DNA of 64,000 nt from positions 1-64,000 of the forward strand of contig NZ_JAUHPV010000012.1 of NCBI RefSeq assembly GCF_030418315.1, given 5' to 3'. Origin of the DNA: Demequina zhanjiangensis. GTDB lineage: Bacteria > Actinomycetota > Actinomycetes > Actinomycetales > Demequinaceae. How positions within the stretch are numbered: position 1 is the first letter of the stretch; the number at the start of each line of letters is the position of its first letter. The position numbers were made by a program, and so were the translations under genes. The notes beneath the pieces are model-generated. The model was given only the letters and a program-made list of their open reading frames with translations. It was not told the DNA's origin and searched no databases. Of the stretch, positions 1 through 64,000 are shown one piece after another.

Positions 1-400
1 CTTCTTCAGGAAGTCAAATCCGCGTTTCCGCGGCTTCCTGATTGGAGGGTGGTCACCGCTCCCGTGATTCTTGCGAATCTCGTTTGGGGCAACCCTTCAA
101 TCTTAGCCATTCTCACCGGCTTGTCAACTCGCCTTTCGGCGTGTCTCCGGTTCGAGTGGAGGAACTCCATCGTACATCGTTCGGATCGTCTCAGCGACCG
201 CATCGGACGACTTCGTTCCGGGGGAAAACACTACAGGAGCCATTCAGGTGCTCATGACCAATCGCGCCAGATTTCTCGCGCGTCTCAACGAAGTGCCTGG
301 TAGATCCGCCGAAATTTGTCGGCTGCGCCGCGCGTGGCCCGTGAGCCACCGCTCGGCCCGGACTCAGACGTGACACTGCGCGTCAGTGAAGCCCCTGCTC
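1..400. other. Low-GC stretch, no supported gene
   Basis: About 400 bases downstream of the minus-strand aminotransferase gene. Base composition is visibly less GC-rich than the rest of the window. Short open frames exist on both strands but none has the actinobacterial codon pattern or a recognisable product. I see no tRNA, tmRNA, RNase P or SRP RNA signature. A stem-loop lies at 7-40. It may be a gene remnant or the edge of an acquired or non-coding segment; the window edge prevents a decision. Confidence 0.5.
7..40. repeat. Stem-loop at the window edge
   Basis: Outer arms CAGGAAG (7-13) and CTTCCTG (34-40) pair perfectly. An inner stem CCGCG/CGCGG (20-24 with 29-33) closes a TTTC loop, and a 6-base bulge lies on the left side. 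No T-run follows on either strand, so it is not a textbook terminator. Function unknown. Confidence 0.4.
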
Positions 401-1711
401 TCAGGCGGGTGCCGGCTGCGGCTCCTCACGCGCACCCGCCAGCTCGATCAGCGCGGACCCGAGCATCTGCACCAGCTGGGCTATCTCCACGGAGGTGATC
501 GTCAGCGGCGGGGACACGATCACGGCGTCGACGAACCCACCGGTCGCGGGATACAGGATCAATCCGTGCTTCATGCAGATGCTCGCGAACTCCCGCACCG
601 CGTCACCCTGCGCACGCCCCTCAGCATCGAGCTCGAGCGCGAGGAGCATGCCACGGCCCCGCACCTCGAGGATCAGAGGGTGCTCGCGCGCGAGCGCCTC
701 CAGCGCGTCACGGACCATGACGGCGGCTTCCCGCCCACGCTCGATCACGTTCTCCTCCGCGAGCACCTCAAGCACCGCCAGCGCGGTCGCTGCGGTCAGA
801 GGGTTGCCCGCGTAGGTGTGGCCGCCGAGCACCACTCCCGTCCCCTCAGCGATCGCCGTCAACACCTTCTGCGAGACAAGGGTCGCCGCCACGGGCGCAT
901 ATCCCGAACCGAGGCCCTTCCCCATCGCCACGATGTCGGGCGCGACGCTCTCCTGCTCGCATGCGAGGACCGTCCCCGTGCGGCCCATCCCACTCAGCAC
1001 CTCGTCGGCGATGAAGAGCGCCCCCGCCTCTCGGCAGAGCTCTGTCAGGCCCGCGAGGTAGCCGGCCGGATGAGTGCTCGCCCCGAGCGTCGCGCCGCCG
1101 ACGGGTTCGATCAGCACCGCGGCGAGCCGGTCCTCCTGCGCTGCGATGACAGCACGCGCCTCGTCGAGCATCGCCTGGGCGTACTCCTCCTCCGTCCGGT
1201 CGCCGTGGTCCCGGAGCGCGTCACCTGTGGGGAGCGCGGGAATCTCGAGCGCGATCCCCGACACCGCAGCGCGGCGGGCGTGCCCCGAGGCCGACAAGGC
1301 GCCGAGCGTGTTGCCGTGATAGCCCTTTCTCGCCGAGAGGAAGACGGTCCGTTCAGACTCGCCTCGCTCTTGGTGGTACTGGAGCGCGAACTGCATCGCG
1401 GCCTCGACGGCCTCAGATCCCGAGCCCACGAGCCACGCCCCCGCAAATCCGGTCAGCTCACACAGGCGAGCCGCGACCTCCTCCGCGGCGGCGTTCGTGA
1501 ACGCGCCCCGATGGGCGTAGGTCACCCGCGCGGCCTGCGCTGCGATCGCGCGCACGACGTGAGGATGACTGTGGCCGATCGCCGACACGACGGCGCCGCT
1601 GCACCCGTCGAGGTAGCGGTTACCCTCGGCGTCCCAGAGCCAGACCCCCTCCGCGCGCACCACCTCAGGAGGCTGTGCCGCGAGGACGTTCTGGATCAAC
1701 GGGCGTGTCAT
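401..1711 (-). CDS. Class-III (PLP) aminotransferase
   Basis: 436-residue fold-type I PLP enzyme of the aspartate/ornithine/omega-aminotransferase class. The phosphate-binding GSGS lies at about 96-99, the PLP-nitrogen Asp at D236 (ADEVLSGMGRTG) and the Schiff-base Lys at K265 (GKGLGSG). Full length for the family. ATG start with GGAGAG at a good distance. It lies downstream of proB, where proA often sits in related genomes, but it is not proA. The substrate cannot be read from the sequence; omega-amino acids or beta-alanine-type donors are typical of this clade. Upstream palindromes at 1741-1800 could be its operators. Confidence 0.85.
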   Translation of the reverse strand: MTRPLIQNVLAAQPPEVVRAEGVWLWDAEGNRYLDGCSGAVVSAIGHSHPHVVRAIAAQAARVTYAHRGAFTNAAAEEVAARLCELTGFAGAWLVGSGSEAVEAAMQFALQYHQERGESERTVFLSARKGYHGNTLGALSASGHARRAAVSGIALEIPALPTGDALRDHGDRTEEEYAQAMLDEARAVIAAQEDRLAAVLIEPVGGATLGASTHPAGYLAGLTELCREAGALFIADEVLSGMGRTGTVLACEQESVAPDIVAMGKGLGSGYAPVAATLVSQKVLTAIAEGTGVVLGGHTYAGNPLTAATALAVLEVLAEENVIERGREAAVMVRDALEALAREHPLILEVRGRGMLLALELDAEGRAQGDAVREFASICMKHGLILYPATGGFVDAVIVSPPLTITSVEIAQLVQMLGSALIELAGAREEPQPAPA

Positions 1712-1740
1712 GGTGCTCTCCGCCGAGTGGAAGGGTGCGT

Positions 1741-1800
1741 ACGGGTGGATGACCCGTGTCTACTCCCCCGAGGTTTCCCCGCGGTCGACACGATGTGTCG
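1741..1800. promoter_or_regulatory. Two palindromes between proB and the aminotransferase
   Basis: ACGGGT-N5-ACCCGT at 1741-1757 and CGACAC-GAT-GTGTCG at 1786-1800, both with perfect arms. They lie downstream of proB and upstream of the aminotransferase start (1711) on the same strand, so they could be operator sites or weak terminator hairpins. No T-run is present. Role uncertain. Confidence 0.35.
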
Positions 1801-1825
1801 GGCCGATGAACACCCTGAGCGGCGG

Positions 1826-2944
1826 CTACAGCACCACGAGGTGATCGATATGGATCAGCTCGCGCGCATAGTGGTCGCCGAGCTGCTCACCGAGGGCGTC
1901 AGTGCTGAGGCCCTTCATGCGCTCAGCCTCCTCGGCGGAGAACCCTGCGAAACCGCGGGCGACGAGTGCGCCGTCGAGGGCGAGCAGGTCGACGGGCTCG
2001 CCCGCCTCGAACTGACCCCGCACCTCGACCACGCCTGCGGCGAGAAGAGACGCGCGTCGGCTCGTCACCGCCCTCACCGCGCCGTCGTCCAGGACGATCC
2101 CGCCCCGTGTGCGTGCCGCGTGCGCAAGCCATTGAAGCCGCGTCGTATCCCTCTTGCCCGTCGGGAGGAACAGCGTCCCGACGTCCTCCCCGACGATCGC
2201 GCGACCGGCGTCGGCCGCGCTGGCCAGGACCACGTTCACTCCGGACGTGGTGGCGATGGACGCGGCCTCGACCTTCGTGATCATGCCGCCCGTGCCCACC
2301 GACGACCCTCGCCGCGAGATGTCGATCCCGCCCAGGTCGTCGGGCCCGTGCACCACCGCGATCCGATGGGCGCCCGGCGATCCTGGCGCGGCCGTGTAGA
2401 GAGCGTCGACGTCTGTGAGGAGGACGAGCGCGTCCGCAGCGATCGCCGTCGCCACCAACGACGCGAGACGGTCGTTGTCTCCGAACCTGATCTCGTCGGT
2501 GGCGACCGTGTCGTTCTCGTTGATGATCGGCACCACGCCCAGCGACAGCAGCGATTCGAGGGCCCTGCGCGCATTGCCGTAGTGAGCGCGCCGCACCATG
2601 TCATCCGACGTCAGGAGCACCTGACCCACGTCCAGGCCATGACGCGCGAACGCCTGCGTGTAGGCGTGGATCAGCTTGCCTTGACCGACGCTCGCAGCAG
2701 CCTGCTGGAGATCGAGGTTCGTGGGACGAGCGGTGAGACCGAGCGGGCCGATGCCGGCGGCGATGGAACCCGACGTCACCAGCAGGACGTCACGACCGGC
2801 GAGGCGCTCCCGTGCCAGGACATCCACAAGCTCTCCGAGTCGGCCCTCGTCGAGGTGACCATGCGCGCCCGTCAGCGAGGAGGACCCCACCTTCACGACG
2901 ATGCGCCGGGCATGAGCCACCGCGTGGCGCGCGTGCTCGGTCAC
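1826..2944 (-). CDS. proB: Glutamate 5-kinase
   Basis: 372 residues. Phosphorylates the gamma-carboxyl of glutamate, the first step of proline synthesis. The amino-acid-kinase domain starts with VVKVGSSSL near residue 16 and carries the NENDTV motif. The C-terminal part (about 285-365) matches the PUA domain of long-form ProB. GTG start preceded by GGGAGGG. It follows obgE on the same strand, the usual actinobacterial obgE-proB order. proA is not next to it here. Confidence 0.93.
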   Translation of the reverse strand: MTEHARHAVAHARRIVVKVGSSSLTGAHGHLDEGRLGELVDVLARERLAGRDVLLVTSGSIAAGIGPLGLTARPTNLDLQQAAASVGQGKLIHAYTQAFARHGLDVGQVLLTSDDMVRRAHYGNARRALESLLSLGVVPIINENDTVATDEIRFGDNDRLASLVATAIAADALVLLTDVDALYTAAPGSPGAHRIAVVHGPDDLGGIDISRRGSSVGTGGMITKVEAASIATTSGVNVVLASAADAGRAIVGEDVGTLFLPTGKRDTTRLQWLAHAARTRGGIVLDDGAVRAVTSRRASLLAAGVVEVRGQFEAGEPVDLLALDGALVARGFAGFSAEEAERMKGLSTDALGEQLGDHYARELIHIDHLVVL

Positions 2945-3020
2945 TTGCCCTCCCGTTCGCTACCGGCGCGCCGACCGCGCCAGCGCCGACACGATGATGG
3001 CGTCGGCTGGCTCAATGGTG

Positions 3021-4553
3021 TCAGATCTCCCCGTCGTCCTTGGACGGGTCGGTCCAGTGGCCCGCGTCGCGCTCGGTCCACAGCTGCTCGCGGGCGGCGC
3101 TCTTCGCGTCCATCCGCTCCTTGTGCTCCCGACGCTTCTCCGCGCGCGTCGCGCGGTGCGCGCGGTCGTGCTCCTCGAGCCTGAGGTCCGATCCGCGCGA
3201 GCCGAGCAGCTCCGCACCGGAGGCCATCGTCGGCTCCCAGTCGAACACGACGCCACCTTCGCGTGCGCCGATCACGACCTCGCTGCCAGGCACCGCTCCT
3301 GCCTTGAAGAGCCCTTCCTCGACGCCAGCGCGGGCAAGACGGTCCGCGAGATAGCCGACGGCCTCGTCGTTCGCGAAGTTCGTCTGACGCACCCAGCGCT
3401 CGACCTTGGAGCCCCGCACCTGGAAGTAGTCCTCCGCACCATCGCGCACGTGCGTGATCGTGAAGCCCGAGTCGTCCACCGACTTGGGACGCAGCACCAC
3501 CGGCGCCTTCTCGATCTCAGGCATCTTGGCGCGCTCCTCCGCCACCATCGCGGCAAGGGCGTAGCCGAGCTCCTTCAGCCCCTCGTGGCTCACCGCGCTC
3601 ACCTCGAAGATCGGCATGCCGAGCGCCTCGAGGTCCGGGCGCACCATCTCCGCCAACTCGCGGCCGTCGGGGATGTCGATCTTGTTGAGGATGATCACCT
3701 GCGGGCGCTCGGCGAGCGGCACGCCGCTGATCGCGTCGTCGGTCGAGTACGCCCGCAGCTCACCGGAGATGACCTCGAGGTCCTTCACCGGGTCGCGGTC
3801 GCTCTCGAGCGTGGCGGTGTCCAGCACGTGGGCGATCACCGAGCAGCGCTCGATGTGCCGAAGGAAGTCGTGGCCCAGGCCCTTGCCCTCGGAGGCGCCC
3901 TCGATCAGGCCGGGCACGTCCGCCATCGTGAAGCGCTTACCGCCGGCCTCCACGACGCCGAGGTTGGGCACCAGCGTCGTGAACGGGTAGTCGGCGATCT
4001 TCGGTCGCACGCGGCTCATCGCGGCGATCAGAGAGGACTTGCCGGCGCTCGGATACCCGACGAGCGCCACGTCGGCGATCGACTTGAGCTCGAGGACGAC
4101 CGACGCCTCCTCACCGGGCTCTCCCAGAAGCGCGAAGCCAGGCGCCTTGCGCTTGGTGGTTGCGAGGGCAGCGTTGCCGAGTCCTCCGCGTCCGCCCTCC
4201 GCGATGACGATCTCGGCACCCTCGCCGACCAGGTCGGTCAGGACCTCGCCGTCGCCAGACTTGACGATCGTCCCGTTCGGCACGCCGAGGATGAGGTCCT
4301 GCGCGTTGGCGCCGTGCCTCATGTCGCCTGCACCCTGCTTGCCGTTCTCCGCGGTGCGGTGAGGCGCGTGGTGGTAGTCCAGCAGCGTCGTGACCTGCGG
4401 GTCCACCCGCAGGATGACCGAACCGCCGCGGCCGCCGTTGCCGCCGTCGGGCCCGCCGAGCGGCTTGAACTTCTCACGATGAACCGATGCGACGCCGTGG
4501 CCGCCCTTGCCTGCAGTCACGTGCAGGGTCACCCTGTCGACGAAGCTCGCCAT
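3021..4553 (-). CDS. obgE: GTPase Obg/CgtA
   Basis: 510 residues. Ribosome-associated GTPase involved in 50S assembly and stress control. Glycine-rich Obg fold at 1-160. G domain with P-loop GYPSAGKSS (166-174), switch FTTL (191-194), DVPG (212-215) and NKID (290-293). An OCT domain and a charged tail of about 60 residues follow. The open frame extends 31 codons upstream, but the ATG at 4553 is chosen because MASFVDRV is the conserved N-terminus and GGAAGGG stands just before it. Downstream of rplU-rpmA as usual, but separated from them by a terminator hairpin. Confidence 0.96.
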
Positions 4554-4645
4554 GGTGGTTCCCTTCCGTCGGGGCCGGAATCGGCCTGGTGGGCAGCGCG
4601 ATCGAGCGCGCGCCGCGTCATCGGCTCCTTCTGAGCCTAGAGACA

Positions 4646-4680
4646 CGTCAGGGGCGCTGCCTGTCGGCGCGCCCCTGACG
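4646..4680 (-). terminator. Terminator hairpin after rpmA
   Basis: A perfect 12-bp stem (CGTCAGGGGCGC at 4646-4657 with its complement at 4669-4680) and an 11-base loop. It lies 23 bases past the rpmA stop. No strong T-run follows, as is common in high-GC actinobacteria. It should reduce read-through from rplU-rpmA into obgE. Confidence 0.7.
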
Positions 4681-4703
4681 AGAGAAAGACTGTGGTGCGG
4701 CTG

Positions 4704-4958
4704 TTACTCGCCCGCCACGACGTCGACGACCTTACGGCCACGACGCTGGTTGAACGCCACCGAACCGGCGGACAGGGCGAACAGGGTGTCGTCCTTGCCG
4801 CGGCCCACGTTCTCACCGGGGTGGAAGTGGGTGCCGCGCTGACGCACGATGATCTCGCCCGCGTTGACGGCCTGACCGCCGAAGCGCTTCACGCCGAGGT
4901 ACTGCGCGTTCGAATCGCGACCGTTGCGCGAGGAGCTCGCGCCCTTCTTGTGTGCCAT
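4704..4958 (-). CDS. rpmA: 50S ribosomal protein L27
   Basis: 84 residues, standard length. The N-terminus [16 protein letters not shown] and the [17 protein letters not shown] core are typical of bacterial L27, whose N-terminal tail reaches the peptidyl-transferase centre. No cleavable N-terminal extension as in Firmicutes. Second gene of the rplU-rpmA operon, 15 bases after rplU. Confidence 0.98.
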
Positions 4959-4973
4959 GAGTGTCTCCTCGCC

Positions 4974-5282
4974 TTACTTGATGCCCGTGACCTTCAGGCG
5001 CGTGAGCTCCTGACGGTGGCCGATGCGCTTGCGGTAGCCGGTCTTGTTCTTGTACTTGAGGATGTCGATCTTCTCGCCGCGCTCGTTGCGGACGACCTCG
5101 GCGGTCACCTTGACCTTGCCGAGCGCCTTGGCGTCCGACGTGACCTTGTCACCGTCGACGAGCAGCACGGGGGCGAGCTCGACGGTCGAGCCAGCCTCAG
5201 CCTTGAGACGGTCAACGACGATGACGTCGCCCTCGGAGACCTTCTCCTGGCGGCCACCGGCCTTCACAATCGCGTACACCAT
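4974..5282 (-). CDS. rplU: 50S ribosomal protein L21
   Basis: 102 residues, standard length. Begins [19 protein letters not shown] and ends with the [17 protein letters not shown] region that contacts 23S rRNA. First gene of rplU-rpmA. Its promoter can be read about 115-145 bases upstream, leaving a leader of roughly 110 nt. Confidence 0.98.
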
Positions 5283-5397
5283 GATGTGTCTTTCCTCTTG
5301 AAACTCGTGGTCGTGGATCTTTTGGGACCCTGTCCTGCCGCAGCCGCTCCCCAGAGGGCGCAGGCAGGGCTTTGAGGCGCTGTCGCGCCGACGGTCT

Positions 5398-5427
5398 AGA
5401 TTACCCGCTGCCGGTACCGCCGGTCAA
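5398..5427 (-). promoter_or_regulatory. Promoter of rplU-rpmA
   Basis: On the minus strand, -35 TTGACC (5422-5427) and -10 TAATCT (5398-5403) are 18 bases apart, close to the housekeeping sigma consensus. The predicted start near 5391 leaves a leader of about 110 nt before rplU. Complementary CCTGCC/GGCAGG segments lie within that leader. Confidence 0.7.
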
Positions 5428-5438
5428 ACCGGCTCGCC

Positions 5439-5460
5439 CGGGCCGATCAGCGTCGGCCCG
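5439..5460 (-). terminator. Hairpin after rne
   Basis: CGGGCCGA (5439-5446) pairs perfectly with TCGGCCCG (5453-5460) around a 6-base loop, 11 bases past the rne stop. No T-run. Probable 3' end structure of the rne transcript, just upstream of the rplU promoter. Confidence 0.55.
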
Positions 5461-5471
5461 AGGCGGCCGGA

Positions 5472-7871
<2,400 letters not shown>

Positions 7872-7925
7872 TGCGGGTACCTCAAGTTCAGGCCGGCCAC
7901 ACCCGGCCGCGAACTGGTCGTCGGT

Positions 7926-8067
7926 CGCGGTTCACGTCTGTGACCGCGGAAGTCTGTCGGTCGCGGCTTACAGCGGCGCCTTACGTGCGCCGCGCCCCCG
8001 ATGTCGCCGCTTGCGGCTGTAGCCGTGCGGGATCCTGTCAGGACCGGCGGCAACGCAGTCGCTGCGT
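7926..8067 (-). promoter_or_regulatory. Structured leader of rne (series of hairpins)
   Basis: Stem-loops in order: CGCGGT-T-CAC with GTG-ACCGCG, a 9-bp stem with one bulged T (7926-7948); GCGGCGC/GCGCCGC around a 7-base loop (7973-7993); and ACGCAG/CTGCGT around TCG (8053-8067). They lie 55-200 bases upstream of the rne TTG start. E. coli RNase E controls its own mRNA through hairpins in the 5' leader; a similar role here is inference. Confidence 0.45.
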
Positions 8068-8306
8068 CTGTCGCGCGGTTTGCATCCGGTGTGGGCGGAT
8101 GCTGACCTGTTCACCATTGTGTCATAGAAGGTGACCGATTCACAGGAGCCCCGCCCGTCACGCACGCCGAGGCCTCGGCGACGCGCCCGAAGGTCACGTG
8201 CGGATCGACCGCTCAGGCTCATCTCGACGCGCCTGCACGGACGCCTCTGTACGTCGAAGGGTTCCCGGGATGCGACACTGAAATTCCTGGATCGACGCCC
8301 TCCGCC

Positions 8307-8339
8307 GGGACCTTTGTCCCGACCCGGGACGATGGTCCC
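8307..8339 (+). promoter_or_regulatory. Two tandem DosR/DevR-type boxes upstream of cydA
   Basis: GGGACCTTTGTCCC (8307-8320) and GGGACGATGGTCCC (8326-8339) are 14-bp imperfect palindromes of the form GGGAC-N4-GTCCC, centred 19 bp apart. The published DosR box core is GGGACTWWAGTCCC. The second box ends 5 bases before the -10-like TAGTTT, so it would cover the -35 position, as expected for an activator site. A DevS/DevR-like pair lies at the far end of the same gene set (14286-16483). Confidence 0.75.
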
Positions 8340-8344
8340 CCAGG

Positions 8345-8350
8345 TAGTTT
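8345..8350 (+). promoter_or_regulatory. Candidate -10 of cydA
   Basis: TAGTTT fits TANNNT and lies 37 bases before the cydA ATG. The -35 position (near 8322-8327) is poor and overlaps DosR-type box 2, which suggests a promoter that needs an activator. Confidence 0.45.
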
Positions 8351-8365
8351 TCTGACGTATCTACC

Positions 8366-8374
8366 AAAGGAGGT
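8366..8374 (+). promoter_or_regulatory. Strong ribosome binding site of cydA
   Basis: AAAGGAGGT, complementary to the 16S rRNA 3' end, 7 bases before the ATG at 8382. Among the strongest Shine-Dalgarno sequences in the window. Confidence 0.85.
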
Positions 8375-8381
8375 CCCCGGC

Positions 8382-9851
8382 ATGGAGGCGCTCGAGCTTG
8401 CCCGCTGGCAGTTTGGCATCACCACCGTCTACCACTTCGTGCTCGTCCCGCTCACCATCGGCCTGTCGATCCTCGTCGCGATCATGCAGACCGCGTGGGT
8501 GCGCACGGGCAAGGAGAAGTGGCTGAGGCTCACGAAGTTCTACGGCAAGCTGCTGCTCATCAACTTCGCGCTCGGAGTCGCGACCGGAATCGTGCAGGAG
8601 TTCCAGTTCGGCATGAACTGGTCCAACTACTCGCGATTCGTCGGCGACATCTTCGGCGCACCGCTCGCGATGGAGGCGCTGCTCGCGTTCTTCCTCGAGT
8701 CCACGTTCCTGGGACTGTGGATCTTCGGATGGGACAAGCTCCCCAAGAAGCTTCATCTGCTCACGTTGTGGCTCTTCGCGATCGGCTCCACCCTCTCGGC
8801 GTACTTCATCATCGCCGCGAACTCGTGGATGCAGCACCCCGTGGGCGCCGACTACAACCCGGAGACCGGCCGCGCCGAGATGAACTCGATCCTCGAGGTC
8901 CTCACGAACAACACGACGCTCGCCGCCTTCCCGCACGTGATCGCGACGGCGTTCCTCGTCTCGGGCACCTTCGTCGCCGGCATCGCCGTCTACTGGATGG
9001 TCAAGAGGCACCGCGAGGACGCGAACCACGGCGACCTGCCGATGTACCGCACCGCAGCCCGGTTCGGAGCCGTCACGATGCTGCTCGCCGGCGTCGCGGT
9101 CATCATCACCGGAGACGTCCAGGGCAAGCTCCTGGCCGAGCAGCAGCCGATCAAGATGGCGGCCGCGGAAGGCCTCATGGCGACCGAGACCGGGGCCTCC
9201 TTCTCGCTCTTCGCGCTCGGAAACCTCGCCGGGGACGACCCGGACTCCGTGACGCACTTCATCGAGATCCCGGGACTCACGTCCTTCCTGTTCACCGGTG
9301 ACTGGGACGGCGAGGTCCGAGGCATCAACGACCTCCAGAGCGAGTACGCCGAGCGCTACGGCGCGACCGACGCCGCAGGTGAGGAGATCGAGTACCGACC
9401 GAACCTCCTGGTCACCTACTGGTCGTTCCGCCTCATGATCGGGCTCGCGGCGTTCTCCGCAGCGCTCGCGCTCACCATCCTGTGGTTCACGCGCAAGGGC
9501 GGCATCACCACCAAGCCATGGATGAAGGCTCTCGCGCTCATCTCGCTGCCGATGCCTTACCTTGCCGCGAGCTTCGGCTGGATCTTCACCGAGATGGGAC
9601 GTCAGCCGTTCGTCGTCGCCCCCAACCCGGACGGCGTCGACATGGTGATGCTCCTCACGCAGGCGGGCTACTCCCCCAGCGTCTCCGCAGGAGAGGTCGC
9701 CTTCTCGCTCGTCGTGTTCACCGTGGTCTACGCGATCCTCGGCGTGTTCTGGTTCAAGCTCATCCAGCGGTACGCCGTCGAAGGCGCGCCGCAGGTCGAG
9801 GAGCCCACGATCGACGAGGACGGCTCCCGTCCCCTGTCCTTCGCGTACTAA
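8382..9851 (+). CDS. cydA: Cytochrome bd quinol oxidase subunit I
   Basis: 489 residues, polytopic membrane protein carrying the heme groups and the quinol site of the high-affinity terminal oxidase. The N-terminal WQFGITTVYHF contains the axial His (H18). EMGRQPFVV and the EYRPNLLVTYWSFRLMIG region are typical of CydA. The Q-loop is of the short form usual in actinobacteria. First gene of cydABDC, 12 bases before cydB. Likely induced at low oxygen through the upstream DosR-type boxes. Confidence 0.96.
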   Translation: MEALELARWQFGITTVYHFVLVPLTIGLSILVAIMQTAWVRTGKEKWLRLTKFYGKLLLINFALGVATGIVQEFQFGMNWSNYSRFVGDIFGAPLAMEALLAFFLESTFLGLWIFGWDKLPKKLHLLTLWLFAIGSTLSAYFIIAANSWMQHPVGADYNPETGRAEMNSILEVLTNNTTLAAFPHVIATAFLVSGTFVAGIAVYWMVKRHREDANHGDLPMYRTAARFGAVTMLLAGVAVIITGDVQGKLLAEQQPIKMAAAEGLMATETGASFSLFALGNLAGDDPDSVTHFIEIPGLTSFLFTGDWDGEVRGINDLQSEYAERYGATDAAGEEIEYRPNLLVTYWSFRLMIGLAAFSAALALTILWFTRKGGITTKPWMKALALISLPMPYLAASFGWIFTEMGRQPFVVAPNPDGVDMVMLLTQAGYSPSVSAGEVAFSLVVFTVVYAILGVFWFKLIQRYAVEGAPQVEEPTIDEDGSRPLSFAY

Positions 9852-9863
9852 GGAGTCCCTGAC

Positions 9864-10895
9864 ATGGATCTCGCACTGATCTGGTTCGTCCTCATCGCGG
9901 TCCTGTGGACCGGATACCTCGTCCTCGAAGGCTTCGACTTCGGCGTCGGCATGCTCATGGGCCTGCTCGCGAAGGACAACAAGGAGCGCCGCGTCGCGCT
10001 CAACACCATCGGCCCCGTCTGGGACGGCAACGAGGTCTGGCTGCTCACCGCCGGTGGCGCCACCTTCGCGGCCTTCCCCGAGTGGTACGCCACGCTCTTC
10101 TCAGGGTTCTACCTGCCGCTGCTGCTCATCCTCCTGGCGCTCATCGTGCGCGCCGTCGCGATCGAGTACCGCGGCAAGATCAACGACCCGAAGTGGCGCC
10201 AGCGCTGGGACTGGGCGATCATCGGCTCGGCATGGATCCCCTCGATCCTGTGGGGCGTCGCGTTCGCCAACCTGGTGCGCGGTGTGCCGATCGAGGAGGT
10301 CGACGGCAGGCTCGAGTACGTCGGCAACTTCTTCGACCTGCTCAGCCCGTTCGCCCTCCTGGGCGGTCTGGTGACGCTGGCCCTGTTCCTGTCGCACGGC
10401 GCGATCTTCCTCGCGCTCAAGACCTCGGGCGACTTCTCGAAGCGCGCAGGTGACTTCGCGAAGAAGATCTCGGTGGTGGCGCTCGCGCTCGCTGCGGTCT
10501 GGGCCATCTGGACGCAGCTCGCCTACTCGGTCGCATGGACCTGGGCGGCCGTCCTGGTCGCCGCACTGGGCCTCGCCGCGGTGGCGTGGTTCACCCGTAC
10601 CGAGAGCTTCGGCAAGGCGTTCGTCGCCAACGCGGTCGTGATCGTCGGCGCCGTCGTGCTGATCTTCGGCTCGATGTACCCCGACGTGATGCCCTCGTCG
10701 ATCGACCCGCAGTTCTCGCTCACGGTCGACAACGCGTCGTCCACGGACTACACGCTCACCGTCATGACATGGGTCGCCGTGATCATGACGCCGATCGTGC
10801 TCGCCTACCAGGCGTGGTCCTACTGGGTGTTCCGCCGTCGCATCAGCACGGACAACATCCCGGAGCACAACGAGCTGACCTTCTTCAAGAAGTAG
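9864..10895 (+). CDS. cydB: Cytochrome bd quinol oxidase subunit II
   Basis: 343 residues with about eight hydrophobic helices. The start MDLALIWFVLIAVLWTGY and LEGFDFGVGML are the family N-terminus, followed by VWDGNEVWLLTAGGATFAAFP. Pairs with CydA in the cytoplasmic membrane. Preceded by AAGGAGT. Followed after 9 bases by cydD. Confidence 0.96.
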   Translation: MDLALIWFVLIAVLWTGYLVLEGFDFGVGMLMGLLAKDNKERRVALNTIGPVWDGNEVWLLTAGGATFAAFPEWYATLFSGFYLPLLLILLALIVRAVAIEYRGKINDPKWRQRWDWAIIGSAWIPSILWGVAFANLVRGVPIEEVDGRLEYVGNFFDLLSPFALLGGLVTLALFLSHGAIFLALKTSGDFSKRAGDFAKKISVVALALAAVWAIWTQLAYSVAWTWAAVLVAALGLAAVAWFTRTESFGKAFVANAVVIVGAVVLIFGSMYPDVMPSSIDPQFSLTVDNASSTDYTLTVMTWVAVIMTPIVLAYQAWSYWVFRRRISTDNIPEHNELTFFKK

Positions 10896-10904
10896 CCTCT
10901 CTGG

Positions 10905-12533
10905 ATGAAACCCATCGATCCGCGCCTGGTCGTGCGGATCGGCCCGGCCCGCCGCTACATCCTCGTAACGGCGGGCCTGGGCCTTCTCACGGCCCTGCTC
11001 GTCGCCGTCCAGGCACTCCTGATCGCCCGCATGCTGGCTCCCGTGCTGGCGCCGACGCCGCTCACCGGCGACGGGCTGGGATGGCTCGGCACGCTCGTCC
11101 CCACCTCCGCACGTGAACTGTCGTCCGGCCTGCCTCTGCTCGCCGGAGTGATCGCGCTGCGCACCCTCACCTCCTGGCTGCAGGAGCGGCTCGCGCACCG
11201 CGCTGGCGCCCAGGTCATCTCCGAGCTGCGTTCGCAGGTGGTCGCCCACGCTGCGGCGATGGGTCCGCGATGGATCGCCTCCGGCCGTGGCGCCGACGTG
11301 GTGACCGTCGTGAGCCGCGGTCTCGACGACCTGCTGCCCTACTTCGTGCGCTACCTGCCCCAGCTCGCGCTGGCCTCGACCCTCACCCCGATCCTCATCG
11401 TGCTGGTGCTGGGCCTCGACTGGCTCTCCGCGCTGATCGTCACACTGACGCTGCCTCTGGTGCCGATCTTCATGATCCTCGTGGGCCTGGTCACCCGTGA
11501 GCGTTCGGAGAAGCACCTCAAGGCGATGCAGACGCTGGGAGCCCGCACTCTCGACCTCATCGCAGGCGTCCCCACCCTCAAGGCCCTCGGACGTGAGCGC
11601 GGCCCCGCCGCGCGAGTGCGAGAGCTCGGTGAGGCGCACCGCAAGGCGACCATGGGGTCGTTGCGGGTCGCCTTCCTGTCAGGGATGGTGCTCGAGCTGC
11701 TGACGACGCTCGCTGTCGCGATCGTCGCGGTCACGATGGGCTTCCGACTGGTCGAGGGCGGAATCGGCATCGAGACCGCGCTGGCAGTGCTGATCCTCGC
11801 GCCCGAGGTGTACCTGCCCGTACGCAACGTCGGCACCCACTTCCACGCGTCCGCAGACGGCCTGGCCGCCGCCGACGCGGCCTTCGAGATCCTCGACGAG
11901 CCTCTGCCTGCCATGGGCGGCGACGCTCCCGCGCCCGATGCCGCACGAGGCGCGATCGTCGTCACCGGCGTCGGCATCGCGACGCCCGACGGCGTGCGCG
12001 AGGCCCCCTCCGGCGCCGACGTGCGCTGCTCGCCTGGAACCCTCACAGCGATCGTCGGAGCCAACGGCTCGGGCAAGTCGACGCTCCTGCTCGCTCTCGC
12101 AGGGCTGCTCCCGCCCACCGCGGGACGCATCTCCCTCGAGACCGGCAGTGCGGCTGACGACGCGCCAGAACGTGACGCCGAGGTCGTCGCCCAGGACGGC
12201 GCCCTGCTCGTCGATGCCGACGGTTGGGCCAAGCAGATCGCCTGGGTCCCCCAGCGGCCCGACCTCGGGCCCGCCGGGCGCACGCTCTCGCTCGGGCAGC
12301 GCCAACGGGTGGCTCTCGACCGGGCCTTCGAGTCCGGACGGCCCGTGCTGCTCCTGGACGAGCCCACCGCGCACCTCGACCCTGACTCCCGCGACCAGAT
12401 CGTCGAGAGGATGCGCGCGCTCGCCGCGTCCGGCGCCACCGTCGTCGTCGCCACCCACGAACCCGACGTCGTGCACGCGGCGGACGAGGTCCTGACCGTG
12501 GAGTCGCGCGAGATCACGGAGGTGTCGGCATGA
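10905..12533 (+). CDS. cydD: ABC exporter subunit CydD, shortened ATPase
   Basis: 542 residues: an N-terminal six-helix membrane domain (about 20-310) and a C-terminal nucleotide-binding domain. Half of the CydDC thiol exporter needed for bd oxidase assembly. Walker A GANGSGKST, Walker B LLLDEPTAHLD. Only 10 residues separate the Q-loop Gln (VPQ, 448-450) from the signature motif (LSLGQ, 461-465), where CydC and most ABC ATPases have about 50, so most of the helical subdomain is absent. No frame break is seen. No Shine-Dalgarno; TAGCCT six bases before the ATG could serve a leaderless transcript. Confidence 0.9.
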   Translation: MKPIDPRLVVRIGPARRYILVTAGLGLLTALLVAVQALLIARMLAPVLAPTPLTGDGLGWLGTLVPTSARELSSGLPLLAGVIALRTLTSWLQERLAHRAGAQVISELRSQVVAHAAAMGPRWIASGRGADVVTVVSRGLDDLLPYFVRYLPQLALASTLTPILIVLVLGLDWLSALIVTLTLPLVPIFMILVGLVTRERSEKHLKAMQTLGARTLDLIAGVPTLKALGRERGPAARVRELGEAHRKATMGSLRVAFLSGMVLELLTTLAVAIVAVTMGFRLVEGGIGIETALAVLILAPEVYLPVRNVGTHFHASADGLAAADAAFEILDEPLPAMGGDAPAPDAARGAIVVTGVGIATPDGVREAPSGADVRCSPGTLTAIVGANGSGKSTLLLALAGLLPPTAGRISLETGSAADDAPERDAEVVAQDGALLVDADGWAKQIAWVPQRPDLGPAGRTLSLGQRQRVALDRAFESGRPVLLLDEPTAHLDPDSRDQIVERMRALAASGATVVVATHEPDVVHAADEVLTVESREITEVSA

Positions 12534-14272
12534 GCGTCACCGCCGAGACGACACGTCGGGAGGCGCCCACGCCAGGGGCCTCCGCAGCGCTCCGTGATGC
12601 GCTCCGCAGCACCGGGATCCGCACGTGGCCGGTCATCCGCGCCGTTCTCGCGGGAACCATGGCGCTCGGCTCCGCCGTCGGCCTCTCCGCCGTCGCCGCC
12701 TGGCTGATCGCGAAGGCCGCGGAGATGCCTTCCCCGGCCGATCTCGCCCTCGCTGCGGTGATCGTGAGGTTCTTCGGCATCTCACGCGGACTCTTCCGCT
12801 ACCTGGAGCGCCTCGCGAGCCACGACACCGCGCTGCGCGGCATGGTCGAGCTGCGCGAACGCACCTACGAACGACTCGCCGCGGCCGGGGCCGGACGAGT
12901 CCTCACCCTGAGCCGCGGCGACATCGTCGCGAGGATCGGCACCGACCTCGACTCGGTGGGGGACGCCGTCGTCCGTGCGATCGTGCCCACCGGCGTCGCC
13001 GTCACGGTGAGCCTGATCTCCGTCGGCATCGTGACAGCGATCATCCCCGTGGCCGGGCTCGTGCTCGCGGGCTGTCTTGCACTCGCCGGCTTCGGTACGG
13101 CCGCTCTCACCGCGCGCCAGGCCCGCATCGCCGCCGAGGCGGGGGTGAAGGCTCACGCAGAGGTGGCCGCGACCTCGCTCGCCGCCATCGAGTCGGCCTC
13201 CGAGCACAGGATCTGGGGCACCACTTCCGAGTCGCTCGCGCGGGTGGAGCACGCGAACCGGGATGCTGAGGCCGCGCTTGAGGCCGAGGCCCGGCCCGCC
13301 TCCGCGGCCGCGGCGCTGCTCACCGTCAGCCAAGGGCTCGCCATCATCGGCGGAGTGTGGCTGGCCGTCGTCGCCATCGACTCGGGGCAGGTCTCCGGCC
13401 CCTGGGGAACTGTCGTCGCACTTCTCCCCCTTGCCGCTTTCGAGGCCGTAGGCGCCGTGCCCGCGGCCGTGCAGCAGCTGTACCGCTCGCGCGCTGCCGC
13501 GCGCCGCATCCAGGAGCTGACCACGCCGCTCGCGGGCACCGCCTTCGCGGCGACGACCGGCGCGTCGAAGCCCGCTGACAACACGCCTGCAGACGACGCG
13601 GATGCAGCCCCGCACGTCGAGAACCGGACGGACCCGCGAGTGGGGACGTTGACCCTCGACCGGCTCTCGGTCGCGTGGCCAGGCATGACCCCCACCAGGC
13701 CCATCAGCGCCGAGCTGCACCCGGGTGAGACGCTCGCGATCGTCGGGCCGTCGGGCATCGGCAAGTCGACGCTGCTGCTCGCGATCGCGGGTGCGATCCC
13801 ACCCCACGAGGGCAGCGCACTGCTCGACGGCGCAGCGGTCACCCCCGCCGACACGGGCCACCGCATCGCGCTCACCGCAGAGGACGCTCACGTCTTCGAG
13901 ACGACCGTGCTGGAGAACCTCAGGGTCGCACGCGGAGACGTCACGGCCGACGAGGCCGCCGAGGCGCTCGCCGCTGTGGGGCTCGACCGCTGGATCGCGG
14001 CGCTCCCAGACGGCCTCGACACGATGATCGGCTCAGGCGGGCACACGGTCTCCGGTGGTGAACGCCGGCGGCTCCTGCTCGCACGCACCATGCTCCACCC
14101 CGCTCCCGTGCTCCTCATCGACGAGCCGGCGGAGCACCTGGACAAGGACGGCCAGGACGCGCTGCGCGCGGTGGTCACCAGACTGAAGGCGGAGGGCCGT
14201 ATCGTGGTGCTCGTCACGCATCACGAGTCCCCGCTTGGATACGCGGAGAGGCGGGTTGACCTGCGTGGGTGA
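12530..14272 (+). CDS. cydC: ABC exporter subunit CydC
   Basis: 580 residues. Membrane domain at about 35-330, then an ATPase domain with Walker A GPSGIGKST, signature VSGGERRR and Walker B LLIDEPAEHLD. Unlike CydD, the helical subdomain is complete (about 50 residues before the signature). The Q-loop Gln is replaced (LTAEDAHVF), suggesting unequal ATP sites in the heterodimer. Start overlaps the cydD stop by 4 bases (ATGA), indicating translational coupling. Confidence 0.93.
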   Translation: MSVTAETTRREAPTPGASAALRDALRSTGIRTWPVIRAVLAGTMALGSAVGLSAVAAWLIAKAAEMPSPADLALAAVIVRFFGISRGLFRYLERLASHDTALRGMVELRERTYERLAAAGAGRVLTLSRGDIVARIGTDLDSVGDAVVRAIVPTGVAVTVSLISVGIVTAIIPVAGLVLAGCLALAGFGTAALTARQARIAAEAGVKAHAEVAATSLAAIESASEHRIWGTTSESLARVEHANRDAEAALEAEARPASAAAALLTVSQGLAIIGGVWLAVVAIDSGQVSGPWGTVVALLPLAAFEAVGAVPAAVQQLYRSRAAARRIQELTTPLAGTAFAATTGASKPADNTPADDADAAPHVENRTDPRVGTLTLDRLSVAWPGMTPTRPISAELHPGETLAIVGPSGIGKSTLLLAIAGAIPPHEGSALLDGAAVTPADTGHRIALTAEDAHVFETTVLENLRVARGDVTADEAAEALAAVGLDRWIAALPDGLDTMIGSGGHTVSGGERRRLLLARTMLHPAPVLLIDEPAEHLDKDGQDALRAVVTRLKAEGRIVVLVTHHESPLGYAERRVDLRG

Positions 14273-14285
14273 GGAGAGACTGCCG

Positions 14286-15869
14286 GTGTCCGACGTGCTG
14301 ACCGATGCCATCGTAGGGATGAACCGGCTGGACCTGAACGAGGTGCTCGACAGCTTCCTCGCCGCCGCGACGGTGCACACCGGCGCGCGCATGGCCGCCA
14401 TCAACATCCTCGACGCCGACGGGATCTCCGTCGAGTTCCACTACAACGGAGTGCCCAAGGGCGTGATGGCCCACATCGGGCGCGCGCCGAACGCCGTCGG
14501 CACCCTGGCCACGATCCCGCTCGACGGCTGCCTCGTCATCGACGAGCTCACCGAGCACCCCGCCTTCCAGGGCCTGCCGCCGGGCCACCCGCCCATGGGG
14601 TCCTTCCTCGGCGCCGCCCTCGTCGTCCGCGGCGAGCTCTTCGGATACCTGTACCTCGCGAGCAAGGAGGGCGGGTTCACTGCGCGGGACCAGCAGATCG
14701 TGCTGGCGCTCGCCGCGGCCGCCGCGTCGGCGATCGACAACGCCCAGCTCTACGAGGCGGCGCTCGCCCGCGAGAAGTGGCTCACCGCGTCCCAGGACAT
14801 CACCACGCAGCTGCTCGCCGACCCCGGCGACGAGGAGGCATTCGAGCGGATCGTTCAGGCCGCGACCGAGCTCGCCGGCGCCACCTCGGCAGCGCTCGTC
14901 CTTCCCGGAGTGGGCGAGGAATGGGTCATGGAGTTCACGCTCGGCAACAGGGCCGACGAGCTGCTCGGCCAGGTGCTGCCGGCGGACGGCCACGCGCTGA
15001 CCATCATCCGGTCAGGTGAGGGCGTCGTCGCCGCCGAGCCCCCGGGCGGGACGGTGCTGCCCGCCGTGCGCGCCTTCGGGCCCACGCTGTACGCTCCCCT
15101 GCACTCCGAGGGGAAGACGTCAGGGCTCCTCATGCTGTGGCGGGAACCAGGTATGGCGGCCTTCGACCAGAACAACCTCGAGACTGCGCAGCGCTTCGCG
15201 AGCCAGGCGGCGATGGCCCTGTCCTTCGCCGAGCTCGCGCACGTCAAGAACGTGTCTCACATGCTCGAGGAGCGCGAACGGATCGCCGACGACCTCCACG
15301 ACTTCGTGTCGCAGGAGCTGTTCGCCACCGCGATCCAGCTCGAGACCATCGCCTCGAACGTGCCCGCCGAGTTCAGGCCACGACTGCTGTCGACGCTGGA
15401 CCACGTGAAGCGTGCGCAGCGCGAGGTGCGCTCAGTGATGGGCACCCTCGCCGGCGAGCGCACCTCAGAGCCGCTGTCCGAGCGACTGCGCCGCGAGTTC
15501 GTGCTCGCCCAGGACTCTCTTGGCTTCACGCCTCGCGTGGTGGTCAGCTGGGAGGACGTCGCCACCGCGACCGCGGCAGATCCGACGCTCTCGGACGACG
15601 CCGTCGCCGTGGTCCGTGAACTGCTCTCCAACGTGGCGCGCCATGCGGAGGCGACGGCCGTGACAGTGTCGATCGCGGCGCCCCCCGGCCGGTTCATCAT
15701 CACCATCACGGACGACGGCGTGGGGCCCGCTGGAGCGACCAAGCGCCACTCCGGCACCTCGAACCTGGCGAACAGGGCGATCCGCCGTCAGGGCACGTTC
15801 ACCCTCTCCCCCGTGCGTCCCGCGGCTGCGCGTCCTGGGACCGCCGCGGAATGGAACGTGGAGGCTTAG
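14286..15869 (+). CDS. DevS/DosT-like two-GAF sensor histidine kinase
   Basis: 527 residues. GAF domain A (about 15-155), GAF B (180-320), HisKA_3 dimerisation helix with H338 (ERIADDLHDF) and HATPase_c (about 430-520). GAF A carries His101 in GHPPM, matching by position and context (HPPM-x2-FLG) the heme ligand His149 of mycobacterial DevS. The GAF A/B linker is also DevS-like (LYEAALAREKWLTASQDITTQLL region). Expected to sense O2, NO or CO through heme. GTG at 14286 chosen because GAGGAGAG precedes it; an ATG at 14235 would lie inside cydC. Runs on from cydC and ends convergently with the regulator gene. Confidence 0.88.
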   Translation: MSDVLTDAIVGMNRLDLNEVLDSFLAAATVHTGARMAAINILDADGISVEFHYNGVPKGVMAHIGRAPNAVGTLATIPLDGCLVIDELTEHPAFQGLPPGHPPMGSFLGAALVVRGELFGYLYLASKEGGFTARDQQIVLALAAAAASAIDNAQLYEAALAREKWLTASQDITTQLLADPGDEEAFERIVQAATELAGATSAALVLPGVGEEWVMEFTLGNRADELLGQVLPADGHALTIIRSGEGVVAAEPPGGTVLPAVRAFGPTLYAPLHSEGKTSGLLMLWREPGMAAFDQNNLETAQRFASQAAMALSFAELAHVKNVSHMLEERERIADDLHDFVSQELFATAIQLETIASNVPAEFRPRLLSTLDHVKRAQREVRSVMGTLAGERTSEPLSERLRREFVLAQDSLGFTPRVVVSWEDVATATAADPTLSDDAVAVVRELLSNVARHAEATAVTVSIAAPPGRFIITITDDGVGPAGATKRHSGTSNLANRAIRRQGTFTLSPVRPAAARPGTAAEWNVEA

Positions 15870-16483
15870 CCGCGGAAGGACTGCGCGCGACGCGCCGTCG
15901 CCCAGGCGACGACCTGTGTACGACGCTGCAGACCCATCTTGGCGAGCACGCTCGTCACGTGGTTCTTCACGGTCTTCTCGGCGATGCCGAGCTCCGTGGC
16001 GATCTCGCGGTTCGCGAGCCCCTGGCCCACGAGGGTCAGCACGCGACGCTCCATGGGCGTGAGGCGCGACAGCATGTCGTCCTCGTGCACGTCGATGTGC
16101 TGGCCGTGCTCGCGGCCGGTAGCCGCGTCCTTCACCGCCTGGAGCACCTCGGCGCTGCTCGCGGTCTTCGCAAGGAACACGTCGGCGCCCGCAGAGCGCG
16201 CAGCCGCCTTCGCGTCGTCGTCGTCATAGCTGGTGAGAACCACGACGCGCGTGTCCGGCAGCTTCTCACGCACGTGCTGGATCACGTCCAGTCCGGTGCC
16301 GTCGGGAAGACGGAGGTCGGACAGGATGACCTGCGGGCGGACGGCGTCGGCACGGCGGGTGGCCTGCGCGACGGACGACGCCTCGGCGACGACGGTGATG
16401 CCGTCAGCGCGGTCGAGGATGTCGCAGATGCCGCGGCGCACGACCTCATGGTCGTCGAGGACGAGGACTGTGATGTCGGACAT
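15866..16483 (-). CDS. DevR/DosR-like response regulator
   Basis: 205 residues. Receiver domain with D10/D11, phospho-acceptor D56, T84 and K106. The C-terminal LuxR/NarL helix-turn-helix (about 140-200) has AEKTVKNHVTSVLAKMG and RRTQ, nearly the DNA-recognition stretch of mycobacterial DevR. Convergent with the kinase: the stop codons overlap by 4 bases. No Shine-Dalgarno precedes the ATG, but TACCAT lies six bases before it, the pattern of a leaderless transcript. Likely acts on the GGGAC-N4-GTCCC boxes of cydA. Confidence 0.9.
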   Translation of the reverse strand: MSDITVLVLDDHEVVRRGICDILDRADGITVVAEASSVAQATRRADAVRPQVILSDLRLPDGTGLDVIQHVREKLPDTRVVVLTSYDDDDAKAAARSAGADVFLAKTASSAEVLQAVKDAATGREHGQHIDVHEDDMLSRLTPMERRVLTLVGQGLANREIATELGIAEKTVKNHVTSVLAKMGLQRRTQVVAWATARRAQSFRG

Positions 16484-16489
16484 GCCTCG

Positions 16490-16495
16490 ATGGTA
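16490..16495 (-). promoter_or_regulatory. -10 element for a leaderless response-regulator mRNA
   Basis: TACCAT on the minus strand, exactly six bases before the ATG at 16483, with no ribosome binding site between. This TANNNT-N6-ATG arrangement is characteristic of leaderless genes in actinobacteria. Confidence 0.5.
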
Positions 16496-16498
16496 GCG

Positions 16499-17449
16499 CT
16501 AGACAGCGTCGATCCTGGGTTTCCTCACCCAGCGTCGTTGACACGTCGCGCACCAGTGCGTGGAGCGCCCGCCGATGACCGCCCGATGCAGGGGCCGCCC
16601 ACACCTGTCGCACGGCTCCCCCGCCCTGCCGTAGGCGTGCAGTGACCTGTCGAAGTACCCAGACTCGCCGTTGACGTTCACGTACAGCGCGTCGAAGCTC
16701 GTGCCGCCCTGCGCGAGCGCGTCGCCCATCACCGCCCGCACGGCGTCGAGCAGGGCACGCGCTTGTGGGGCCGTCACCGCGTGGGCGGGGCGTTCCGGGT
16801 GCAAGCGCGCGAGCCACAGCGCCTCGTCGGCGTAGATGTTGCCGATGCCGCTCACTGCTGTCTGATCCAGGAGCACCTGCTTGACCCCGCGCGATCCGCG
16901 ACGCCACGCGCGCGCCGTCGCCTGCGGGTCCAGCTCGGGGTCGAGCGCGTCGCGGCCGATGTGCGCGACCGAGACCGGGAGCAGCGGATGCACCGTGCCC
17001 TGTCCCGCGACTCGTCCGTCGACTGTCGCGACGAACGGCTCCGCGTGGAGGTAGCCGAACGTGCGCTGATCCAGGAAATCGAGGGTGAGCTGAGCCCCGT
17101 CGGCTCGCTCGAGCGAGAGTCGGGCACGGCAGTGGCGGTGCGGCTCGGGCGCGTCGGTCCACGCGCCGTCGTGCACTCTGAACTGGCCCGACATGCCCAG
17201 GTGGGCGCTCAGGGATGTCACAGGACGGCCGGGATCCGCGAGGTCCGCGAGCGTCAGCCAGAGGAACTTGCCGCGCCGGGCGGCCTCCGTGACCTGGAGG
17301 CCGAGCGTCTCGGCGGCGAACTCGGAGGCCCCGCCAGGCAGAAGCCTCACGCAGCTGTCGCGGCGGATATCCACGGCACGGATGGCCGTGTGAAGGATCA
17401 GGGACTCGAGACCGGTGCGGACGGTCTCCACCTCGGGCAGCTCAGGCAT
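16499..17449 (-). CDS. mutM: Formamidopyrimidine-DNA glycosylase
   Basis: 316 residues. Removes 8-oxoguanine and FaPy lesions and nicks the strand. The N-terminus MPELPEVETVR gives the catalytic Pro2 and Glu3. The C-terminal zinc finger has four Cys (CDRCG and CATCQR, about 279-305). Somewhat longer than the 270-290 usual length. Downstream of rnc, the common actinobacterial rpmF-rnc-mutM order. Confidence 0.95.
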   Translation of the reverse strand: MPELPEVETVRTGLESLILHTAIRAVDIRRDSCVRLLPGGASEFAAETLGLQVTEAARRGKFLWLTLADLADPGRPVTSLSAHLGMSGQFRVHDGAWTDAPEPHRHCRARLSLERADGAQLTLDFLDQRTFGYLHAEPFVATVDGRVAGQGTVHPLLPVSVAHIGRDALDPELDPQATARAWRRGSRGVKQVLLDQTAVSGIGNIYADEALWLARLHPERPAHAVTAPQARALLDAVRAVMGDALAQGGTSFDALYVNVNGESGYFDRSLHAYGRAGEPCDRCGRPLHRAVIGGRSTHWCATCQRRWVRKPRIDAV

Positions 17450-17482
17450 GCGAGCGCACGTTCATTGCGAACGCGATCCGGA

Positions 17483-18214
17483 TCAGGCTTGGGACGCGGC
17501 AGCGGTGCCGACCTCGGCGGGCGCGTCCTCAAGAGACGCATAGGCGGCCGCGGCGGCCTCCTGCTCGGCGTGCTTCTTCGCAGTGCCGGTGCCCTGTCCG
17601 CGTACCTGACCGTCGACCACGGCGCGGGCGGTGAACACGCGGGCGTGGTCCGGGCCCTCGCCCTCCACGTCGTAGACAGGGGCCGGAAGCCCGAGCTCAG
17701 CGCAACGCTCCTGGAGCGAGGTCTTCCAATCCAGGGCGGCACCCGAGCGGGCCGCGGCGGCGAGCGACGGGCCGACGAGGCGCATGACGACGTCACGGGA
17801 CGTCTCGATCCCGTGGGTCAGATAGACCGCGCCGAGGATCGCCTCGAAGGCGTCGCACAGGATCGAGTCCTTGTTGGACCCGCCCGTCGCGGTCTCGCCC
17901 TTGCCGAGCAGGATGCACGGACCGAGCTCGATCTGACGCGCGACGACGGCCAGCGACTTCTGCGAGACGCAGGCGGCGCGCATCTTGGCGAGCTCACCCT
18001 CGGGCAGATCAGGGTGCGCGTGATAGAGGTGGTCGGTCACGACGATGCCGAGCACCGAGTCCCCGAGGAACTCGAGCCGCTCGTTCGTCGGCAGACCACC
18101 CGCTTCGTACGCGAAGGAGCGGTGGGTGAGGGCGAGCACCAGCAGATCGGGGTCGATGGACACACCGATCCGCCGGACCAGGGCGTCTGCCGCCTGCTGG
18201 CCCGGGATGCTCAC
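17483..18214 (-). CDS. rnc: Ribonuclease III
   Basis: 243 residues. Cleaves double-stranded RNA in rRNA and mRNA processing. Signature ERLEFLGDSVLG (about 43-54) with the catalytic Glu/Asp, a second acidic cluster (DAFEAILGAVYL) and a C-terminal double-stranded-RNA-binding domain (about 160-230). GTG start with GAGGTGAAG before it. Between rpmF and mutM. Confidence 0.95.
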   Translation of the reverse strand: MSIPGQQAADALVRRIGVSIDPDLLVLALTHRSFAYEAGGLPTNERLEFLGDSVLGIVVTDHLYHAHPDLPEGELAKMRAACVSQKSLAVVARQIELGPCILLGKGETATGGSNKDSILCDAFEAILGAVYLTHGIETSRDVVMRLVGPSLAAAARSGAALDWKTSLQERCAELGLPAPVYDVEGEGPDHARVFTARAVVDGQVRGQGTGTAKKHAEQEAAAAAYASLEDAPAEVGTAAASQA

Positions 18215-18247
18215 CGCTTCACCTCGCAGCGCGTAGTGGTACGCGCC

Positions 18248-18442
18248 TTATGCCTCGTGCTCGGTGCGCAGCGCCTCGGCGTACTGGCGGCCGTTGTAGG
18301 CGCCGCACGAGGGGCACGCGGTGTGGGGCAGCTTCTGGCCCTTGCACGACGGGCATGCGACGGTGGCGGCAGCAGTGGTCTTCCACTGGGCCCGGCGTGC
18401 ACGCGTGTTGCTGCGCGACATCTTGCGCTTGGGAACAGCCAC
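18248..18442 (-). CDS. rpmF: 50S ribosomal protein L32, zinc-ribbon form
   Basis: 64 residues. Begins at GTG (18442) as VAVPKRKMSRSNTRARRAQW; the frame is open further upstream but that part is not L32. Two CPSC pairs form the zinc ribbon, so this is the zinc-binding (C+) form rather than the Zur-repressed C-minus paralogue. Two bases after the DUF177 stop, the nearly universal DUF177-rpmF pairing. Confidence 0.95.
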   Translation of the reverse strand: MAVPKRKMSRSNTRARRAQWKTTAAATVACPSCKGQKLPHTACPSCGAYNGRQYAEALRTEHEA

Positions 18443-18444
18443 GG

Positions 18445-19017
18445 CTAACTCTCTTTCTTCTGGGACGGCTCGTCGACGGTCAACGTCTGCAGAGCCGACC
18501 ACCTGGGATCGATCTTCTCATGAGTGTGACCCGGGTCGTCCGCGAGCCGTGCACCACACTGGTCGCACAGCCCCGGGCAGTCCGGGTCGCACAGCGGGGT
18601 GAACGGCAGCTGTTCAGCCACCGCGTCCCGCACGACTTCCTCGAGCTCGAGGGTCTCCCCGTCGAACTCGTAGACGTCCTCCGGCTCGTCCTCCTCGTCC
18701 TCGCGCTCCACGCCGGGGAGCTCGAAGAGTCCCTGGATCGGGGCGACGACATCAAGCCGCACCTCGTCCAAGCACCTTCCGCACTCGCCCACCGCTTCAG
18801 CGGAGACGGTTCCGGAGACCCAGATTCCATCCTGGACGGACTCGAGGCTCAGCTCGAGCCTCACGTCCGCACCTTCCGGCACGCCGATCATGTCGGTGCC
18901 GAGGACCGCGGGGGCTGGGAACTCCTCCGACACGAGACGCTGCGTCCCGGGTCGACCGACGATCTCCCGCGCGGGGAGGTCGTACGGAGAGGCCGGATGG
19001 CGCTTGGTGTGCGACAC
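18445..19017 (-). CDS. DUF177 (YceD family) protein
   Basis: About 190 residues. YceD/DUF177 proteins are co-transcribed with rpmF and linked to 23S rRNA handling. Family marks seen: VSAEAVGECGRCLDEV in the middle and a C-terminal cluster with CDPDCPGLCDQCG, plus an acidic Glu/Asp stretch between. The GTG at 19017 is preferred because GGGAGG precedes it by 5 bases; an ATG at 19047 and a GTG at 19062 are also in frame with weaker signals. Confidence 0.88.
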   Translation of the reverse strand: MSHTKRHPASPYDLPAREIVGRPGTQRLVSEEFPAPAVLGTDMIGVPEGADVRLELSLESVQDGIWVSGTVSAEAVGECGRCLDEVRLDVVAPIQGLFELPGVEREDEEDEPEDVYEFDGETLELEEVVRDAVAEQLPFTPLCDPDCPGLCDQCGARLADDPGHTHEKIDPRWSALQTLTVDEPSQKKES

Positions 19018-19167
19018 GAGCGCCTCCCGATCGGTTCCAGTCCTCATGGACCTCGGCCACACCAGACGGCGGGCCAGCGCACGATTCTACGCGAAAGATC
19101 GCCCACCGCTCAACCCGGGCGTCCAGACCCGCGGTGCGCGGTCCTCACCGGGTCACATCCGGCCCGT

Positions 19168-19650
19168 TCACCGAGGCTTGCCGAGCGCCTCGAGCACCGC
19201 CGTCTCGACCCCGGGCGGGACGTACGCGGTGATGTCACCACCATGCCTTGCCACGTCCCTCACCAGGGACGATGCGATGTGGCTGAGGGCGTTGTCCCCC
19301 GTGAGGAACACCGTCTCGATGCCCGTGATGGACCGGTTCATCAGGGCCATCGGCCGCTCGACGTCGTAGTCGGCACCACCACGGAGGCCTTTGACGATCG
19401 CCGTGGCGCCCACGCTCTCGCAGAAGTCGACCAACAGCCCCTGGGTCGAGGCGACCTCGATCCCGTCCAGGTGGGCCGTCGCCTCAGCGGCGAGCCGCAC
19501 CCTCGTCTCCACGTCGAGCAGCGGCGCCTTGCTCGAGTTATGCGCGACCGCGATCACGACCTTCTCGAACACGGTCCTGGCACGCACGGCGACGTCGACG
19601 TGACCGAGCGTGATCGGGTCGAAGCTGCCGGGGAACACCGCGATCGTCAT
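19168..19650 (-). CDS. coaD: Phosphopantetheine adenylyltransferase
   Basis: 160 residues, usual length. Fourth step of coenzyme A synthesis from pantothenate: joins AMP to 4'-phosphopantetheine. PGSFDPITLGHVD (7-19) holds the nucleotidyl-transferase TxGH motif, and SSLVRDVARHGGD is the family C-terminal signature. Start overlaps the rsmD stop (ATGA). It may also have its own leaderless promoter, because TAGCGT lies six bases before the ATG. Confidence 0.96.
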   Translation of the reverse strand: MTIAVFPGSFDPITLGHVDVAVRARTVFEKVVIAVAHNSSKAPLLDVETRVRLAAEATAHLDGIEVASTQGLLVDFCESVGATAIVKGLRGGADYDVERPMALMNRSITGIETVFLTGDNALSHIASSLVRDVARHGGDITAYVPPGVETAVLEALGKPR

Positions 19651-19664
19651 GCGTCCACGCTACC
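19646..19664. repeat. 19-nt start module at coaD (copy 1)
   Basis: GTCATGCGTCCACGCTACC on the plus strand, identical to 20230-20248. On the minus strand it reads -10-like TAGCGT, six bases, then the start ATGAC. Here it also encodes the last residues of RsmD and its stop. Confidence 0.6.
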
Positions 19665-20234
19665 GTCGGCCGGGCCGTCGAGATCGACGACCCGTTCCCC
19701 GTAGTGCACCGTCGTCTCCCCATAGGCCTTGGACGCGACAGCCTCGATCCCCGACGGCCAGGGGGCCTCGCCTGCACGCGTCGACCATTCGAGGACGACG
19801 GTCGCCTCAGGCGAGAGCCTGGGCGCGAGGGCCTTGAGCACCGCAGCGAGATCGTCGCGAGCGATGTCGTAGGGCGGGTCGAGAAGCGCGAGGTCCCACG
19901 TGCCTTCCGTGCGTCCGAGGAAGGGAAGCGCCTTCTCCTTCACCGACGTGGCACGGCCCTTCAGCCTCAGGTCGGCGATGTTCGCCTGGATGACGCGCAC
20001 GGCGGGAGCGGCCGCTTCCACGAGAGTGGCCGCGGAGGCGCCGCGGCTCAGCGCCTCGAAGGCGAGCGCGCCTGAGCCTGCGAACAGGTCGAGCACGCGG
20101 GCCCCGTGCAGGTCGCCCGCATGGTCGAGCCGCGAGAACACGGCCTCGCGCACCCGGTCCGTCGTGGGACGGGTCCCCTTGGTCGGCACGGAGATCCTCC
20201 GGCCTCCGAGCTCGCCGGCGATGATGCGGGTCAT
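19647..20234 (-). CDS. rsmD: 16S rRNA (guanine966-N2)-methyltransferase
   Basis: 195 residues. Methylates G966 in helix 31 of 16S rRNA. The N-terminus MTRIIAGELGGRRISVPTKGTRPTTDRVREAVF is typical; SAM motif DLFAGSGALAFEALSRGA; catalytic DPPYD (D/NPPY class). No Shine-Dalgarno; TAGCGT lies six bases before the ATG, a leaderless arrangement. First gene of rsmD-coaD. Confidence 0.95.
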   Translation of the reverse strand: MTRIIAGELGGRRISVPTKGTRPTTDRVREAVFSRLDHAGDLHGARVLDLFAGSGALAFEALSRGASAATLVEAAAPAVRVIQANIADLRLKGRATSVKEKALPFLGRTEGTWDLALLDPPYDIARDDLAAVLKALAPRLSPEATVVLEWSTRAGEAPWPSGIEAVASKAYGETTVHYGERVVDLDGPADGSVDA

Positions 20235-20248
20235 GCGTCCACGCTACC
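20230..20248. repeat. 19-nt start module at rsmD (copy 2)
   Basis: Exact copy of 19646-19664, spanning the leaderless-type promoter and first codon of rsmD. Copies are 584 bases apart in the same orientation. Confidence 0.6.
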
Positions 20249-20322
20249 CGGTGGGGCACCACGCATCCGTCCCGGTATTCGTCTACGTTCGTCGGATGAG
20301 CATGCTGCACGAAGGGGGCCTC

Positions 20323-20856
20323 GTGGAACGGACGACTCGCACGCGCACGGTGGCATGGGCGGCGGGATCGCTCGTGGTCGGAGCGCTGTTGGGCTCGGGT
20401 GTCACGTGGGCGGTGATCTCGGGACAGGGCGACTCCTCGACCGAGGCGGTGGGGCAGGCTTCCCCGACGCCTTCCTCCACCGTCGTCGAGTCAGCCCCGG
20501 CAGACGAGCACGCTGACGCGACGCCCACCGCACCCATCCCCGAGGACGCCACCGATGGCTGCACCGCCGTCGTCACCAGCCATGAGAGCTGGGAGGGCGG
20601 ATTCAAGGTCGAGGTGGAGCTCACGGCAGGCTCGGAGGACCTCGAAGGGTGGACGGCGTCGGTGCAGGTGGGTCCCGACGCCCAGGTCGGCTCTTCCTGG
20701 CGCACGCGTCCGATCTCTGTCGACGAGGGCGTCGCGACATTCGGACCTGAGGAGTACAACACGTCGGTCGATGCGGGCGCGAAGATCGACTTCGGCTTCG
20801 ACGGGTCGGGAGATCTCACGGAGGACGTGCGGGCGAGCTGCTTCACCGAGCAGTAG
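20323..20856 (+). CDS. Membrane-anchored CBM2-like protein A
   Basis: 177 residues from GTG 20323, chosen because GAAGGGGG precedes it; ATG 20296 is also in frame. One N-terminal membrane helix (about 10-32), a Ser/Thr/Pro-rich linker, then a C-terminal domain of about 95 residues bounded by two Cys. The domain pattern C-TAV...WEGGF.V.V...GW...V.. and YN-x-SV.AG..I.FGF.G resembles family 2 carbohydrate-binding modules. No catalytic domain. Probably displayed outside the cell; ligand unknown. With its neighbour it forms a plus-strand pair inserted between rsmD and recG. Confidence 0.7.
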   Translation: MERTTRTRTVAWAAGSLVVGALLGSGVTWAVISGQGDSSTEAVGQASPTPSSTVVESAPADEHADATPTAPIPEDATDGCTAVVTSHESWEGGFKVEVELTAGSEDLEGWTASVQVGPDAQVGSSWRTRPISVDEGVATFGPEEYNTSVDAGAKIDFGFDGSGDLTEDVRASCFTEQ

Positions 20857-20977
20857 CGCCTCATCCACGCGTGGTCCCGGCTCTCCGAGGTGCTCGCGGG
20901 AACACGAGAGCCTTGCCAGGCGCTGTCCTTCGGGATGCCCGCCGCGCGCTCCTTCGTGGCGGCAGGAAGGACGAGGC

Positions 20978-21796
20978 ATGAGCCACGAGGCGAAGGACGA
21001 CGAGGCTGCTGACGAGGTCACCGAGGCGCTGCCGACCACGCGCGAGCTGCCGGTCACGCAGCCGCTCCCCGCCGAGCTGCGCTCCGAGTCAGACCGGCAC
21101 GTGCAGGCAGAGACCACTCAGGTGATCCCGGTCGAGCCGACAACGGACGCTCCGAACGACGCTCCGCCACCCTCGATCCCGCCTCGCGGCACGGGGCCTA
21201 CGGCCACTGCTCCGAAGGCCTCCCCCACTCCTGCACCCCACGACGCCCGACCGGGGCGACCCGCACCGCTGCTGATCGGCGCCCTGGCCGTGATCGCAGT
21301 CCTGGCCGTGGCAGGGCTCACGCTCGGCGCGACCACGCTTCTCGGAGACCGGGGGCAGGTGGCCGCCGCAGCGCCGTCGGAGTCCCCGACGCCCTCAGTA
21401 AGCGCAACCACCTCAGGGATGCCGGCCTCCCCCACCCCGAGTGAGACCTCCACCGACACGGGGCTGGCCGACACCGTGGGCGTTGATGGCTCGCCTGGGA
21501 GCGACGGTGCCTGCACCGCCGAGGTGCGCAAGGAGAAGGCGAAGGACGGCGAGTTCAAGTTCGACGTGAGGGTGAAGGCACGCGCCGGCGGCGTGGAGAC
21601 GTGGGAGGTTCGCGTCGACATCGGCGATGCCGCGGCGACCGAGGTGAAGGATGCGATCCTCGTGGGCCAGAAGGGTGGCGTCGTCACCCTGGCAAGCGCC
21701 GACGGCGCCGAGCCGATCGCGTCGGGCAAGCACACGGATCTCAAGGTCGAAGGCACGGGTGAGCCGAGCGGGCTCGCGATCGCCTGCGACTCCTGA
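20978..21796 (+). CDS. Membrane-anchored CBM2-like protein B
   Basis: 272 residues. About 100 cytoplasmic residues rich in Pro, Thr and Glu, one membrane helix (about 95-120), a Ser/Thr/Pro linker and a C-terminal domain between two Cys. The domain keeps the layout of its neighbour (C-TAEV...GEF.F.V.V....G.E.W.V.V.IG) but is more divergent from CBM2. The long Pro/Thr-rich inner tail is missing in protein A. ATG with GGAAGG upstream. Ends 6 bases before the convergent recG stop. Function unknown. Confidence 0.65.
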   Translation: MSHEAKDDEAADEVTEALPTTRELPVTQPLPAELRSESDRHVQAETTQVIPVEPTTDAPNDAPPPSIPPRGTGPTATAPKASPTPAPHDARPGRPAPLLIGALAVIAVLAVAGLTLGATTLLGDRGQVAAAAPSESPTPSVSATTSGMPASPTPSETSTDTGLADTVGVDGSPGSDGACTAEVRKEKAKDGEFKFDVRVKARAGGVETWEVRVDIGDAAATEVKDAILVGQKGGVVTLASADGAEPIASGKHTDLKVEGTGEPSGLAIACDS

Positions 21797-21802
21797 GGCG
21801 GC

Positions 21803-24127
21803 TCAGCCCCGCTCGAGGAACTGCTCGCGATCCTCACCCAGGAACTCGTCGATCGCCAGCCCTAGGGCGGGGTGCGCGGTGAGCCGAGGGTCGGCGGCGA
21901 CGAGCGCCTTCGCGTCCTCGCGTGCCTGAGCGATCACCTTGGCGTCGCGCACCACCCTGAGAAGCCTCAGCGAGTTGCGCCCGCCCGACTGCGCGGAGCC
22001 GAGCACGTCGCCCTCGCGGCGCAGCTCGACGTCCTTGTCCGCGAGCGCGAAGCCGTCCGTCGTGCCGGCGACCGCGGTGAGCCGCTCCTCGGCGACGCTG
22101 CCCTCGTCGGCGCTCGTCACCAGCAGGCAGACGCCCGGCAGCCCGCCTCTGCCGATGCGGCCCCGGAGCTGGTGCAGCTGCGAGATACCGAAGTGCTGGG
22201 CATCGAGCACGACCATCGCGGAGGCCTCGGGGACGTCGACGCCCACCTCGATCACGGTCGTCGAGACCAGCACGGGGGTCCTGCCTGACGAGAAGGCCGA
22301 CATCGCTGCGTCCTTGTCCTCCGCGGACATGCGTCCGTGCAGCAGACCGACACCGACGCCCTCGAGCTCGGGTCGCGCGGCCAGCATGCGGGCGACCTGC
22401 GTCGCCGCGGCGAGGGGCGCGCGCTGCGTGGACTTCGCGGCGGCAGCGTCGCCGTCGAGCGGGAGCATGCCGTCGTCGGCCAGGTCGTCCGCGCCCGCCT
22501 CGGGCGAGTCCGGGTCCGCGGCGTCGGCCGAGTCGTCCTCATCGATGCGGGGGCAGACGACGTAGGCGCGCCGGCCCGCGGAGACCTCCTCGGCGACGCG
22601 CGCCCACACGCGATCGAGCCAGGCGCGGTTGCCCGCGGGGACGACGTGCGTGACAACCTCGGCGCGGCCGGCCGGCCTCTCGTCGAGCACCGTGGTCTCC
22701 AGGTCGCCGAAGACCGTCATCGCGACCGTGCGTGGGATGGGCGTCGCCGTCATCACGAGGGTGTGGGGCGGGTGCTCCCCTCGGGTGCGCAGCGCGTCCC
22801 GCTGCTCCACACCGAAGCGATGCTGTTCATCGACCACCACGAGGCCCAGGTCAGCGAACTGGACGGTCTCGCTCAAGAGCGCATGCGTGCCGACCACGAT
22901 GCCGGCCGCGCCCGAGGCGGCGTCCGCGAGCGCCTGCCGCCGCGCCGCCGCCCCCTGGGAGCCGGTCAGCAGGGCGATCCTGGTGCCGCGCGCGTCGCCG
23001 CCGAGCGTGCCCGCCTCGGCGAGGGCACCGAGCATGGCGCGCAGCGTCCGAAGGTGCTGCGCGGCGAGTACCTCAGTGGGCGCGAGCAGGGCGGCCTGGC
23101 CACCGGAGTCGACCACCTGGAGCATCGCCCGCAGCGCCACGAGGGTCTTGCCGGAGCCGACGTCGCCTTGAAGGAGGCGGAGCATGGGGGTGTCCGCGCT
23201 CAGGTCCGCGCCGATCTGCTCGCCTGCGCGGACCTGGGCTCCCGTGAGGGGCCACGGCAGCTCGGAGTCGAAGGCGTCGAGGGCTCCGCCGGAACGTCCG
23301 GGGCGAGGCACCGTGCGGTGAGCATCGTGTGCGGCGCGTCGGCGGGCGAGCGCGGACTGCAGGACGAGCGCCTCCTCGAAGACGAGACGCTTTCGCCCGG
23401 CCCTCCAGTCCTCGTCCGTCTCGGGGACGTGCACTCCCCTCCACGCGTCGAGCAGCCCGACGTGACCGTGGCGCTCAAGGATCTCCTGCGGGACGGGGTC
23501 CGTGACGTCCTCGGGGGCCAGAGGGTCCAGGACGGTGCGGACGGCGCGCCCGATGCGCCACGTGGGCACTCCTGCCGCCGAGGGGTAGATCGGGATCGGA
23601 CGGGAGGCCTCGAGGACCGCCTCGTCCTCGTCGGCCGCGTCCACGCCGACGATCAGGTAGTCGGGATGGGTCAGCTGGCGCTCGCCGCGATACTCACCGA
23701 CCGTGCCTGTGAACAGGCCGGTGCGGCCCGCGCGCAGCTTGTCCTCGTGCATCCGCAGGACGCCCATGCGCTTGGCGAAGAACGTGAGTCGGAGCGAGTC
23801 CTGGCCGTCGGTGACGACCGCCTCGAGCATCGCTCCACCGCGGTTGCGCATGGGACGCGTCGTCGCGGACCGGACCTGCGCCATCACAGTGACGTGCTCG
23901 CCGACGCGCAGGTCGCGGATCGGCGTCATCTCACCAGGGCTTCCGTAGCGGCGAGGATAGTGCCTCAGCAGGTCGCCGACGGTGGCGAGACCCAGCTTGC
24001 CCAGCGACTGGGCGGTGCGAGTTCCCAACACCTTCGACAGCGGCTCGGTGAGCCTTCCGCCCGAGTGAGGTCCGGGCACGGCCGGGCCCGCGTCGACGGC
24101 GTCGGCTCCGCCCTGCGCGGGGCTCAT
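21803..24127 (-). CDS. recG: ATP-dependent DNA helicase RecG
   Basis: 774 residues. Remodels stalled forks and branched recombination intermediates. N-terminal wedge/OB domain, Walker A GDVGSGKT (321-328), DEQH helicase box (VVVDEQHRFG), and QLRGRIGRG motif VI. An acidic Asp/Ala-rich insert of about 50 residues lies in the second helicase domain (after VVCPRIDED). Start overlaps the stop of the DAK2 gene (ATGA). Confidence 0.95.
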   Translation of the reverse strand: MSPAQGGADAVDAGPAVPGPHSGGRLTEPLSKVLGTRTAQSLGKLGLATVGDLLRHYPRRYGSPGEMTPIRDLRVGEHVTVMAQVRSATTRPMRNRGGAMLEAVVTDGQDSLRLTFFAKRMGVLRMHEDKLRAGRTGLFTGTVGEYRGERQLTHPDYLIVGVDAADEDEAVLEASRPIPIYPSAAGVPTWRIGRAVRTVLDPLAPEDVTDPVPQEILERHGHVGLLDAWRGVHVPETDEDWRAGRKRLVFEEALVLQSALARRRAAHDAHRTVPRPGRSGGALDAFDSELPWPLTGAQVRAGEQIGADLSADTPMLRLLQGDVGSGKTLVALRAMLQVVDSGGQAALLAPTEVLAAQHLRTLRAMLGALAEAGTLGGDARGTRIALLTGSQGAAARRQALADAASGAAGIVVGTHALLSETVQFADLGLVVVDEQHRFGVEQRDALRTRGEHPPHTLVMTATPIPRTVAMTVFGDLETTVLDERPAGRAEVVTHVVPAGNRAWLDRVWARVAEEVSAGRRAYVVCPRIDEDDSADAADPDSPEAGADDLADDGMLPLDGDAAAAKSTQRAPLAAATQVARMLAARPELEGVGVGLLHGRMSAEDKDAAMSAFSSGRTPVLVSTTVIEVGVDVPEASAMVVLDAQHFGISQLHQLRGRIGRGGLPGVCLLVTSADEGSVAEERLTAVAGTTDGFALADKDVELRREGDVLGSAQSGGRNSLRLLRVVRDAKVIAQAREDAKALVAADPRLTAHPALGLAIDEFLGEDREQFLERG

Positions 24128-25644
24128 GCGTCGAGCGACGACTCGACGCCGATGAGGATGCCCGGCTCACCGTGCCCGCCGTCCAGCACCTGCACGTCCG
24201 CGAGCGGGGCGACCTTGGCGAGCGACGCCCGCACGGTGTCAGCCACCATCTCGGGTACGCCGCGCGCGAGGATCAGGGTGACAAGGTCGGTGTCGGCGCC
24301 GATCATCCTGTCCACGTCGTCGTCGAGCGCATCGACCGAGGAGGACTCGGTGGCGGTACGGGCGACCGCATCGGCCATCAGCTCCGCAAGGTCCTCTCCC
24401 GGCGTCGCGAGCGCGGCGGCCGCCACAGCTGCGACGACCTGCGCCTCGTGGCCCGCCTCGAGCACCGTCATGCGCCAGTGGCGACGTCGCGCGGCAAGGT
24501 CCTTCGCCGCGAGCCGCAGCGCCGGGTTCCCTGCCACGACCACCGCGGAAGAACCCGAGGCGTCCTTCACCGCCCGCCGCAGCTCACGCTTCTTCAGCCG
24601 TTCCGGATCGGGGACGACGAGCACGACAGCACCCGCGTCCGTCAGCGGCTCCGCGAGCCCCGGGCACGAGGTCAGCGCGACCACGCCGGTCGCCGCCCTG
24701 TCGCCCGCGTGGCTCATGAGAAGGCTGCGCACCACGATCTGTCGCGCGTCCACCGACTGTGCGATCCGCACCGCACGCTCCGGCAGGTCGGTGTGCACGT
24801 GCGCCTGGGCGAGTCCGTGGCCGAACGACACGGTGACGGAGTCTCCGATCGCCTCGAGCTCCATGCGCAGCGCGCCGACTGCATCCGCGTCGGGCGGCGT
24901 CGCGACGAACATCACCTCGTAGGCGCCGCCGCCGGGCACGCCATGGCCCTCCGAGGCAGGCGTGTGGATCACGGTGCGACCCTCGCGCAGCTCCCACTCG
25001 ACCTCGTCAAGCGCCTCGAGCGCACCTTTGCCCGCAAGGGTCTCGGCGAGCATCTCGAGCTGGAGCACCAGCCCTGCGGCGCCCGCGTCCACCACTCCTG
25101 CCTCGCGCGCGCTCGGGAGCTGATCGTGGGTCAGCGCGAGCGCGGCACGCGCCGACACGACGGCAGAGACGGCGACCGCCTCGCGTCCCGCCTTGGCCTG
25201 GACGGCCTCCCTCGCGCCCTTCGCGGCTGCACGCGCGACGGTGAGGATCGTGCCCTCGACGGGAGAGCTGACCGCCCGGTACGCGGACTCCGCAGCAAGC
25301 TCCAGCGCGTCCGCGATCGCCGCGGGCTTGGCCTTGTTCAGGCCGCCTCGCTCGTCGATCGCGGTCAGGAAACCAGAGAGGTACTGCGAGACGATGACGC
25401 CCGAGTTCCCGCGCGCGCCGAGCAGCGCACCGCGGGCGAAGGCGGCGACCACCTCACGGTGCGACGCGTCGTCCGGGAGCTTCGCGACGGCACGGTTGCC
25501 TTCCTGAAGCGTGAGGTAGATGTTCGTGCCCGTGTCCGAGTCCGCGACGGGGAACACGTTGATCGCGTCGAGGCTCTCGCGTGCGCGCTTCACCGCGTCG
25601 ACGCCGGCGGTGAGCCAGCGACGCAGCTCTGCGGCCTCGCTCAT
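24124..25644 (-). CDS. DAK2-domain protein (FakA/YloV family)
   Basis: 506 residues. N-terminal DAK2 kinase domain with NVFPVADSDTGTN (about 29-41) binding Mg-ATP, then the middle and C-terminal YloV/FakA domains. In Firmicutes FakA phosphorylates fatty acids bound to FakB (DegV) proteins; the actinobacterial gene between rpmB and recG is the presumed equivalent. No fakB/degV is in this window. ATG with AGAGAGG upstream. Confidence 0.88.
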   Translation of the reverse strand: MSEAAELRRWLTAGVDAVKRARESLDAINVFPVADSDTGTNIYLTLQEGNRAVAKLPDDASHREVVAAFARGALLGARGNSGVIVSQYLSGFLTAIDERGGLNKAKPAAIADALELAAESAYRAVSSPVEGTILTVARAAAKGAREAVQAKAGREAVAVSAVVSARAALALTHDQLPSAREAGVVDAGAAGLVLQLEMLAETLAGKGALEALDEVEWELREGRTVIHTPASEGHGVPGGGAYEVMFVATPPDADAVGALRMELEAIGDSVTVSFGHGLAQAHVHTDLPERAVRIAQSVDARQIVVRSLLMSHAGDRAATGVVALTSCPGLAEPLTDAGAVVLVVPDPERLKKRELRRAVKDASGSSAVVVAGNPALRLAAKDLAARRRHWRMTVLEAGHEAQVVAAVAAAALATPGEDLAELMADAVARTATESSSVDALDDDVDRMIGADTDLVTLILARGVPEMVADTVRASLAKVAPLADVQVLDGGHGEPGILIGVESSLDA

Positions 25645-25767
25645 CCGTGCACCTCTCTGCTCACAGTTGCCGCACGCGGTAGACGCTCAGCCCCGCGTGA
25701 TCCGCTTCTTATCGTGGCACGAGCGTGAGACGATGGGGCGCAAGGACGAGCCCTCTCGGGGCGACGT

Positions 25768-25797
25768 TTGGCGCATCGCGCCCTCGTCCTATATCCT
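25768..25797 (+). promoter_or_regulatory. Promoter of rpmB
   Basis: -35 TTGGCG (25768-25773) and -10 TATCCT (25792-25797) with an 18-base spacer. The predicted leader of about 77 nt contains a hairpin GCCCGA/TCGGGC (25807-25824). Confidence 0.6.
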
Positions 25798-25881
25798 TGT
25801 GCGGTTGCCCGAGCACCTTCGGGCTCTCAATCGTGGCACTGTCGGAGTTCGCCGGCGTGCAAGAACTGTAGGAGAACTATC

Positions 25882-26073
25882 GTGGCTGCCAACTGCGACG
25901 TCTGCGGCAAGGGCCCCTCGTTCGGGCACTCCATCTCGCACTCGCACCGCCGCACCAAGCGTCGCTGGAACCCCAACATCCAGCGCGTCCGTGCCGTGGT
26001 CGCCGGGACCCCCAAGCGCCTGAACGTGTGCACCTCGTGCCTCAAGGCCGGCAAGGTCACCCGCAACGTCTAA
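25882..26073 (+). CDS. rpmB: 50S ribosomal protein L28
   Basis: 63 residues from GTG with TAGGAGA upstream. Starts [21 protein letters not shown] and ends [14 protein letters not shown]; the two CxxC pairs mark the zinc-binding form. Divergent from the DAK2-recG block. A very strong terminator follows. Confidence 0.96.
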
Positions 26074-26100
26074 ACGTCTCAGCGGTCCGCCGCTGAACTG

Positions 26101-26135
26101 AACGGGCACCCCCATCAGGGGGTGCCCGTTTTCTG
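26101..26135 (+). terminator. Intrinsic terminator of rpmB
   Basis: Perfect 13-bp stem (26101-26113 with 26118-26130) with loop ATCA, continuing into a short T-rich stretch. It lies 27 bases past the rpmB stop and is the clearest terminator in the window. The accessory cluster begins just after it. Confidence 0.92.
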
Positions 26136-26172
26136 TTGTCCCCAGCCGGTCCTCGCGCCTACGCGAACCGCG

Positions 26173-26871
26173 TCATTCAGACAGTGAGTCGGACGCGACT
26201 CCCTGCGCCTGCGCGATGGTCGCGAGCCCTGCGATGTACGTGTCGATGATCGCCTCGAAAACCGCGTCGTAGTCGACGACGCGCAGCTCCTGCATCAGTC
26301 GCTGCACGTGCGGGTGATGCATGACATCGCCCACCTCGTACGCCTGCACCCATCCTTCTGCACTTGGCTGATCGGTGAGCCCTGACAGTCGTGCCGCATG
26401 GCTGGAGGCTGTCCCGAGCACCGTGTTCGCGAAGGCCTGGTAGTGCAGGACCGCCTCTGCTCCTTCGAAGCCCGCCTGGTGCACGGCCTCGAGCACGGCG
26501 TCCACGGCCCGAAGCTCGTTGACGCCTCCGGTCACGATGGTCATGGCGAGAGAGGACGCTGCGGGGTGGGAGGTGGCGGTCCGCCATGCCCGCCAGCCCA
26601 GGTCACGCAGGTCGGCGCGCCACTCGCCGCTCGGCTCGTAGCCTGCGAGCGAGAGTCCGTCGAGGTGGTCGGCGATGGCGACGAGCAGATCGTGCCTGCT
26701 CGCGAAGTGGCGGTACACCGCGGTCGGCGAGGCCTTCAGCTCGGCGCCGAGCGCGTTGAAGGTCAGCGCGGCCACCCCGTCCCTGTCGAGCAACGCCATG
26801 GCGGCCCCGAGGATCTCCTCCGCGGAGAGCGATCCGCGTTTGCGGCGCGCGTGCCGGGCCGTCGACGTCAT
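26173..26871 (-). CDS. TetR-family regulator
   Basis: 232 residues. N-terminal TetR helix-turn-helix (SAEEILGAAMALLDRDGVAALT...SPTAVYRHFASRHDLL, about 15-65), then an all-helical ligand domain. ATG with GAGGAA upstream. Divergent from the DUF3237/ABC/amidase genes, so it probably controls them and itself. A 7-bp inverted repeat at 26962-26992 is a candidate operator. Confidence 0.88.
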   Translation of the reverse strand: MTSTARHARRKRGSLSAEEILGAAMALLDRDGVAALTFNALGAELKASPTAVYRHFASRHDLLVAIADHLDGLSLAGYEPSGEWRADLRDLGWRAWRTATSHPAASSLAMTIVTGGVNELRAVDAVLEAVHQAGFEGAEAVLHYQAFANTVLGTASSHAARLSGLTDQPSAEGWVQAYEVGDVMHHPHVQRLMQELRVVDYDAVFEAIIDTYIAGLATIAQAQGVASDSLSE

Positions 26872-26951
26872 GCGTTCCTCCTGATCATCTGTTGCTCACC
26901 CCATCTTGGCCCACGGTAGGCCGGTCACCTGTTTCTGCCGTGTAGAACCTT

Positions 26952-26981
26952 TGTTACAAGTTAGTGAATACCGTTGACTAT
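26952..26981 (+). promoter_or_regulatory. Candidate promoter of the DUF3237/ABC cluster
   Basis: TTGTTA (26952-26957) and GACTAT (26976-26981), 18 bases apart, in the most AT-rich stretch between the divergent genes. The match is moderate. The left operator arm lies within its spacer. Confidence 0.4.
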
Positions 26982-26992
26982 GGCGTTCACTA
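26962..26992. promoter_or_regulatory. Candidate TetR operator
   Basis: Perfect arms TAGTGAA (26962-26968) and TTCACTA (26986-26992), 17 bases between them, in the gap between the TetR gene and DUF3237 and overlapping the candidate promoter. Confidence 0.5.
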
Positions 26993-27032
26993 TTGCAGAC
27001 TGGCTCTCCAAGACCCCCGTCAGAGGAGCCAC

Positions 27033-27479
27033 ATGCCAGTCCCGGACGCACCCACGCTCACCTACCGCTTCACGATCGTCGCCGAGGTCGGCGAGTACCT
27101 GAAGCTCCATCAGGACGCGGCACGCATGCTCGAGCTAATCCCCATCACGGGCGGAACCATCTCCGGCGACCTGACCGGCTCCGTCGTCCCCGGCGGTGGC
27201 GACTGGTGCTCCACCCTCGCAGACGGCTCGTACGAGGTCGAGGCCCGCTACGTCTTCCAGACGGACGACGGTGCACTCGTCGACGTCGTCAACACGGGAA
27301 TCCTTCGCCACCTCGGGGACCAGAAAGGACCTCCGAGCGAGATGGGCTACTTCCTCACCACCCCGACCTTCAGGACCGTCGCGCCTGACCTCCAGTGGCT
27401 CACGCGCTCGCTCTTCCTCGGGAAGGCGCGAACCGCCCCCGGCGCCACCACGATCGACATCTTCGAAGTCTCACCCTGA
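27033..27479 (+). CDS. DUF3237 family protein
   Basis: 148 residues, full length for the family. Family marks: TYRFTIVAEVGEY near the start, ITGGTISGDLTGSVVPGGGDW in the middle, YEVEARYVFQTDDGALVDVVNTG, and FLTTPTFRT...WL at the end. DUF3237 proteins are small barrel-like proteins often found in catabolic clusters; their biochemical role is not established. ATG at 27033 chosen for GAGGAG 5 bases before it. First gene of the plus-strand cluster, 46 bases before the binding-protein gene. Confidence 0.85.
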   Translation: MPVPDAPTLTYRFTIVAEVGEYLKLHQDAARMLELIPITGGTISGDLTGSVVPGGGDWCSTLADGSYEVEARYVFQTDDGALVDVVNTGILRHLGDQKGPPSEMGYFLTTPTFRTVAPDLQWLTRSLFLGKARTAPGATTIDIFEVSP

Positions 27480-27525
27480 CCCACACCCACCGACACCACC
27501 CGCCCCACCACAAGGAGACACACCG

Positions 27526-29112
27526 ATGACAGCCCGACCACGCGCCGTAGCCCTGCTCGGGGCAGCGCTCGCACTCACCCTCGCCGCCTGTGCACCCACC
27601 GAGGCCTCCTCGGACGGCACCCCCGACGCCGCCGGCACCAGCGGCACGACCGTCGACACCGACACGATCCGAGTCACCGTCGACGTGCCTGCCACCTTCG
27701 ACCCCGGCGCCGCTCAGTCGCTGCCCGACTTCGTGCTCGCCCGCATGTCCTACGACACGCTCGTCCGACGTGACGACTCGGGCCTGGTCCCCGGACTCGC
27801 CGCCTCGTGGGAGTCCGACCACTCGTCCGCGACCTTCACGCTGCGAGACGGCCTCACCTGCGCTGACGGCACCCCGCTCACCGCGAGCGTCGTCAAGGAC
27901 TCGCTCGACTACATGGCCTCCTCCCCCGCAGCGATCGTGAACGCAGGGCAGGTCTTCGGCACCAACGTCCCCGCGATCGTCGCGGACGACGACGCGGGAA
28001 CCGTCAGCATCACGCTCGACAGCCCGTGGCCCGACATGGTCACGGGCCTCGCGATGGCGGCAGCCGGCATCGTCTGCCCGACCGGTCTCGCCGACCCCGA
28101 GGGCCTCGCGACCGGAGCCGTCGATGGCGCCCAGTCCGGCCCGTACCTCCTCGAGTCCGCCGAGCCCGGCGTCCGCTACGTCTACAGCCTGCGCGACGAC
28201 TACGACGCCTGGCCCGAGTGGACGTCCGACGTGGCCGGCGCACCCGCCGAGACCCTTGAGTTCGTGATCTCCCTCGACTCGTCCGCGACCGCCAACCTGG
28301 TGCTCAGCGACGAGCTCGACATGGGCCACATCCAGCCACCCACCATCGAGCGGTTCGACAGCGAGCCTGACTTCGACATCAACACGTTCCCGTTCTCAGA
28401 CACCTACGTGATCTTCAACGAGCGCGACTCGAGCCCCTTCGCCGACCAGGCGGCACGCGCCGCGGTCGCCCAGGCGATCGACCGGGACGCCTTCAACCAG
28501 GTCACCACCCTCGGTCTCGGCGAGGTCACCCCCGGCCTCACGACCCTCGCCGCACAGTGCCCTGCACCCTCGGAGGACGCGGTCATCGCCTACGACGCCG
28601 CAGCCGCCTCGGAGGTCCTCTCCGGCATGACGATCAGGATGATCGGCCCGAACATCGTCGGCGACAACGGCTCCGGCAACGAGTACATCGCGGAAGCGCT
28701 GCGCGCCGCAGGAGCCACGGTCGAGCTCAACAACACCGACGTCGGCACCTGGATCTCCACGCTGTACACCGACTGGACCAGCTGGGACATGACGATCTAC
28801 GCCGACCTCAACTTCCTCGGAAGCCACACGAGCGCCGTCGACACGTTCCTCGGAGCCCCGTTCGAGGAGGGCGGCACGAACCTCGGCGCCGTGAGCAACC
28901 CCGACGCCGAGGACGCGTTCGCGGCGTTCCTCAACGCACCCACGGATGAGGAGTCGTGCGCCGCGCTCAACAGCTCGGTCGAGGCGCTCGTGTCGAACGC
29001 CGACACGATCCCGCTCGTGAACTCGCCCTTCACGTACGTCGAGCGCCCCGGATTCACGGTCTACAACCTCGGGTCCGCTCTGGACGACCCGATCTACCGG
29101 ATCGACAACTGA
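27526..29112 (+). CDS. ABC transporter solute-binding lipoprotein (family 5)
   Basis: 528 residues. Signal peptide with lipobox LAAC (Cys22), then a Ser/Thr/Gly-rich spacer and a peptide/nickel-type (SBP_bac_5) fold with VPGLAASWE and FTLRDGLTCADGTPLTASVVKDSLDY. The receptor of the importer encoded by the next genes. ATG with AAGGAGA upstream. The ligand is not readable; family 5 takes peptides, nickel chelates, sugars and other small compounds. Confidence 0.9.
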   Translation: MTARPRAVALLGAALALTLAACAPTEASSDGTPDAAGTSGTTVDTDTIRVTVDVPATFDPGAAQSLPDFVLARMSYDTLVRRDDSGLVPGLAASWESDHSSATFTLRDGLTCADGTPLTASVVKDSLDYMASSPAAIVNAGQVFGTNVPAIVADDDAGTVSITLDSPWPDMVTGLAMAAAGIVCPTGLADPEGLATGAVDGAQSGPYLLESAEPGVRYVYSLRDDYDAWPEWTSDVAGAPAETLEFVISLDSSATANLVLSDELDMGHIQPPTIERFDSEPDFDINTFPFSDTYVIFNERDSSPFADQAARAAVAQAIDRDAFNQVTTLGLGEVTPGLTTLAAQCPAPSEDAVIAYDAAAASEVLSGMTIRMIGPNIVGDNGSGNEYIAEALRAAGATVELNNTDVGTWISTLYTDWTSWDMTIYADLNFLGSHTSAVDTFLGAPFEEGGTNLGAVSNPDAEDAFAAFLNAPTDEESCAALNSSVEALVSNADTIPLVNSPFTYVERPGFTVYNLGSALDDPIYRIDN

Positions 29113-29124
29113 CCTGACCCCTCG

Positions 29125-30552
29125 GTGGGCGCCCCTGTGAACCCCACCACCTCGGTCATCGACCTGGCAGCGGCACTGCAGCGCCGCGAGGTCTCGGCAG
29201 TCGAGACCGCCCGCCTCTACCTCGATCGCATCGACGCCCTCAATCCGGGCGTGAACGCGATCGTCTGGATGGACCGCGAGGACGTCCTCCAGCGCGCGGA
29301 GGCCGCGGACGCGCGCCTCGCAGCAGGCACCGCCCGCCCCTTCGAGGGCGTGCCGATGCCCATCAAGGACCTGATGCCGGTCGCCGGCCAGCCCTGCACC
29401 ATGGCCTCGCTCGGCGTCTCGGACGCGCCCGCGCAGAAGAGCGACCTGCTCGTCACCCTCCTCGAGGACGCAGGATTCGTCCTGTTCGGTCGCACCAACT
29501 CCCCCGAGTTCGGCTCCCTCACCGTCAGCGAGAACGAGCGGTGGGGCACCACTCGCAACCCCTGGAACCTCGCCTACACCTCGGGAGGGTCCTCCGGCGG
29601 CGCCTCCGCCGCGGTCGCAGCAGGCCTGGCGCCGATCGCCCAGGCGGGAGATGGAGGCGGCTCGATCCGCGTGCCCTCCGCCGCCACGGGACTCGTGGGC
29701 CTCAAGGCGAGCCGAGGCCGAGTCCCCACCGACGTCCGCGGCTGGGAGCACGGCGTGAGCGAGGGCTTCATCACCCGAACGGTCGCCGACACGGCCGCGG
29801 TCATGGACGCCGTCTGCATCCCCGACCTCCACGGCTGGTACACGGCACCGCCGCAGAAGACACCGTTCCTCGAAGCCGCCCGGAGCACGGTGGCGCCCCT
29901 GCGCGTCGGCCTCCTGCTCACGCCACCCACCGGCGTCGAGGTGGACGACGACTGCATCCAGGCCGCCATGCTGATGGCCCGCACCCTCGAGGAGGCCGGG
30001 CACACCGTGGTGCCCGTGGACCCCTTCATGTTCAACTCGGCCACGATCCTGGGATTCACCGACAAGGTGCTGAGCGCCGCCGTGTGGGCCGAGGACATCG
30101 AGGACCCGTCCAGGCTCGCGCCCTACATCCGCCGCAAGTACGAACGTGCTCAGCAGATCCACGCCGGCGAGTACGTCCGCCTGACCCTGGAGCTGCAGGC
30201 GGAGAGCCGTCAGGTCGTGTCCCAATGGGGTAAGGACTTCGACGTGCTCCTCACCCCGACGACGGCCTGCGTGACCCCGCCGACCGGGGTCGTCACCGAC
30301 GATGCCAACGACCCGGACAACCCGAGCCTCACCGAGGTGCGCACAGTGTCGTTCACGGCATTCGCGAACATCGCGGGGCTTCCCGCCATCAGCCTGCCCG
30401 TCACCACCGACAGCCGAGGCATGCCGGTCGGCGCGCAGCTCGTCGGCGGCCCCTACGACGAGGCGACGCTCCTGAGCCTCGCTGCCGACGCCGAACGCAG
30501 GCTCGAGTGGCACACCCGCATCGCGCCGATCGCGCTCACGGCAGGAGTCTGA
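29125..30552 (+). CDS. Amidase (amidase-signature family)
   Basis: 475 residues. Hydrolyses a C-N amide bond with a Ser-cisSer-Lys triad: Lys in PMPIKDL, nucleophile region SGGSSGGASAAVAAG and cis-Ser in GDGGGSIRVPSA. Full length. No secretion signal, so it acts on imported substrate. GTG starts at 29125 or 29137 are both possible and neither has a clear ribosome site; 29125 is listed. Lies between receptor and permease genes, which implies that the importer's substrate is an amide. Distinct from GatA because the neighbours lack gatB/gatC. Confidence 0.9.
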   Translation: MGAPVNPTTSVIDLAAALQRREVSAVETARLYLDRIDALNPGVNAIVWMDREDVLQRAEAADARLAAGTARPFEGVPMPIKDLMPVAGQPCTMASLGVSDAPAQKSDLLVTLLEDAGFVLFGRTNSPEFGSLTVSENERWGTTRNPWNLAYTSGGSSGGASAAVAAGLAPIAQAGDGGGSIRVPSAATGLVGLKASRGRVPTDVRGWEHGVSEGFITRTVADTAAVMDAVCIPDLHGWYTAPPQKTPFLEAARSTVAPLRVGLLLTPPTGVEVDDDCIQAAMLMARTLEEAGHTVVPVDPFMFNSATILGFTDKVLSAAVWAEDIEDPSRLAPYIRRKYERAQQIHAGEYVRLTLELQAESRQVVSQWGKDFDVLLTPTTACVTPPTGVVTDDANDPDNPSLTEVRTVSFTAFANIAGLPAISLPVTTDSRGMPVGAQLVGGPYDEATLLSLAADAERRLEWHTRIAPIALTAGV

Positions 30553-30556
30553 CGCG

Positions 30557-31558
30557 ATGACCACCGTGGAGACCGGACTCCGAGGCGTGGGCACACGCCT
30601 CGGACGAAGCGCCTGGGGAGGGTTCGCGCTCCGGCGCGGAGGAGGGCTGCTGCTCTCCATCGCCGTGCTGGTGCTGCTCACCTTCCTGATCGTGCCTCTC
30701 ATCCCTGGGGACCCTGCCGCAGCGATCCTCGGTGCCGACGCGACGCCGGAGGCCATCGCCGCCATGCGGGAGCGCCTCGGCCTCGACGAGCCGCTCCCAG
30801 CGCAGTTCGTCGACTACCTCCGCGGGCTCGTCACCGGAGACCTGGGCACGAGCTTCCACTACGGCATCCCCGTGACCGAGACCATCGCCACGAAGCTCGG
30901 CTACACGACCACGATCGCGTTCGGCGCGATCATCGTGGTGCTCGCCGTGGCAATCCCGCTCGGCATGGCCGTCGGCGTGCTGACTCGCGGAGGCCGTCGG
31001 CCCGGATTGGCGACCACTTTCGGCGCCGTCGCGGGCTTCCTCGCGTCGTTCCCCTCGTACGTCGCCGCCACGGTGCTGATCATCGTCTTCGCGATCCAGC
31101 TGGGCTGGCTGCCCGCCGGCGGCGCCTCGTCCACCCAGGCATACATCCTCCCGATCGCCGCGCTCGCGCTGGGGCCCACGTTCGCGGTGGCACGTGTCGT
31201 CCGTCAGGAGACCTACAACGTCATGCAGCAGGACTTCATGCGCACCGCACGCGGCCGCCGCATCTCAGCGGCGCGGCTTCACCTCCGGCACGCGCTGCCG
31301 AACCTCCTCGCCAGCACCCTCACCCTCGCAGGCATCATCCTTGCCAGCCTCCTCGGAGGGGCGATCATCATCGAGACAGTCTTCAACCTCCCGGGACTCG
31401 GCACCGAGGTGGTCAGCGCGATCATCTACCGCGACTACCCGGTGATCCAAGGGATCGTCCTCACGATCGGCCTCATCGCGATCGCCATCAACCTCGCGAT
31501 CGACGTGATCCTCGGGATCATCGACCCCCGCACCATCACGGCGGTGAGCCATGACTGA
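30557..31558 (+). CDS. ABC transporter permease, DppB type
   Basis: 333 residues with six membrane helices. The N-terminal stretch with LLVLLTFLIVPLIPGDPA and the cytoplasmic EAA loop (RQETYNVMQQDFMRTARGRRIS) are typical of DppB/OppB. Four bases after the amidase, and overlapping the next gene by 8 bases. Confidence 0.93.
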   Translation: MTTVETGLRGVGTRLGRSAWGGFALRRGGGLLLSIAVLVLLTFLIVPLIPGDPAAAILGADATPEAIAAMRERLGLDEPLPAQFVDYLRGLVTGDLGTSFHYGIPVTETIATKLGYTTTIAFGAIIVVLAVAIPLGMAVGVLTRGGRRPGLATTFGAVAGFLASFPSYVAATVLIIVFAIQLGWLPAGGASSTQAYILPIAALALGPTFAVARVVRQETYNVMQQDFMRTARGRRISAARLHLRHALPNLLASTLTLAGIILASLLGGAIIIETVFNLPGLGTEVVSAIIYRDYPVIQGIVLTIGLIAIAINLAIDVILGIIDPRTITAVSHD

Positions 31559-33221
31559 CCTCCGTCGCAGGCTCAACGCACCCCTCGTCGCGGGACTGGC
31601 GATCATGGCGGCCCTCGCGGTCGTCGCGATCGTGGCGCCGTTCACGCTGCGAGAGGCGGCGGACACTCTCGGAGGCGCCCCGAGGAGCGCTCCCTCGGCC
31701 GAGCACTGGCTCGGCACCGACAGCCTCGGAAGGGACGTGCTCGCCCGCTCGCTGGTCGCCACGAGGCTCACCCTGCTGATGGCGCTCGGCGCCACGGCCC
31801 TGTCCGCAATCCCGGGGATCCTCATCGGCGCGTCAGTCTGGTTCGGCCCCCGCACGCTCCGCAATCTCGTGCTGCGGCTGATCGACTCGACGGTCGCCTT
31901 CCCCTCGCTCGTGCTCGCGCTCGTCATCGCCGCGATCCTGGGTCCCGCCACCTCGAGCGCCGTGATCGCCATCGGCGTGGCGGGCATCCCCGCCTTCGCC
32001 CGCATCACGTCCAACATGACGGCCAGCGTGATCCACTCGGACTACATCACGACCGCGCGACTTCTTGGAGTGCCTCGGTGGCGGAACTTCACGCGCCACC
32101 TGATGCCGAACATCGGAGGACCGCTGCTCGTGCTCGGTGCATCCAGCTTCGCGCTCGCGCTCCTCGAGATCTCGAGCCTCTCGTTCGTCGGCCTGGGTGT
32201 GCAGTCTCCCGACTACGACTGGGGGCGCCTGCTCAGCGAGGCGCTGCCGTCGATCTACTCGATGCCCATGATCGCCATCGCCCCCTCCGCGATGCTGATC
32301 ATCGCGGGCGTCGGCGCGATGCTCACGGGAGACGGCCTCGCGCGCCACCTGGACCCGTGGTCCAGCGCCCCTGCACGCGCTCCCCGCACCGGGACCGTGA
32401 CCACGACGGCGCCACGCACCTCCGACCTGGTCCAGATCGACGACCTGCGGGTCACCGCCGCGAATGGCACCCCGCTCGTCCACGGCCTCTCGATGCGCAT
32501 CGGGGCTGGGGAGATCGTCGGCCTCGTCGGCGAATCGGGATCCGGCAAGTCCATGACTGCGATGTCGCTCGCCCGGCTCCAGCCCGACTCCGTCACGGTG
32601 GAGGCCGCCACGCTGCGCGTAGGCGACCTCGACATGCGCAAGGGCGGACGCAGGACCGCCATGGCCACCGACATCGGGCTGATCTTCCAGGACCCCACCC
32701 GGTCGCTCAACCCTGCCCTGCGCCTGGGCGGCCAGCTCACCGAGGTGCTGACGGTGCACATGAGCATGCTCCGCCGGGCGGCTCGACGCACCCTGGTCGA
32801 CGGCTTCGAGCGCGTGAGAATCCGCGATGCGGAGCACCGCCTCTCGCAGCATCCGCACGAGCTGTCCGGCGGAATGCTGCAGCGCACCATGATCGCCTCG
32901 GCGCTCGCCACCAACCCGCGCCTCATCATCGCCGACGAGCCCACCACCGCGCTCGACGTCACGGTGCAGGCGGAGGTGCTGCGCCAGCTGAAGAGGATCA
33001 ACCAGGACGACGCCACGGCGATCCTCTTCATCTCCCACGACCTCGGAGTCGTCGAGGCGCTCTGCGACAGGGTGCTCGTGATGCACCAGGGAAGCATCGT
33101 CGAGGAGCTCACCTCCGAGCAGCTCGCCGCACGCGACGTCAGCCATCCCTACACGCAGCGTCTGCTCGATGCCACTCCCTCGCTCTCGCTCACCGACGCC
33201 CGTCAGGAGGACCCCGCATGA
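31551..33221 (+). CDS. ABC permease-ATPase fusion (DppC-DppD)
   Basis: 556 residues. 1-265 is a DppC-type permease (HWLGTDSLGRDVLARSL, EAA loop SDYITTARLLGVPRWR). After a linker of about 20 residues, 285-556 is a DppD-type ATPase with Walker A 327-334 (GESGSGKS), LSGGM signature at 438-442 and LIIADEPTTALD. Usually these are two genes; here they form one open frame with no internal stop and the ATPase lies at the cytoplasmic C-terminus. The ATPase part is shorter than free DppD and lacks most of its C-terminal extension. Confidence 0.9.
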   Translation: MTDLRRRLNAPLVAGLAIMAALAVVAIVAPFTLREAADTLGGAPRSAPSAEHWLGTDSLGRDVLARSLVATRLTLLMALGATALSAIPGILIGASVWFGPRTLRNLVLRLIDSTVAFPSLVLALVIAAILGPATSSAVIAIGVAGIPAFARITSNMTASVIHSDYITTARLLGVPRWRNFTRHLMPNIGGPLLVLGASSFALALLEISSLSFVGLGVQSPDYDWGRLLSEALPSIYSMPMIAIAPSAMLIIAGVGAMLTGDGLARHLDPWSSAPARAPRTGTVTTTAPRTSDLVQIDDLRVTAANGTPLVHGLSMRIGAGEIVGLVGESGSGKSMTAMSLARLQPDSVTVEAATLRVGDLDMRKGGRRTAMATDIGLIFQDPTRSLNPALRLGGQLTEVLTVHMSMLRRAARRTLVDGFERVRIRDAEHRLSQHPHELSGGMLQRTMIASALATNPRLIIADEPTTALDVTVQAEVLRQLKRINQDDATAILFISHDLGVVEALCDRVLVMHQGSIVEELTSEQLAARDVSHPYTQRLLDATPSLSLTDARQEDPA

Positions 33222-34015
33222 GCATCGACGCCCTGCTCACCGTCCGCGATCTTCACGTGACTCTCGGGCACGGCGCCCGGGCCGCCACCGTGCTGACCGA
33301 CGTGTCGCTCGACATCCCCAAGGGCGCGATCGTGGGGCTCGTGGGCGAGTCCGGCTCCGGCAAGTCGACGCTCGCGAAGACCATCATGGGCATCCACCGC
33401 GCGCAGGCGGGGGCGATCGAGTTCCAGGGAGAGACGATCGCCGGACCCGGTTCGCGCCCCCGCCGGTCAGCGAACCGGGCGATCCAGCTCGTCCCCCAGG
33501 ACCCGTACTCCTCGCTCGACCCGCGCAGGACGGTCGGCCAGACCCTCGCGGAGGCGATCGACCCGCGACGGGCGCGCCTCGCGGCGCACCGTGACGCCGT
33601 CGTGGCCGCACTCGAGGCCGTCGCCCTCGATGACACCGCCGTGGACCGCTACCCGCACGAGTTCTCAGGCGGTCAGCGCCAGCGGATCGCGATCGCGCGC
33701 GCTCTGATCACCGAACCCGAGCTCATCGTGGCCGACGAGATCACGTCGGCGCTCGACGTCTCCACCCAGGCGGAGATCATCGACCTGCTGATCAGGCTCC
33801 GCGAGGACAAGGGCCTCACGATGCTCTTCATCACCCACAACCTCGCGCTCGTCGAGCGCCTGTGCGACCAGGTCGCCGTGCTCCTTCACGGCCGTGTCGC
33901 AGAGTCCGGCCCCGCGTCCCAGGTGCTTGCGAGTCCCGCCTCCGACTACACCCGGCAGCTCGTCGCATCCGTCCCCGGCGGCCCGGGGTTCACGCTCGAG
34001 AGCCCGGCCCCGTAG
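33218..34015 (+). CDS. ABC transporter ATPase, DppF type
   Basis: 265 residues. Walker A GESGSGKST (43-51), Q-loop LVPQDPYSSLDPRRTV, signature FSGGQRQRIAIARAL, Walker B LIVADEITSALD. Second ATPase of the importer. Starts inside the fusion gene's stop (ATGA) with CAGGAGG upstream. The Glu-Ile-Thr in place of the usual Glu-Pro-Thr after Walker B is a common variation. Confidence 0.93.
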   Translation: MSIDALLTVRDLHVTLGHGARAATVLTDVSLDIPKGAIVGLVGESGSGKSTLAKTIMGIHRAQAGAIEFQGETIAGPGSRPRRSANRAIQLVPQDPYSSLDPRRTVGQTLAEAIDPRRARLAAHRDAVVAALEAVALDDTAVDRYPHEFSGGQRQRIAIARALITEPELIVADEITSALDVSTQAEIIDLLIRLREDKGLTMLFITHNLALVERLCDQVAVLLHGRVAESGPASQVLASPASDYTRQLVASVPGGPGFTLESPAP

Positions 34016-34098
34016 CCACGTCCCGTGGCGCTCGACCTCCGCAACGCCGAGACTCCTCGGCACTCCCACACTCCACTCCCACGATCAAAGGAAGCACT

Positions 34099-35205
34099 GT
34101 GAAGGCGATCACGTTCGACGGCACCACCACTGGCCCGCTGCTCGAGGAGGTGACGCTTGAAGCGCCCCGCGCGGGCGAGGTTCGCGTGACGGTCGCGGCG
34201 GCGGGGGTGTGCCACTCCGACCTCCACGTGCAGCGCGGCGAGTGGGAGGTGCCGATGCCGCTCGTCATGGGGCACGAGGGCTCCGGTGTCGTCTCCGCTG
34301 TCGGGGAAGGCGTCACCTCGCTGGAGGTCGGCGACCACGTGGTCCTGTCGTGGGTGCCGTCGTGCGGCGAGTGCACCAGCTGCCGCCGCGGGCGCGAGTC
34401 GAGCTGCCTCGCCGCCGCCAACACGGTCGCCGCACAGGGAGTGCTGTTCGATGGCACCAGCCGGCTGAGCCGCGATGGCCAGCCCGTCCACCACTACCTG
34501 GGCGTCTCCTCGTTCGCTGACGAGGTCGTCGTGCCGGAGACCGGCGCGATCAAGGTGCGAAAGGACGCACCTCTGGACACGATCGCGATCGTGGGGTGCG
34601 CCGTCGCCACCGGCGTCGGCGCCGTGAGGAACACCGCGGACGTCGAGGAGGGATCGACGGTCGCCGTCATCGGGTGCGGCGGCGTCGGTCAGAACGTGGT
34701 GCAGGGAGCCAGGCTGGCGGGCGCGGCCAGGATCGTCGCGATCGACCTCGCTGACGACAAGCTCTCGCTCGCACGCCGGCTCGGCGCGACCGACACCATC
34801 AACAGCACCGGCATCGACGCCGTCGCGGCCCTCAAGGAGGTCCTGCCGGAGGGTGCCGACTATGTGTTCGACGCGATCGGTCGGGTCTCCACCACCGAGG
34901 ACGCGATCGCGATGCTCGCGCTCGGCGGCGCTGCAGTGATCGTGGGGCTTCCTCCCGTGGGCTCGCAGGCGCGCTTCGACCCGCTGAGCCTCGCGGAGGC
35001 GGACCAGCGGATCCTCGGGTCGAACTACGGCTCTGTTCGAGCGCATCGCGACATCCCTGCGCTCGTCGACGAGTACATGGCCGGCGAGCTCGAGCTTGAC
35101 GTGCTCATCACGGCGCGACGGCCACTGTCCGAGGGCGCCGCCGCACTCCAGGAGCTCGCGGAGGGGCGCGCGGTACGCACTCTGCTGGTGCCAAGCCTCG
35201 GTTGA
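34099..35205 (+). CDS. Zinc-dependent alcohol dehydrogenase
   Basis: 368 residues. Class-III/MDR alcohol dehydrogenase with catalytic zinc ligands C38, H59 (GHEGSG) and C167, and the structural-zinc set C89, C92, C95, C103. NAD site GCGGVGQ with Asp at the end of the second strand (IVAIDL), favouring NAD over NADP. GTG start with AAAGGAAG upstream. 83 bases after dppF-like gene and co-directional, so probably oxidises an alcohol released from the imported compound. Relatives include mycothiol-dependent formaldehyde dehydrogenases, which cannot be excluded. Confidence 0.88.
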   Translation: MKAITFDGTTTGPLLEEVTLEAPRAGEVRVTVAAAGVCHSDLHVQRGEWEVPMPLVMGHEGSGVVSAVGEGVTSLEVGDHVVLSWVPSCGECTSCRRGRESSCLAAANTVAAQGVLFDGTSRLSRDGQPVHHYLGVSSFADEVVVPETGAIKVRKDAPLDTIAIVGCAVATGVGAVRNTADVEEGSTVAVIGCGGVGQNVVQGARLAGAARIVAIDLADDKLSLARRLGATDTINSTGIDAVAALKEVLPEGADYVFDAIGRVSTTEDAIAMLALGGAAVIVGLPPVGSQARFDPLSLAEADQRILGSNYGSVRAHRDIPALVDEYMAGELELDVLITARRPLSEGAAALQELAEGRAVRTLLVPSLG

Positions 35206-35254
35206 CGTCGATGCCCTGCACGGGTCACCCCTGGCCAGAGCCCGGCAGCGCCGC

Positions 35255-36196
35255 CTACCGGCTGAAGTGGTCCCAGCCCACCGCGTCGGGCACCTGGCCG
35301 TCGACGCGGACCCCGGCGAAGGCGTCGGTCGCCTCGCCGATGACCTCCCAACCGGGCGGGACCGACGATACGGACGGGAAGACGGCGAGCAGCGCGTGGT
35401 CCTCTCCCCCGGTGAGCGCGAACCGCAGCGCGTCGACGCCGAGCGCGGCGGCGGCAGAGGTCGCGGCCGGGTGCACGGGCACCGCCGCCGAGTCGAGGGC
35501 GATCCCCACCTCGGACGCCCGGGCGATCCGTCCCGCGTCGCGCAGCAGGCCGTCGGAGATGTCCATCATCGCGGCCGCACCGCGCAGGGCTGCCTCGAGG
35601 CCGGCGCCGACGATCGGGCGCGGGCGCTTGAACAGCTGGCTCGCCTCGGGCACGGCGTCCACGCCAGCGTCGAGAAGCGCGAAGCCCGCAGCGGCCGCGC
35701 CGAGCGGCGCCGACACGGCGACGACCATGCCTGGATGCGCGTCGGCCCTGGTGACGACCTCGGTGCCGTGAGTCTCGCCGAGCACCGTCACCGAGACGAC
35801 GATCTGGTCGGCCCCTGACAGGTCTCCCCCGACGACGCCCACACCGTGGGGCTCGCAGGCCTCGCGCAGGCCGTCGGCGAAGTCGAGCACCCAGTCCACG
35901 TCCAGGTCGGACGGCGCGCACAGGGTGATCTGCAGCGATGTGGGGACGGCACCCATCGCATCGATGTCGGCGAGGTTCTGCATGGCGGCACGCCACCCGA
36001 CATCGGCCCCCGTGGACCACTCCCGACGGAAGTGCCTGCCCTCCACGAGGACGTCAGAGGACACGACAAGGTGGCCGTCGACCGCCACGACGGCGGCGTC
36101 GTCTCCGGGGCCGAGGATCTCGGCGTCGGTCTCGGGAAGCCTGGGGGCGAAGAGCGCGATGAGCGCGTCCTCGCCGATCTCGCCGATGGTCGTCAT
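35255..36196 (-). CDS. thiL: Thiamine-monophosphate kinase
   Basis: 313 residues. Last step of thiamine diphosphate synthesis. PurM-like fold with GPGDDAAVV (29-37), SSDVLVEGRHFRREW, NLADIDAMGA and GGDLSGADQIVVSV. No Shine-Dalgarno; TAGGCT lies seven bases before the ATG (leaderless type). In many actinobacteria thiL is near rpmB, but here an accessory cluster lies between. Confidence 0.94.
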   Translation of the reverse strand: MTTIGEIGEDALIALFAPRLPETDAEILGPGDDAAVVAVDGHLVVSSDVLVEGRHFRREWSTGADVGWRAAMQNLADIDAMGAVPTSLQITLCAPSDLDVDWVLDFADGLREACEPHGVGVVGGDLSGADQIVVSVTVLGETHGTEVVTRADAHPGMVVAVSAPLGAAAAGFALLDAGVDAVPEASQLFKRPRPIVGAGLEAALRGAAAMMDISDGLLRDAGRIARASEVGIALDSAAVPVHPAATSAAAALGVDALRFALTGGEDHALLAVFPSVSSVPPGWEVIGEATDAFAGVRVDGQVPDAVGWDHFSR

Positions 36197-36253
36197 GGCG
36201 TCAAGCCTAGGGGCGTCGTCGCGCGGCCCTGGACGCGCGCGGACGACGGGCGC

Positions 36254-37243
36254 TCAGGCGATCTCGATGACCACCTTGCCTGCGGCGTGGGTGCTCTCGA
36301 GAAGCTCAAGGGCATCACGATGCGCCTCCAGAGGGAAGACGGAGTCGAGGTGCGGCCGCACCTTGCCCTCGTCGATCCATGCGGCGATACGTGCCAGGTC
36401 GGACCCGAGCGCCTTCGCGGTGAGCCGCACCAGACGTCGCCTCACGAACGGCGCGGTGACCTGCGCCCTGAGCATCCCGCCGAGCGGCCCGAGCAGCCGT
36501 CCCCCTCCGAGGCCTCCGAGCGGTAGATAGGCGCCGTCGGGGTCGAGCAGTGGTGCGAGCGTGCGCAGCGTGGACGTGGACACCAGGTCGAGGATCACAT
36601 CGAACTGCTCGCCGCAGTCCTCGACGCTCTCCCGGGTGTAGTCGATGACGCGGTCGGCGCCCAGCTCGGAGACCCAGCCGGCGTTCCGACCCGAGCACAC
36701 CGCGACCACCCGCGAGGCGCCGAGAACGCGTGCCAGCTGGAGCCCCATGTGGCCCACGCCGCCAGAGGCGCCGATGACGAGCACCCGGCCGCCCTGCGGC
36801 ACCCCCGCCGCCTCGAGCCCCTGCAGTGACGTGAGCGCGCCCATGGGCACCGCCGCGGCCTCGGTGAAGCTCAGGGTGTGAGGCTTGAGCGCCAGGTTCC
36901 TAGGCCTCGCAAGGGTGTACTCCGCACAGGCGCCGAACCCGATCTCGCCGTAGACGGCGTCGCCGACGGAGAGCTCCGTGACGCCCGGGCCCACCGCGTC
37001 GACCACGCCCGCGACGTCGGCGCCCAGCACCTTCTCACCCGGCGACCGCCAGCCTGCGAAGGTCCGCACCAGCGCCGGGTCAGCGCGGTAGAGGTGCCAG
37101 TCGTACGGGTTGAGCGATGCCGCGCGGTTGCGCAGCCGCACCTGCCCCTCGCCCGGCTCGGGGAGGGGAAGGTCGGCAAGGCTCATGATCTCGGGGCCGC
37201 CGTAGCGGTCGTAGCGGACTGCCTTCATCGTGGTGGCGCTCAT
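36254..37243 (-). CDS. Quinone-reductase-like zinc-free MDR oxidoreductase
   Basis: 329 residues. NADPH-dependent MDR family without zinc ligands. GASGGVGHMGLQLARVLGA is the cofactor loop. Residues ASLNPYDWH and VLGADVAGVVDAVG match QOR/zeta-crystallin-like enzymes. ATG 37243 chosen for AGGGGG upstream; a longer frame to 37288 overlaps the regulator. One base after the XRE regulator stop, so part of the XRE-controlled operon. Substrate unknown. Confidence 0.88.
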   Translation of the reverse strand: MSATTMKAVRYDRYGGPEIMSLADLPLPEPGEGQVRLRNRAASLNPYDWHLYRADPALVRTFAGWRSPGEKVLGADVAGVVDAVGPGVTELSVGDAVYGEIGFGACAEYTLARPRNLALKPHTLSFTEAAAVPMGALTSLQGLEAAGVPQGGRVLVIGASGGVGHMGLQLARVLGASRVVAVCSGRNAGWVSELGADRVIDYTRESVEDCGEQFDVILDLVSTSTLRTLAPLLDPDGAYLPLGGLGGGRLLGPLGGMLRAQVTAPFVRRRLVRLTAKALGSDLARIAAWIDEGKVRPHLDSVFPLEAHRDALELLESTHAAGKVVIEIA

Positions 37244-37244
37244 G

Positions 37245-37502
37245 TCATTCCCCCTGATGGCGGGCCGACGCCCCCGCGGCATCGGCATCCTCGGTGTAGT
37301 TGAACACGGAATCGAGCGGCACGCCGAAGACCCGCGCGATCTGGAACGCCATCTCGAGCGAGGGCGAGTATCGTCCCTGCTCGATCGCGATGACGGTCTG
37401 GCGCGTCACCCCGATGCGCGCAGCGAGCTCCGCCTGGGTCATCTCGCCCGCCTGGAAGCGCATGGCCTTGATGTGGTTCGTGACCCGCGTCGAGCGACCC
37501 AT
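37245..37502 (-). CDS. XRE-family regulator
   Basis: 85 residues, a single helix-turn-helix (MTQAELAARIGVTRQTVIAIEQGRYSPSLEMAF, about 21-53) and a short tail. Small regulators of this type accompany a DUF2178-like membrane protein. ATG overlaps the stop of the membrane-protein gene (ATGA). Two matching palindromes in the operon promoter are its probable operators. Confidence 0.92.
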   Translation of the reverse strand: MGRSTRVTNHIKAMRFQAGEMTQAELAARIGVTRQTVIAIEQGRYSPSLEMAFQIARVFGVPLDSVFNYTEDADAAGASARHQGE

Positions 37503-37924
37503 CAGAGGCCCTCGCGGTAGGCCGCGAGCGCCACGCTCGCGGTGATGACGGTGCCGAGGAAGGTCCCGACGAACAGCACATGTGCCGCCCAGAAGGTGTC
37601 GGCGTCCAGCGCGAGCAGGATCATGGTGGCCAGCACCGCGAGCCCGGTAGGCCCCGCTCCCGCGAGCTCGGCGTGCATGGCGATCTCACGGTCTCGCGCG
37701 TCGGTGACGACCTCGCCGCGGGCGCGCCACCGCAGCACCCCGAAGGTCGCGGCGTAGGCGACGCCTCCTGCGATCACCGCGACGAGCAGCGGTCCTTGCC
37801 ACGCGACCTCGGTGAAGGGCAGCCCGTCGGTGCCCGCGCGGATCAGCACGACCACCCAGTACGCGGCGAAGGAGAGCAGGCCGAGGGCGAGGCCGATGCT
37901 CGTCTGCTTGTGCTCGAAGGTCAT
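37502..37924 (-). CDS. DUF2178-like four-helix membrane protein
   Basis: 140 residues. Two hydrophobic helices, a loop with VVTDARDREIAMHAELAG, then two more helices. The charged loop resembles the DERDxxI motif of DUF2178 proteins, which are regularly paired with small XRE regulators; their function is unknown. ATG 37924 with GGGAG upstream. First gene of the operon. Confidence 0.78.
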   Translation of the reverse strand: MTFEHKQTSIGLALGLLSFAAYWVVVLIRAGTDGLPFTEVAWQGPLLVAVIAGGVAYAATFGVLRWRARGEVVTDARDREIAMHAELAGAGPTGLAVLATMILLALDADTFWAAHVLFVGTFLGTVITASVALAAYREGL

Positions 37925-37936
37925 GCTCACTCCCAA

Positions 37937-37954
37937 TGTCAAAGATTGTTGACA
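37937..37954. promoter_or_regulatory. XRE operator O2
   Basis: TGTCAA-N6-TTGACA, perfect arms (7 bp with the flanking A/T), placed over the predicted transcription start. Same core as O1, 46 bp away. Confidence 0.75.
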
Positions 37955-37959
37955 TCGCA

Positions 37960-37988
37960 AAGGTAAAGCAGACCCGACACCGTGTCAA
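37960..37988 (-). promoter_or_regulatory. Promoter of the DUF2178-XRE-MDR operon
   Basis: On the minus strand -35 TTGACA (37983-37988) and -10 TACCTT (37960-37965) with an optimal 17-base spacer. The -35 is one arm of operator O1, and O2 covers the start site, so binding of the regulator would block transcription. Confidence 0.75.
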
Positions 37989-38000
37989 GAATCCTTGACA
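37983..38000. promoter_or_regulatory. XRE operator O1
   Basis: TGTCAA-N6-TTGACA with perfect 6-bp arms (7 bp with the inner G/C). Its right half in minus orientation is the -35 hexamer. Confidence 0.75.
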
Positions 38001-38015
38001 TCGAGCCGACACTCG

Positions 38016-39392
38016 CTAGGCCGCGACAGGCTCCTCATGCTCGAGCCACCCACCACGCACCGTCGTCCGCCAGTAGGCGATCCCCAGGAACACGCCGCGC
38101 GCCACATTGAAGAGCAGGAACGCGCGCCAGAGGTCGTGGCCGCGGTCATCCCCCACCCACAGCACCCCCGCCGCAAGCACAGGGAAGAACACCGCCACCG
38201 CGCACAGCAGCATCGTCACCATCATCGCCCGCGTGTGCCCCGACCCGAGGAAGACGCCGTCGAAGAGGTACGCGAGCGAGCTGAACAGCGGCAGCGCGAT
38301 CACCCACGGGAAGTACTCGCTCGCCGCCGCCGCGACATCCGGCAGATCGGTCATGATCGCGATCAGCGGATCCCGGGCCACCAGGTACAGCAGCGTGAAC
38401 ACCGCGCCGATCGACACCGCAGGCAACGCGGCCGCGAGGTTGGCGCGATGGAACTCCCGCAGGTCACGCCTGCCGATCTCGCGTGCCGCCATCGCCTCCG
38501 CGGCATGCGCGTACCCGTCCTGCGCATACGAGGCGAGGAGCATGAACTGCATGAGGACCGACGTGGCCGCGAGGACGTCCTCACCGATCCGCCCGGCGTA
38601 CGCGGTGACGAACGTCAGGACCACATAGAGGATCGCCGTGCGGCCGAACAACCAACCATTGAGGCTCAGCACGCGCCCCCAGCCCGAGCGCAGGCCCTTG
38701 CCTTTCCAGCGCCTGACCGCCGCACGCACAGGGTCCGGAGCGAAGCGCCACCACAGCGCGGCCGCCACCAGCACACCCACCCACTCGGCGATCGCCGACG
38801 CGATGGCCGCCCCCTGCGACCCCCAGCCGAACCCGGCCACGAAGGTCACATCCAGGACGATGTTGAGGACGTTCACGGTCGCGACGATCGCCAGCGGGCG
38901 CCGCGTGTCCCCCGACCCGACGAACCATCCGTTCGCCACGAGCGTCAGCAGCGTCGCCGGGGCCGCGAGCAGGCGAATCAGCACATACGACGACGCGAAC
39001 TCCCGCACCTCCCCCGCCGGTGCCAGCACGCCCATCAGGAGCGGCACCACCACCCACTGGACGACGACGATCGCGCCGCCCAGCGCCAGCGCGAGCAGCA
39101 CCGACCGCTGCAGATGCACGGCGGCCTCAGACGTCCGCCCCCCGCCGAGCGCGCGCCCCACAAGAGACGTGGTGCCCGACCTCAGGAAGTTCAGCAGCCA
39201 ACCGACAGCGCTGACCACGGTGCCACCGATCGCGACGGCCCCCAGATGAGTCGCATCGGAGAAGTGACCGAGCATCGCGGTGTCCACCAGGCCGACGAGC
39301 GGCACCGTGATGCTCGCGACGATCGCCGGCCAGGCCAGCGAGAAGGCACGACGATGCGGGAGGCCCCGCAGCAGGTCAGCCCTCGACGACAA
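38016..39392 (-). CDS. MATE-family efflux transporter
   Basis: 458 residues, twelve membrane helices, DinF-like branch of the MATE multidrug/cation antiporters. N-terminal AWPAIVASITVPLVGLVDTAMLGHFS and GWGSQGAAIASAIAEW in the second half are typical. The frame begins at TTG overlapping the preceding gene by 17 bases; the true start may be slightly downstream, since no good ribosome site stands before the TTG. Substrate unknown. Confidence 0.88.
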   Translation of the reverse strand: MSSRADLLRGLPHRRAFSLAWPAIVASITVPLVGLVDTAMLGHFSDATHLGAVAIGGTVVSAVGWLLNFLRSGTTSLVGRALGGGRTSEAAVHLQRSVLLALALGGAIVVVQWVVVPLLMGVLAPAGEVREFASSYVLIRLLAAPATLLTLVANGWFVGSGDTRRPLAIVATVNVLNIVLDVTFVAGFGWGSQGAAIASAIAEWVGVLVAAALWWRFAPDPVRAAVRRWKGKGLRSGWGRVLSLNGWLFGRTAILYVVLTFVTAYAGRIGEDVLAATSVLMQFMLLASYAQDGYAHAAEAMAAREIGRRDLREFHRANLAAALPAVSIGAVFTLLYLVARDPLIAIMTDLPDVAAAASEYFPWVIALPLFSSLAYLFDGVFLGSGHTRAMMVTMLLCAVAVFFPVLAAGVLWVGDDRGHDLWRAFLLFNVARGVFLGIAYWRTTVRGGWLEHEEPVAA

Positions 39393-39879
39393 CGTGCACG
39401 CCGTGGCTGCGCGAGAACGACATCAGTCCGTCGAGGCGCTGGGCGTCGACGTCCGAGTCATGCAGGAAGCGCACCTCGGCGTCGCCCTGAGTCAACGAGT
39501 ACAGCACTGCGCCCTGCTTCGTGTGCCCCACCTCGGCGAGTGTCAGCACACCGGGACCGAAGGACGCCCACTTCTGACGCGCCATCGGCGAGACGAGACC
39601 ACCCAGCTCGAGGCGGTCGTCGACCACTCGGCCTTCCAGCACAGAAAGATCGGCCTTGGCGAGACGTCGCCCCTGGTATCCGAGCCAGGCGTTGAGGACG
39701 GTGCCGGGAAGCAGCACGATCGCGACCAGGGCGATCAGCAGCGGCTGGCCCTGCAGCACGAAGCCGAACGCGACAAGCGCGGAGATGCCCAGGACGACGG
39801 CGACGGCCCAATGGCGGTACCACTCGCTGAACGGCTCGACCCACGCCGGCGGCGCCAGCAGCTTCTCGGTGTGCGGCAT
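39376..39879 (-). CDS. Conserved two-helix membrane protein, unknown function
   Basis: 167 residues. A short polar N-terminus, two hydrophobic helices (about 23-63), then a soluble domain of about 100 residues with mixed strands, ending HGVHVVVEG. ATG preceded by GAGGAGGAA. Overlaps the MATE gene and is probably co-transcribed with it. I do not recognise the family. Confidence 0.75.
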   Translation of the reverse strand: MPHTEKLLAPPAWVEPFSEWYRHWAVAVVLGISALVAFGFVLQGQPLLIALVAIVLLPGTVLNAWLGYQGRRLAKADLSVLEGRVVDDRLELGGLVSPMARQKWASFGPGVLTLAEVGHTKQGAVLYSLTQGDAEVRFLHDSDVDAQRLDGLMSFSRSHGVHVVVEG

Positions 39880-39914
39880 GTTCCTCCTCGTCAGACCACC
39901 AGCCTATCGACGCC

Positions 39915-39920
39915 TAGGCT
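39915..39920 (+). promoter_or_regulatory. -10 element for a leaderless DUF3515 mRNA
   Basis: TAGGCT six bases before the ATG at 39927, with no ribosome site between. Confidence 0.45.
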
Positions 39921-39926
39921 GGCCTC

Positions 39927-40394
39927 ATGCCTCGTACGCCGCTGCTGCTGGGACTCGCAGCCCTGATCGCCCCGGCGCTCGCCGGGTGCGCCTCGCCGTA
40001 CGCCGTGGATCCGGCCCCCTATGCCGGCGACCCGGACTGCGCGCGCGTCATGCTCGCGGCGCCCGACGAGCTCGGAGGGCTCGAGAAGCGCACCACCACG
40101 TCACAGGCGACCGCCGCGTGGGGTGGGGATGAGGCGGTGATCGTGGCCCGCTGCGGCGTCGAGCCTCCCGGACCCACCACGGACGAATGCCTCGCGGTCG
40201 AATCGACGGCGGGCAGCCAGGACTGGATCCTCACCGAGACGGACGACGCGTGGGTTGCCACGGCGTTCGGCCGCTCGCCTGCGCTCGAGGTCACGGTGCC
40301 GAAGATCCGTGCGGACGAGGCGATCGGCGACCTCCTCGCGCAGCTGTCCGGCCCCGCGTCCCTGGCGCCGGCCAACGGGCTCGAGTGCCTCTGA
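39927..40394 (+). CDS. DUF3515 lipoprotein
   Basis: 155 residues. Signal peptide with lipobox LAGC (Cys20). The mature part has the DUF3515 pattern: an early Cys in DPDCARVML, AAWGGDEAVIVARCGVEPPGPT and a C-terminal Cys. DUF3515 genes lie next to ddl and thiL in most actinobacteria; function unknown, presumably at the cell envelope. Read on the plus strand, against ddl. Confidence 0.82.
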   Translation: MPRTPLLLGLAALIAPALAGCASPYAVDPAPYAGDPDCARVMLAAPDELGGLEKRTTTSQATAAWGGDEAVIVARCGVEPPGPTTDECLAVESTAGSQDWILTETDDAWVATAFGRSPALEVTVPKIRADEAIGDLLAQLSGPASLAPANGLECL

Positions 40395-40438
40395 CGCAGA
40401 CTCCGGCTCGCGCGCGGGCCTCAGTCGCGGGGTGAGAG

Positions 40439-41107
40439 CTACTCGCGGCCCTCGTCGAGGGGGACGAGCATCGTCCTGAACGCTCCACGAGAGGCGTGGA
40501 TCTGCCAGATCCTCTCCGCCACCTCGTCGATCGTGTATCGCAGCTTGGGGATGGCTCCAGGGATCACGAGCTGATGGACGCCGATCCCTTCCGACGCGAG
40601 CGCTTCGTGCAGCATCTCGCCGTAGGCGCTCTCCGCGGGGAACGCGACCGAGGTGCCGGCGAAGTCGGCGCGCGACTGCACGGACGTGCCGCCGTTGATC
40701 AGCAGGATCGTGCCGCGCCCCTCCGCACGCATGGACGGAAGCACGGTGCGGGCCGCATGGATGAGGCCCAGGGCCGAGAAGCTGAAGGCCTGCTCGGCGA
40801 GCTCCGGCGTCAGATCGAGCACGGGCTTGAGGAACGTGCGGAACGGCAACGGGCTGTACTGCAGGACCTCGACCGGCCCGAGCTCTGCCGCGGCTGCCGC
40901 GAGCGCGCCCGTCAGCTGGGCCGGCTGAAGCACGTCTGCGGCGTAGCCGCGCGCGGCGATGCCCTGGCTGCGCAGCTCCATGGCGATGCCGTCCAGCTTC
41001 TCCTGGTCCCTGGAGATCAGCGCGACCGAGAAGCCCTCGCGACCGAATCGACGCGCGACGGCGGCGCCGAGGTTCGGACCTGCGCCGATGATGGCGATCG
41101 TGGGCAT
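40439..41107 (-). CDS. Atypical short-chain dehydrogenase/reductase
   Basis: 222 residues. N-terminal Rossmann motif IIGAGPNLGAAVARRFGREG and a typical SDR body. The active-site region reads ESAYGEMLHEAL: the Tyr is present but the Lys four residues later (YxxxK) is Leu. Either another residue substitutes or the protein is not a classical dehydrogenase. ATG with AAGGAG upstream; -10-like TAGTGT further up. Sits between DUF3515 and ddl, not part of the conserved block. Confidence 0.8.
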   Translation of the reverse strand: MPTIAIIGAGPNLGAAVARRFGREGFSVALISRDQEKLDGIAMELRSQGIAARGYAADVLQPAQLTGALAAAAAELGPVEVLQYSPLPFRTFLKPVLDLTPELAEQAFSFSALGLIHAARTVLPSMRAEGRGTILLINGGTSVQSRADFAGTSVAFPAESAYGEMLHEALASEGIGVHQLVIPGAIPKLRYTIDEVAERIWQIHASRGAFRTMLVPLDEGRE

Positions 41108-41204
41108 GAGGGCTCCTTCGGTGTCGTCGATGACTTCACCCTCGACACTATCGCCCCAGGTGCGCGGCAGCGCGGGGGCGCGACGTGTGCCGCAGCAGCG
41201 TGGG

Positions 41205-42293
41205 TCAGCGCAGCCCGAGCGGCCTGGTGAGCGCTTCCCGGATCAGCGCCTCCACGAGCTCGGGGTACGCGACCCCGGCGGCCGCCCACATGCGCGGATA
41301 CATGCTCGTGGGCGTGAAGCCCGGCATCGTGTTGATCTCGTTGACGATCACGGTGCCGTCCTCGCCCACGAAGCAGTCGACTCGCGCCAAGCCCTCGGCT
41401 CCGACCGCGGCGAACGCACGGCGGGCGTAGTCGGCGACTCGCGCGGCGACCTCCTCATCGAGCGCCGTGGGGCACAGGAGCTGCACATGCGCCTCGTCCA
41501 GATACTTCGCCTCGAAGTCGTAGAACGCATGGTCTCCGCCGGTGACGATCTCACCCTGCGGCGAGGTGCGCACGCCGTCGGCGGTGGCGAGCACGGCGGT
41601 CTCGATCTCGCGTCCCACGATCCCGGCCTCGACGAGCACCTTGGGGTCGTGCTTCACCGCGTCGGCGACGGCGGCCTCGAGCTGGTCCCACGACGAGACC
41701 TTGGAGATGCCCATCGAGGAGCCCGCACGGGCCGGCTTGACGAACACAGGAAGCCCCAGCGGCTCGAGCTCGGGCATCCGCGCGGCGACGGGCTCGCCCG
41801 GCCGCAGGACGATGCCGGGAGCCACTGGCAGGCCCGCATCGACGAACGCGGCCTTCATGAACTGCTTGTCCATGCCGACCGCCGAGGCGAGCACCCCGGA
41901 GCCGACGTAGCGCACGTCGACCAGCTCGAGCGCGCCCTGGATGGTGCCGTCCTCGCCGTACGGGCCGTGGAGCAGGGGGAAGACAGCGTCGACCGTGCCG
42001 AGCGAGGACACGGTGCCGTCGGCCTCGAGCCGCCATTCCGAGTCACCGCGCTGACGCGGCGGGAGGACCGTGGGGCCCTCGTCGGCGACAGCAGGCATGG
42101 AGCCGTCTGCGATGCCCCAGTCGGACGGGTCGGTGGACGCGAGAGTCCAGCGCCCCTCGCGCGTGATGCCGATGGCGAGGACGTCGTAGCGGTCGCGGTC
42201 GATCGCTCCGAGCACTCCCCCTGCAGTCACGCACGATACGCCGTGCTCGGACGAGCGGCCGCCGAACAGCACGGCCACGGTCGGCTTCGTCAT
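41205..42293 (-). CDS. ddl: D-alanine--D-alanine ligase
   Basis: 362 residues. Makes D-Ala-D-Ala for peptidoglycan. N-terminal VLFGGRSSEHGVS, ATP-grasp core with VFVKPARAGSSMGISKV and metal-binding INEINTMPGFTPTSMYPRM. ATG with GAAGGGA upstream. Next in line after gpsA, 31 bases away. Confidence 0.96.
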   Translation of the reverse strand: MTKPTVAVLFGGRSSEHGVSCVTAGGVLGAIDRDRYDVLAIGITREGRWTLASTDPSDWGIADGSMPAVADEGPTVLPPRQRGDSEWRLEADGTVSSLGTVDAVFPLLHGPYGEDGTIQGALELVDVRYVGSGVLASAVGMDKQFMKAAFVDAGLPVAPGIVLRPGEPVAARMPELEPLGLPVFVKPARAGSSMGISKVSSWDQLEAAVADAVKHDPKVLVEAGIVGREIETAVLATADGVRTSPQGEIVTGGDHAFYDFEAKYLDEAHVQLLCPTALDEEVAARVADYARRAFAAVGAEGLARVDCFVGEDGTVIVNEINTMPGFTPTSMYPRMWAAAGVAYPELVEALIREALTRPLGLR

Positions 42294-42324
42294 CGCGTCC
42301 CTTCGATCGTGGTCACGCTCGACC

Positions 42325-43326
42325 CTACTGCCCCTCTGCCTTGCGCGGACGCGACACGAGCGCCTGAAGGACGCCCTCCTTGGGCGCGCCCTCGTGGATC
42401 ATCGCCACGACGGCATCGCAGATCGGCACGTCGACGCCCTGGTCACGCGCGAGCTCCTGGATCGACAGCGAGGTCTTGACGCCCTCGGCGGTGCCCCCGG
42501 TCGAGGCGATGGCCTCGTCGAGGCTCGCTCCACGACCGATAGCGGACCCGAGCGTGTGGTTGCGTGACAGCGGCGAGGCGCAGGTGGCGATGAGGTCGCC
42601 CATGCCCGCGAGGCCCGAGAACGTCTCGGGGAGCGCACCGAGCGAGAGCCCCAGGCGAGTGATCTCCGCGAGTCCGCGGGTGATGACGGTGGCAGTGGTG
42701 TTGTGGCCGAAGCCCATCCCGTCGGCGATGCCGACGGAGACCGCGATCACGTTCTTGTAGGCGCCGGAGAGCTCGACCCCGACCACGTCCGAGTTCGTGT
42801 ACGGGCGGAAGTAGGCCGATGCGGTGGACGCGGCGACGAACTCGGTCGCCGCAGGATTCACGCCGGCGATCACGGTCGCGGTCGGCTGCTTGGAGGCGAT
42901 CTCCTTGGCCAGGTTGGGGCCCGAGACGACCGTCATCCGCTCGTCGCCGACTCCCCACGCCTCGCCGAGCACCTGCGACATGCGCTCATGCGTGCCCAGC
43001 TCGATGCCCTTCATGAGCGAGGCGACCACGGCGCCGGAGGGCACCAGCGGGGTCATCTCCGCGACGATCCCCCGCACGTGCTGCGCGGGCAGCGCGACAG
43101 CGACGATGTCGGCATCCGCGAGCGCCTCGGCGGCATCGGTCGTCGCGTGAAGGCCATCGGGCAGCTCGAGTCCTGAGAGTGCGCGGTCGTTCCGCCTCTC
43201 ATCGCGCACCTGAGCGATCGCGGTGGCGTCACGCCCCCAGAGCGTGACGTCGGTGCCGGCGTCGGCGAGGACTGCGGCGAAGGTGGTGCCCCATGCGCCT
43301 GCACCGAGCACGGCGGCGCGCGTCAT
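42325..43326 (-). CDS. gpsA: Glycerol-3-phosphate dehydrogenase (NAD(P)+)
   Basis: 333 residues. Supplies sn-glycerol-3-phosphate for phospholipids. Rossmann motif VLGAGAWGTTFA at the start, SGPNLAKEI and GVELSGAYKNVIAV with the catalytic Lys, GLAGMGDLIATC. The open frame continues upstream but MTRAAVLGAG at 43326 is the conserved start; ATGA overlap with plsC. Confidence 0.96.
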   Translation of the reverse strand: MTRAAVLGAGAWGTTFAAVLADAGTDVTLWGRDATAIAQVRDERRNDRALSGLELPDGLHATTDAAEALADADIVAVALPAQHVRGIVAEMTPLVPSGAVVASLMKGIELGTHERMSQVLGEAWGVGDERMTVVSGPNLAKEIASKQPTATVIAGVNPAATEFVAASTASAYFRPYTNSDVVGVELSGAYKNVIAVSVGIADGMGFGHNTTATVITRGLAEITRLGLSLGALPETFSGLAGMGDLIATCASPLSRNHTLGSAIGRGASLDEAIASTGGTAEGVKTSLSIQELARDQGVDVPICDAVVAMIHEGAPKEGVLQALVSRPRKAEGQ

Positions 43327-44048
43327 GACCCTCCCCCGATGACCCGCTCTCCTCGACGCATGTCCCAGCGGCCCTCGGGCGCCTTCTCCCCGCGGATGTC
43401 CTCGAGCATGTGTGTGAGCGTGTCGATGATCCTGTTCGTCGCGATGCGGAGGGTCTCCGCGTCCCTGGCGCCCTCCTTGAGGTCGCTGAAGTCGAGCGGC
43501 GGCCCCGCGACCACGGTGATCTTCTTGGGCGGGATCGGCTTGGGGACCTTGCCGTACGGCGCGAGCAGCTTGTGCGCACCCCACTGTGCGACGGGCACGA
43601 TCGGCACCCCTGCGTCGAGCGCCATGCGGGCGGCACCGGTGCGCGCGACCATGGGCCAGAGCTCGGGGTCGCGTGTGAGCGTGCCCTCAGGGAACATCGC
43701 GATGCAGTCGCCGCGGCGAAGCACCTCGATCCCCTTGTCCACCGCGTCCTTGGCCTTGGTGGTGCCTCGGTACACGGGGATCTGGTCGACGCCGTAGAGC
43801 ATCTTCCCCAGCACCGGCGCCTCGAACAGCGATGACTTCGCGAGGAACCTGGGCGGATGGCCGTTCAGGTACAGGTAGTGCGCAAGCGTGATCGGGTCGG
43901 CGTAGCTCGCATGGTTGGAGACGGCGATGAAGCCGGAGTCCTTGGGCAGGTTCTCCGCGCCGTGCCAGTCCTTGCGGGTGACGGGCCCGAAGATGGAGCG
44001 CAGGAAGATCGCGGCGGCCTTGTAGCCGCGGGTCTCTGGGGTGGCCAC
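43323..44048 (-). CDS. plsC: 1-acyl-glycerol-3-phosphate acyltransferase
   Basis: 241 residues. Transfers an acyl chain to lysophosphatidic acid. HX4D motif NHASYADP, FPEGTLTRD and VPIVPVAQWGA. The GTG at 44048, one base past the murA stop, is chosen; it has GTGGAG upstream. Together with gpsA it forms a phosphatidate-synthesis pair inside the murA-ddl cell-wall block. Confidence 0.92.
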   Translation of the reverse strand: MATPETRGYKAAAIFLRSIFGPVTRKDWHGAENLPKDSGFIAVSNHASYADPITLAHYLYLNGHPPRFLAKSSLFEAPVLGKMLYGVDQIPVYRGTTKAKDAVDKGIEVLRRGDCIAMFPEGTLTRDPELWPMVARTGAARMALDAGVPIVPVAQWGAHKLLAPYGKVPKPIPPKKITVVAGPPLDFSDLKEGARDAETLRIATNRIIDTLTHMLEDIRGEKAPEGRWDMRRGERVIGGGS

Positions 44049-44049
44049 G

Positions 44050-45360
44050 TCACTCCACGCTCGCGCCGAGCGCGGCAAGCTTGTCGCGGAAGCTCTCGTA
44101 GCCGCGGTCGATGATCCCGATACCGTGCACGGTGGAGGTGCCCTCGGCGGCGAGCGCCGCGATGAGGTGAGAGAAGCCGCCGCGCAGGTCGGGGACCTCG
44201 ATCTCGGCAGCCTTGAGGGGCGTGGGCCCGGAGATCACGGCCGAGTGGGTGAAGTTGCGCTGGCCGAACCGGCACTTCTTGTCGCCCAGGCACTCGCGGT
44301 AGAGCTGGACCTGCGCGCCCATCTTCTCGAGCGCGTCGGTGAAGCCGAAGCGGTTCTCGTAGACCGTCTCGTGGACGATGCTGAGGCCGGTGGCCTGGGT
44401 GAGGGCGACGACGAGCGGCTGCTGCCAGTCGGTCATGAAGCCGGGGTGCACGTCGGTCTGGATGGCGATGGGCTTGAGGTCGCCGCCGGGGTGGCGGAAG
44501 CGGATTCCCTCTGGTGTGACGGTGAACTCGCCGCCGACCTTGCGGAACACGTTGAGGAACATGCCCATGTGACGCTGCTGGGCGCCGCGGACCATGATGT
44601 CGCCCCCGGTGGCGAGCGCCGCGCAGGCCCACGAGCCGACCTCGATGCGGTCGCCGAGCGCCACGTGGTCGTAGCCGAACATCTCCGGCACGCCCTCGAT
44701 CGTGACCGAGCGGTCGGTGTCCACCGAGATGATCGCGCCCATCTTCTGGAGCGTGTCGATCAGGTCCTTGATCTCGGGCTCCACGGCCATGTTGTGCAGC
44801 GTGGTGATGCCCTCGGCCATGACAGCGGTGAGGAGCAGCTGCTCGGTGGCGCCGACCGACGGGTAGGACAGCTCGTGGTGGATGCCCTTGAGCCCGTTGG
44901 GCGCGCTGAGGTGGAGCCCGTCGCCGGCCTCGGTGACCACGGCGCCGAACTTGCGGAGGATCTCCAGGTGGAAGTCGATGGGGCGGTCCCCGATGCGGCA
45001 GCCGCCGAGGTCCGGGATCACCGCCTCGCCGAGGCGGTGGAGCAGCGGACCGCACAGCAGGATCGGGATCCGGGACGAGCCCGCGTGGGTGGCGATCTGC
45101 ATGGCGTCCGCGGGCTGCAGCTGGGACGTGTCCATGGTGAGGACGCCCGCGTCCACGTCGTAGTCGACGTCGACGCCGTGCAGGCGGAGCAGCGAGGAGA
45201 CGACCTTGACGTCGCGGATGTCAGGGACGTTCCTGAGGGTGGAGGTGCTGGTGCCGAGCAGTGCGGCGACCATGGCCTTGGAGACGAAGTTCTTGGCGCC
45301 GCGGACGGTGATCTCGCCCTCGAGCGGCCGTCCGCCGGTGACGCGGATGGAATCGGTCAT
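44050..45360 (-). CDS. murA: UDP-N-acetylglucosamine 1-carboxyvinyltransferase
   Basis: 436 residues. First committed step of peptidoglycan synthesis. GAKN (Lys23) near the start and the catalytic loop GGCRIG with Cys121. Cys at this position is the fosfomycin-sensitive form, unlike mycobacterial MurA with Asp. ATG 45360 (MTDSIRVTGG) chosen over 45378. First gene of murA-plsC-gpsA-ddl. Confidence 0.96.
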   Translation of the reverse strand: MTDSIRVTGGRPLEGEITVRGAKNFVSKAMVAALLGTSTSTLRNVPDIRDVKVVSSLLRLHGVDVDYDVDAGVLTMDTSQLQPADAMQIATHAGSSRIPILLCGPLLHRLGEAVIPDLGGCRIGDRPIDFHLEILRKFGAVVTEAGDGLHLSAPNGLKGIHHELSYPSVGATEQLLLTAVMAEGITTLHNMAVEPEIKDLIDTLQKMGAIISVDTDRSVTIEGVPEMFGYDHVALGDRIEVGSWACAALATGGDIMVRGAQQRHMGMFLNVFRKVGGEFTVTPEGIRFRHPGGDLKPIAIQTDVHPGFMTDWQQPLVVALTQATGLSIVHETVYENRFGFTDALEKMGAQVQLYRECLGDKKCRFGQRNFTHSAVISGPTPLKAAEIEVPDLRGGFSHLIAALAAEGTSTVHGIGIIDRGYESFRDKLAALGASVE

Positions 45361-45472
45361 GGTCCTATGGTGCCGCATGGTTGGCCGCTCGCCCGCCTTC
45401 TTGGGGATCAGTGATGCTGTGGGCGAACGTCTGCCAGGTGGTTCGCCATGGCGGAGCGACCGCTCGCAGTCC

Positions 45473-45478
45473 TACAGT
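45473..45478 (+). promoter_or_regulatory. -10 element for a leaderless PfkB-kinase mRNA
   Basis: TACAGT seven bases before the GTG at 45486; only a weak GTGGG lies between. Confidence 0.4.
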
Positions 45479-45485
45479 GGGCGAC

Positions 45486-46394
45486 GTGACCAGGCCGCCG
45501 CGAGTGCTGACCACAGGGCTGACGACGCTCGACATCGTCCAGCTCGTGGAGCGCCTGCCGTTGCCCAACGAGAAGGTTGGGGCGCTCGACTTCGTGATCG
45601 CCGCGGGTGGCCCTGCGGCGAACGCCGCCGTCGCCGCGTCTCGGTGCGGGTCGGCCACGACGCTCGTGACCGCTCTCCCCGTGCATCCGCTCACCGCGCA
45701 GGTCACGGGAGATCTGCAGGCGTGCGGGGTGGACGTGCTCATCGCGGACGACTCGGGCGACGGGCCTCCTGCGACGGCGGCGATCATGGTCACGCGTTCC
45801 ACCGGCGACCGTGCGGTGGTCTCTCCGACCGGCGGCGCGATGGCCGCTCGCCAGACGCCTTCCGACCTGGACGTCGGCGTGATCCTCCACGGTGCCGACG
45901 CGCTGCTGATCGACGGATATCACCGCCACCTCGCGATCCCCCTGGCGGAGGCGGCACGCGCGTCCGGCATCCCGGTCGTGCTCGACGCGGGGTCGTGGAA
46001 GCCGTACTCGCCCGAGGTGCTGGCCCACGTGGACGTCGCCGTGGTGTCCGACGACTTCGCTCCTCCGGGCACGGAGGGCGAAGCGGAGGCGGTGATGGCG
46101 TCACTCGAGTCCTTCGGAGTGGAGCGGACCGTCATCACGAGGGGCGGGTCCTCGGTGCTCTACCGCACCCCGGTGTCGGCCGGCGAGGTCGAGGTCCCTG
46201 CGGTGGACGTCGCCGACACGCTGGGCGCGGGCGACTTCTTCCACGGCGCCTTCACGCACAGGATCGCCGAGCTGGGGCTCGAGGACGAGCGGATCTACGA
46301 CGACATCGCGTGGGCGGCCACCGTGGCGGGAGCGTCGCTCGGATCGTTCGGCACGCGCGCCTGGCTTGACACGCCGCTGCCGCACGAGCGCTGA
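45486..46394 (+). CDS. PfkB-family carbohydrate kinase
   Basis: 302 residues. Ribokinase-like fold: AAGGPAANAAVAASRCG near the start and the anion-hole DTLGAGDFFHGAF at the C-terminus with the catalytic Asp. Substrate unknown (sugars or nucleosides). The frame is open from 45381, but GTG 45486 is preferred: VTRPPRVLTTGLTTLD is a usual N-terminus and a leaderless -10 lies before it. Divergent from murA. Confidence 0.85.
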   Translation: MTRPPRVLTTGLTTLDIVQLVERLPLPNEKVGALDFVIAAGGPAANAAVAASRCGSATTLVTALPVHPLTAQVTGDLQACGVDVLIADDSGDGPPATAAIMVTRSTGDRAVVSPTGGAMAARQTPSDLDVGVILHGADALLIDGYHRHLAIPLAEAARASGIPVVLDAGSWKPYSPEVLAHVDVAVVSDDFAPPGTEGEAEAVMASLESFGVERTVITRGGSSVLYRTPVSAGEVEVPAVDVADTLGAGDFFHGAFTHRIAELGLEDERIYDDIAWAATVAGASLGSFGTRAWLDTPLPHER

Positions 46395-46409
46395 TCCAGG
46401 ACGACGCTG

Positions 46410-47087
46410 TCAGGCCCTGTCGTTCCCGGGCGTGAGGATCCGGTCCGCGAGGCGGGAAGAGTCGTGGGCGAGCCAGTAGTTCTCCGCATCGACCGCGTCG
46501 ACCCAGGCGCGCGCCGCCCCGGGCTCGCGCCCTGTGGCGACGCGTCGGCGCACCAACCGCTCGCGGCATACGTCCCACGGCACGTCGAGGAACCACACCG
46601 AGTCGAGACGCTCCCGCACCTTGAGCCACGGTGACGAGTCGAGGCACAGCCAGTTGCCTTCGACCACGACGATGCGGGTCTCCGACGGCACGCTGATGCG
46701 TCCGGGCACGGGCTCGTGGAGGGCGCGGTCGTAGTCGGGCACGGCCACCGGGCCGCGGCGTGGGGCGCGCAGCGCGTCGAGCACCCCGGCCAGCCCCGCA
46801 GGGTCGAACGTCTCGGGAGCCCCTTTCCTGTCGGCGAGGCCTCGTCGGACGAGCTCCGCCTGGCGCAGGTGGAAGCCGTCCATCGGAACCAGTGCGGGCG
46901 CGAGATCGCGACGCCTGGTGCGGAGCGCACCCACGAGTGCAGACGCAAGCGTCGACTTCCCGGAGCCGGGACCGCCGGCGATCCCGACGGTCCTCGTGCC
47001 GGGCGTGCTTCCCAGGTCCTCGATGAGCTGTGCCGCGAGCGCGCCGGCGAGGTCGGCGGTGGCGGGCGGGATGGAGGACGCTGTCAT
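46410..47087 (-). CDS. P-loop nucleoside/pantothenate-type kinase
   Basis: 225 residues. Walker A GGPGSGKST (38-46), VPMDGFHLRQAELVRRGLADRKGAPETFD and YDRALHEPVPG match the family of uridine/pantothenate/fructose kinases often named nucleoside/nucleotide kinase family. Substrate unknown. ATG 47087 overlaps the stop of the CPBP-like gene (ATGA). Last gene of a TetR-membrane protein-kinase set. Confidence 0.85.
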   Translation of the reverse strand: MTASSIPPATADLAGALAAQLIEDLGSTPGTRTVGIAGGPGSGKSTLASALVGALRTRRRDLAPALVPMDGFHLRQAELVRRGLADRKGAPETFDPAGLAGVLDALRAPRRGPVAVPDYDRALHEPVPGRISVPSETRIVVVEGNWLCLDSSPWLKVRERLDSVWFLDVPWDVCRERLVRRRVATGREPGAARAWVDAVDAENYWLAHDSSRLADRILTPGNDRA

Positions 47088-47917
47088 GGTGCGGTCACGA
47101 AGATGTCGAACAGCTCGGGGTGGTGCCCGTGGACGAGCACGGCGAACACGACGGCGTCGAACAGCAGGTGCACGGTGACGACGTAGCCGAGCGACCGGAC
47201 CCGCGAGAACAGCCAGCCCTGGACGAGCGCGAACGGGATGGTGAGCGCCGGCCCCCACTCGCGATAGCCGAGCTCCCACAGGAAGGACACGAACACGATC
47301 GCCTGCAGGACGTTCGCGACGGGCACTGAGAAGTGCCGCGTCAGCAGTCCGAAGACGACGCAGATGAAGAACAGCTCGTCCCAGAGTCCGACGGCGTTGA
47401 CCCCGACGAACAGACGGGCGATGTCCGAGCCGCCCTCGAGCGGCGGCCAGTTGAGGTAGACGCCGGAGCTGAGGAAGTACCAGGGAAGCAGCAGGTAGCC
47501 GATGACGACGACGGCGGCGAGGTACGCCCACATGGCGGGGGTCCAGCGTCGTCCCGTGCGCACAGGGAAGTGCACCGCATCGTCCCGGTAGAGCCACTTG
47601 GAGACCGCCCACGGCACGAGCACCGCGAGCGACTGCACGACCGCGAACCTCGTCATGCCGGCGTTCGACAGGTCGGCCTTGAGGGAGATGACGGAGATGA
47701 TCGCCTGACCTGCGGCGATCAGCGCGAGGTCACGACCGAGCGCGCGGTCGACGAGGAGCCCGAGCACGACGCCGAGCACCAGGGGCACGTAGCCGAGCGG
47801 ACGCACGTGGACGGCGAAGAGCAGCACCGCCGCCGAGGAGACGAGCGCGGCCGCCGCCAGACGCGCCGCTTGGGTCCCCGTGCTGATCGGGGACGCGACT
47901 GACTGCGGGGAGGACAT
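47084..47917 (-). CDS. CPBP-like membrane protein with degenerate active site
   Basis: 277 residues, about eight membrane helices with the order of the CPBP (Abi/CAAX-protease) family. Motif 1, normally EExxxR, reads DELFFI. The motif 2 FxxxH and motif 3 HxxxN/D positions read SFLWELGY and HLLFD, so only part of the catalytic set is kept. It is probably not an active protease. ATG 47917, 5 bases after the TetR stop. Confidence 0.7.
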   Translation of the reverse strand: MSSPQSVASPISTGTQAARLAAAALVSSAAVLLFAVHVRPLGYVPLVLGVVLGLLVDRALGRDLALIAAGQAIISVISLKADLSNAGMTRFAVVQSLAVLVPWAVSKWLYRDDAVHFPVRTGRRWTPAMWAYLAAVVVIGYLLLPWYFLSSGVYLNWPPLEGGSDIARLFVGVNAVGLWDELFFICVVFGLLTRHFSVPVANVLQAIVFVSFLWELGYREWGPALTIPFALVQGWLFSRVRSLGYVVTVHLLFDAVVFAVLVHGHHPELFDIFVTAP

Positions 47918-47922
47918 GGCGG

Positions 47923-48522
47923 CTACTCCATCCTGGCGCGCACGAGAGGCATGAAGACCTCGTCGACGATCCAGGCGAGCCGAAGCGCGCCCGGCGCCTG
48001 CCGGGTCATCAGCACCTCGGCGCTGAAGAGGTCGAGGGGAAGGGCGAGCAGCCAAGGATCGATCGGCCCATCGGGGGCCTCTCCCCTGTCGACGGCACGG
48101 AACCAGGCGTCCTCCATGCGGGCCGCCGACTCGGACAGGAAGAGCTCGCGCAGGCGCGCGGGCGGGGTCACGTGGGTGATGCCGTCGCCGGAGGCCGAGG
48201 CGTAGAGCAGCGCGACGAAGCGGTCCAGGTTCAGGGAGGCCTCACCGAGGAGCACGAGGACGTCGTTGCGGAGCGTCCCGGTGTCCATGGGCTCGCCTGC
48301 CTCGCGCTGCGCCTGATGTGCGACGGTCGCTGCAAGCAGGGTGGCACGGCTGTCCCAACGTCGGGCCAGCACAGTGCGGCTGGTGTGCGCGCGCCGTGCC
48401 ACGGCGTCGAGGGTGAAGGCGGGGTATCCACCCTCGGAGAGCACCTCCCAGGCGGCGTCAAGGATCGCGTCCTCGAGCACGGCGCCGCGGCGCCGACGCT
48501 TGACCTCGGGTGCAGGATTCAC
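47923..48522 (-). CDS. TetR-family regulator
   Basis: 199 residues. Helix-turn-helix at about 16-60 (ILDAAWEVLSEGGYPAFTLDAVARRAHTSRTVLARRW). Leads a probable operon with the membrane protein and kinase. GTG start without a ribosome site; TAAGAT lies six bases upstream (leaderless type). Confidence 0.88.
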   Translation of the reverse strand: MNPAPEVKRRRRGAVLEDAILDAAWEVLSEGGYPAFTLDAVARRAHTSRTVLARRWDSRATLLAATVAHQAQREAGEPMDTGTLRNDVLVLLGEASLNLDRFVALLYASASGDGITHVTPPARLRELFLSESAARMEDAWFRAVDRGEAPDGPIDPWLLALPLDLFSAEVLMTRQAPGALRLAWIVDEVFMPLVRARME

Positions 48523-48528
48523 AGGTGC

Positions 48529-48534
48529 ATCTTA
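48529..48534 (-). promoter_or_regulatory. -10 element for a leaderless TetR mRNA
   Basis: TAAGAT on the minus strand, six bases (GCACCT) before the GTG at 48522. Confidence 0.5.
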
Positions 48535-48588
48535 TCGAGCCGGGTTCCGCACACCCCGATGCCACGCAGAGGCCCGGGCAAGGACGAA

Positions 48589-48628
48589 GCGCGAGGGCGC
48601 GGACCGTCTCCGATCCACGCCCTCGCGC
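48589..48628 (-). terminator. Terminator hairpin after leuD
   Basis: GCGCGAGGGCG (48589-48599) pairs perfectly with CGCCCTCGCGC (48618-48628), an 11-bp stem, 20 bases after the leuD stop. No T-run. Confidence 0.65.
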
Positions 48629-48648
48629 CCGCACCTCTGCTCAGACGA

Positions 48649-49287
48649 TCAGTCGACCGGGCGTGCCGCGACGATCTCCTCCTTGGGGAGGGTCTTCGCG
48701 GGCAGCGTCTTCGGACGCCAGGCGTCACGCGTGCCCTCGAACTCCGTGATCGCTGCCTCATCGCGGAGGGTCAGGCCGATGTCGTCCAGGCCCTCCATGA
48801 GGCGCCAGCGCACGTAGTCGTCGATCTCGAACGGCACGGTGAGCTCGCCGCACGTCACGGTGCGGTCCTCGAGGGAGACGGTGATCTCCTTGCCCGGCTC
48901 GGCTTCGAGCAGCTTCCACAGGAGCTCGATGTTCTCCTGGCTGACGATGCCCGTGACGAGGCCCTGCTTGCCCGAGTTGCCGCGGAAGATGTCGGCGAAG
49001 CGCGAGGCGAGGACCACCTTGAAGCCGTAGTCCTTGAGCGCCCACACCGCGTGCTCACGCGACGAGCCGGTGCCGAAGTCCGGGCCCGCGACCAGCACGG
49101 AACCGGCCTTGTACTCGGGCTGGTTGAGGATGAACGACTCGTCGCCGCGCCAGGCGGCGAAGAGAGCGTCCTCGAAGCCGGTGCGCGTGATGCGCTTGAG
49201 GTACACCGCCGGGATGATCTGGTCGGTGTCGACGTTGGAGCGACGCAGCGGGACGCCGACGCCGGTGTGCGTGGTGAACTTCTCCAT
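48649..49287 (-). CDS. leuD: 3-isopropylmalate dehydratase small subunit
   Basis: 212 residues. With LeuC isomerises 2- to 3-isopropylmalate in leucine synthesis. [33 protein letters not shown] and [15 protein letters not shown] are the aconitase swivel-domain marks. 11 bases after leuC. Confidence 0.97.
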
Positions 49288-49298
49288 GGCTGGTCTCC

Positions 49299-50723
49299 TT
49301 ACGCGAGCGCCGCGGGGGCGTCCTCGAGGTCGTCGGGGCTGGACAGGGTGCCGCGGACCGCGGTGGCGGCGGCGACGAGCGGGGACACGAGGTGGGTGCG
49401 ACCGCCCTTGCCCTGGCGGCCCTCGAAGTTGCGGTTCGAGGTGGAGGCGGAACGCTCCTGCGGCTTGAGCTGGTCAGGGTTCATGCCCAGGCACATCGAG
49501 CAGCCGGCGTTGCGCCACTCCCCGCCGAAGTCGAGGAAGACCTTGTCGAGGCCCTCGCGCTCCGCCTGCAGGCGGACGCGCGCGGAGCCGGGGACCACGA
49601 GCAGGCGGATGTTGTCCGCCTTCTTGCGTCCCTGAAGGATCGCTGCGGCGGCGCGGAGGTCCTCGATGCGGCCGTTGGTGCACGAGCCGAGGAACACCGT
49701 GTCGATCTCGATGTCGCGCAGCGGTGTGCCGGGCGTGAGGCCCATGTACTCGAGGGCGTTGACCGCGGCCTCGCGGTCGGACTCCTCGGCGAAGTCCTCG
49801 GGGCTCGGCACGTCGGCCGAGAGCGGCAGGCCCTGGCCGGGGTTGGTGCCCCAGGTGATGAACGGCTCGAGCTCGTCAGCGTTCAGGTCCACCTCGGTGT
49901 CGAACACCGCGTCGTCGTCCGTCTTGAGCGTCTTCCAGTACTCGACGGCGGCATCCCAGTCCTCGCCCTCGGGAGCGTGGGGGCGGCCCTTCACGTACTC
50001 GAAGGTCGTCTCGTCGGGAGCGATGATGCCGGCGCGGGCGCCCGCCTCGATCGACATGTTGCAGATCGTCATCCGGCCCTCCATGGAGAGGTTGCGGATG
50101 GCCTCGCCGCGGTACTCGAGCACGTAGCCCTGGCCGCCGCCGGTGCCGATCTTGGCGATGATCGCGAGGATGATGTCCTTGGCTGTCGCGCCCTTGGGCA
50201 GCGTGCCGTTGACGTTGATCGCCATCGTCTTGAACGGCTTGAGCGGCAGCGTCTGCGTGGCGAGCACGTGCTCCACCTCGGAGGTGCCGATGCCGAACGC
50301 GAGCGCACCGAAGGCGCCGTGCGTGGAGGTGTGCGAGTCACCGCAGACCACCGTCATGCCGGGCATGGTGAGGCCCAGCTGGGGGCCGACGACGTGCACG
50401 ATGCCCTGGTCGGCGTCACCCAGCGAGTGGATGCGGATGCCGAACTCCTTGGCGTTCTCGCGCAGCTTGTCCACCTGGGTGCGGCTGGTCTTGTCCGCGA
50501 TCGGCAGGTCGATGTCGAGCGTGGGCGTGTTGTGGTCCTCGGTCGCGATCGTGAGGTCCGGGCGTCGGACCTGACGGCCGGCCAGGCGCAGGCCCTCGAA
50601 GGCCTGGGGGCTGGTGACCTCGTGGCACATGTGAAGGTCGATGTAGATGAGGTCGGGGGCGCCGCCCTCGCCCTTCTTCACCAGGTGGTCGCTCCACAGC
50701 TTCTCGGCAAGGGTGGTGCCCAT
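49299..50723 (-). CDS. leuC: 3-isopropylmalate dehydratase large subunit
   Basis: 474 residues. Aconitase-type [4Fe-4S] enzyme. Cluster Cys in GSCTNGR and in [41 protein letters not shown] substrate loop. The ATG at 50723 ([10 protein letters not shown]) has GAGGAGG upstream and is preferred to an in-frame start 10 codons earlier. Divergent from the IclR regulator; shared operator between them. Confidence 0.97.
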
Positions 50724-50752
50724 GCGTTCCTCCTCTGGATCAGGCCTAGACA

Positions 50753-50767
50753 TCTCACAATTTGAGA
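50753..50767. promoter_or_regulatory. Candidate IclR operator between leuC and the regulator gene
   Basis: TCTCA-CAATT-TGAGA, perfect 5-bp arms, central in the 59-base gap. The NdgR regulators of Streptomyces and Corynebacterium (LtbR) bind upstream of leuCD; this is the obvious site here. Confidence 0.6.
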
Positions 50768-50770
50768 CGC

Positions 50771-50776
50771 TAGTAT
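50771..50776 (+). promoter_or_regulatory. -10 element for a leaderless IclR mRNA
   Basis: TAGTAT exactly six bases before the ATG at 50783, no ribosome site between. Adjacent to the palindrome, so the regulator probably represses itself. Confidence 0.6.
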
Positions 50777-50782
50777 CGCTCT

Positions 50783-51502
50783 ATGGACAATCATAGCGGC
50801 GTCGGCGTGATTGACAAGGCGGCGGCTCTGCTCGCCGCCCTGGAGGAGGGCCCCGCCACCCTCGGACAGATCGTCGCGGACACTCACCTCGCGCGGCCGA
50901 CCGCCCACCGGCTCCTGCTCGCGCTCGAGCACCACCGCCTCGTGGGGCGCGACCCCTCCGGCGCCTTCATCCTCGGCCCCCGGTTCGCACAGCTCGCCGC
51001 CGCCGTCGGCGAGGATCGCCTCGTCTCCGCCGCTCAGCCCGTCCTCACCGTCCTGCGCGACCGCACCGGCGAGTCCTCGCAGCTCTACCGACCCCACGGC
51101 GACCAGCGCATCTGCATCGCCGCGGCCGACCGCCCCATGGGACTGCGCGACTCCATCCCCGTCGGCACCACCATGACCATGTCCGCCGGATCCGCGGCAC
51201 AGGTCCTCACCGCATGGGAGGACGCCGCGCGCATCCACAGGACGCTCTCGCACGCCCGCTACACCGCGAGCGACCTCTCGGTGGTCCGCGAACGCGGCTA
51301 CGCCGAATCCTCGGGAGAGCGCGAGCCGGGCGTCAGCTCCGTCTCCGCGCCCGTGTGGGGCACCGCAGGGACCGTCATCGCCGCCGTCTCGATCTCCGGA
51401 CCAGCGGAACGCCTCACCTCGCACCCCGCCGCGATGCACGCCACCGCTGTCGTCGAGGCCGCGCAGCAGCTCAGCGAGGTGCTGCGCCGCACCGCGGCCT
51501 GA
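50783..51502 (+). CDS. IclR-family regulator of leuCD (NdgR/LtbR type)
   Basis: 239 residues. N-terminal winged helix (about 7-60) and IclR effector domain with RERGYAES and APVWGTAGTVIAAVSISGP. Divergent orientation to leuCD is conserved in actinobacteria, where the orthologue controls leucine and methionine/quorum-related genes. Leaderless-type start. Confidence 0.9.
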   Translation: MDNHSGVGVIDKAAALLAALEEGPATLGQIVADTHLARPTAHRLLLALEHHRLVGRDPSGAFILGPRFAQLAAAVGEDRLVSAAQPVLTVLRDRTGESSQLYRPHGDQRICIAAADRPMGLRDSIPVGTTMTMSAGSAAQVLTAWEDAARIHRTLSHARYTASDLSVVRERGYAESSGEREPGVSSVSAPVWGTAGTVIAAVSISGPAERLTSHPAAMHATAVVEAAQQLSEVLRRTAA

Positions 51503-51523
51503 CGCCTCCAGACCTGACGCGCT

Positions 51524-51901
51524 TCAGACGAGACCTGGCTCCGCGGCCCGCTCCTCCATGCGGCGCGCAACAGTGCGCACCTGCCGATAGACGTCGTGAC
51601 CCGACGACTCCAGGTCCACGACCACGATCATCAGCAGCTGAGTGCCCACGGGACGCACGATCAGCTGCACGTCCTCGCCGTAGACGATCACGCCCTGCGG
51701 CGATCCGAGATCGAACACCTCTGCTGACAGCCCCGCAGCCCCCATCAGCGCCGCCACGCAGGCGGCACCCGCCGCGCGCTCCTCAAGAACAGCGTCGTCG
51801 TAGTGCGCGATGCCGTCCTGCAGCGAGAAGACGACCCTGCGGACGCCCGTCGCCTGGCGCAGCAGTGCCGCAGCCTCGGCGCACTCCTCGCGGGGGATCA
51901 C
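51524..51901 (-). CDS. Roadblock/LC7 protein 1
   Basis: 125 residues, one roadblock/LC7 alpha-beta fold (about 15-110): RVVFSLQDGIAHYDDAVLEERAAGAACVAAL, then QGVIVYGEDVQLIVRPVG. Partner-type protein for MglA GTPases. GTG start overlaps the stop of the next roadblock gene by 4 bases. Last gene of the module, convergent with the IclR gene. Confidence 0.8.
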   Translation of the reverse strand: MIPREECAEAAALLRQATGVRRVVFSLQDGIAHYDDAVLEERAAGAACVAALMGAAGLSAEVFDLGSPQGVIVYGEDVQLIVRPVGTQLLMIVVVDLESSGHDVYRQVRTVARRMEERAAEPGLV

Positions 51902-52281
51902 GAGACCGCCATCGCTGGGCCCGCGAGGCGCCTGAGGACTGCGATCTCCGACTGAGCAGCACTCGCGAGCGCTACGGTGTCGACTCCCGCCTCCGCGACG
52001 ATCGCCAGCAGATGCTGGTGATCGACGGGAACCACGAACAGGCTGCCCTGCGCGCCCATCGTGAAGGTGAACTGCACCTCATCGAGGTCCAGCGACGCTG
52101 ACGACGTATCGGCGAGCCCCAGCACCGCGGCCGTGAGCGCAGCGGCGCCGTCCCGCTGCTCGAGAGGCACGTCGTCGTACAGCGCGATGCCGTCAGTGCG
52201 GGCGATCACCACCCGCCGGATCCCGTCCACCTGCTTGCGCAGGCGGGCCGCGGCGAGCAGGCCGTGCTTGGCGACGATCAT
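51898..52281 (-). CDS. Roadblock/LC7 protein 2
   Basis: 127 residues, a roadblock/LC7 fold paralogous to protein 1: RVVIARTDGIALYDDVPLEQRDGAAALTAAVLGLA and FTFTMGAQGSLFVVPVDHQHLLAIVA. ATG start, with AAAGGACC somewhat far upstream. The shared spacing suggests proteins 1 and 2 arose by duplication and may form a heterodimer. Confidence 0.82.
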   Translation of the reverse strand: MIVAKHGLLAAARLRKQVDGIRRVVIARTDGIALYDDVPLEQRDGAAALTAAVLGLADTSSASLDLDEVQFTFTMGAQGSLFVVPVDHQHLLAIVAEAGVDTVALASAAQSEIAVLRRLAGPAMAVS

Positions 52282-52329
52282 GACGACGAAGGTCCTTTCG
52301 GAGTGAGGAGAGGGGGCGACGGGGTGCGT

Positions 52330-52854
52330 CTAGCGCGCGAGCGCGACGCTCCCGAGAAGGTGGCGCAGCACCCTCTCGCAGTCGGCGGGGTCTCGCGGAT
52401 CGCACTGCACGAGCGCGGCTTCGTCGATCCCGACGAAGGCCGCCACCTCGGCGGGCGACTGCGCTGACTGATCCCATCGGTTCGCGGCCACGACGAACGG
52501 CACGTCGGGCGCGAAGCCCTGGAACTGGCGGACGATCGACCGGAGCTGAGCGAGGGCCTGGAGCCTGCTCGCGTCGACGAGCAGCACATACGCGCTCATG
52601 CCCGTGGACAGCACCGGCCACATGAAGCTGAAACGCTCCTGGCCGGGGGTTCCGAAGAGGGTGACGACGGTGTCGTCGTCGAGGCGCGCGGTGCCGTGGT
52701 CCATCGCGACCGTCGTGCGCTGCTTGAGGGCCGACGTCGCGTCCGTGACCTCACGCTCGGCTCCCACCGAGTCGGCGGTGACAGTCTGGACGAAGGTGGT
52801 CTTGCCGGCACCGAACGGTCCGCCGACGACCACCTTGATGACCTCTGCAGGCAT
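52330..52854 (-). CDS. MglA-type small Ras-like GTPase
   Basis: 174 residues. P-loop GGPFGAGKT (11-19), G3 GTPGQERF (68-75; Gly replaces the usual Asp, as in many prokaryotic MglA/CvnD proteins), G4 NRWD (125-128). The TTVAMDHG switch region is typical of actinobacterial conservon GTPases. ATG 52854 chosen for GGGAGGG upstream; the open frame is longer. Switch of the module with three roadblock proteins; no CvnA kinase or CvnC (DUF742) is here. Confidence 0.88.
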   Translation of the reverse strand: MPAEVIKVVVGGPFGAGKTTFVQTVTADSVGAEREVTDATSALKQRTTVAMDHGTARLDDDTVVTLFGTPGQERFSFMWPVLSTGMSAYVLLVDASRLQALAQLRSIVRQFQGFAPDVPFVVAANRWDQSAQSPAEVAAFVGIDEAALVQCDPRDPADCERVLRHLLGSVALAR

Positions 52855-52915
52855 GCTTCCCTCCCCAGGCAAGCCGACGGCGGGGCAGCCTGAGAGCCGC
52901 CCCGCCGCACGGATG

Positions 52916-53281
52916 CTAGATCTCGATTGCCTTCTCGATGTTCTCGAGCTGGCGGCGCGCCATCGCCAGGTTCGCCTTGTCCTTCTCAAGCGCGAGGTAC
53001 AGGAACAGGCCCTGGCCGGTCGCCGCGGTGAGCGGATGGATGATGTGGAACTGATCCTTGAGGATGATCATGATGTCCTCGATCGGCCCCTGGATGCCGG
53101 TCGAGTCCATGACGCGCAGCTTGGCGCGCAGCACCTCGGTGTTTCCAGCACCCGCGACCTCGAGGTCGATGCCCGACCCTGCGGTTGCGAGCGTCATCCC
53201 GGTCTCGATGTCGACCATCGCGGTCGCCTTCGCGCCGTCGATCTTGAGCGCGGCCTGCACGGCCTCGTTCGGCGTAGCCAT
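52916..53281 (-). CDS. Roadblock/LC7 protein 3
   Basis: 121 residues, roadblock-type fold: IDGAKATAMVDIETGMTLATAGS, then EDIMIILKDQFHIIHPLTAATGQGLFLYLALEKDKANLAMARRQL. It differs clearly from proteins 1 and 2 and has an amphipathic C-terminal helix. ATG 53281; AGGAGA lies 14-19 bases upstream with an AGG closer. First gene of the module. Confidence 0.8.
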   Translation of the reverse strand: MATPNEAVQAALKIDGAKATAMVDIETGMTLATAGSGIDLEVAGAGNTEVLRAKLRVMDSTGIQGPIEDIMIILKDQFHIIHPLTAATGQGLFLYLALEKDKANLAMARRQLENIEKAIEI

Positions 53282-53624
53282 CCTGTGTGGATCTCCTGGT
53301 TCTGAGGCCATCAGCCCCTCAGCGGTTGACGCGAGAGAGCGTGACCAGCACAGGCGCGGGCGCGCGGGACGCACCTCGCTCGAACCTGTCCATCGATCCC
53401 TCAGCGATCGAGCGCGATGGAGGCACTCGATGCCTTTGACGATACCCCGGACGGTAAGTGCAAGCATCGCTCCTCCGTGTGAGGTATTCCACATCACCAA
53501 CATTGGAAAGGAGCGTTCCGGGACAACCGCGACCACAACTCAGCACGACGTGTCGAAACACCGGCCTCGCGCGACTCACCACCGAAACATCGATGCGGTT
53601 CAATGCCCCGCGGAAGGAGCTCCG
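53282..53624. other. Divergent region, roadblock module / adenosine deaminase
   Basis: 343 bases without a supported gene. It must hold promoters in both directions, but no -10/-35 pair is convincing. A short hairpin GGCA/TGCC surrounds CTCGA near 53423. Plus-strand GGAAGGAG before 53625 is a good ribosome site. Confidence 0.5.
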
Positions 53625-54689
53625 ATGCGCATCGATGACTACCTCAGGCTCGTCCCCAAGACTGAGCTTCACTGCCACTTCGTCTCGACGATGTCGGCCG
53701 CCAGACTGATCCAGCTCGCCGACCGCTACGGCGTGGCGCTCCCCACGACGGACCCGGAGGCGCTGTTCGCGTACGACGATCTCGCGGACTTCCTCGTCGC
53801 CTTCCGCGCAGCGACCGACGTGCTCAGGAGCGCCGACGATCTGGCCCAGGTCGCGTACGACGGCGTACGAGCCGACGTCGCCGCGGGATCCCTCCGCTAC
53901 CGCGAGTACTACGTGAACCCCCAGTACTTCGCCCCCAAGGGCCTCGGCTATCGCGACCTCATGGACCCGATCATCGACGGTCTGCGTGCCGCCGAGAGCG
54001 ATCTGGGGGTCGGCTTCAGGATCGTCGTCGCGATCAACCGTCAGGAGTCGGCGGCCTCCGCCTTCGAGCTCGTGGAGACCGTGCTCGACAACCCGCTGCC
54101 GGAAGTGGTCGGCATCGGCCAGGACGACCTGACGCCTGAGCTCACCGAGGACCCGGGACGCTTCGCCGACGCCTACGCGCTCGCCCGCTCCCACGGGCTC
54201 CGCGCCACCGCTCACGTAGGCGAGAGGCCCGTCGACAGCCCTGCGAACGTCCGCGTCGCCATGGACGTGCTCAAGGTCGACAGGATCGACCACGGCTACA
54301 GGATCGTGGACGACGCCGAGCTCACGGCCCGCGCACGCGACTCCCACATCCACTTCGCCACGACCCCCTGGTCCACGACCATCTGCTCCGGCTGGACGAT
54401 CGACCCGCAGCACCGGATCAGGCGGATGATCGACGAGGGGCTCTCCGTCAGCTTCTCCTCCGACGACGCGGTCTTCTTCCGCACCTCAGTGGCGCGCGAG
54501 TTCACCGAGGCGCTTCCCCTGATGGGACTCGGTGTGGACGACGCGCGACGCATCGCCCTCGCAGGCATCGACGGCGCATTCTGCGACGACGACACCAAGG
54601 CGACGCTCAGGGCACGATTCGCCGCCGAGATGCTTGCTCTCGACACTGCGCTCGCTGAAGGCTCCTCGACGCTCGGGTCGGCTGCGTAG
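53625..54689 (+). CDS. Adenosine deaminase family enzyme
   Basis: 354 residues, TIM-barrel amidohydrolase. Zinc ligands H16 and H18 (ELHCHF), H197 with the general acid E200 (HVGE in place of the usual HAGE), H223 (DHGYR) and D280/D281 (SSDDAVF). Full length. ATG with GGAAGGAG upstream. Could be adenosine deaminase, adenine deaminase or a related aminodeaminase; the changed residues around the site mean the substrate should not be assumed. Confidence 0.87.
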   Translation: MRIDDYLRLVPKTELHCHFVSTMSAARLIQLADRYGVALPTTDPEALFAYDDLADFLVAFRAATDVLRSADDLAQVAYDGVRADVAAGSLRYREYYVNPQYFAPKGLGYRDLMDPIIDGLRAAESDLGVGFRIVVAINRQESAASAFELVETVLDNPLPEVVGIGQDDLTPELTEDPGRFADAYALARSHGLRATAHVGERPVDSPANVRVAMDVLKVDRIDHGYRIVDDAELTARARDSHIHFATTPWSTTICSGWTIDPQHRIRRMIDEGLSVSFSSDDAVFFRTSVAREFTEALPLMGLGVDDARRIALAGIDGAFCDDDTKATLRARFAAEMLALDTALAEGSSTLGSAA

Positions 54690-54784
54690 GCGCCACGCCG
54701 CCGAGGTCCGCACCACCGCGAGATCGCGGCCCTGCCAGGACCTTGGACCGACGAAAGGACCCCTCGGACGCGCGACGCTTAAGC

Positions 54785-55306
54785 ATGGCTATCTGGGTCG
54801 TCTACGAGTCGCTGTGGGGCAACACCGCCGCAGTCGCCCATGCCATCGCCGAGGGCATCGGAGACGAGGCGAAAGCCGTCTCGACCGCCAGCGCAGACCC
54901 CGCCGAGGCCGTCGGCCTGCGCGCGCTCATCGCCGGCGCACCCGTGCACGGGATGACCCTTCCCACGACGCAGTCGATCGCGACCGCCACCGCCCACAAG
55001 GTCAACGACGATCATGCCGAGCCTCGCACCGACGAGCCGCTCATGAGGGACTGGCTGGACGGCCTGCCCGAGCTCAGGATCCCTGCGACGGCCTTCGATA
55101 CTCGAGTCCGCGGGCCGCTCGGCCGCGGGGCCGCGACCGCGATCATCCGTGCGGAGGCATCGCGAGGCTGCACGTTGCTCGCGCAGCCCAAGGGCTTCCG
55201 CGTGGACTTCCGCAACGCCGGACCCGAGCAGGCCGACCTCCTGAAGGAGGGCGAGCTGTCCAAGGCACGCGCGTGGGGTGCGGAGCTGGGCGCGCTGCTG
55301 AGCTGA
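54785..55306 (+). CDS. Flavodoxin-like protein
   Basis: 173 residues. N-terminal YESLWGNTAAVAHAIAEG is the FMN phosphate loop; APVHGMTLP follows as the second FMN loop. The C-terminal half is extended relative to bacterial flavodoxins. ATG 54785 has no clear ribosome site; a TTG at 54743 with CCAGGACC is an alternative. Electron partner unknown. Confidence 0.8.
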   Translation: MAIWVVYESLWGNTAAVAHAIAEGIGDEAKAVSTASADPAEAVGLRALIAGAPVHGMTLPTTQSIATATAHKVNDDHAEPRTDEPLMRDWLDGLPELRIPATAFDTRVRGPLGRGAATAIIRAEASRGCTLLAQPKGFRVDFRNAGPEQADLLKEGELSKARAWGAELGALLS

Positions 55307-55359
55307 GCTACGAGGTGACGGCGGCCACGCGCTCTGCGGGCAGCGGTCCTGCTACGGGC

Positions 55360-56340
55360 TCAGTCCTTGCTGGTGGACTTCGACTTGTCGCCCGAGTTCC
55401 CGCGCGTGTCCGCGGTCGCGTTCGGGTTGGAGTTCGAGTTCGGGCCAGGCTTGGCGTCCTCATCGGTCGAGCTTCCCGCGTCGTCGCCGCTCTTCGCGCC
55501 GCCCGCGTTCGATCCGGAGCTGCCTGAACCCTCCTTGGAGTTGCCAGCGCCGCCGTTCGCGTTGCCGGAGTTGCCGGGCGCCTCGTCGGTCACGTCCTCC
55601 TCGACAGCCGGCTCCGAGCCGCTGCCGCCCTCAGCGGCGACAGCGTCCTCGTCGGCGGCCTCGGGCTCGACGATGCCCCGCGCGTGCTGGGACACGGCCT
55701 GACCGAACTCACGGCCCGTGAGCTCCGTCTGCGTCATGAACGTCAGCATCGCGGCGACCTGCTCACGCCGCTCGAGCGACTGCTCCGAGCCTTCGTTGAG
55801 CACCGACTCGGCCGCGTGCAGGAGCCCGGTCAGCTCCTCCGCCTCGTCGTCGTCCATCCCGTCCATGTCCTCGACGGCCTCGACGGAGGTGTCGAGCGCC
55901 TGCTCCACCTCGTCGTCCGCGAGGAGGGCCTGCACCTCGGCGAGGCGCTCCTGCGCTCCGCCGTTGTTGATCCCGACCACCTCGAGCGCGCGGTCGAGCC
56001 CGTAAAGGAAGTCTCCGGGAGCAGCCTCGTCGGCCATGGCGGCGCCACCGAAGGCGACTGCACCAAGACCCGCAAGAGCGAGGGCGATCGCGCCACGACG
56101 GCGCGTGCCTGAAGAGGAGGGACGCGACGCGCCGACCGGGCCGCCGTCAAGGGGGGCGGCGGCGGCCACGGCGGCGAGCCGACCTGAAAGGCCGACTACG
56201 TGCGCGTCGTCCATCTCCGTGACGTAGGTGCGACGGATGCCGTCGACCGCGTCGGAGAGGACGCCCAACTCTGGGTCCGCCGGCCTGCGGCCGGCGAGCA
56301 TGGCTTCGACGTCTGCGTCGGAGATGCGGCGTGAAGTCAT
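55360..56340 (-). CDS. Membrane protein with DUF5667-type domain, putative anti-sigma factor
   Basis: 326 residues. Cytoplasmic N-terminus of about 95 residues (anti-sigma-like, SDADVEAMLAGRRP), one membrane helix (about 100-118), then ADEAAPGDFLYGLDRALEVVGI, the mark of DUF5667. After a helical acidic part comes a 100-residue tail rich in Gly, Ser, Asn and Asp. Directly downstream of the ECF sigma gene with stop/start in close contact; this pairing in actinobacteria points to a sigma/anti-sigma unit. The target signal is unknown. Confidence 0.8.
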   Translation of the reverse strand: MTSRRISDADVEAMLAGRRPADPELGVLSDAVDGIRRTYVTEMDDAHVVGLSGRLAAVAAAAPLDGGPVGASRPSSSGTRRRGAIALALAGLGAVAFGGAAMADEAAPGDFLYGLDRALEVVGINNGGAQERLAEVQALLADDEVEQALDTSVEAVEDMDGMDDDEAEELTGLLHAAESVLNEGSEQSLERREQVAAMLTFMTQTELTGREFGQAVSQHARGIVEPEAADEDAVAAEGGSGSEPAVEEDVTDEAPGNSGNANGGAGNSKEGSGSSGSNAGGAKSGDDAGSSTDEDAKPGPNSNSNPNATADTRGNSGDKSKSTSKD

Positions 56341-56350
56341 AGCACTCCTG

Positions 56351-56929
56351 TCATCGCTCGCGCCCATCGAAAGGTGACGCACCGTCCGCAAGTTTTTTCC
56401 GAAGAACCTTCAGCGCACGGCTCTGGATCGCCTTGACCGCCCCTTCGGAGCGTCCGAGCGCCTGCGCCGCCTCGGCCACGGACAGGTCACCGACAACCCG
56501 CAGCATGAGGACGTCACGCTGCGCCTCGGACAGGTGGGAGATCAGGCTCTCCACCTCGATCAGGGACATCGCGTTCATCGCGTCCGACTCGGTGTCCCCG
56601 AGCCAATGCGTCTCTGCGACCTCCATCGCCGTGTCGCCGTCCATCGTGCGGACCTCGCGCCCGCGCTTGCGGAACGCATCCTGCATACGCCGGTGCGCGA
56701 TGGTGAAGACCCAGGAGCGGAAGTCGCTCTCGTCGCCCTCGAAGCGGTGGATGTCCTTCGCCACGGACAGGAAGGTCTCAGAGACGAGGTCCTCCACGTC
56801 GGGAGCGCCACGGCTCCTGAGGTAGCCGCCCACGTTCCCAGCGAGATCGCGGTAGAGACTCTCCCACGCCCACGCGGCCCCGGTGCGAGCGGCAGCGAGC
56901 ACCGAGTCGAAGTAGTCGCCTAGAGCCAC
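56351..56929 (-). CDS. ECF-type RNA polymerase sigma factor
   Basis: 192 residues. Region 2 (DVEDLVSETFLSVAKDIHRF ... SWVFTIAHRRMQDAFRKRG) and region 4 (LSEAQRDVLMLRVVGDLSVAEAAQALGRSEGAVKAIQ). GTG 56929 chosen: GAGGGG precedes it, the length is then typical, and the promoter at 57017-57046 lies upstream of it but downstream of the next possible start (57049). Partner of the DUF5667 protein. Confidence 0.9.
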   Translation of the reverse strand: MALGDYFDSVLAAARTGAAWAWESLYRDLAGNVGGYLRSRGAPDVEDLVSETFLSVAKDIHRFEGDESDFRSWVFTIAHRRMQDAFRKRGREVRTMDGDTAMEVAETHWLGDTESDAMNAMSLIEVESLISHLSEAQRDVLMLRVVGDLSVAEAAQALGRSEGAVKAIQSRALKVLRKKLADGASPFDGRER

Positions 56930-57016
56930 TGCCCGCCCCTCGTGATCGCTCGGTCCAGGCTGGCGGCCGTCACCCGCCCCCCAGCTGGCAGCCGAGCAGA
57001 TCTCGGCTCGGCGCGA

Positions 57017-57046
57017 ATCTAACACTCCGGAAGGGAGTGGACGAAA
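57017..57046 (-). promoter_or_regulatory. Promoter of the sigma gene with palindrome in the spacer
   Basis: -35 TTTCGT (57041-57046) and -10 TTAGAT (57017-57022), 18 bases apart on the minus strand. The spacer holds the perfect inverted repeat CACTCC-N5-GGAGTG (57023-57039), a place where a repressor or activator could act. Confidence 0.5.
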
Positions 57047-57158
57047 CACCCACGATCGCGCCTCGTGCTCACCCTACGGGGGTGTGAGAGCAACACCACA
57101 GCGTCACGCCGGCGCACGTGAGAGCAGACGAGGGCCGGGCCGGCACGCGCGCGTGGAC

Positions 57159-57164
57159 TACGTT
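57159..57164 (+). promoter_or_regulatory. -10 element for the leaderless upstream ORF
   Basis: TACGTT exactly six bases before ATG 57171, with no ribosome site between. Confidence 0.5.
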
Positions 57165-57170
57165 GGCCAC

Positions 57171-57212
57171 ATGCTCACCTGCGCGATCGCTGCCCCGTGG
57201 CGACGGCCATGA
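57171..57212 (+). CDS. Leaderless upstream ORF (13 residues)
   Basis: ATG-started frame encoding MLTCAIAAPWRRP, ending in TGA that overlaps the ATG of the flavoprotein gene (ATGA at 57209-57212). A -10-like TACGTT stands six bases before its ATG. The flavoprotein gene has no good ribosome site of its own, so it may depend on reinitiation after this ORF. Short leaderless upstream ORFs with coupling are well known in mycobacteria. The peptide itself resembles nothing I know. Confidence 0.5.
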   Translation: MLTCAIAAPWRRP

Positions 57213-58444
57213 GCACCGCGACGGTCATCGGAGGAGGACCGGCCGGGCTCTTCGCGGCCCAGACGCTCGCCTCAGCGGGAGTCTCCGTCACCGTCCACGA
57301 ACGCAAGCCCTCGCCCGGACGCAAGTTCCTGCTCGCCGGTCATGGCGGACTGAACATCACCCACTCAGAGGCCCTCGCAGCCTTCGTCGCCCGCTACGGC
57401 GCCTCCGCGCAGAGGATCGCTCCGATGCTCGAACGGTTCGGCCCTGAGGACCTGCGCGCGTGGTGCGCCGACCTCGGTGAGCCGACCTTCGTGGGCTCCA
57501 GCGGTCGGGTGTTCCCTGAGGCGTTCCGCGCCACTCCCCTCTTCCGAGCCTGGCTGGCGCACCTGGAGGAGCTTGGCGTGCGAATCGAGCGGCGCTCCAC
57601 CTGGTCCGGCTGGGATCCCGACGGCAGGCCGCTCATCACGGACTCCGCAGGAGAGACTCGTGCGGCCGCGAGCGACGTGACCCTGTTCGCGCTTGGCGGT
57701 GCCTCCTGGCCGCATCTGGGCGCCGACGGGGCGTGGGTGGAGCCATTCCGCGAGCGCGGAGTCGAGGTGACGGCGCTCAGAGCCGCCAACGTCGGGATGC
57801 GCGTCGACTGGTCGGAGGTGTTCGCCGAACGGTTCGCGGGGACGCCGCTCAAGAACGTGTCGCTCACGGTGCGCGGCAGCGACGCACCGCCTCAGCGCGG
57901 CGACGCGATGCTCACGCGCGCAGGGATCGAAGGCGGACCCGTCTACGCGATCGGAGCAGACATCCGCGCGGCACTCGAGGCGGCCGCCATGGGCGGCGCC
58001 GACTGCAACCTCCTGGTGGATCTGCGCCCCGACATCGACGTGGCGCAGCTCGCGCAGCGACTTGGGCGGCGGCGCCCCAAGGACTCCACGTCGACGTGGC
58101 TGCGGCGCGCGCTGGGTCTCGACGCTGCGGCGATCGGCCTCCTCCGCGAGGCCCGTGGGGTGGCGCTGGCCGCCGATCCCGCGCAGATGGCGGAGCTCAT
58201 CAAGGCCGTGCCGGTCGCGATCACCGACACGATGCCGATCGACCGCGCCATCTCCACCGCAGGCGGGATCGCATGGTCCGAGGTGGACGAGCACCTCATG
58301 CTTCGCCGCATGCCCGGCACCTTCGTGGCGGGTGAGATGCTCGACTGGGAAGCGCCGACGGGCGGCTACCTGCTGCAGGCCTCGTTCAGCATGGGAGCCA
58401 CGGCCGCGGACGGCGCGCTGGCCTGGCTCGGACGGCAGGCCTAG
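57209..58444 (+). CDS. NAD(P)/FAD-dependent oxidoreductase, BaiN/HI0933 type
   Basis: 411 residues. FAD motif VIGGGPAGLFAAQTLASAG at the N-terminus, ERKPSPGRKFLLAGHGGLNITHSE (family signature), ALGGASWPHLGADG and the C-terminal second FAD contact GEMLDWEAPTGGYLLQ. ATG 57209 is coupled to the upstream ORF; GTG 57197 is also in frame. Members include a bile-acid delta-7-reductase, but most have unknown substrates. Confidence 0.88.
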   Translation: MSTATVIGGGPAGLFAAQTLASAGVSVTVHERKPSPGRKFLLAGHGGLNITHSEALAAFVARYGASAQRIAPMLERFGPEDLRAWCADLGEPTFVGSSGRVFPEAFRATPLFRAWLAHLEELGVRIERRSTWSGWDPDGRPLITDSAGETRAAASDVTLFALGGASWPHLGADGAWVEPFRERGVEVTALRAANVGMRVDWSEVFAERFAGTPLKNVSLTVRGSDAPPQRGDAMLTRAGIEGGPVYAIGADIRAALEAAAMGGADCNLLVDLRPDIDVAQLAQRLGRRRPKDSTSTWLRRALGLDAAAIGLLREARGVALAADPAQMAELIKAVPVAITDTMPIDRAISTAGGIAWSEVDEHLMLRRMPGTFVAGEMLDWEAPTGGYLLQASFSMGATAADGALAWLGRQA

Positions 58445-58526
58445 TCCCCGCGATTCCTGAACCGGGACACCGGCTCACGTTCCCGGCTGATTTCGCGCTC
58501 CCGCGTGCCGTCTTGGAGCCCCGGCC

Positions 58527-58559
58527 GGCTGACGCCGTGCGAGGAACACCTCGTCAGCC
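58527..58559. repeat. Nested inverted repeat between the convergent genes
   Basis: GGCTGACG (58527-58534) pairs with CGTCAGCC (58552-58559), and inside it GAGG-AACA-CCTC (58541-58552) forms a small stem sharing one base. The surrounding 248 bases (58445-58692) have no supported gene. Could be a bidirectional terminator without T-runs. Confidence 0.4.
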
Positions 58560-58692
58560 CCAAGGTGCGCCGGCATCGAGTTCACGTTGGAACCGGCCGC
58601 CGAGGAGTACAGGGCTAGCGCTTCTGCGCAGCGGGCCGAGCTTTCAGCCGTCGTCTAGGCGTTCGTCACGACGCAGACCGACAAGTGGGCAA

Positions 58693-60483
58693 TCACCCCT
58701 CAGCAGGCTTCGTCGTCCCGATCTCGGACCAGCGCTTCCGCAGGGTCCGTGCGACGCTCTTCGGCCTTCGGTCGCGCGTGAAGACACCCTTCTTGTTCCC
58801 ATCGACACGGTGGATGCCGATCGAAGTCTGGAAGTCGGCGAAGTTCCACACCTGCTCGCCCACGAACTCGGGGATACGGTCGAACACACGGTGATAGGTC
58901 GCGAGCAGGTCGTCCTGGTACTCCTCGGTCCAGGGCTGGTCCCAGACCGAGTGCATGCCTGACATGGTGTCCGCGCCGTACTCCGTCATCATCAGCGGCT
59001 TGCCGTACTTGTCGGCCCACATCCGCAGCTCACGCTCGAGGAAGTTCTCTGCAGTACCGAGGTCGCCGGGTGTCACGTACCAGCCGTAGTAGCGGTTGAG
59101 GCAGATCACGTCGAACAGGTCGGCCAGATTGTCATTGTCGGGGTTGGCGAACATCACCGCGGCGTAGGTGAGCGGTCGTGTGGGGTCGAGCTCTCGTGCG
59201 AGCTCCACGATCGGCTCGAAGTATGCGCGCGAGGCGGGGTCGTTCGACGCGGTCTCATTCGTGAGGCACCACATCACCACCGACGGGTGATTCTTGTCGC
59301 GTGCGATGAGCTCGCGGACGTGCTGCGCGAGTGCCGCCTGGGACGCGTCGTTGCAGGCCTCATCGGAGAAGGTCGGTGGAGCTTGCTGGCCAGTCAGGCC
59401 GGCGGCGACCTCGTTGTTGAGGCCGACCGCTGCGGTCTCGTCGATCACGACGATGCCGTGACGGTCCGCGAACTCGTAGACCTCCTCCGCGTACGGGTAG
59501 TGAGAGGTGCGGAACGAGTTCGCGCCGATCCACTCCATGAGCTGGAAATCGTGCACCAGGTACGCATCGTCGTGGCCCTTGCCTCGCACGGCGGTGTCCT
59601 CGTGCTTACCGAACCCGGTGAAGTAGAACGGCTCGCCGTTGATAAGGAACTCCGCACCCTTGACCTCAACTGTGCGGACGCCGACCGGCAGACGGTAGAT
59701 GTCCCGCGTGTCGCCATCCGCGAGCGCCTCGATCTCGAGCTCGTAGAGGTATGCCGCGCCCGGCTGCCACAGGTGGACGGCGTCCACAGTGAGGGTGCCG
59801 CTCGCACCCTCAGCACTCGCCACGACCTCGCCCTCCTCGTCACGCAGGACGACCGACACCTCCCCTTCTCCGGTGAGGTCGACCGAGTAGTCGACAAGTC
59901 CGGTTCCGCCATCCACGCGGGTCACGATGGTGACGTCGTCGACGCTCACCTCCGGCACCGAGCACAGCCACACCGATCGCGCCAGGCCTGCGTAGTTGTA
60001 GAAGTCGTGGAGGTAGGTCAGGGACTCCTTGCCCGACATCCCGACCGCGACCTTGCCCGGCGGGATCGTCTCGTTTGTGAGGACGTTGGACACACCCACC
60101 GTGAGGCGGAAGCGCTCGCCGGGCGTGACGTGCTCGGTGATGTCCGCGGCGAACGGCGTGTAGCCGCCGACGTGCTCGGCGACGAGGGCGTCGCCGACAT
60201 AGACGCGACCCTCGTGCGTGGCGGAGTCGAGGCGCACGACGATACGCTCCCCCGCCCAGCCCAAGGGCACCTCAACCTCGCGCTGGTACCAGACCCACCC
60301 GATGTGGTCGCGGATCGCGGCGTCGGTGAAGAGGTCGTTGTAGCTCGCCGGAACGGCGGCTTCGAGACGACCGGGGAGACGACGCGTCCACGGCTGGGGG
60401 TTGTCTGCAGCGTCCAGCGCGAAGCGCCAGAGTCCGTCGAGGTTGATCAGGCCGCGCGTCGCGGTCGACTGGGGCTTGAGCAT
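58693..60483 (-). CDS. uidA: Beta-glucuronidase (GH2)
   Basis: 596 residues, the length of E. coli UidA. Sugar-binding, immunoglobulin-like and TIM-barrel domains in order. Acid/base Glu410 in LTNE and nucleophile Glu501 in MTEYGAD fall almost at the E. coli positions (413, 504). FRTSHYPYAEE and NRYYGWY are also conserved. No signal peptide, so it acts on imported glucuronides. 19 bases after the GH2 beta-galactosidase gene. Confidence 0.93.
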   Translation of the reverse strand: MLKPQSTATRGLINLDGLWRFALDAADNPQPWTRRLPGRLEAAVPASYNDLFTDAAIRDHIGWVWYQREVEVPLGWAGERIVVRLDSATHEGRVYVGDALVAEHVGGYTPFAADITEHVTPGERFRLTVGVSNVLTNETIPPGKVAVGMSGKESLTYLHDFYNYAGLARSVWLCSVPEVSVDDVTIVTRVDGGTGLVDYSVDLTGEGEVSVVLRDEEGEVVASAEGASGTLTVDAVHLWQPGAAYLYELEIEALADGDTRDIYRLPVGVRTVEVKGAEFLINGEPFYFTGFGKHEDTAVRGKGHDDAYLVHDFQLMEWIGANSFRTSHYPYAEEVYEFADRHGIVVIDETAAVGLNNEVAAGLTGQQAPPTFSDEACNDASQAALAQHVRELIARDKNHPSVVMWCLTNETASNDPASRAYFEPIVELARELDPTRPLTYAAVMFANPDNDNLADLFDVICLNRYYGWYVTPGDLGTAENFLERELRMWADKYGKPLMMTEYGADTMSGMHSVWDQPWTEEYQDDLLATYHRVFDRIPEFVGEQVWNFADFQTSIGIHRVDGNKKGVFTRDRRPKSVARTLRKRWSEIGTTKPAEG

Positions 60484-60502
60484 GAGTCTGAGTCCTTACG
60501 AG

Positions 60503-64000
<3,498 letters not shown>

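What the first reader, a model, noticed from the sequence alone, without database searches (positions are those of the whole stretch)
51524..53281. MglA GTPase module with three roadblock proteins and no kinase
Actinobacterial conservons normally carry a kinase-like CvnA, one roadblock CvnB, DUF742 CvnC and GTPase CvnD. Here the GTPase has three different roadblock proteins, two in tandem, and neither CvnA nor CvnC. It may be a minimal switch with two alternative partner dimers, perhaps acting on polarity or signalling, with unknown input and output.
Basis: partly seen in the sequence, partly recalled or inferred. Interest (0 to 1): 0.6.

Follow-up and report, generated by a model that had tools for sequence, protein, structure and literature searches.

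The report
GTPase switch with three roadblock partners
In bacteria of the genus Demequina, one small molecular switch protein is encoded with three partner proteins of one shared fold and without the sensor kinase usual for such switches in this phylum; it is a separate variant of a known switch family, and its closest relatives elsewhere sit among genes for grappling-hook pili.

Summary
Minus strand 53281-51524 encodes roadblock RB3, an MglA-family GTPase, then tandem roadblocks RB2 and RB1 (4-bp overlap), in the same order in 14 of 14 Demequina loci. It is not a conservon that lost its kinase: the genome has a complete cvnABCD on another contig, and module GTPases and CvnD form separate, fully supported clades. 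RB1 is a tandem paralogue of RB2; loci from other genera have RB3-GTPase-RB2 alone. RB3 matches no Pfam or NCBIfam model but is predicted to fold as a roadblock (pLDDT 92, Z 16.8). It belongs to a widespread unnamed family in which the acidic residue before the invariant turn glycine is Ser/Thr (65 of 67, never acidic). RB3 is the most conserved part. The GTPase's relatives lie in type IV pilus loci (PilB in 36 of 38), as do some conservons of the order; this genome has pilB-pilT-pilC, though not near the module. Most likely it is a self-contained Mgl-type switch: RB2 (with RB1) acts on the GTPase, RB3 is an MglC/Ragulator-like adaptor, pilus dynamics the output. RB3's role and the output are inferences. 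Verdict: new variant of a known kind, with an unnamed roadblock subfamily.

The parts
52916..53281 (-). RB3: divergent roadblock protein (121 aa), unnamed family; first gene of the module
   Evidence: no Pfam/NCBIfam roadblock match; AlphaFold pLDDT 92.4; roadblock fold, VIA Z 16.8 to 3kye (44)
52330..52854 (-). MglA-family small GTPase (174 aa)
   Evidence: (Roc 1.9e-9, Ras 2.2e-8), tree
51898..52281 (-). RB2: roadblock protein (127 aa), MglB/CvnB-like
   Evidence: (Robl_LC7 5.9e-11)
51524..51901 (-). RB1: roadblock protein (125 aa), tandem paralogue of RB2; its start overlaps the RB2 stop by 4 bp
   Evidence: hhalign E 1.7e-22 to RB2; VIA Z 19.2 to 9jue
52798..52821 (-). GTPase G1/P-loop GPFGAGKT
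   Evidence: Sequence
52639..52653 (-). GTPase G3 motif GTPGQ (Groups 2-5 type; Group 1 has TVPGQ)
   Evidence: definition from PMC4316618 section 15
52471..52482 (-). GTPase G4 motif NRWD (Arg in place of the canonical Lys of NKxD)
52189..52194 (-). RB2 beta1-beta2 turn Asp-Gly
51812..51817 (-). RB1 beta1-beta2 turn Asp-Gly, invariant in 14 of 14
53198..53203 (-). RB3 beta1-beta2 turn Thr-Gly in place of Asp-Gly
   Evidence: correspondence of the turns from predicted structures (39, 76) and profile alignment (108)

Best explanation
The four genes form one operon for a self-contained Mgl-type G-protein switch, separate from the conservon of the same cell. Shown by sequence and predicted fold: an MglA-family GTPase with intact P-loop and GTPGQ, two paralogous canonical-type roadblocks (RB2, RB1) and one deeply divergent roadblock (RB3), kept together as a unit. 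Inferred: RB2 is the direct partner (GAP or GAP-like) of the GTPase; RB1 is a duplicate that pairs with RB2 or competes with it; RB3, which lacks the acidic turn residue and is the slowest-evolving part, is not a GAP but a dimeric adaptor that couples the RB2/RB1-GTPase unit to a conserved third party, as MglC does with MglB and as LAMTOR heterodimers do in Ragulator. Inferred output: control of type IVa pilus extension and retraction (PilB/PilT), the setting in which relatives of this GTPase are found. Confidence by part: separate Mgl-type switch 0.85; RB2 as direct GTPase partner 0.7; RB3 as non-GAP adaptor 0.5; pilus output 0.45. The number below weighs this account (a separate switch with pilus output) against the rivals; it is not the chance that every step is right.
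For: Order RB3-GTPase-RB2-RB1 in 14 of 14 Demequina loci, also in L153 and L154. Module GTPase in 21 of 297 order genomes, RB3 directly upstream on the same strand in 21 of 21. Loci from at least two other genera (Sanguibacter L018; L124 of G197; L127 and L128 of genus g15) have RB3-GTPase-RB2 and no RB1. Contig C9 of G232 (same length as the D. sediminicola contig of L006) has a second GTPase-RB2 pair without RB3 and RB1, 4-5 kb away (L152), so GTPase-RB2 is the core. Mean pairwise identity in 14 Demequina: RB3 75%, GTPase 58%, RB2 53%, RB1 40%. Residue before the invariant turn Gly: RB1 Asp 14/14; RB2 Asp 12/14, Glu 2/14; RB3 Ser 62, Thr 3, Leu 1, Asn 1 of 67. Separate clade from CvnD. Pilus link: PilB in the held sequence of 36 of 38 loci L019-L053 and L055-L057 (the two misses are contigs of 3.8 and 3.4 kb), PilT near the GTPase in 6 of 7 Zetaproteobacteria loci (miss L054); in three genomes of the order (G055, G022, G220) CvnB-CvnC-CvnD stand just upstream of pilB-pilT-pilC; in genus g15 the module lies 17.4-22.3 kb from pilT in 6 of 7 module genomes, the seventh (G092) having the two on different contigs; own genome has pilB-pilT-pilC-pilin at C12. 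MglC precedent: PMC7949163 abstract, sections 4 and 13.
Against: No PilB/PilT/PilC match in any of the 14 module loci L005-L018 (up to about 5 kb each side; L012 holds only 1.3 kb upstream) nor anywhere in the 64-kb window; the genome's T2SSE and T2SSF matches are all on other contigs. All 23 genus genomes have PilT, with RB3 (13) or without (10), so within the genus the module is not needed for having pili. The conservon of this genome has no pilus gene in the 16 kb held around it, and 30 or more of the 80 GTPase loci outside the pilus-linked groups show none. The genome has no DUF4388 match, which in the Coriobacteriia-type operons stands beside the GTPase. RB3 often stands without a GTPase within 2.5 kb (25 of 36 RB3 loci, a chosen and not a random set). 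No interaction, GTPase or GAP activity was or could be tested; no complex was modelled.
Confidence: 0.43

Rival explanations
1. Same switch, different output: the GTPase controls something other than pili (transcription, cell-wall growth or division site, metabolism), and the pilus link of its relatives is an old association lost in this clade.
For: No pilus gene near the 14 module loci or in the window; 10 of 23 genus genomes have PilT but no RB3; Vulcanisaeta, Chloroflexota and other loci of the wider tree show no pilus match; outer neighbours of the module differ between the loci read.
Against: Pilus genes neighbour GTPases on all sides of the module clade in the tree: Coriobacteriia-type loci, the outgroup L035/L044, Zetaproteobacteria, and some CvnD loci of the order; in genus g15 the module lies within 22.3 kb of pilT in 6 of 7 genomes.
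Confidence: 0.27
2. One reading: RB2/RB1 and RB3 form alternative dimers that compete for the GTPase and give it two states of output.
For: Three roadblocks of one fold in one operon; RB1 and RB2 diverged after duplication.
Against: RB3 has no detectable sequence kinship with RB1/RB2 on the Demequina profiles and lacks the Asp of the DG pair that PMC4316618 places near MglA; RB3 stands without a GTPase within 2.5 kb in 25 of 36 loci, so its partner is probably not always a GTPase.
Confidence: 0.15
3. A conservon that lost cvnA and cvnC and is served by the CvnA/CvnC of the conservon elsewhere in the genome.
For: A complete conservon is present in this genome, and 23 of 23 genus genomes have DUF742 and a CvnD-level GTPase hit.
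Against: Module GTPases and CvnD are separate clades, each 100/99; the resident conservon keeps its own CvnB and CvnD and has no RB3 (one RB3 match in the genome); 10 genus genomes keep the conservon without the module; RB3 also occurs in Pseudomonadota and Deinococcota, outside the Actinobacteria to which PMC4316618 confines conservons.
Confidence: 0.08
4. A module under decay: RB1 is a drifting, dispensable duplicate and only GTPase-RB2 works.
For: RB1 is the least conserved part (40% mean identity); loci of other genera do without it.
Against: RB1 is present and open in 14 of 14 Demequina loci with 12 invariant columns, and its dN/dS is 0.10-0.34 in four pairs.
Confidence: 0.07

Closest known systems
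Actinobacterial conservon / AGPS (CvnABCD)
   Same: Small MglA-family GTPase encoded with a roadblock protein; GTPGQ G3 motif; non-canonical G4 and an Arg in the G5 position
   Different: No kinase and no DUF742 locally, three roadblocks in place of one, GTPase in a separate clade; a true conservon exists elsewhere in the genome
Group 3 MglA systems of beta/gamma-Proteobacteria (Wuichet and Sogaard-Andersen 2014, PMC4316618)
   Same: One GTPase with one or two MglB homologues; RB3 relatives stand in loci of that layout (Comamonas L144: protein with a winged-helix match, GTPase, roadblock, RB3; Steroidobacter L075)
   Different: Those have an upstream receiver/winged-helix-like protein, absent here; here three roadblocks; the GTPase does not group with L075/L079 (L144 is a long branch, its place unsure)
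Myxococcus xanthus MglA-MglB-MglC
   Same: One GTPase with two roadblocks of one fold and under 9% identity, one a GAP and one binding the GAP (PMC7949163)
   Different: MglA is Group 1 (TVPGQ, Arg finger); MglC keeps an acidic residue at the turn (FDGI), RB3 does not; counterparts of RomR/RomX were not searched for
Coriobacteriia/Anaerosomatales-type pilus operon GTPase (roadblock-DUF4388-GTPase-PilB-PilT-PilC)
   Same: By identity the next relatives of the GTPase after Demequina and Sanguibacter, 40-50%, with a roadblock in the operon
   Different: Inside a pilus operon and with DUF4388; one roadblock found, no RB3
Ragulator (LAMTOR2/3 and 4/5) with Rag GTPases
   Same: Several roadblock proteins assembling on small GTPases; p14/LAMTOR2 chains are among the best structural matches of RB3
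   Different: Eukaryotic membrane scaffold with LAMTOR1; comparison is of fold only

Membership tests
Conservon (AGPS) | cvnA histidine-kinase-like gene in the operon | tested here: not met
   None among the neighbouring genes; the genome's CvnA found here is on contig C11
Conservon (AGPS) | DUF742 (CvnC) gene in the operon | tested here: not met
   The single genome-wide match is on C11
Conservon (AGPS) | GTPase belongs to the CvnD (Group 2) clade, G4 NxFD | tested here: not met
   Separate clade 100/99 (3 CvnD rows); G4 is NRWD
MglA family, Groups 2-5 | P-loop, Thr-Thr in G2 without the Group 1 Arg finger, GTPGQ in G3 | tested here: met
   GPFGAGKT, TTVAMD, GTPGQ in the window; GTPGQ in 12 of 14 Demequina rows, GAPGQ in 2
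MglA family, Groups 2-5 | Encoded within four genes of an MglB/roadblock homologue | tested here: met
   Adjacent to RB2 and RB3
MglA Group 1 (MglA/SofG type) | TVPGQ in G3 and Arg finger in G2 | tested here: not met
   definition read
MglA Group 3 | Upstream conserved receiver/winged-helix-like protein | tested here: not met
   No same-strand gene directly upstream by the gene caller; a divergent gene starts there
Roadblock/LC7 fold (RB3) | alpha-beta-beta-alpha-beta-beta-beta-alpha fold matching solved roadblocks | tested here: met
   Predicted model only: 3kye E 1.2e-6; Z 16.8, rmsd 2.1, 114 aligned
Roadblock/LC7 family by sequence (RB3) | Match to Pfam Robl_LC7 above cut-off | tested here: not met
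   0 of 18 members at E 1; 1 of 28 diverse members at E 0.1, with E 0.021; profile-profile colinear over 109 columns but weak (probability 28.5%, E 6e-4)
Roadblock/LC7 (RB3) | Acidic residue before the invariant turn glycine | tested here: not met
   Ser/Thr in 65 of 67, Leu 1, Asn 1, acidic 0
MglC | Roadblock fold, binds MglB, acidic residue in the FDGI turn | tested here: inconclusive
   Fold match to 7ct3 moderate (TM 0.54); the turn residue differs; binding not testable
Type IV pilus regulators | Acts on PilB/PilT or pilus polarity | not testable with these tools
   Gene-neighbourhood evidence only
MglB-type GAP (RB2, RB1) | Stimulates GTP hydrolysis of the cognate GTPase | not testable with these tools
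   Fold and Asp-Gly pair present

The most novel reading that the evidence does not exclude
RB3 belongs to an unnamed, widespread bacterial roadblock family that serves as a general adaptor for NTPases: small GTPases with classical roadblocks (Demequina, Steroidobacter, Comamonas, a blue-light BLUF sensor locus in Agarilytica), two-domain ABC ATPases in several actinobacterial families, and a DUF4388-like protein. In Demequina it is joined by a duplicated GAP-like pair into a three-roadblock, Ragulator-like assembly on one GTPase that sets pilus dynamics, as the neighbouring conservon branch may do in other families of the order.
Probability: 0.25. Interest if true: 0.75.

Novelty: new variant of a known kind. 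Interest (0 to 1): 0.5.

Why it matters
It shows that actinobacteria carry Mgl-type GTPase switches outside conservons, and gives a compact four-protein set in which the roles of several roadblocks on one GTPase could be sorted out in vitro. It also exposes a roadblock subfamily that Pfam and NCBIfam do not name, although it is found in Actinomycetota, Deinococcota, Pseudomonadota and (by the plasmid tally) Hymenobacter, next to GTPases, ABC ATPases and a light sensor. If the pilus reading is right, it would add a G-protein regulator to type IV pili of these Gram-positive bacteria, which as far as I know (recalled) has not been shown.

Tried and rejected
Kinase-less conservon: set aside by the tree and the resident conservon. 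Defence system: the four proteins gave one PADLOC hit at E 1, a P-loop match at E 0.027, not followed. Phage origin: best PHROGs match of RB1-RB3 at E 0.071. RB3 against sequences of solved structures: none at E 1 with the 18-row profile, best E 0.4 with the 28-row profile, a roadblock. Module GTPase profile against solved structures: none at 1e-5; the single sequence finds eukaryotic small GTPases, mostly Rab, at E 3.7e-5 to 0.0096. PilT co-occurrence across the order: of 297 genomes, RB3+ PilT+ 32, RB3+ PilT- 13, RB3- PilT+ 72, RB3- PilT- 180 (tallied by hand, PilT over the cut-off); all 21 module genomes are PilT+, but they are only three genera, so I give it little weight. DUF4388 partner elsewhere in the genome: none at E 0.001. 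A second pilT-like gene at C1 was read by eye for pilMNO neighbours; none recognised. Papers: PMC4316618, sections 12, 14, 15 and 18 and passages; PMC7949163, outline with abstract and sections 4 and 13; PMC13343842, passages; all others search listings only. No paper on this module or on RB3 was seen in the listings of searches; supplements could not be read, so whether the 2014 survey counted RB3 proteins as MglB homologues is unknown. Rows dropped: of 91 sources 89 gave a GTPase row (none from L056 and L143), and 64 of the 89 were put in the tree after near-duplicates were left out; for the RB3 turn count 67 distinct of 90 rows at E 1e-20. Some start codons were mis-picked (three GTPases lost the P-loop; L018 RB2 and L010 RB1 were shortened), so the P-loop was read. 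Gene names marked 'by eye' come from no call.
Full report
WHAT IS THERE. The minus strand from 53281 to 51524 encodes, in order of transcription, RB3 (121 aa), a small GTPase (174 aa), RB2 (127 aa) and RB1 (125 aa), with gaps of 61 and 48 bp and a 4-bp overlap between RB2 and RB1. The gene downstream (an IclR-type regulator, named by eye) converges on RB1, and the gene upstream (adenosine-deaminase-like, named by eye) diverges from RB3, so the four genes stand alone as one unit. The GTPase has Ras/Roc matches with an intact P-loop, GTPGQ in G3, NRWD in G4 and CDPRD in G5. The genome is taken as Demequina by inference: the best named relatives are Demequina, and genomes listed as of the same genus have contigs of the same lengths as those named records.

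ARE THE THREE PROTEINS ROADBLOCKS? RB2 passes the Pfam cut-off (E 5.9e-11). RB1 does not (E 0.023), but profile comparison makes it a paralogue of RB2 (99.5%, E 1.7e-22), and its predicted structure (pLDDT 88.5) matches solved roadblocks (Z 19.2 to 9jue, 17.9 to 3kye). RB3 matches no Pfam or NCBIfam model (for 18 members no roadblock model) and no profile of RB1 or RB2. Its predicted structure is confident (pLDDT 92.4, pTM 0.86), and its best matches are roadblocks: 3kye from Streptomyces, MglB, Ragulator p14. A broader RB3 profile of 28 rows aligns end to end with a mixed roadblock profile over 109 columns, weakly (E 6e-4, probability 28.5%). RB3 is thus a roadblock by fold and an outlier by sequence.

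IS IT MORE THAN CHANCE? In 13 Demequina loci found through the GTPase, plus the window, the order RB3-GTPase-RB2-RB1 is the same (14 of 14), although outer neighbours differ between the loci read. In 297 genomes of the order, the module GTPase (185 bits or more, against 105.5 or less for the next hits) occurs in 21: 13 of 23 genus members, G197 (whose GTPase groups with Sanguibacter), and seven of genus g15. In all 21, RB3 lies 53-158 bp upstream on the same strand. In four species pairs, dN/dS is 0.02-0.36 over the four genes.

HISTORY OF THE MODULE. Sanguibacter L018, G197 (L124) and the two g15 loci read (L127, L128) have RB3-GTPase-RB2 without RB1, so RB1 most simply arose by tandem duplication of RB2 on the Demequina line. 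The core pair is therefore GTPase-RB2. Within Demequina, RB3 is the most conserved part (75% mean pairwise identity), then GTPase (58%), RB2 (53%) and RB1 (40%). A protein that is more conserved than the GTPase itself probably touches several partners or a very conserved one (inference).

NOT A REDUCED CONSERVON. The same genome has a full conservon at C11:417821-423804: kinase-like CvnA with NIT, HAMP and HATPase domains, CvnB roadblock, CvnC DUF742, CvnD GTPase. All 23 genus genomes have DUF742, 10 of them without RB3. In a tree of 64 GTPases, the 18 module rows are one clade (100/99) and the three CvnD rows another (100/99). The GTPase belongs to the MglA family in the sense of Wuichet and Sogaard-Andersen (PMC4316618, sections 12, 14, 15 and 18 read). 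It has the G2 and G3 motifs of Groups 2-5 and, like their Groups 2 and 3, lacks the G4 lysine and has an Arg in G5. I do not assign it to one of the five groups, because no reference tree of theirs was available.

THE TURN RESIDUE. In roadblocks an invariant glycine in the beta1-beta2 turn is preceded by an acidic residue, and this turn makes partner contacts (PMC7949163, section 13; PMC4316618, section 15). RB1 has Asp in 14 of 14, and RB2 Asp in 12 and Glu in 2 of 14. Across 67 distinct RB3 sequences of the fetched loci the glycine is invariant, but the preceding residue is Ser in 62, Thr in 3, Leu in 1 and Asn in 1. This speaks against RB3 being an ordinary GAP and for another role (inference).

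WHAT DOES IT ACT ON? By identity the next relatives of the GTPase after Demequina and Sanguibacter (40-50% identical) come mainly from Coriobacteriia-type genomes. In those read the order is roadblock, DUF4388 protein, GTPase, a further protein, PilB, PilT, PilC. Of 38 loci (L019-L053 and L055-L057), 36 hold a PilB match; the two without are contigs of 3.8 and 3.4 kb. Six of seven Zetaproteobacteria loci have PilT near the GTPase, on the other strand. The remaining loci L058, L061-L067, L069-L072, L074, L075, L077-L079 and L081-L084 show none. In the tree the Coriobacteriia loci lie beside, and the pilus-linked L035/L044 outside, the module clade. The CvnD branch is partly pilus-linked too: in G055, G022 and G220 CvnB-CvnC-CvnD stand just upstream of pilB-pilT-pilC, and the listed rows place CvnD about 3.1 kb from PilT in five more genomes of family f20. 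A pilus link is thus the simplest ancestral state. The window's genome has pilB-pilT-pilC-pilin on C12. In genus g15 the module lies 17.4-22.3 kb from pilT in six of seven genomes. Against this: none of the 14 module loci L005-L018 has a pilus match in the 5 kb or so held on each side, nor has the window, nor the conservon locus of this genome; all genus members have PilT with or without the module, and the genome lacks DUF4388. I hold the pilus output at 0.45.

MECHANISM. Most likely the GTPase cycles between GTP and GDP, RB2 (alone or with RB1) sits on it and sets its hydrolysis, and RB3 links this unit to a third party. The nearest worked precedent is MglA-MglB-MglC of M. xanthus, where MglC shares the fold and under 9% identity with MglB and binds two MglB dimers away from the MglA site (PMC7949163 abstract). 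Binding, stoichiometry and catalysis are not shown here.

RB3 ELSEWHERE. RB3 was found in 45 of 297 order genomes and 21 of 396 phylum genomes, and on 28 plasmid records including Deinococcus, Comamonas, Acinetobacter, Agarilytica and Hymenobacter; in the 20 listed rows it is annotated as hypothetical protein or not at all. Of 36 RB3 loci examined (31 chosen from the order and 5 plasmid records), 11 have an MglA-family GTPase within 2.5 kb and 6 a two-domain-size ABC ATPase within 1.5 kb with a score over 200 bits (two ABC domains confirmed by Pfam for five of the six). In Agarilytica it precedes a BLUF light sensor, a GTPase and a roadblock. So RB3 is not tied to one GTPase family.

VERDICT. 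This is a new variant of the known Mgl-type GTPase/roadblock switch, with a roadblock subfamily that Pfam and NCBIfam miss. Interest 0.5.

Noticed in passing
L164:3022-10466 (G055), L166:6069-13231 (G022), L165:6125-11608 (G220): Conservon genes CvnB-CvnC-CvnD directly upstream of pilB-pilT-pilC, on one strand, in two families of the order (f20 with one further gene between, f9 without): conservons wired into a type IV pilus operon. Listed coordinates suggest the same in G070, G112, G126, G154 and G239.
   Followed up: partly
L137, L138, L139, L157, L158, L159 (RB3 loci): RB3 genes beside a two-domain ABC ATPase gene, in L158 and L159 overlapping it by 4 bp, with no permease recognised next to it by eye: a possible ABC-ATPase/roadblock pair.
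   Followed up: partly
L146:5001-7072 (Agarilytica rhodophyticola plasmid pSU2): RB3, BLUF blue-light sensor, MglA-like GTPase (annotated hypothetical) and roadblock in a row: a possible light-controlled GTPase switch.
   Followed up: partly
   Followed up: partly
L133:5439-8604 (G135): Two RB3-type genes, one divergent, with a DUF4388-like gene on one side (E 3.9e-5, 24.1 bits, cut-off 25) and a similar-looking gene without a Pfam match on the other, near upp and tadA (by eye); L158 has RB3 near upp and tadA too.
   Followed up: partly
window 55360-57049, minus strand: ECF sigma factor gene followed by a gene with a weak DUF5667 match (below cut-off); a similar-looking pair lies near the module in L153 (3127-4789, by eye).
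   Followed up: partly
window 54743-55306, plus strand: Gene with a weak flavodoxin match (E 3.6e-4, below cut-off) near the module; similar genes and DUF393-like genes recur beside the module in several Demequina loci (by eye).
   Followed up: no
G318, G421, G453, G537, G621: Large genomes of one genus carry several RB3 copies, with a divergent RB3 match about 1.4-1.6 kb from a typical one.
   Followed up: no
L160:2448-7085 (G093): Two roadblock genes and a divergent RB3-like gene, with further similar-looking genes by eye, and no GTPase match within 2.5 kb of the RB3-like gene.
   Followed up: no
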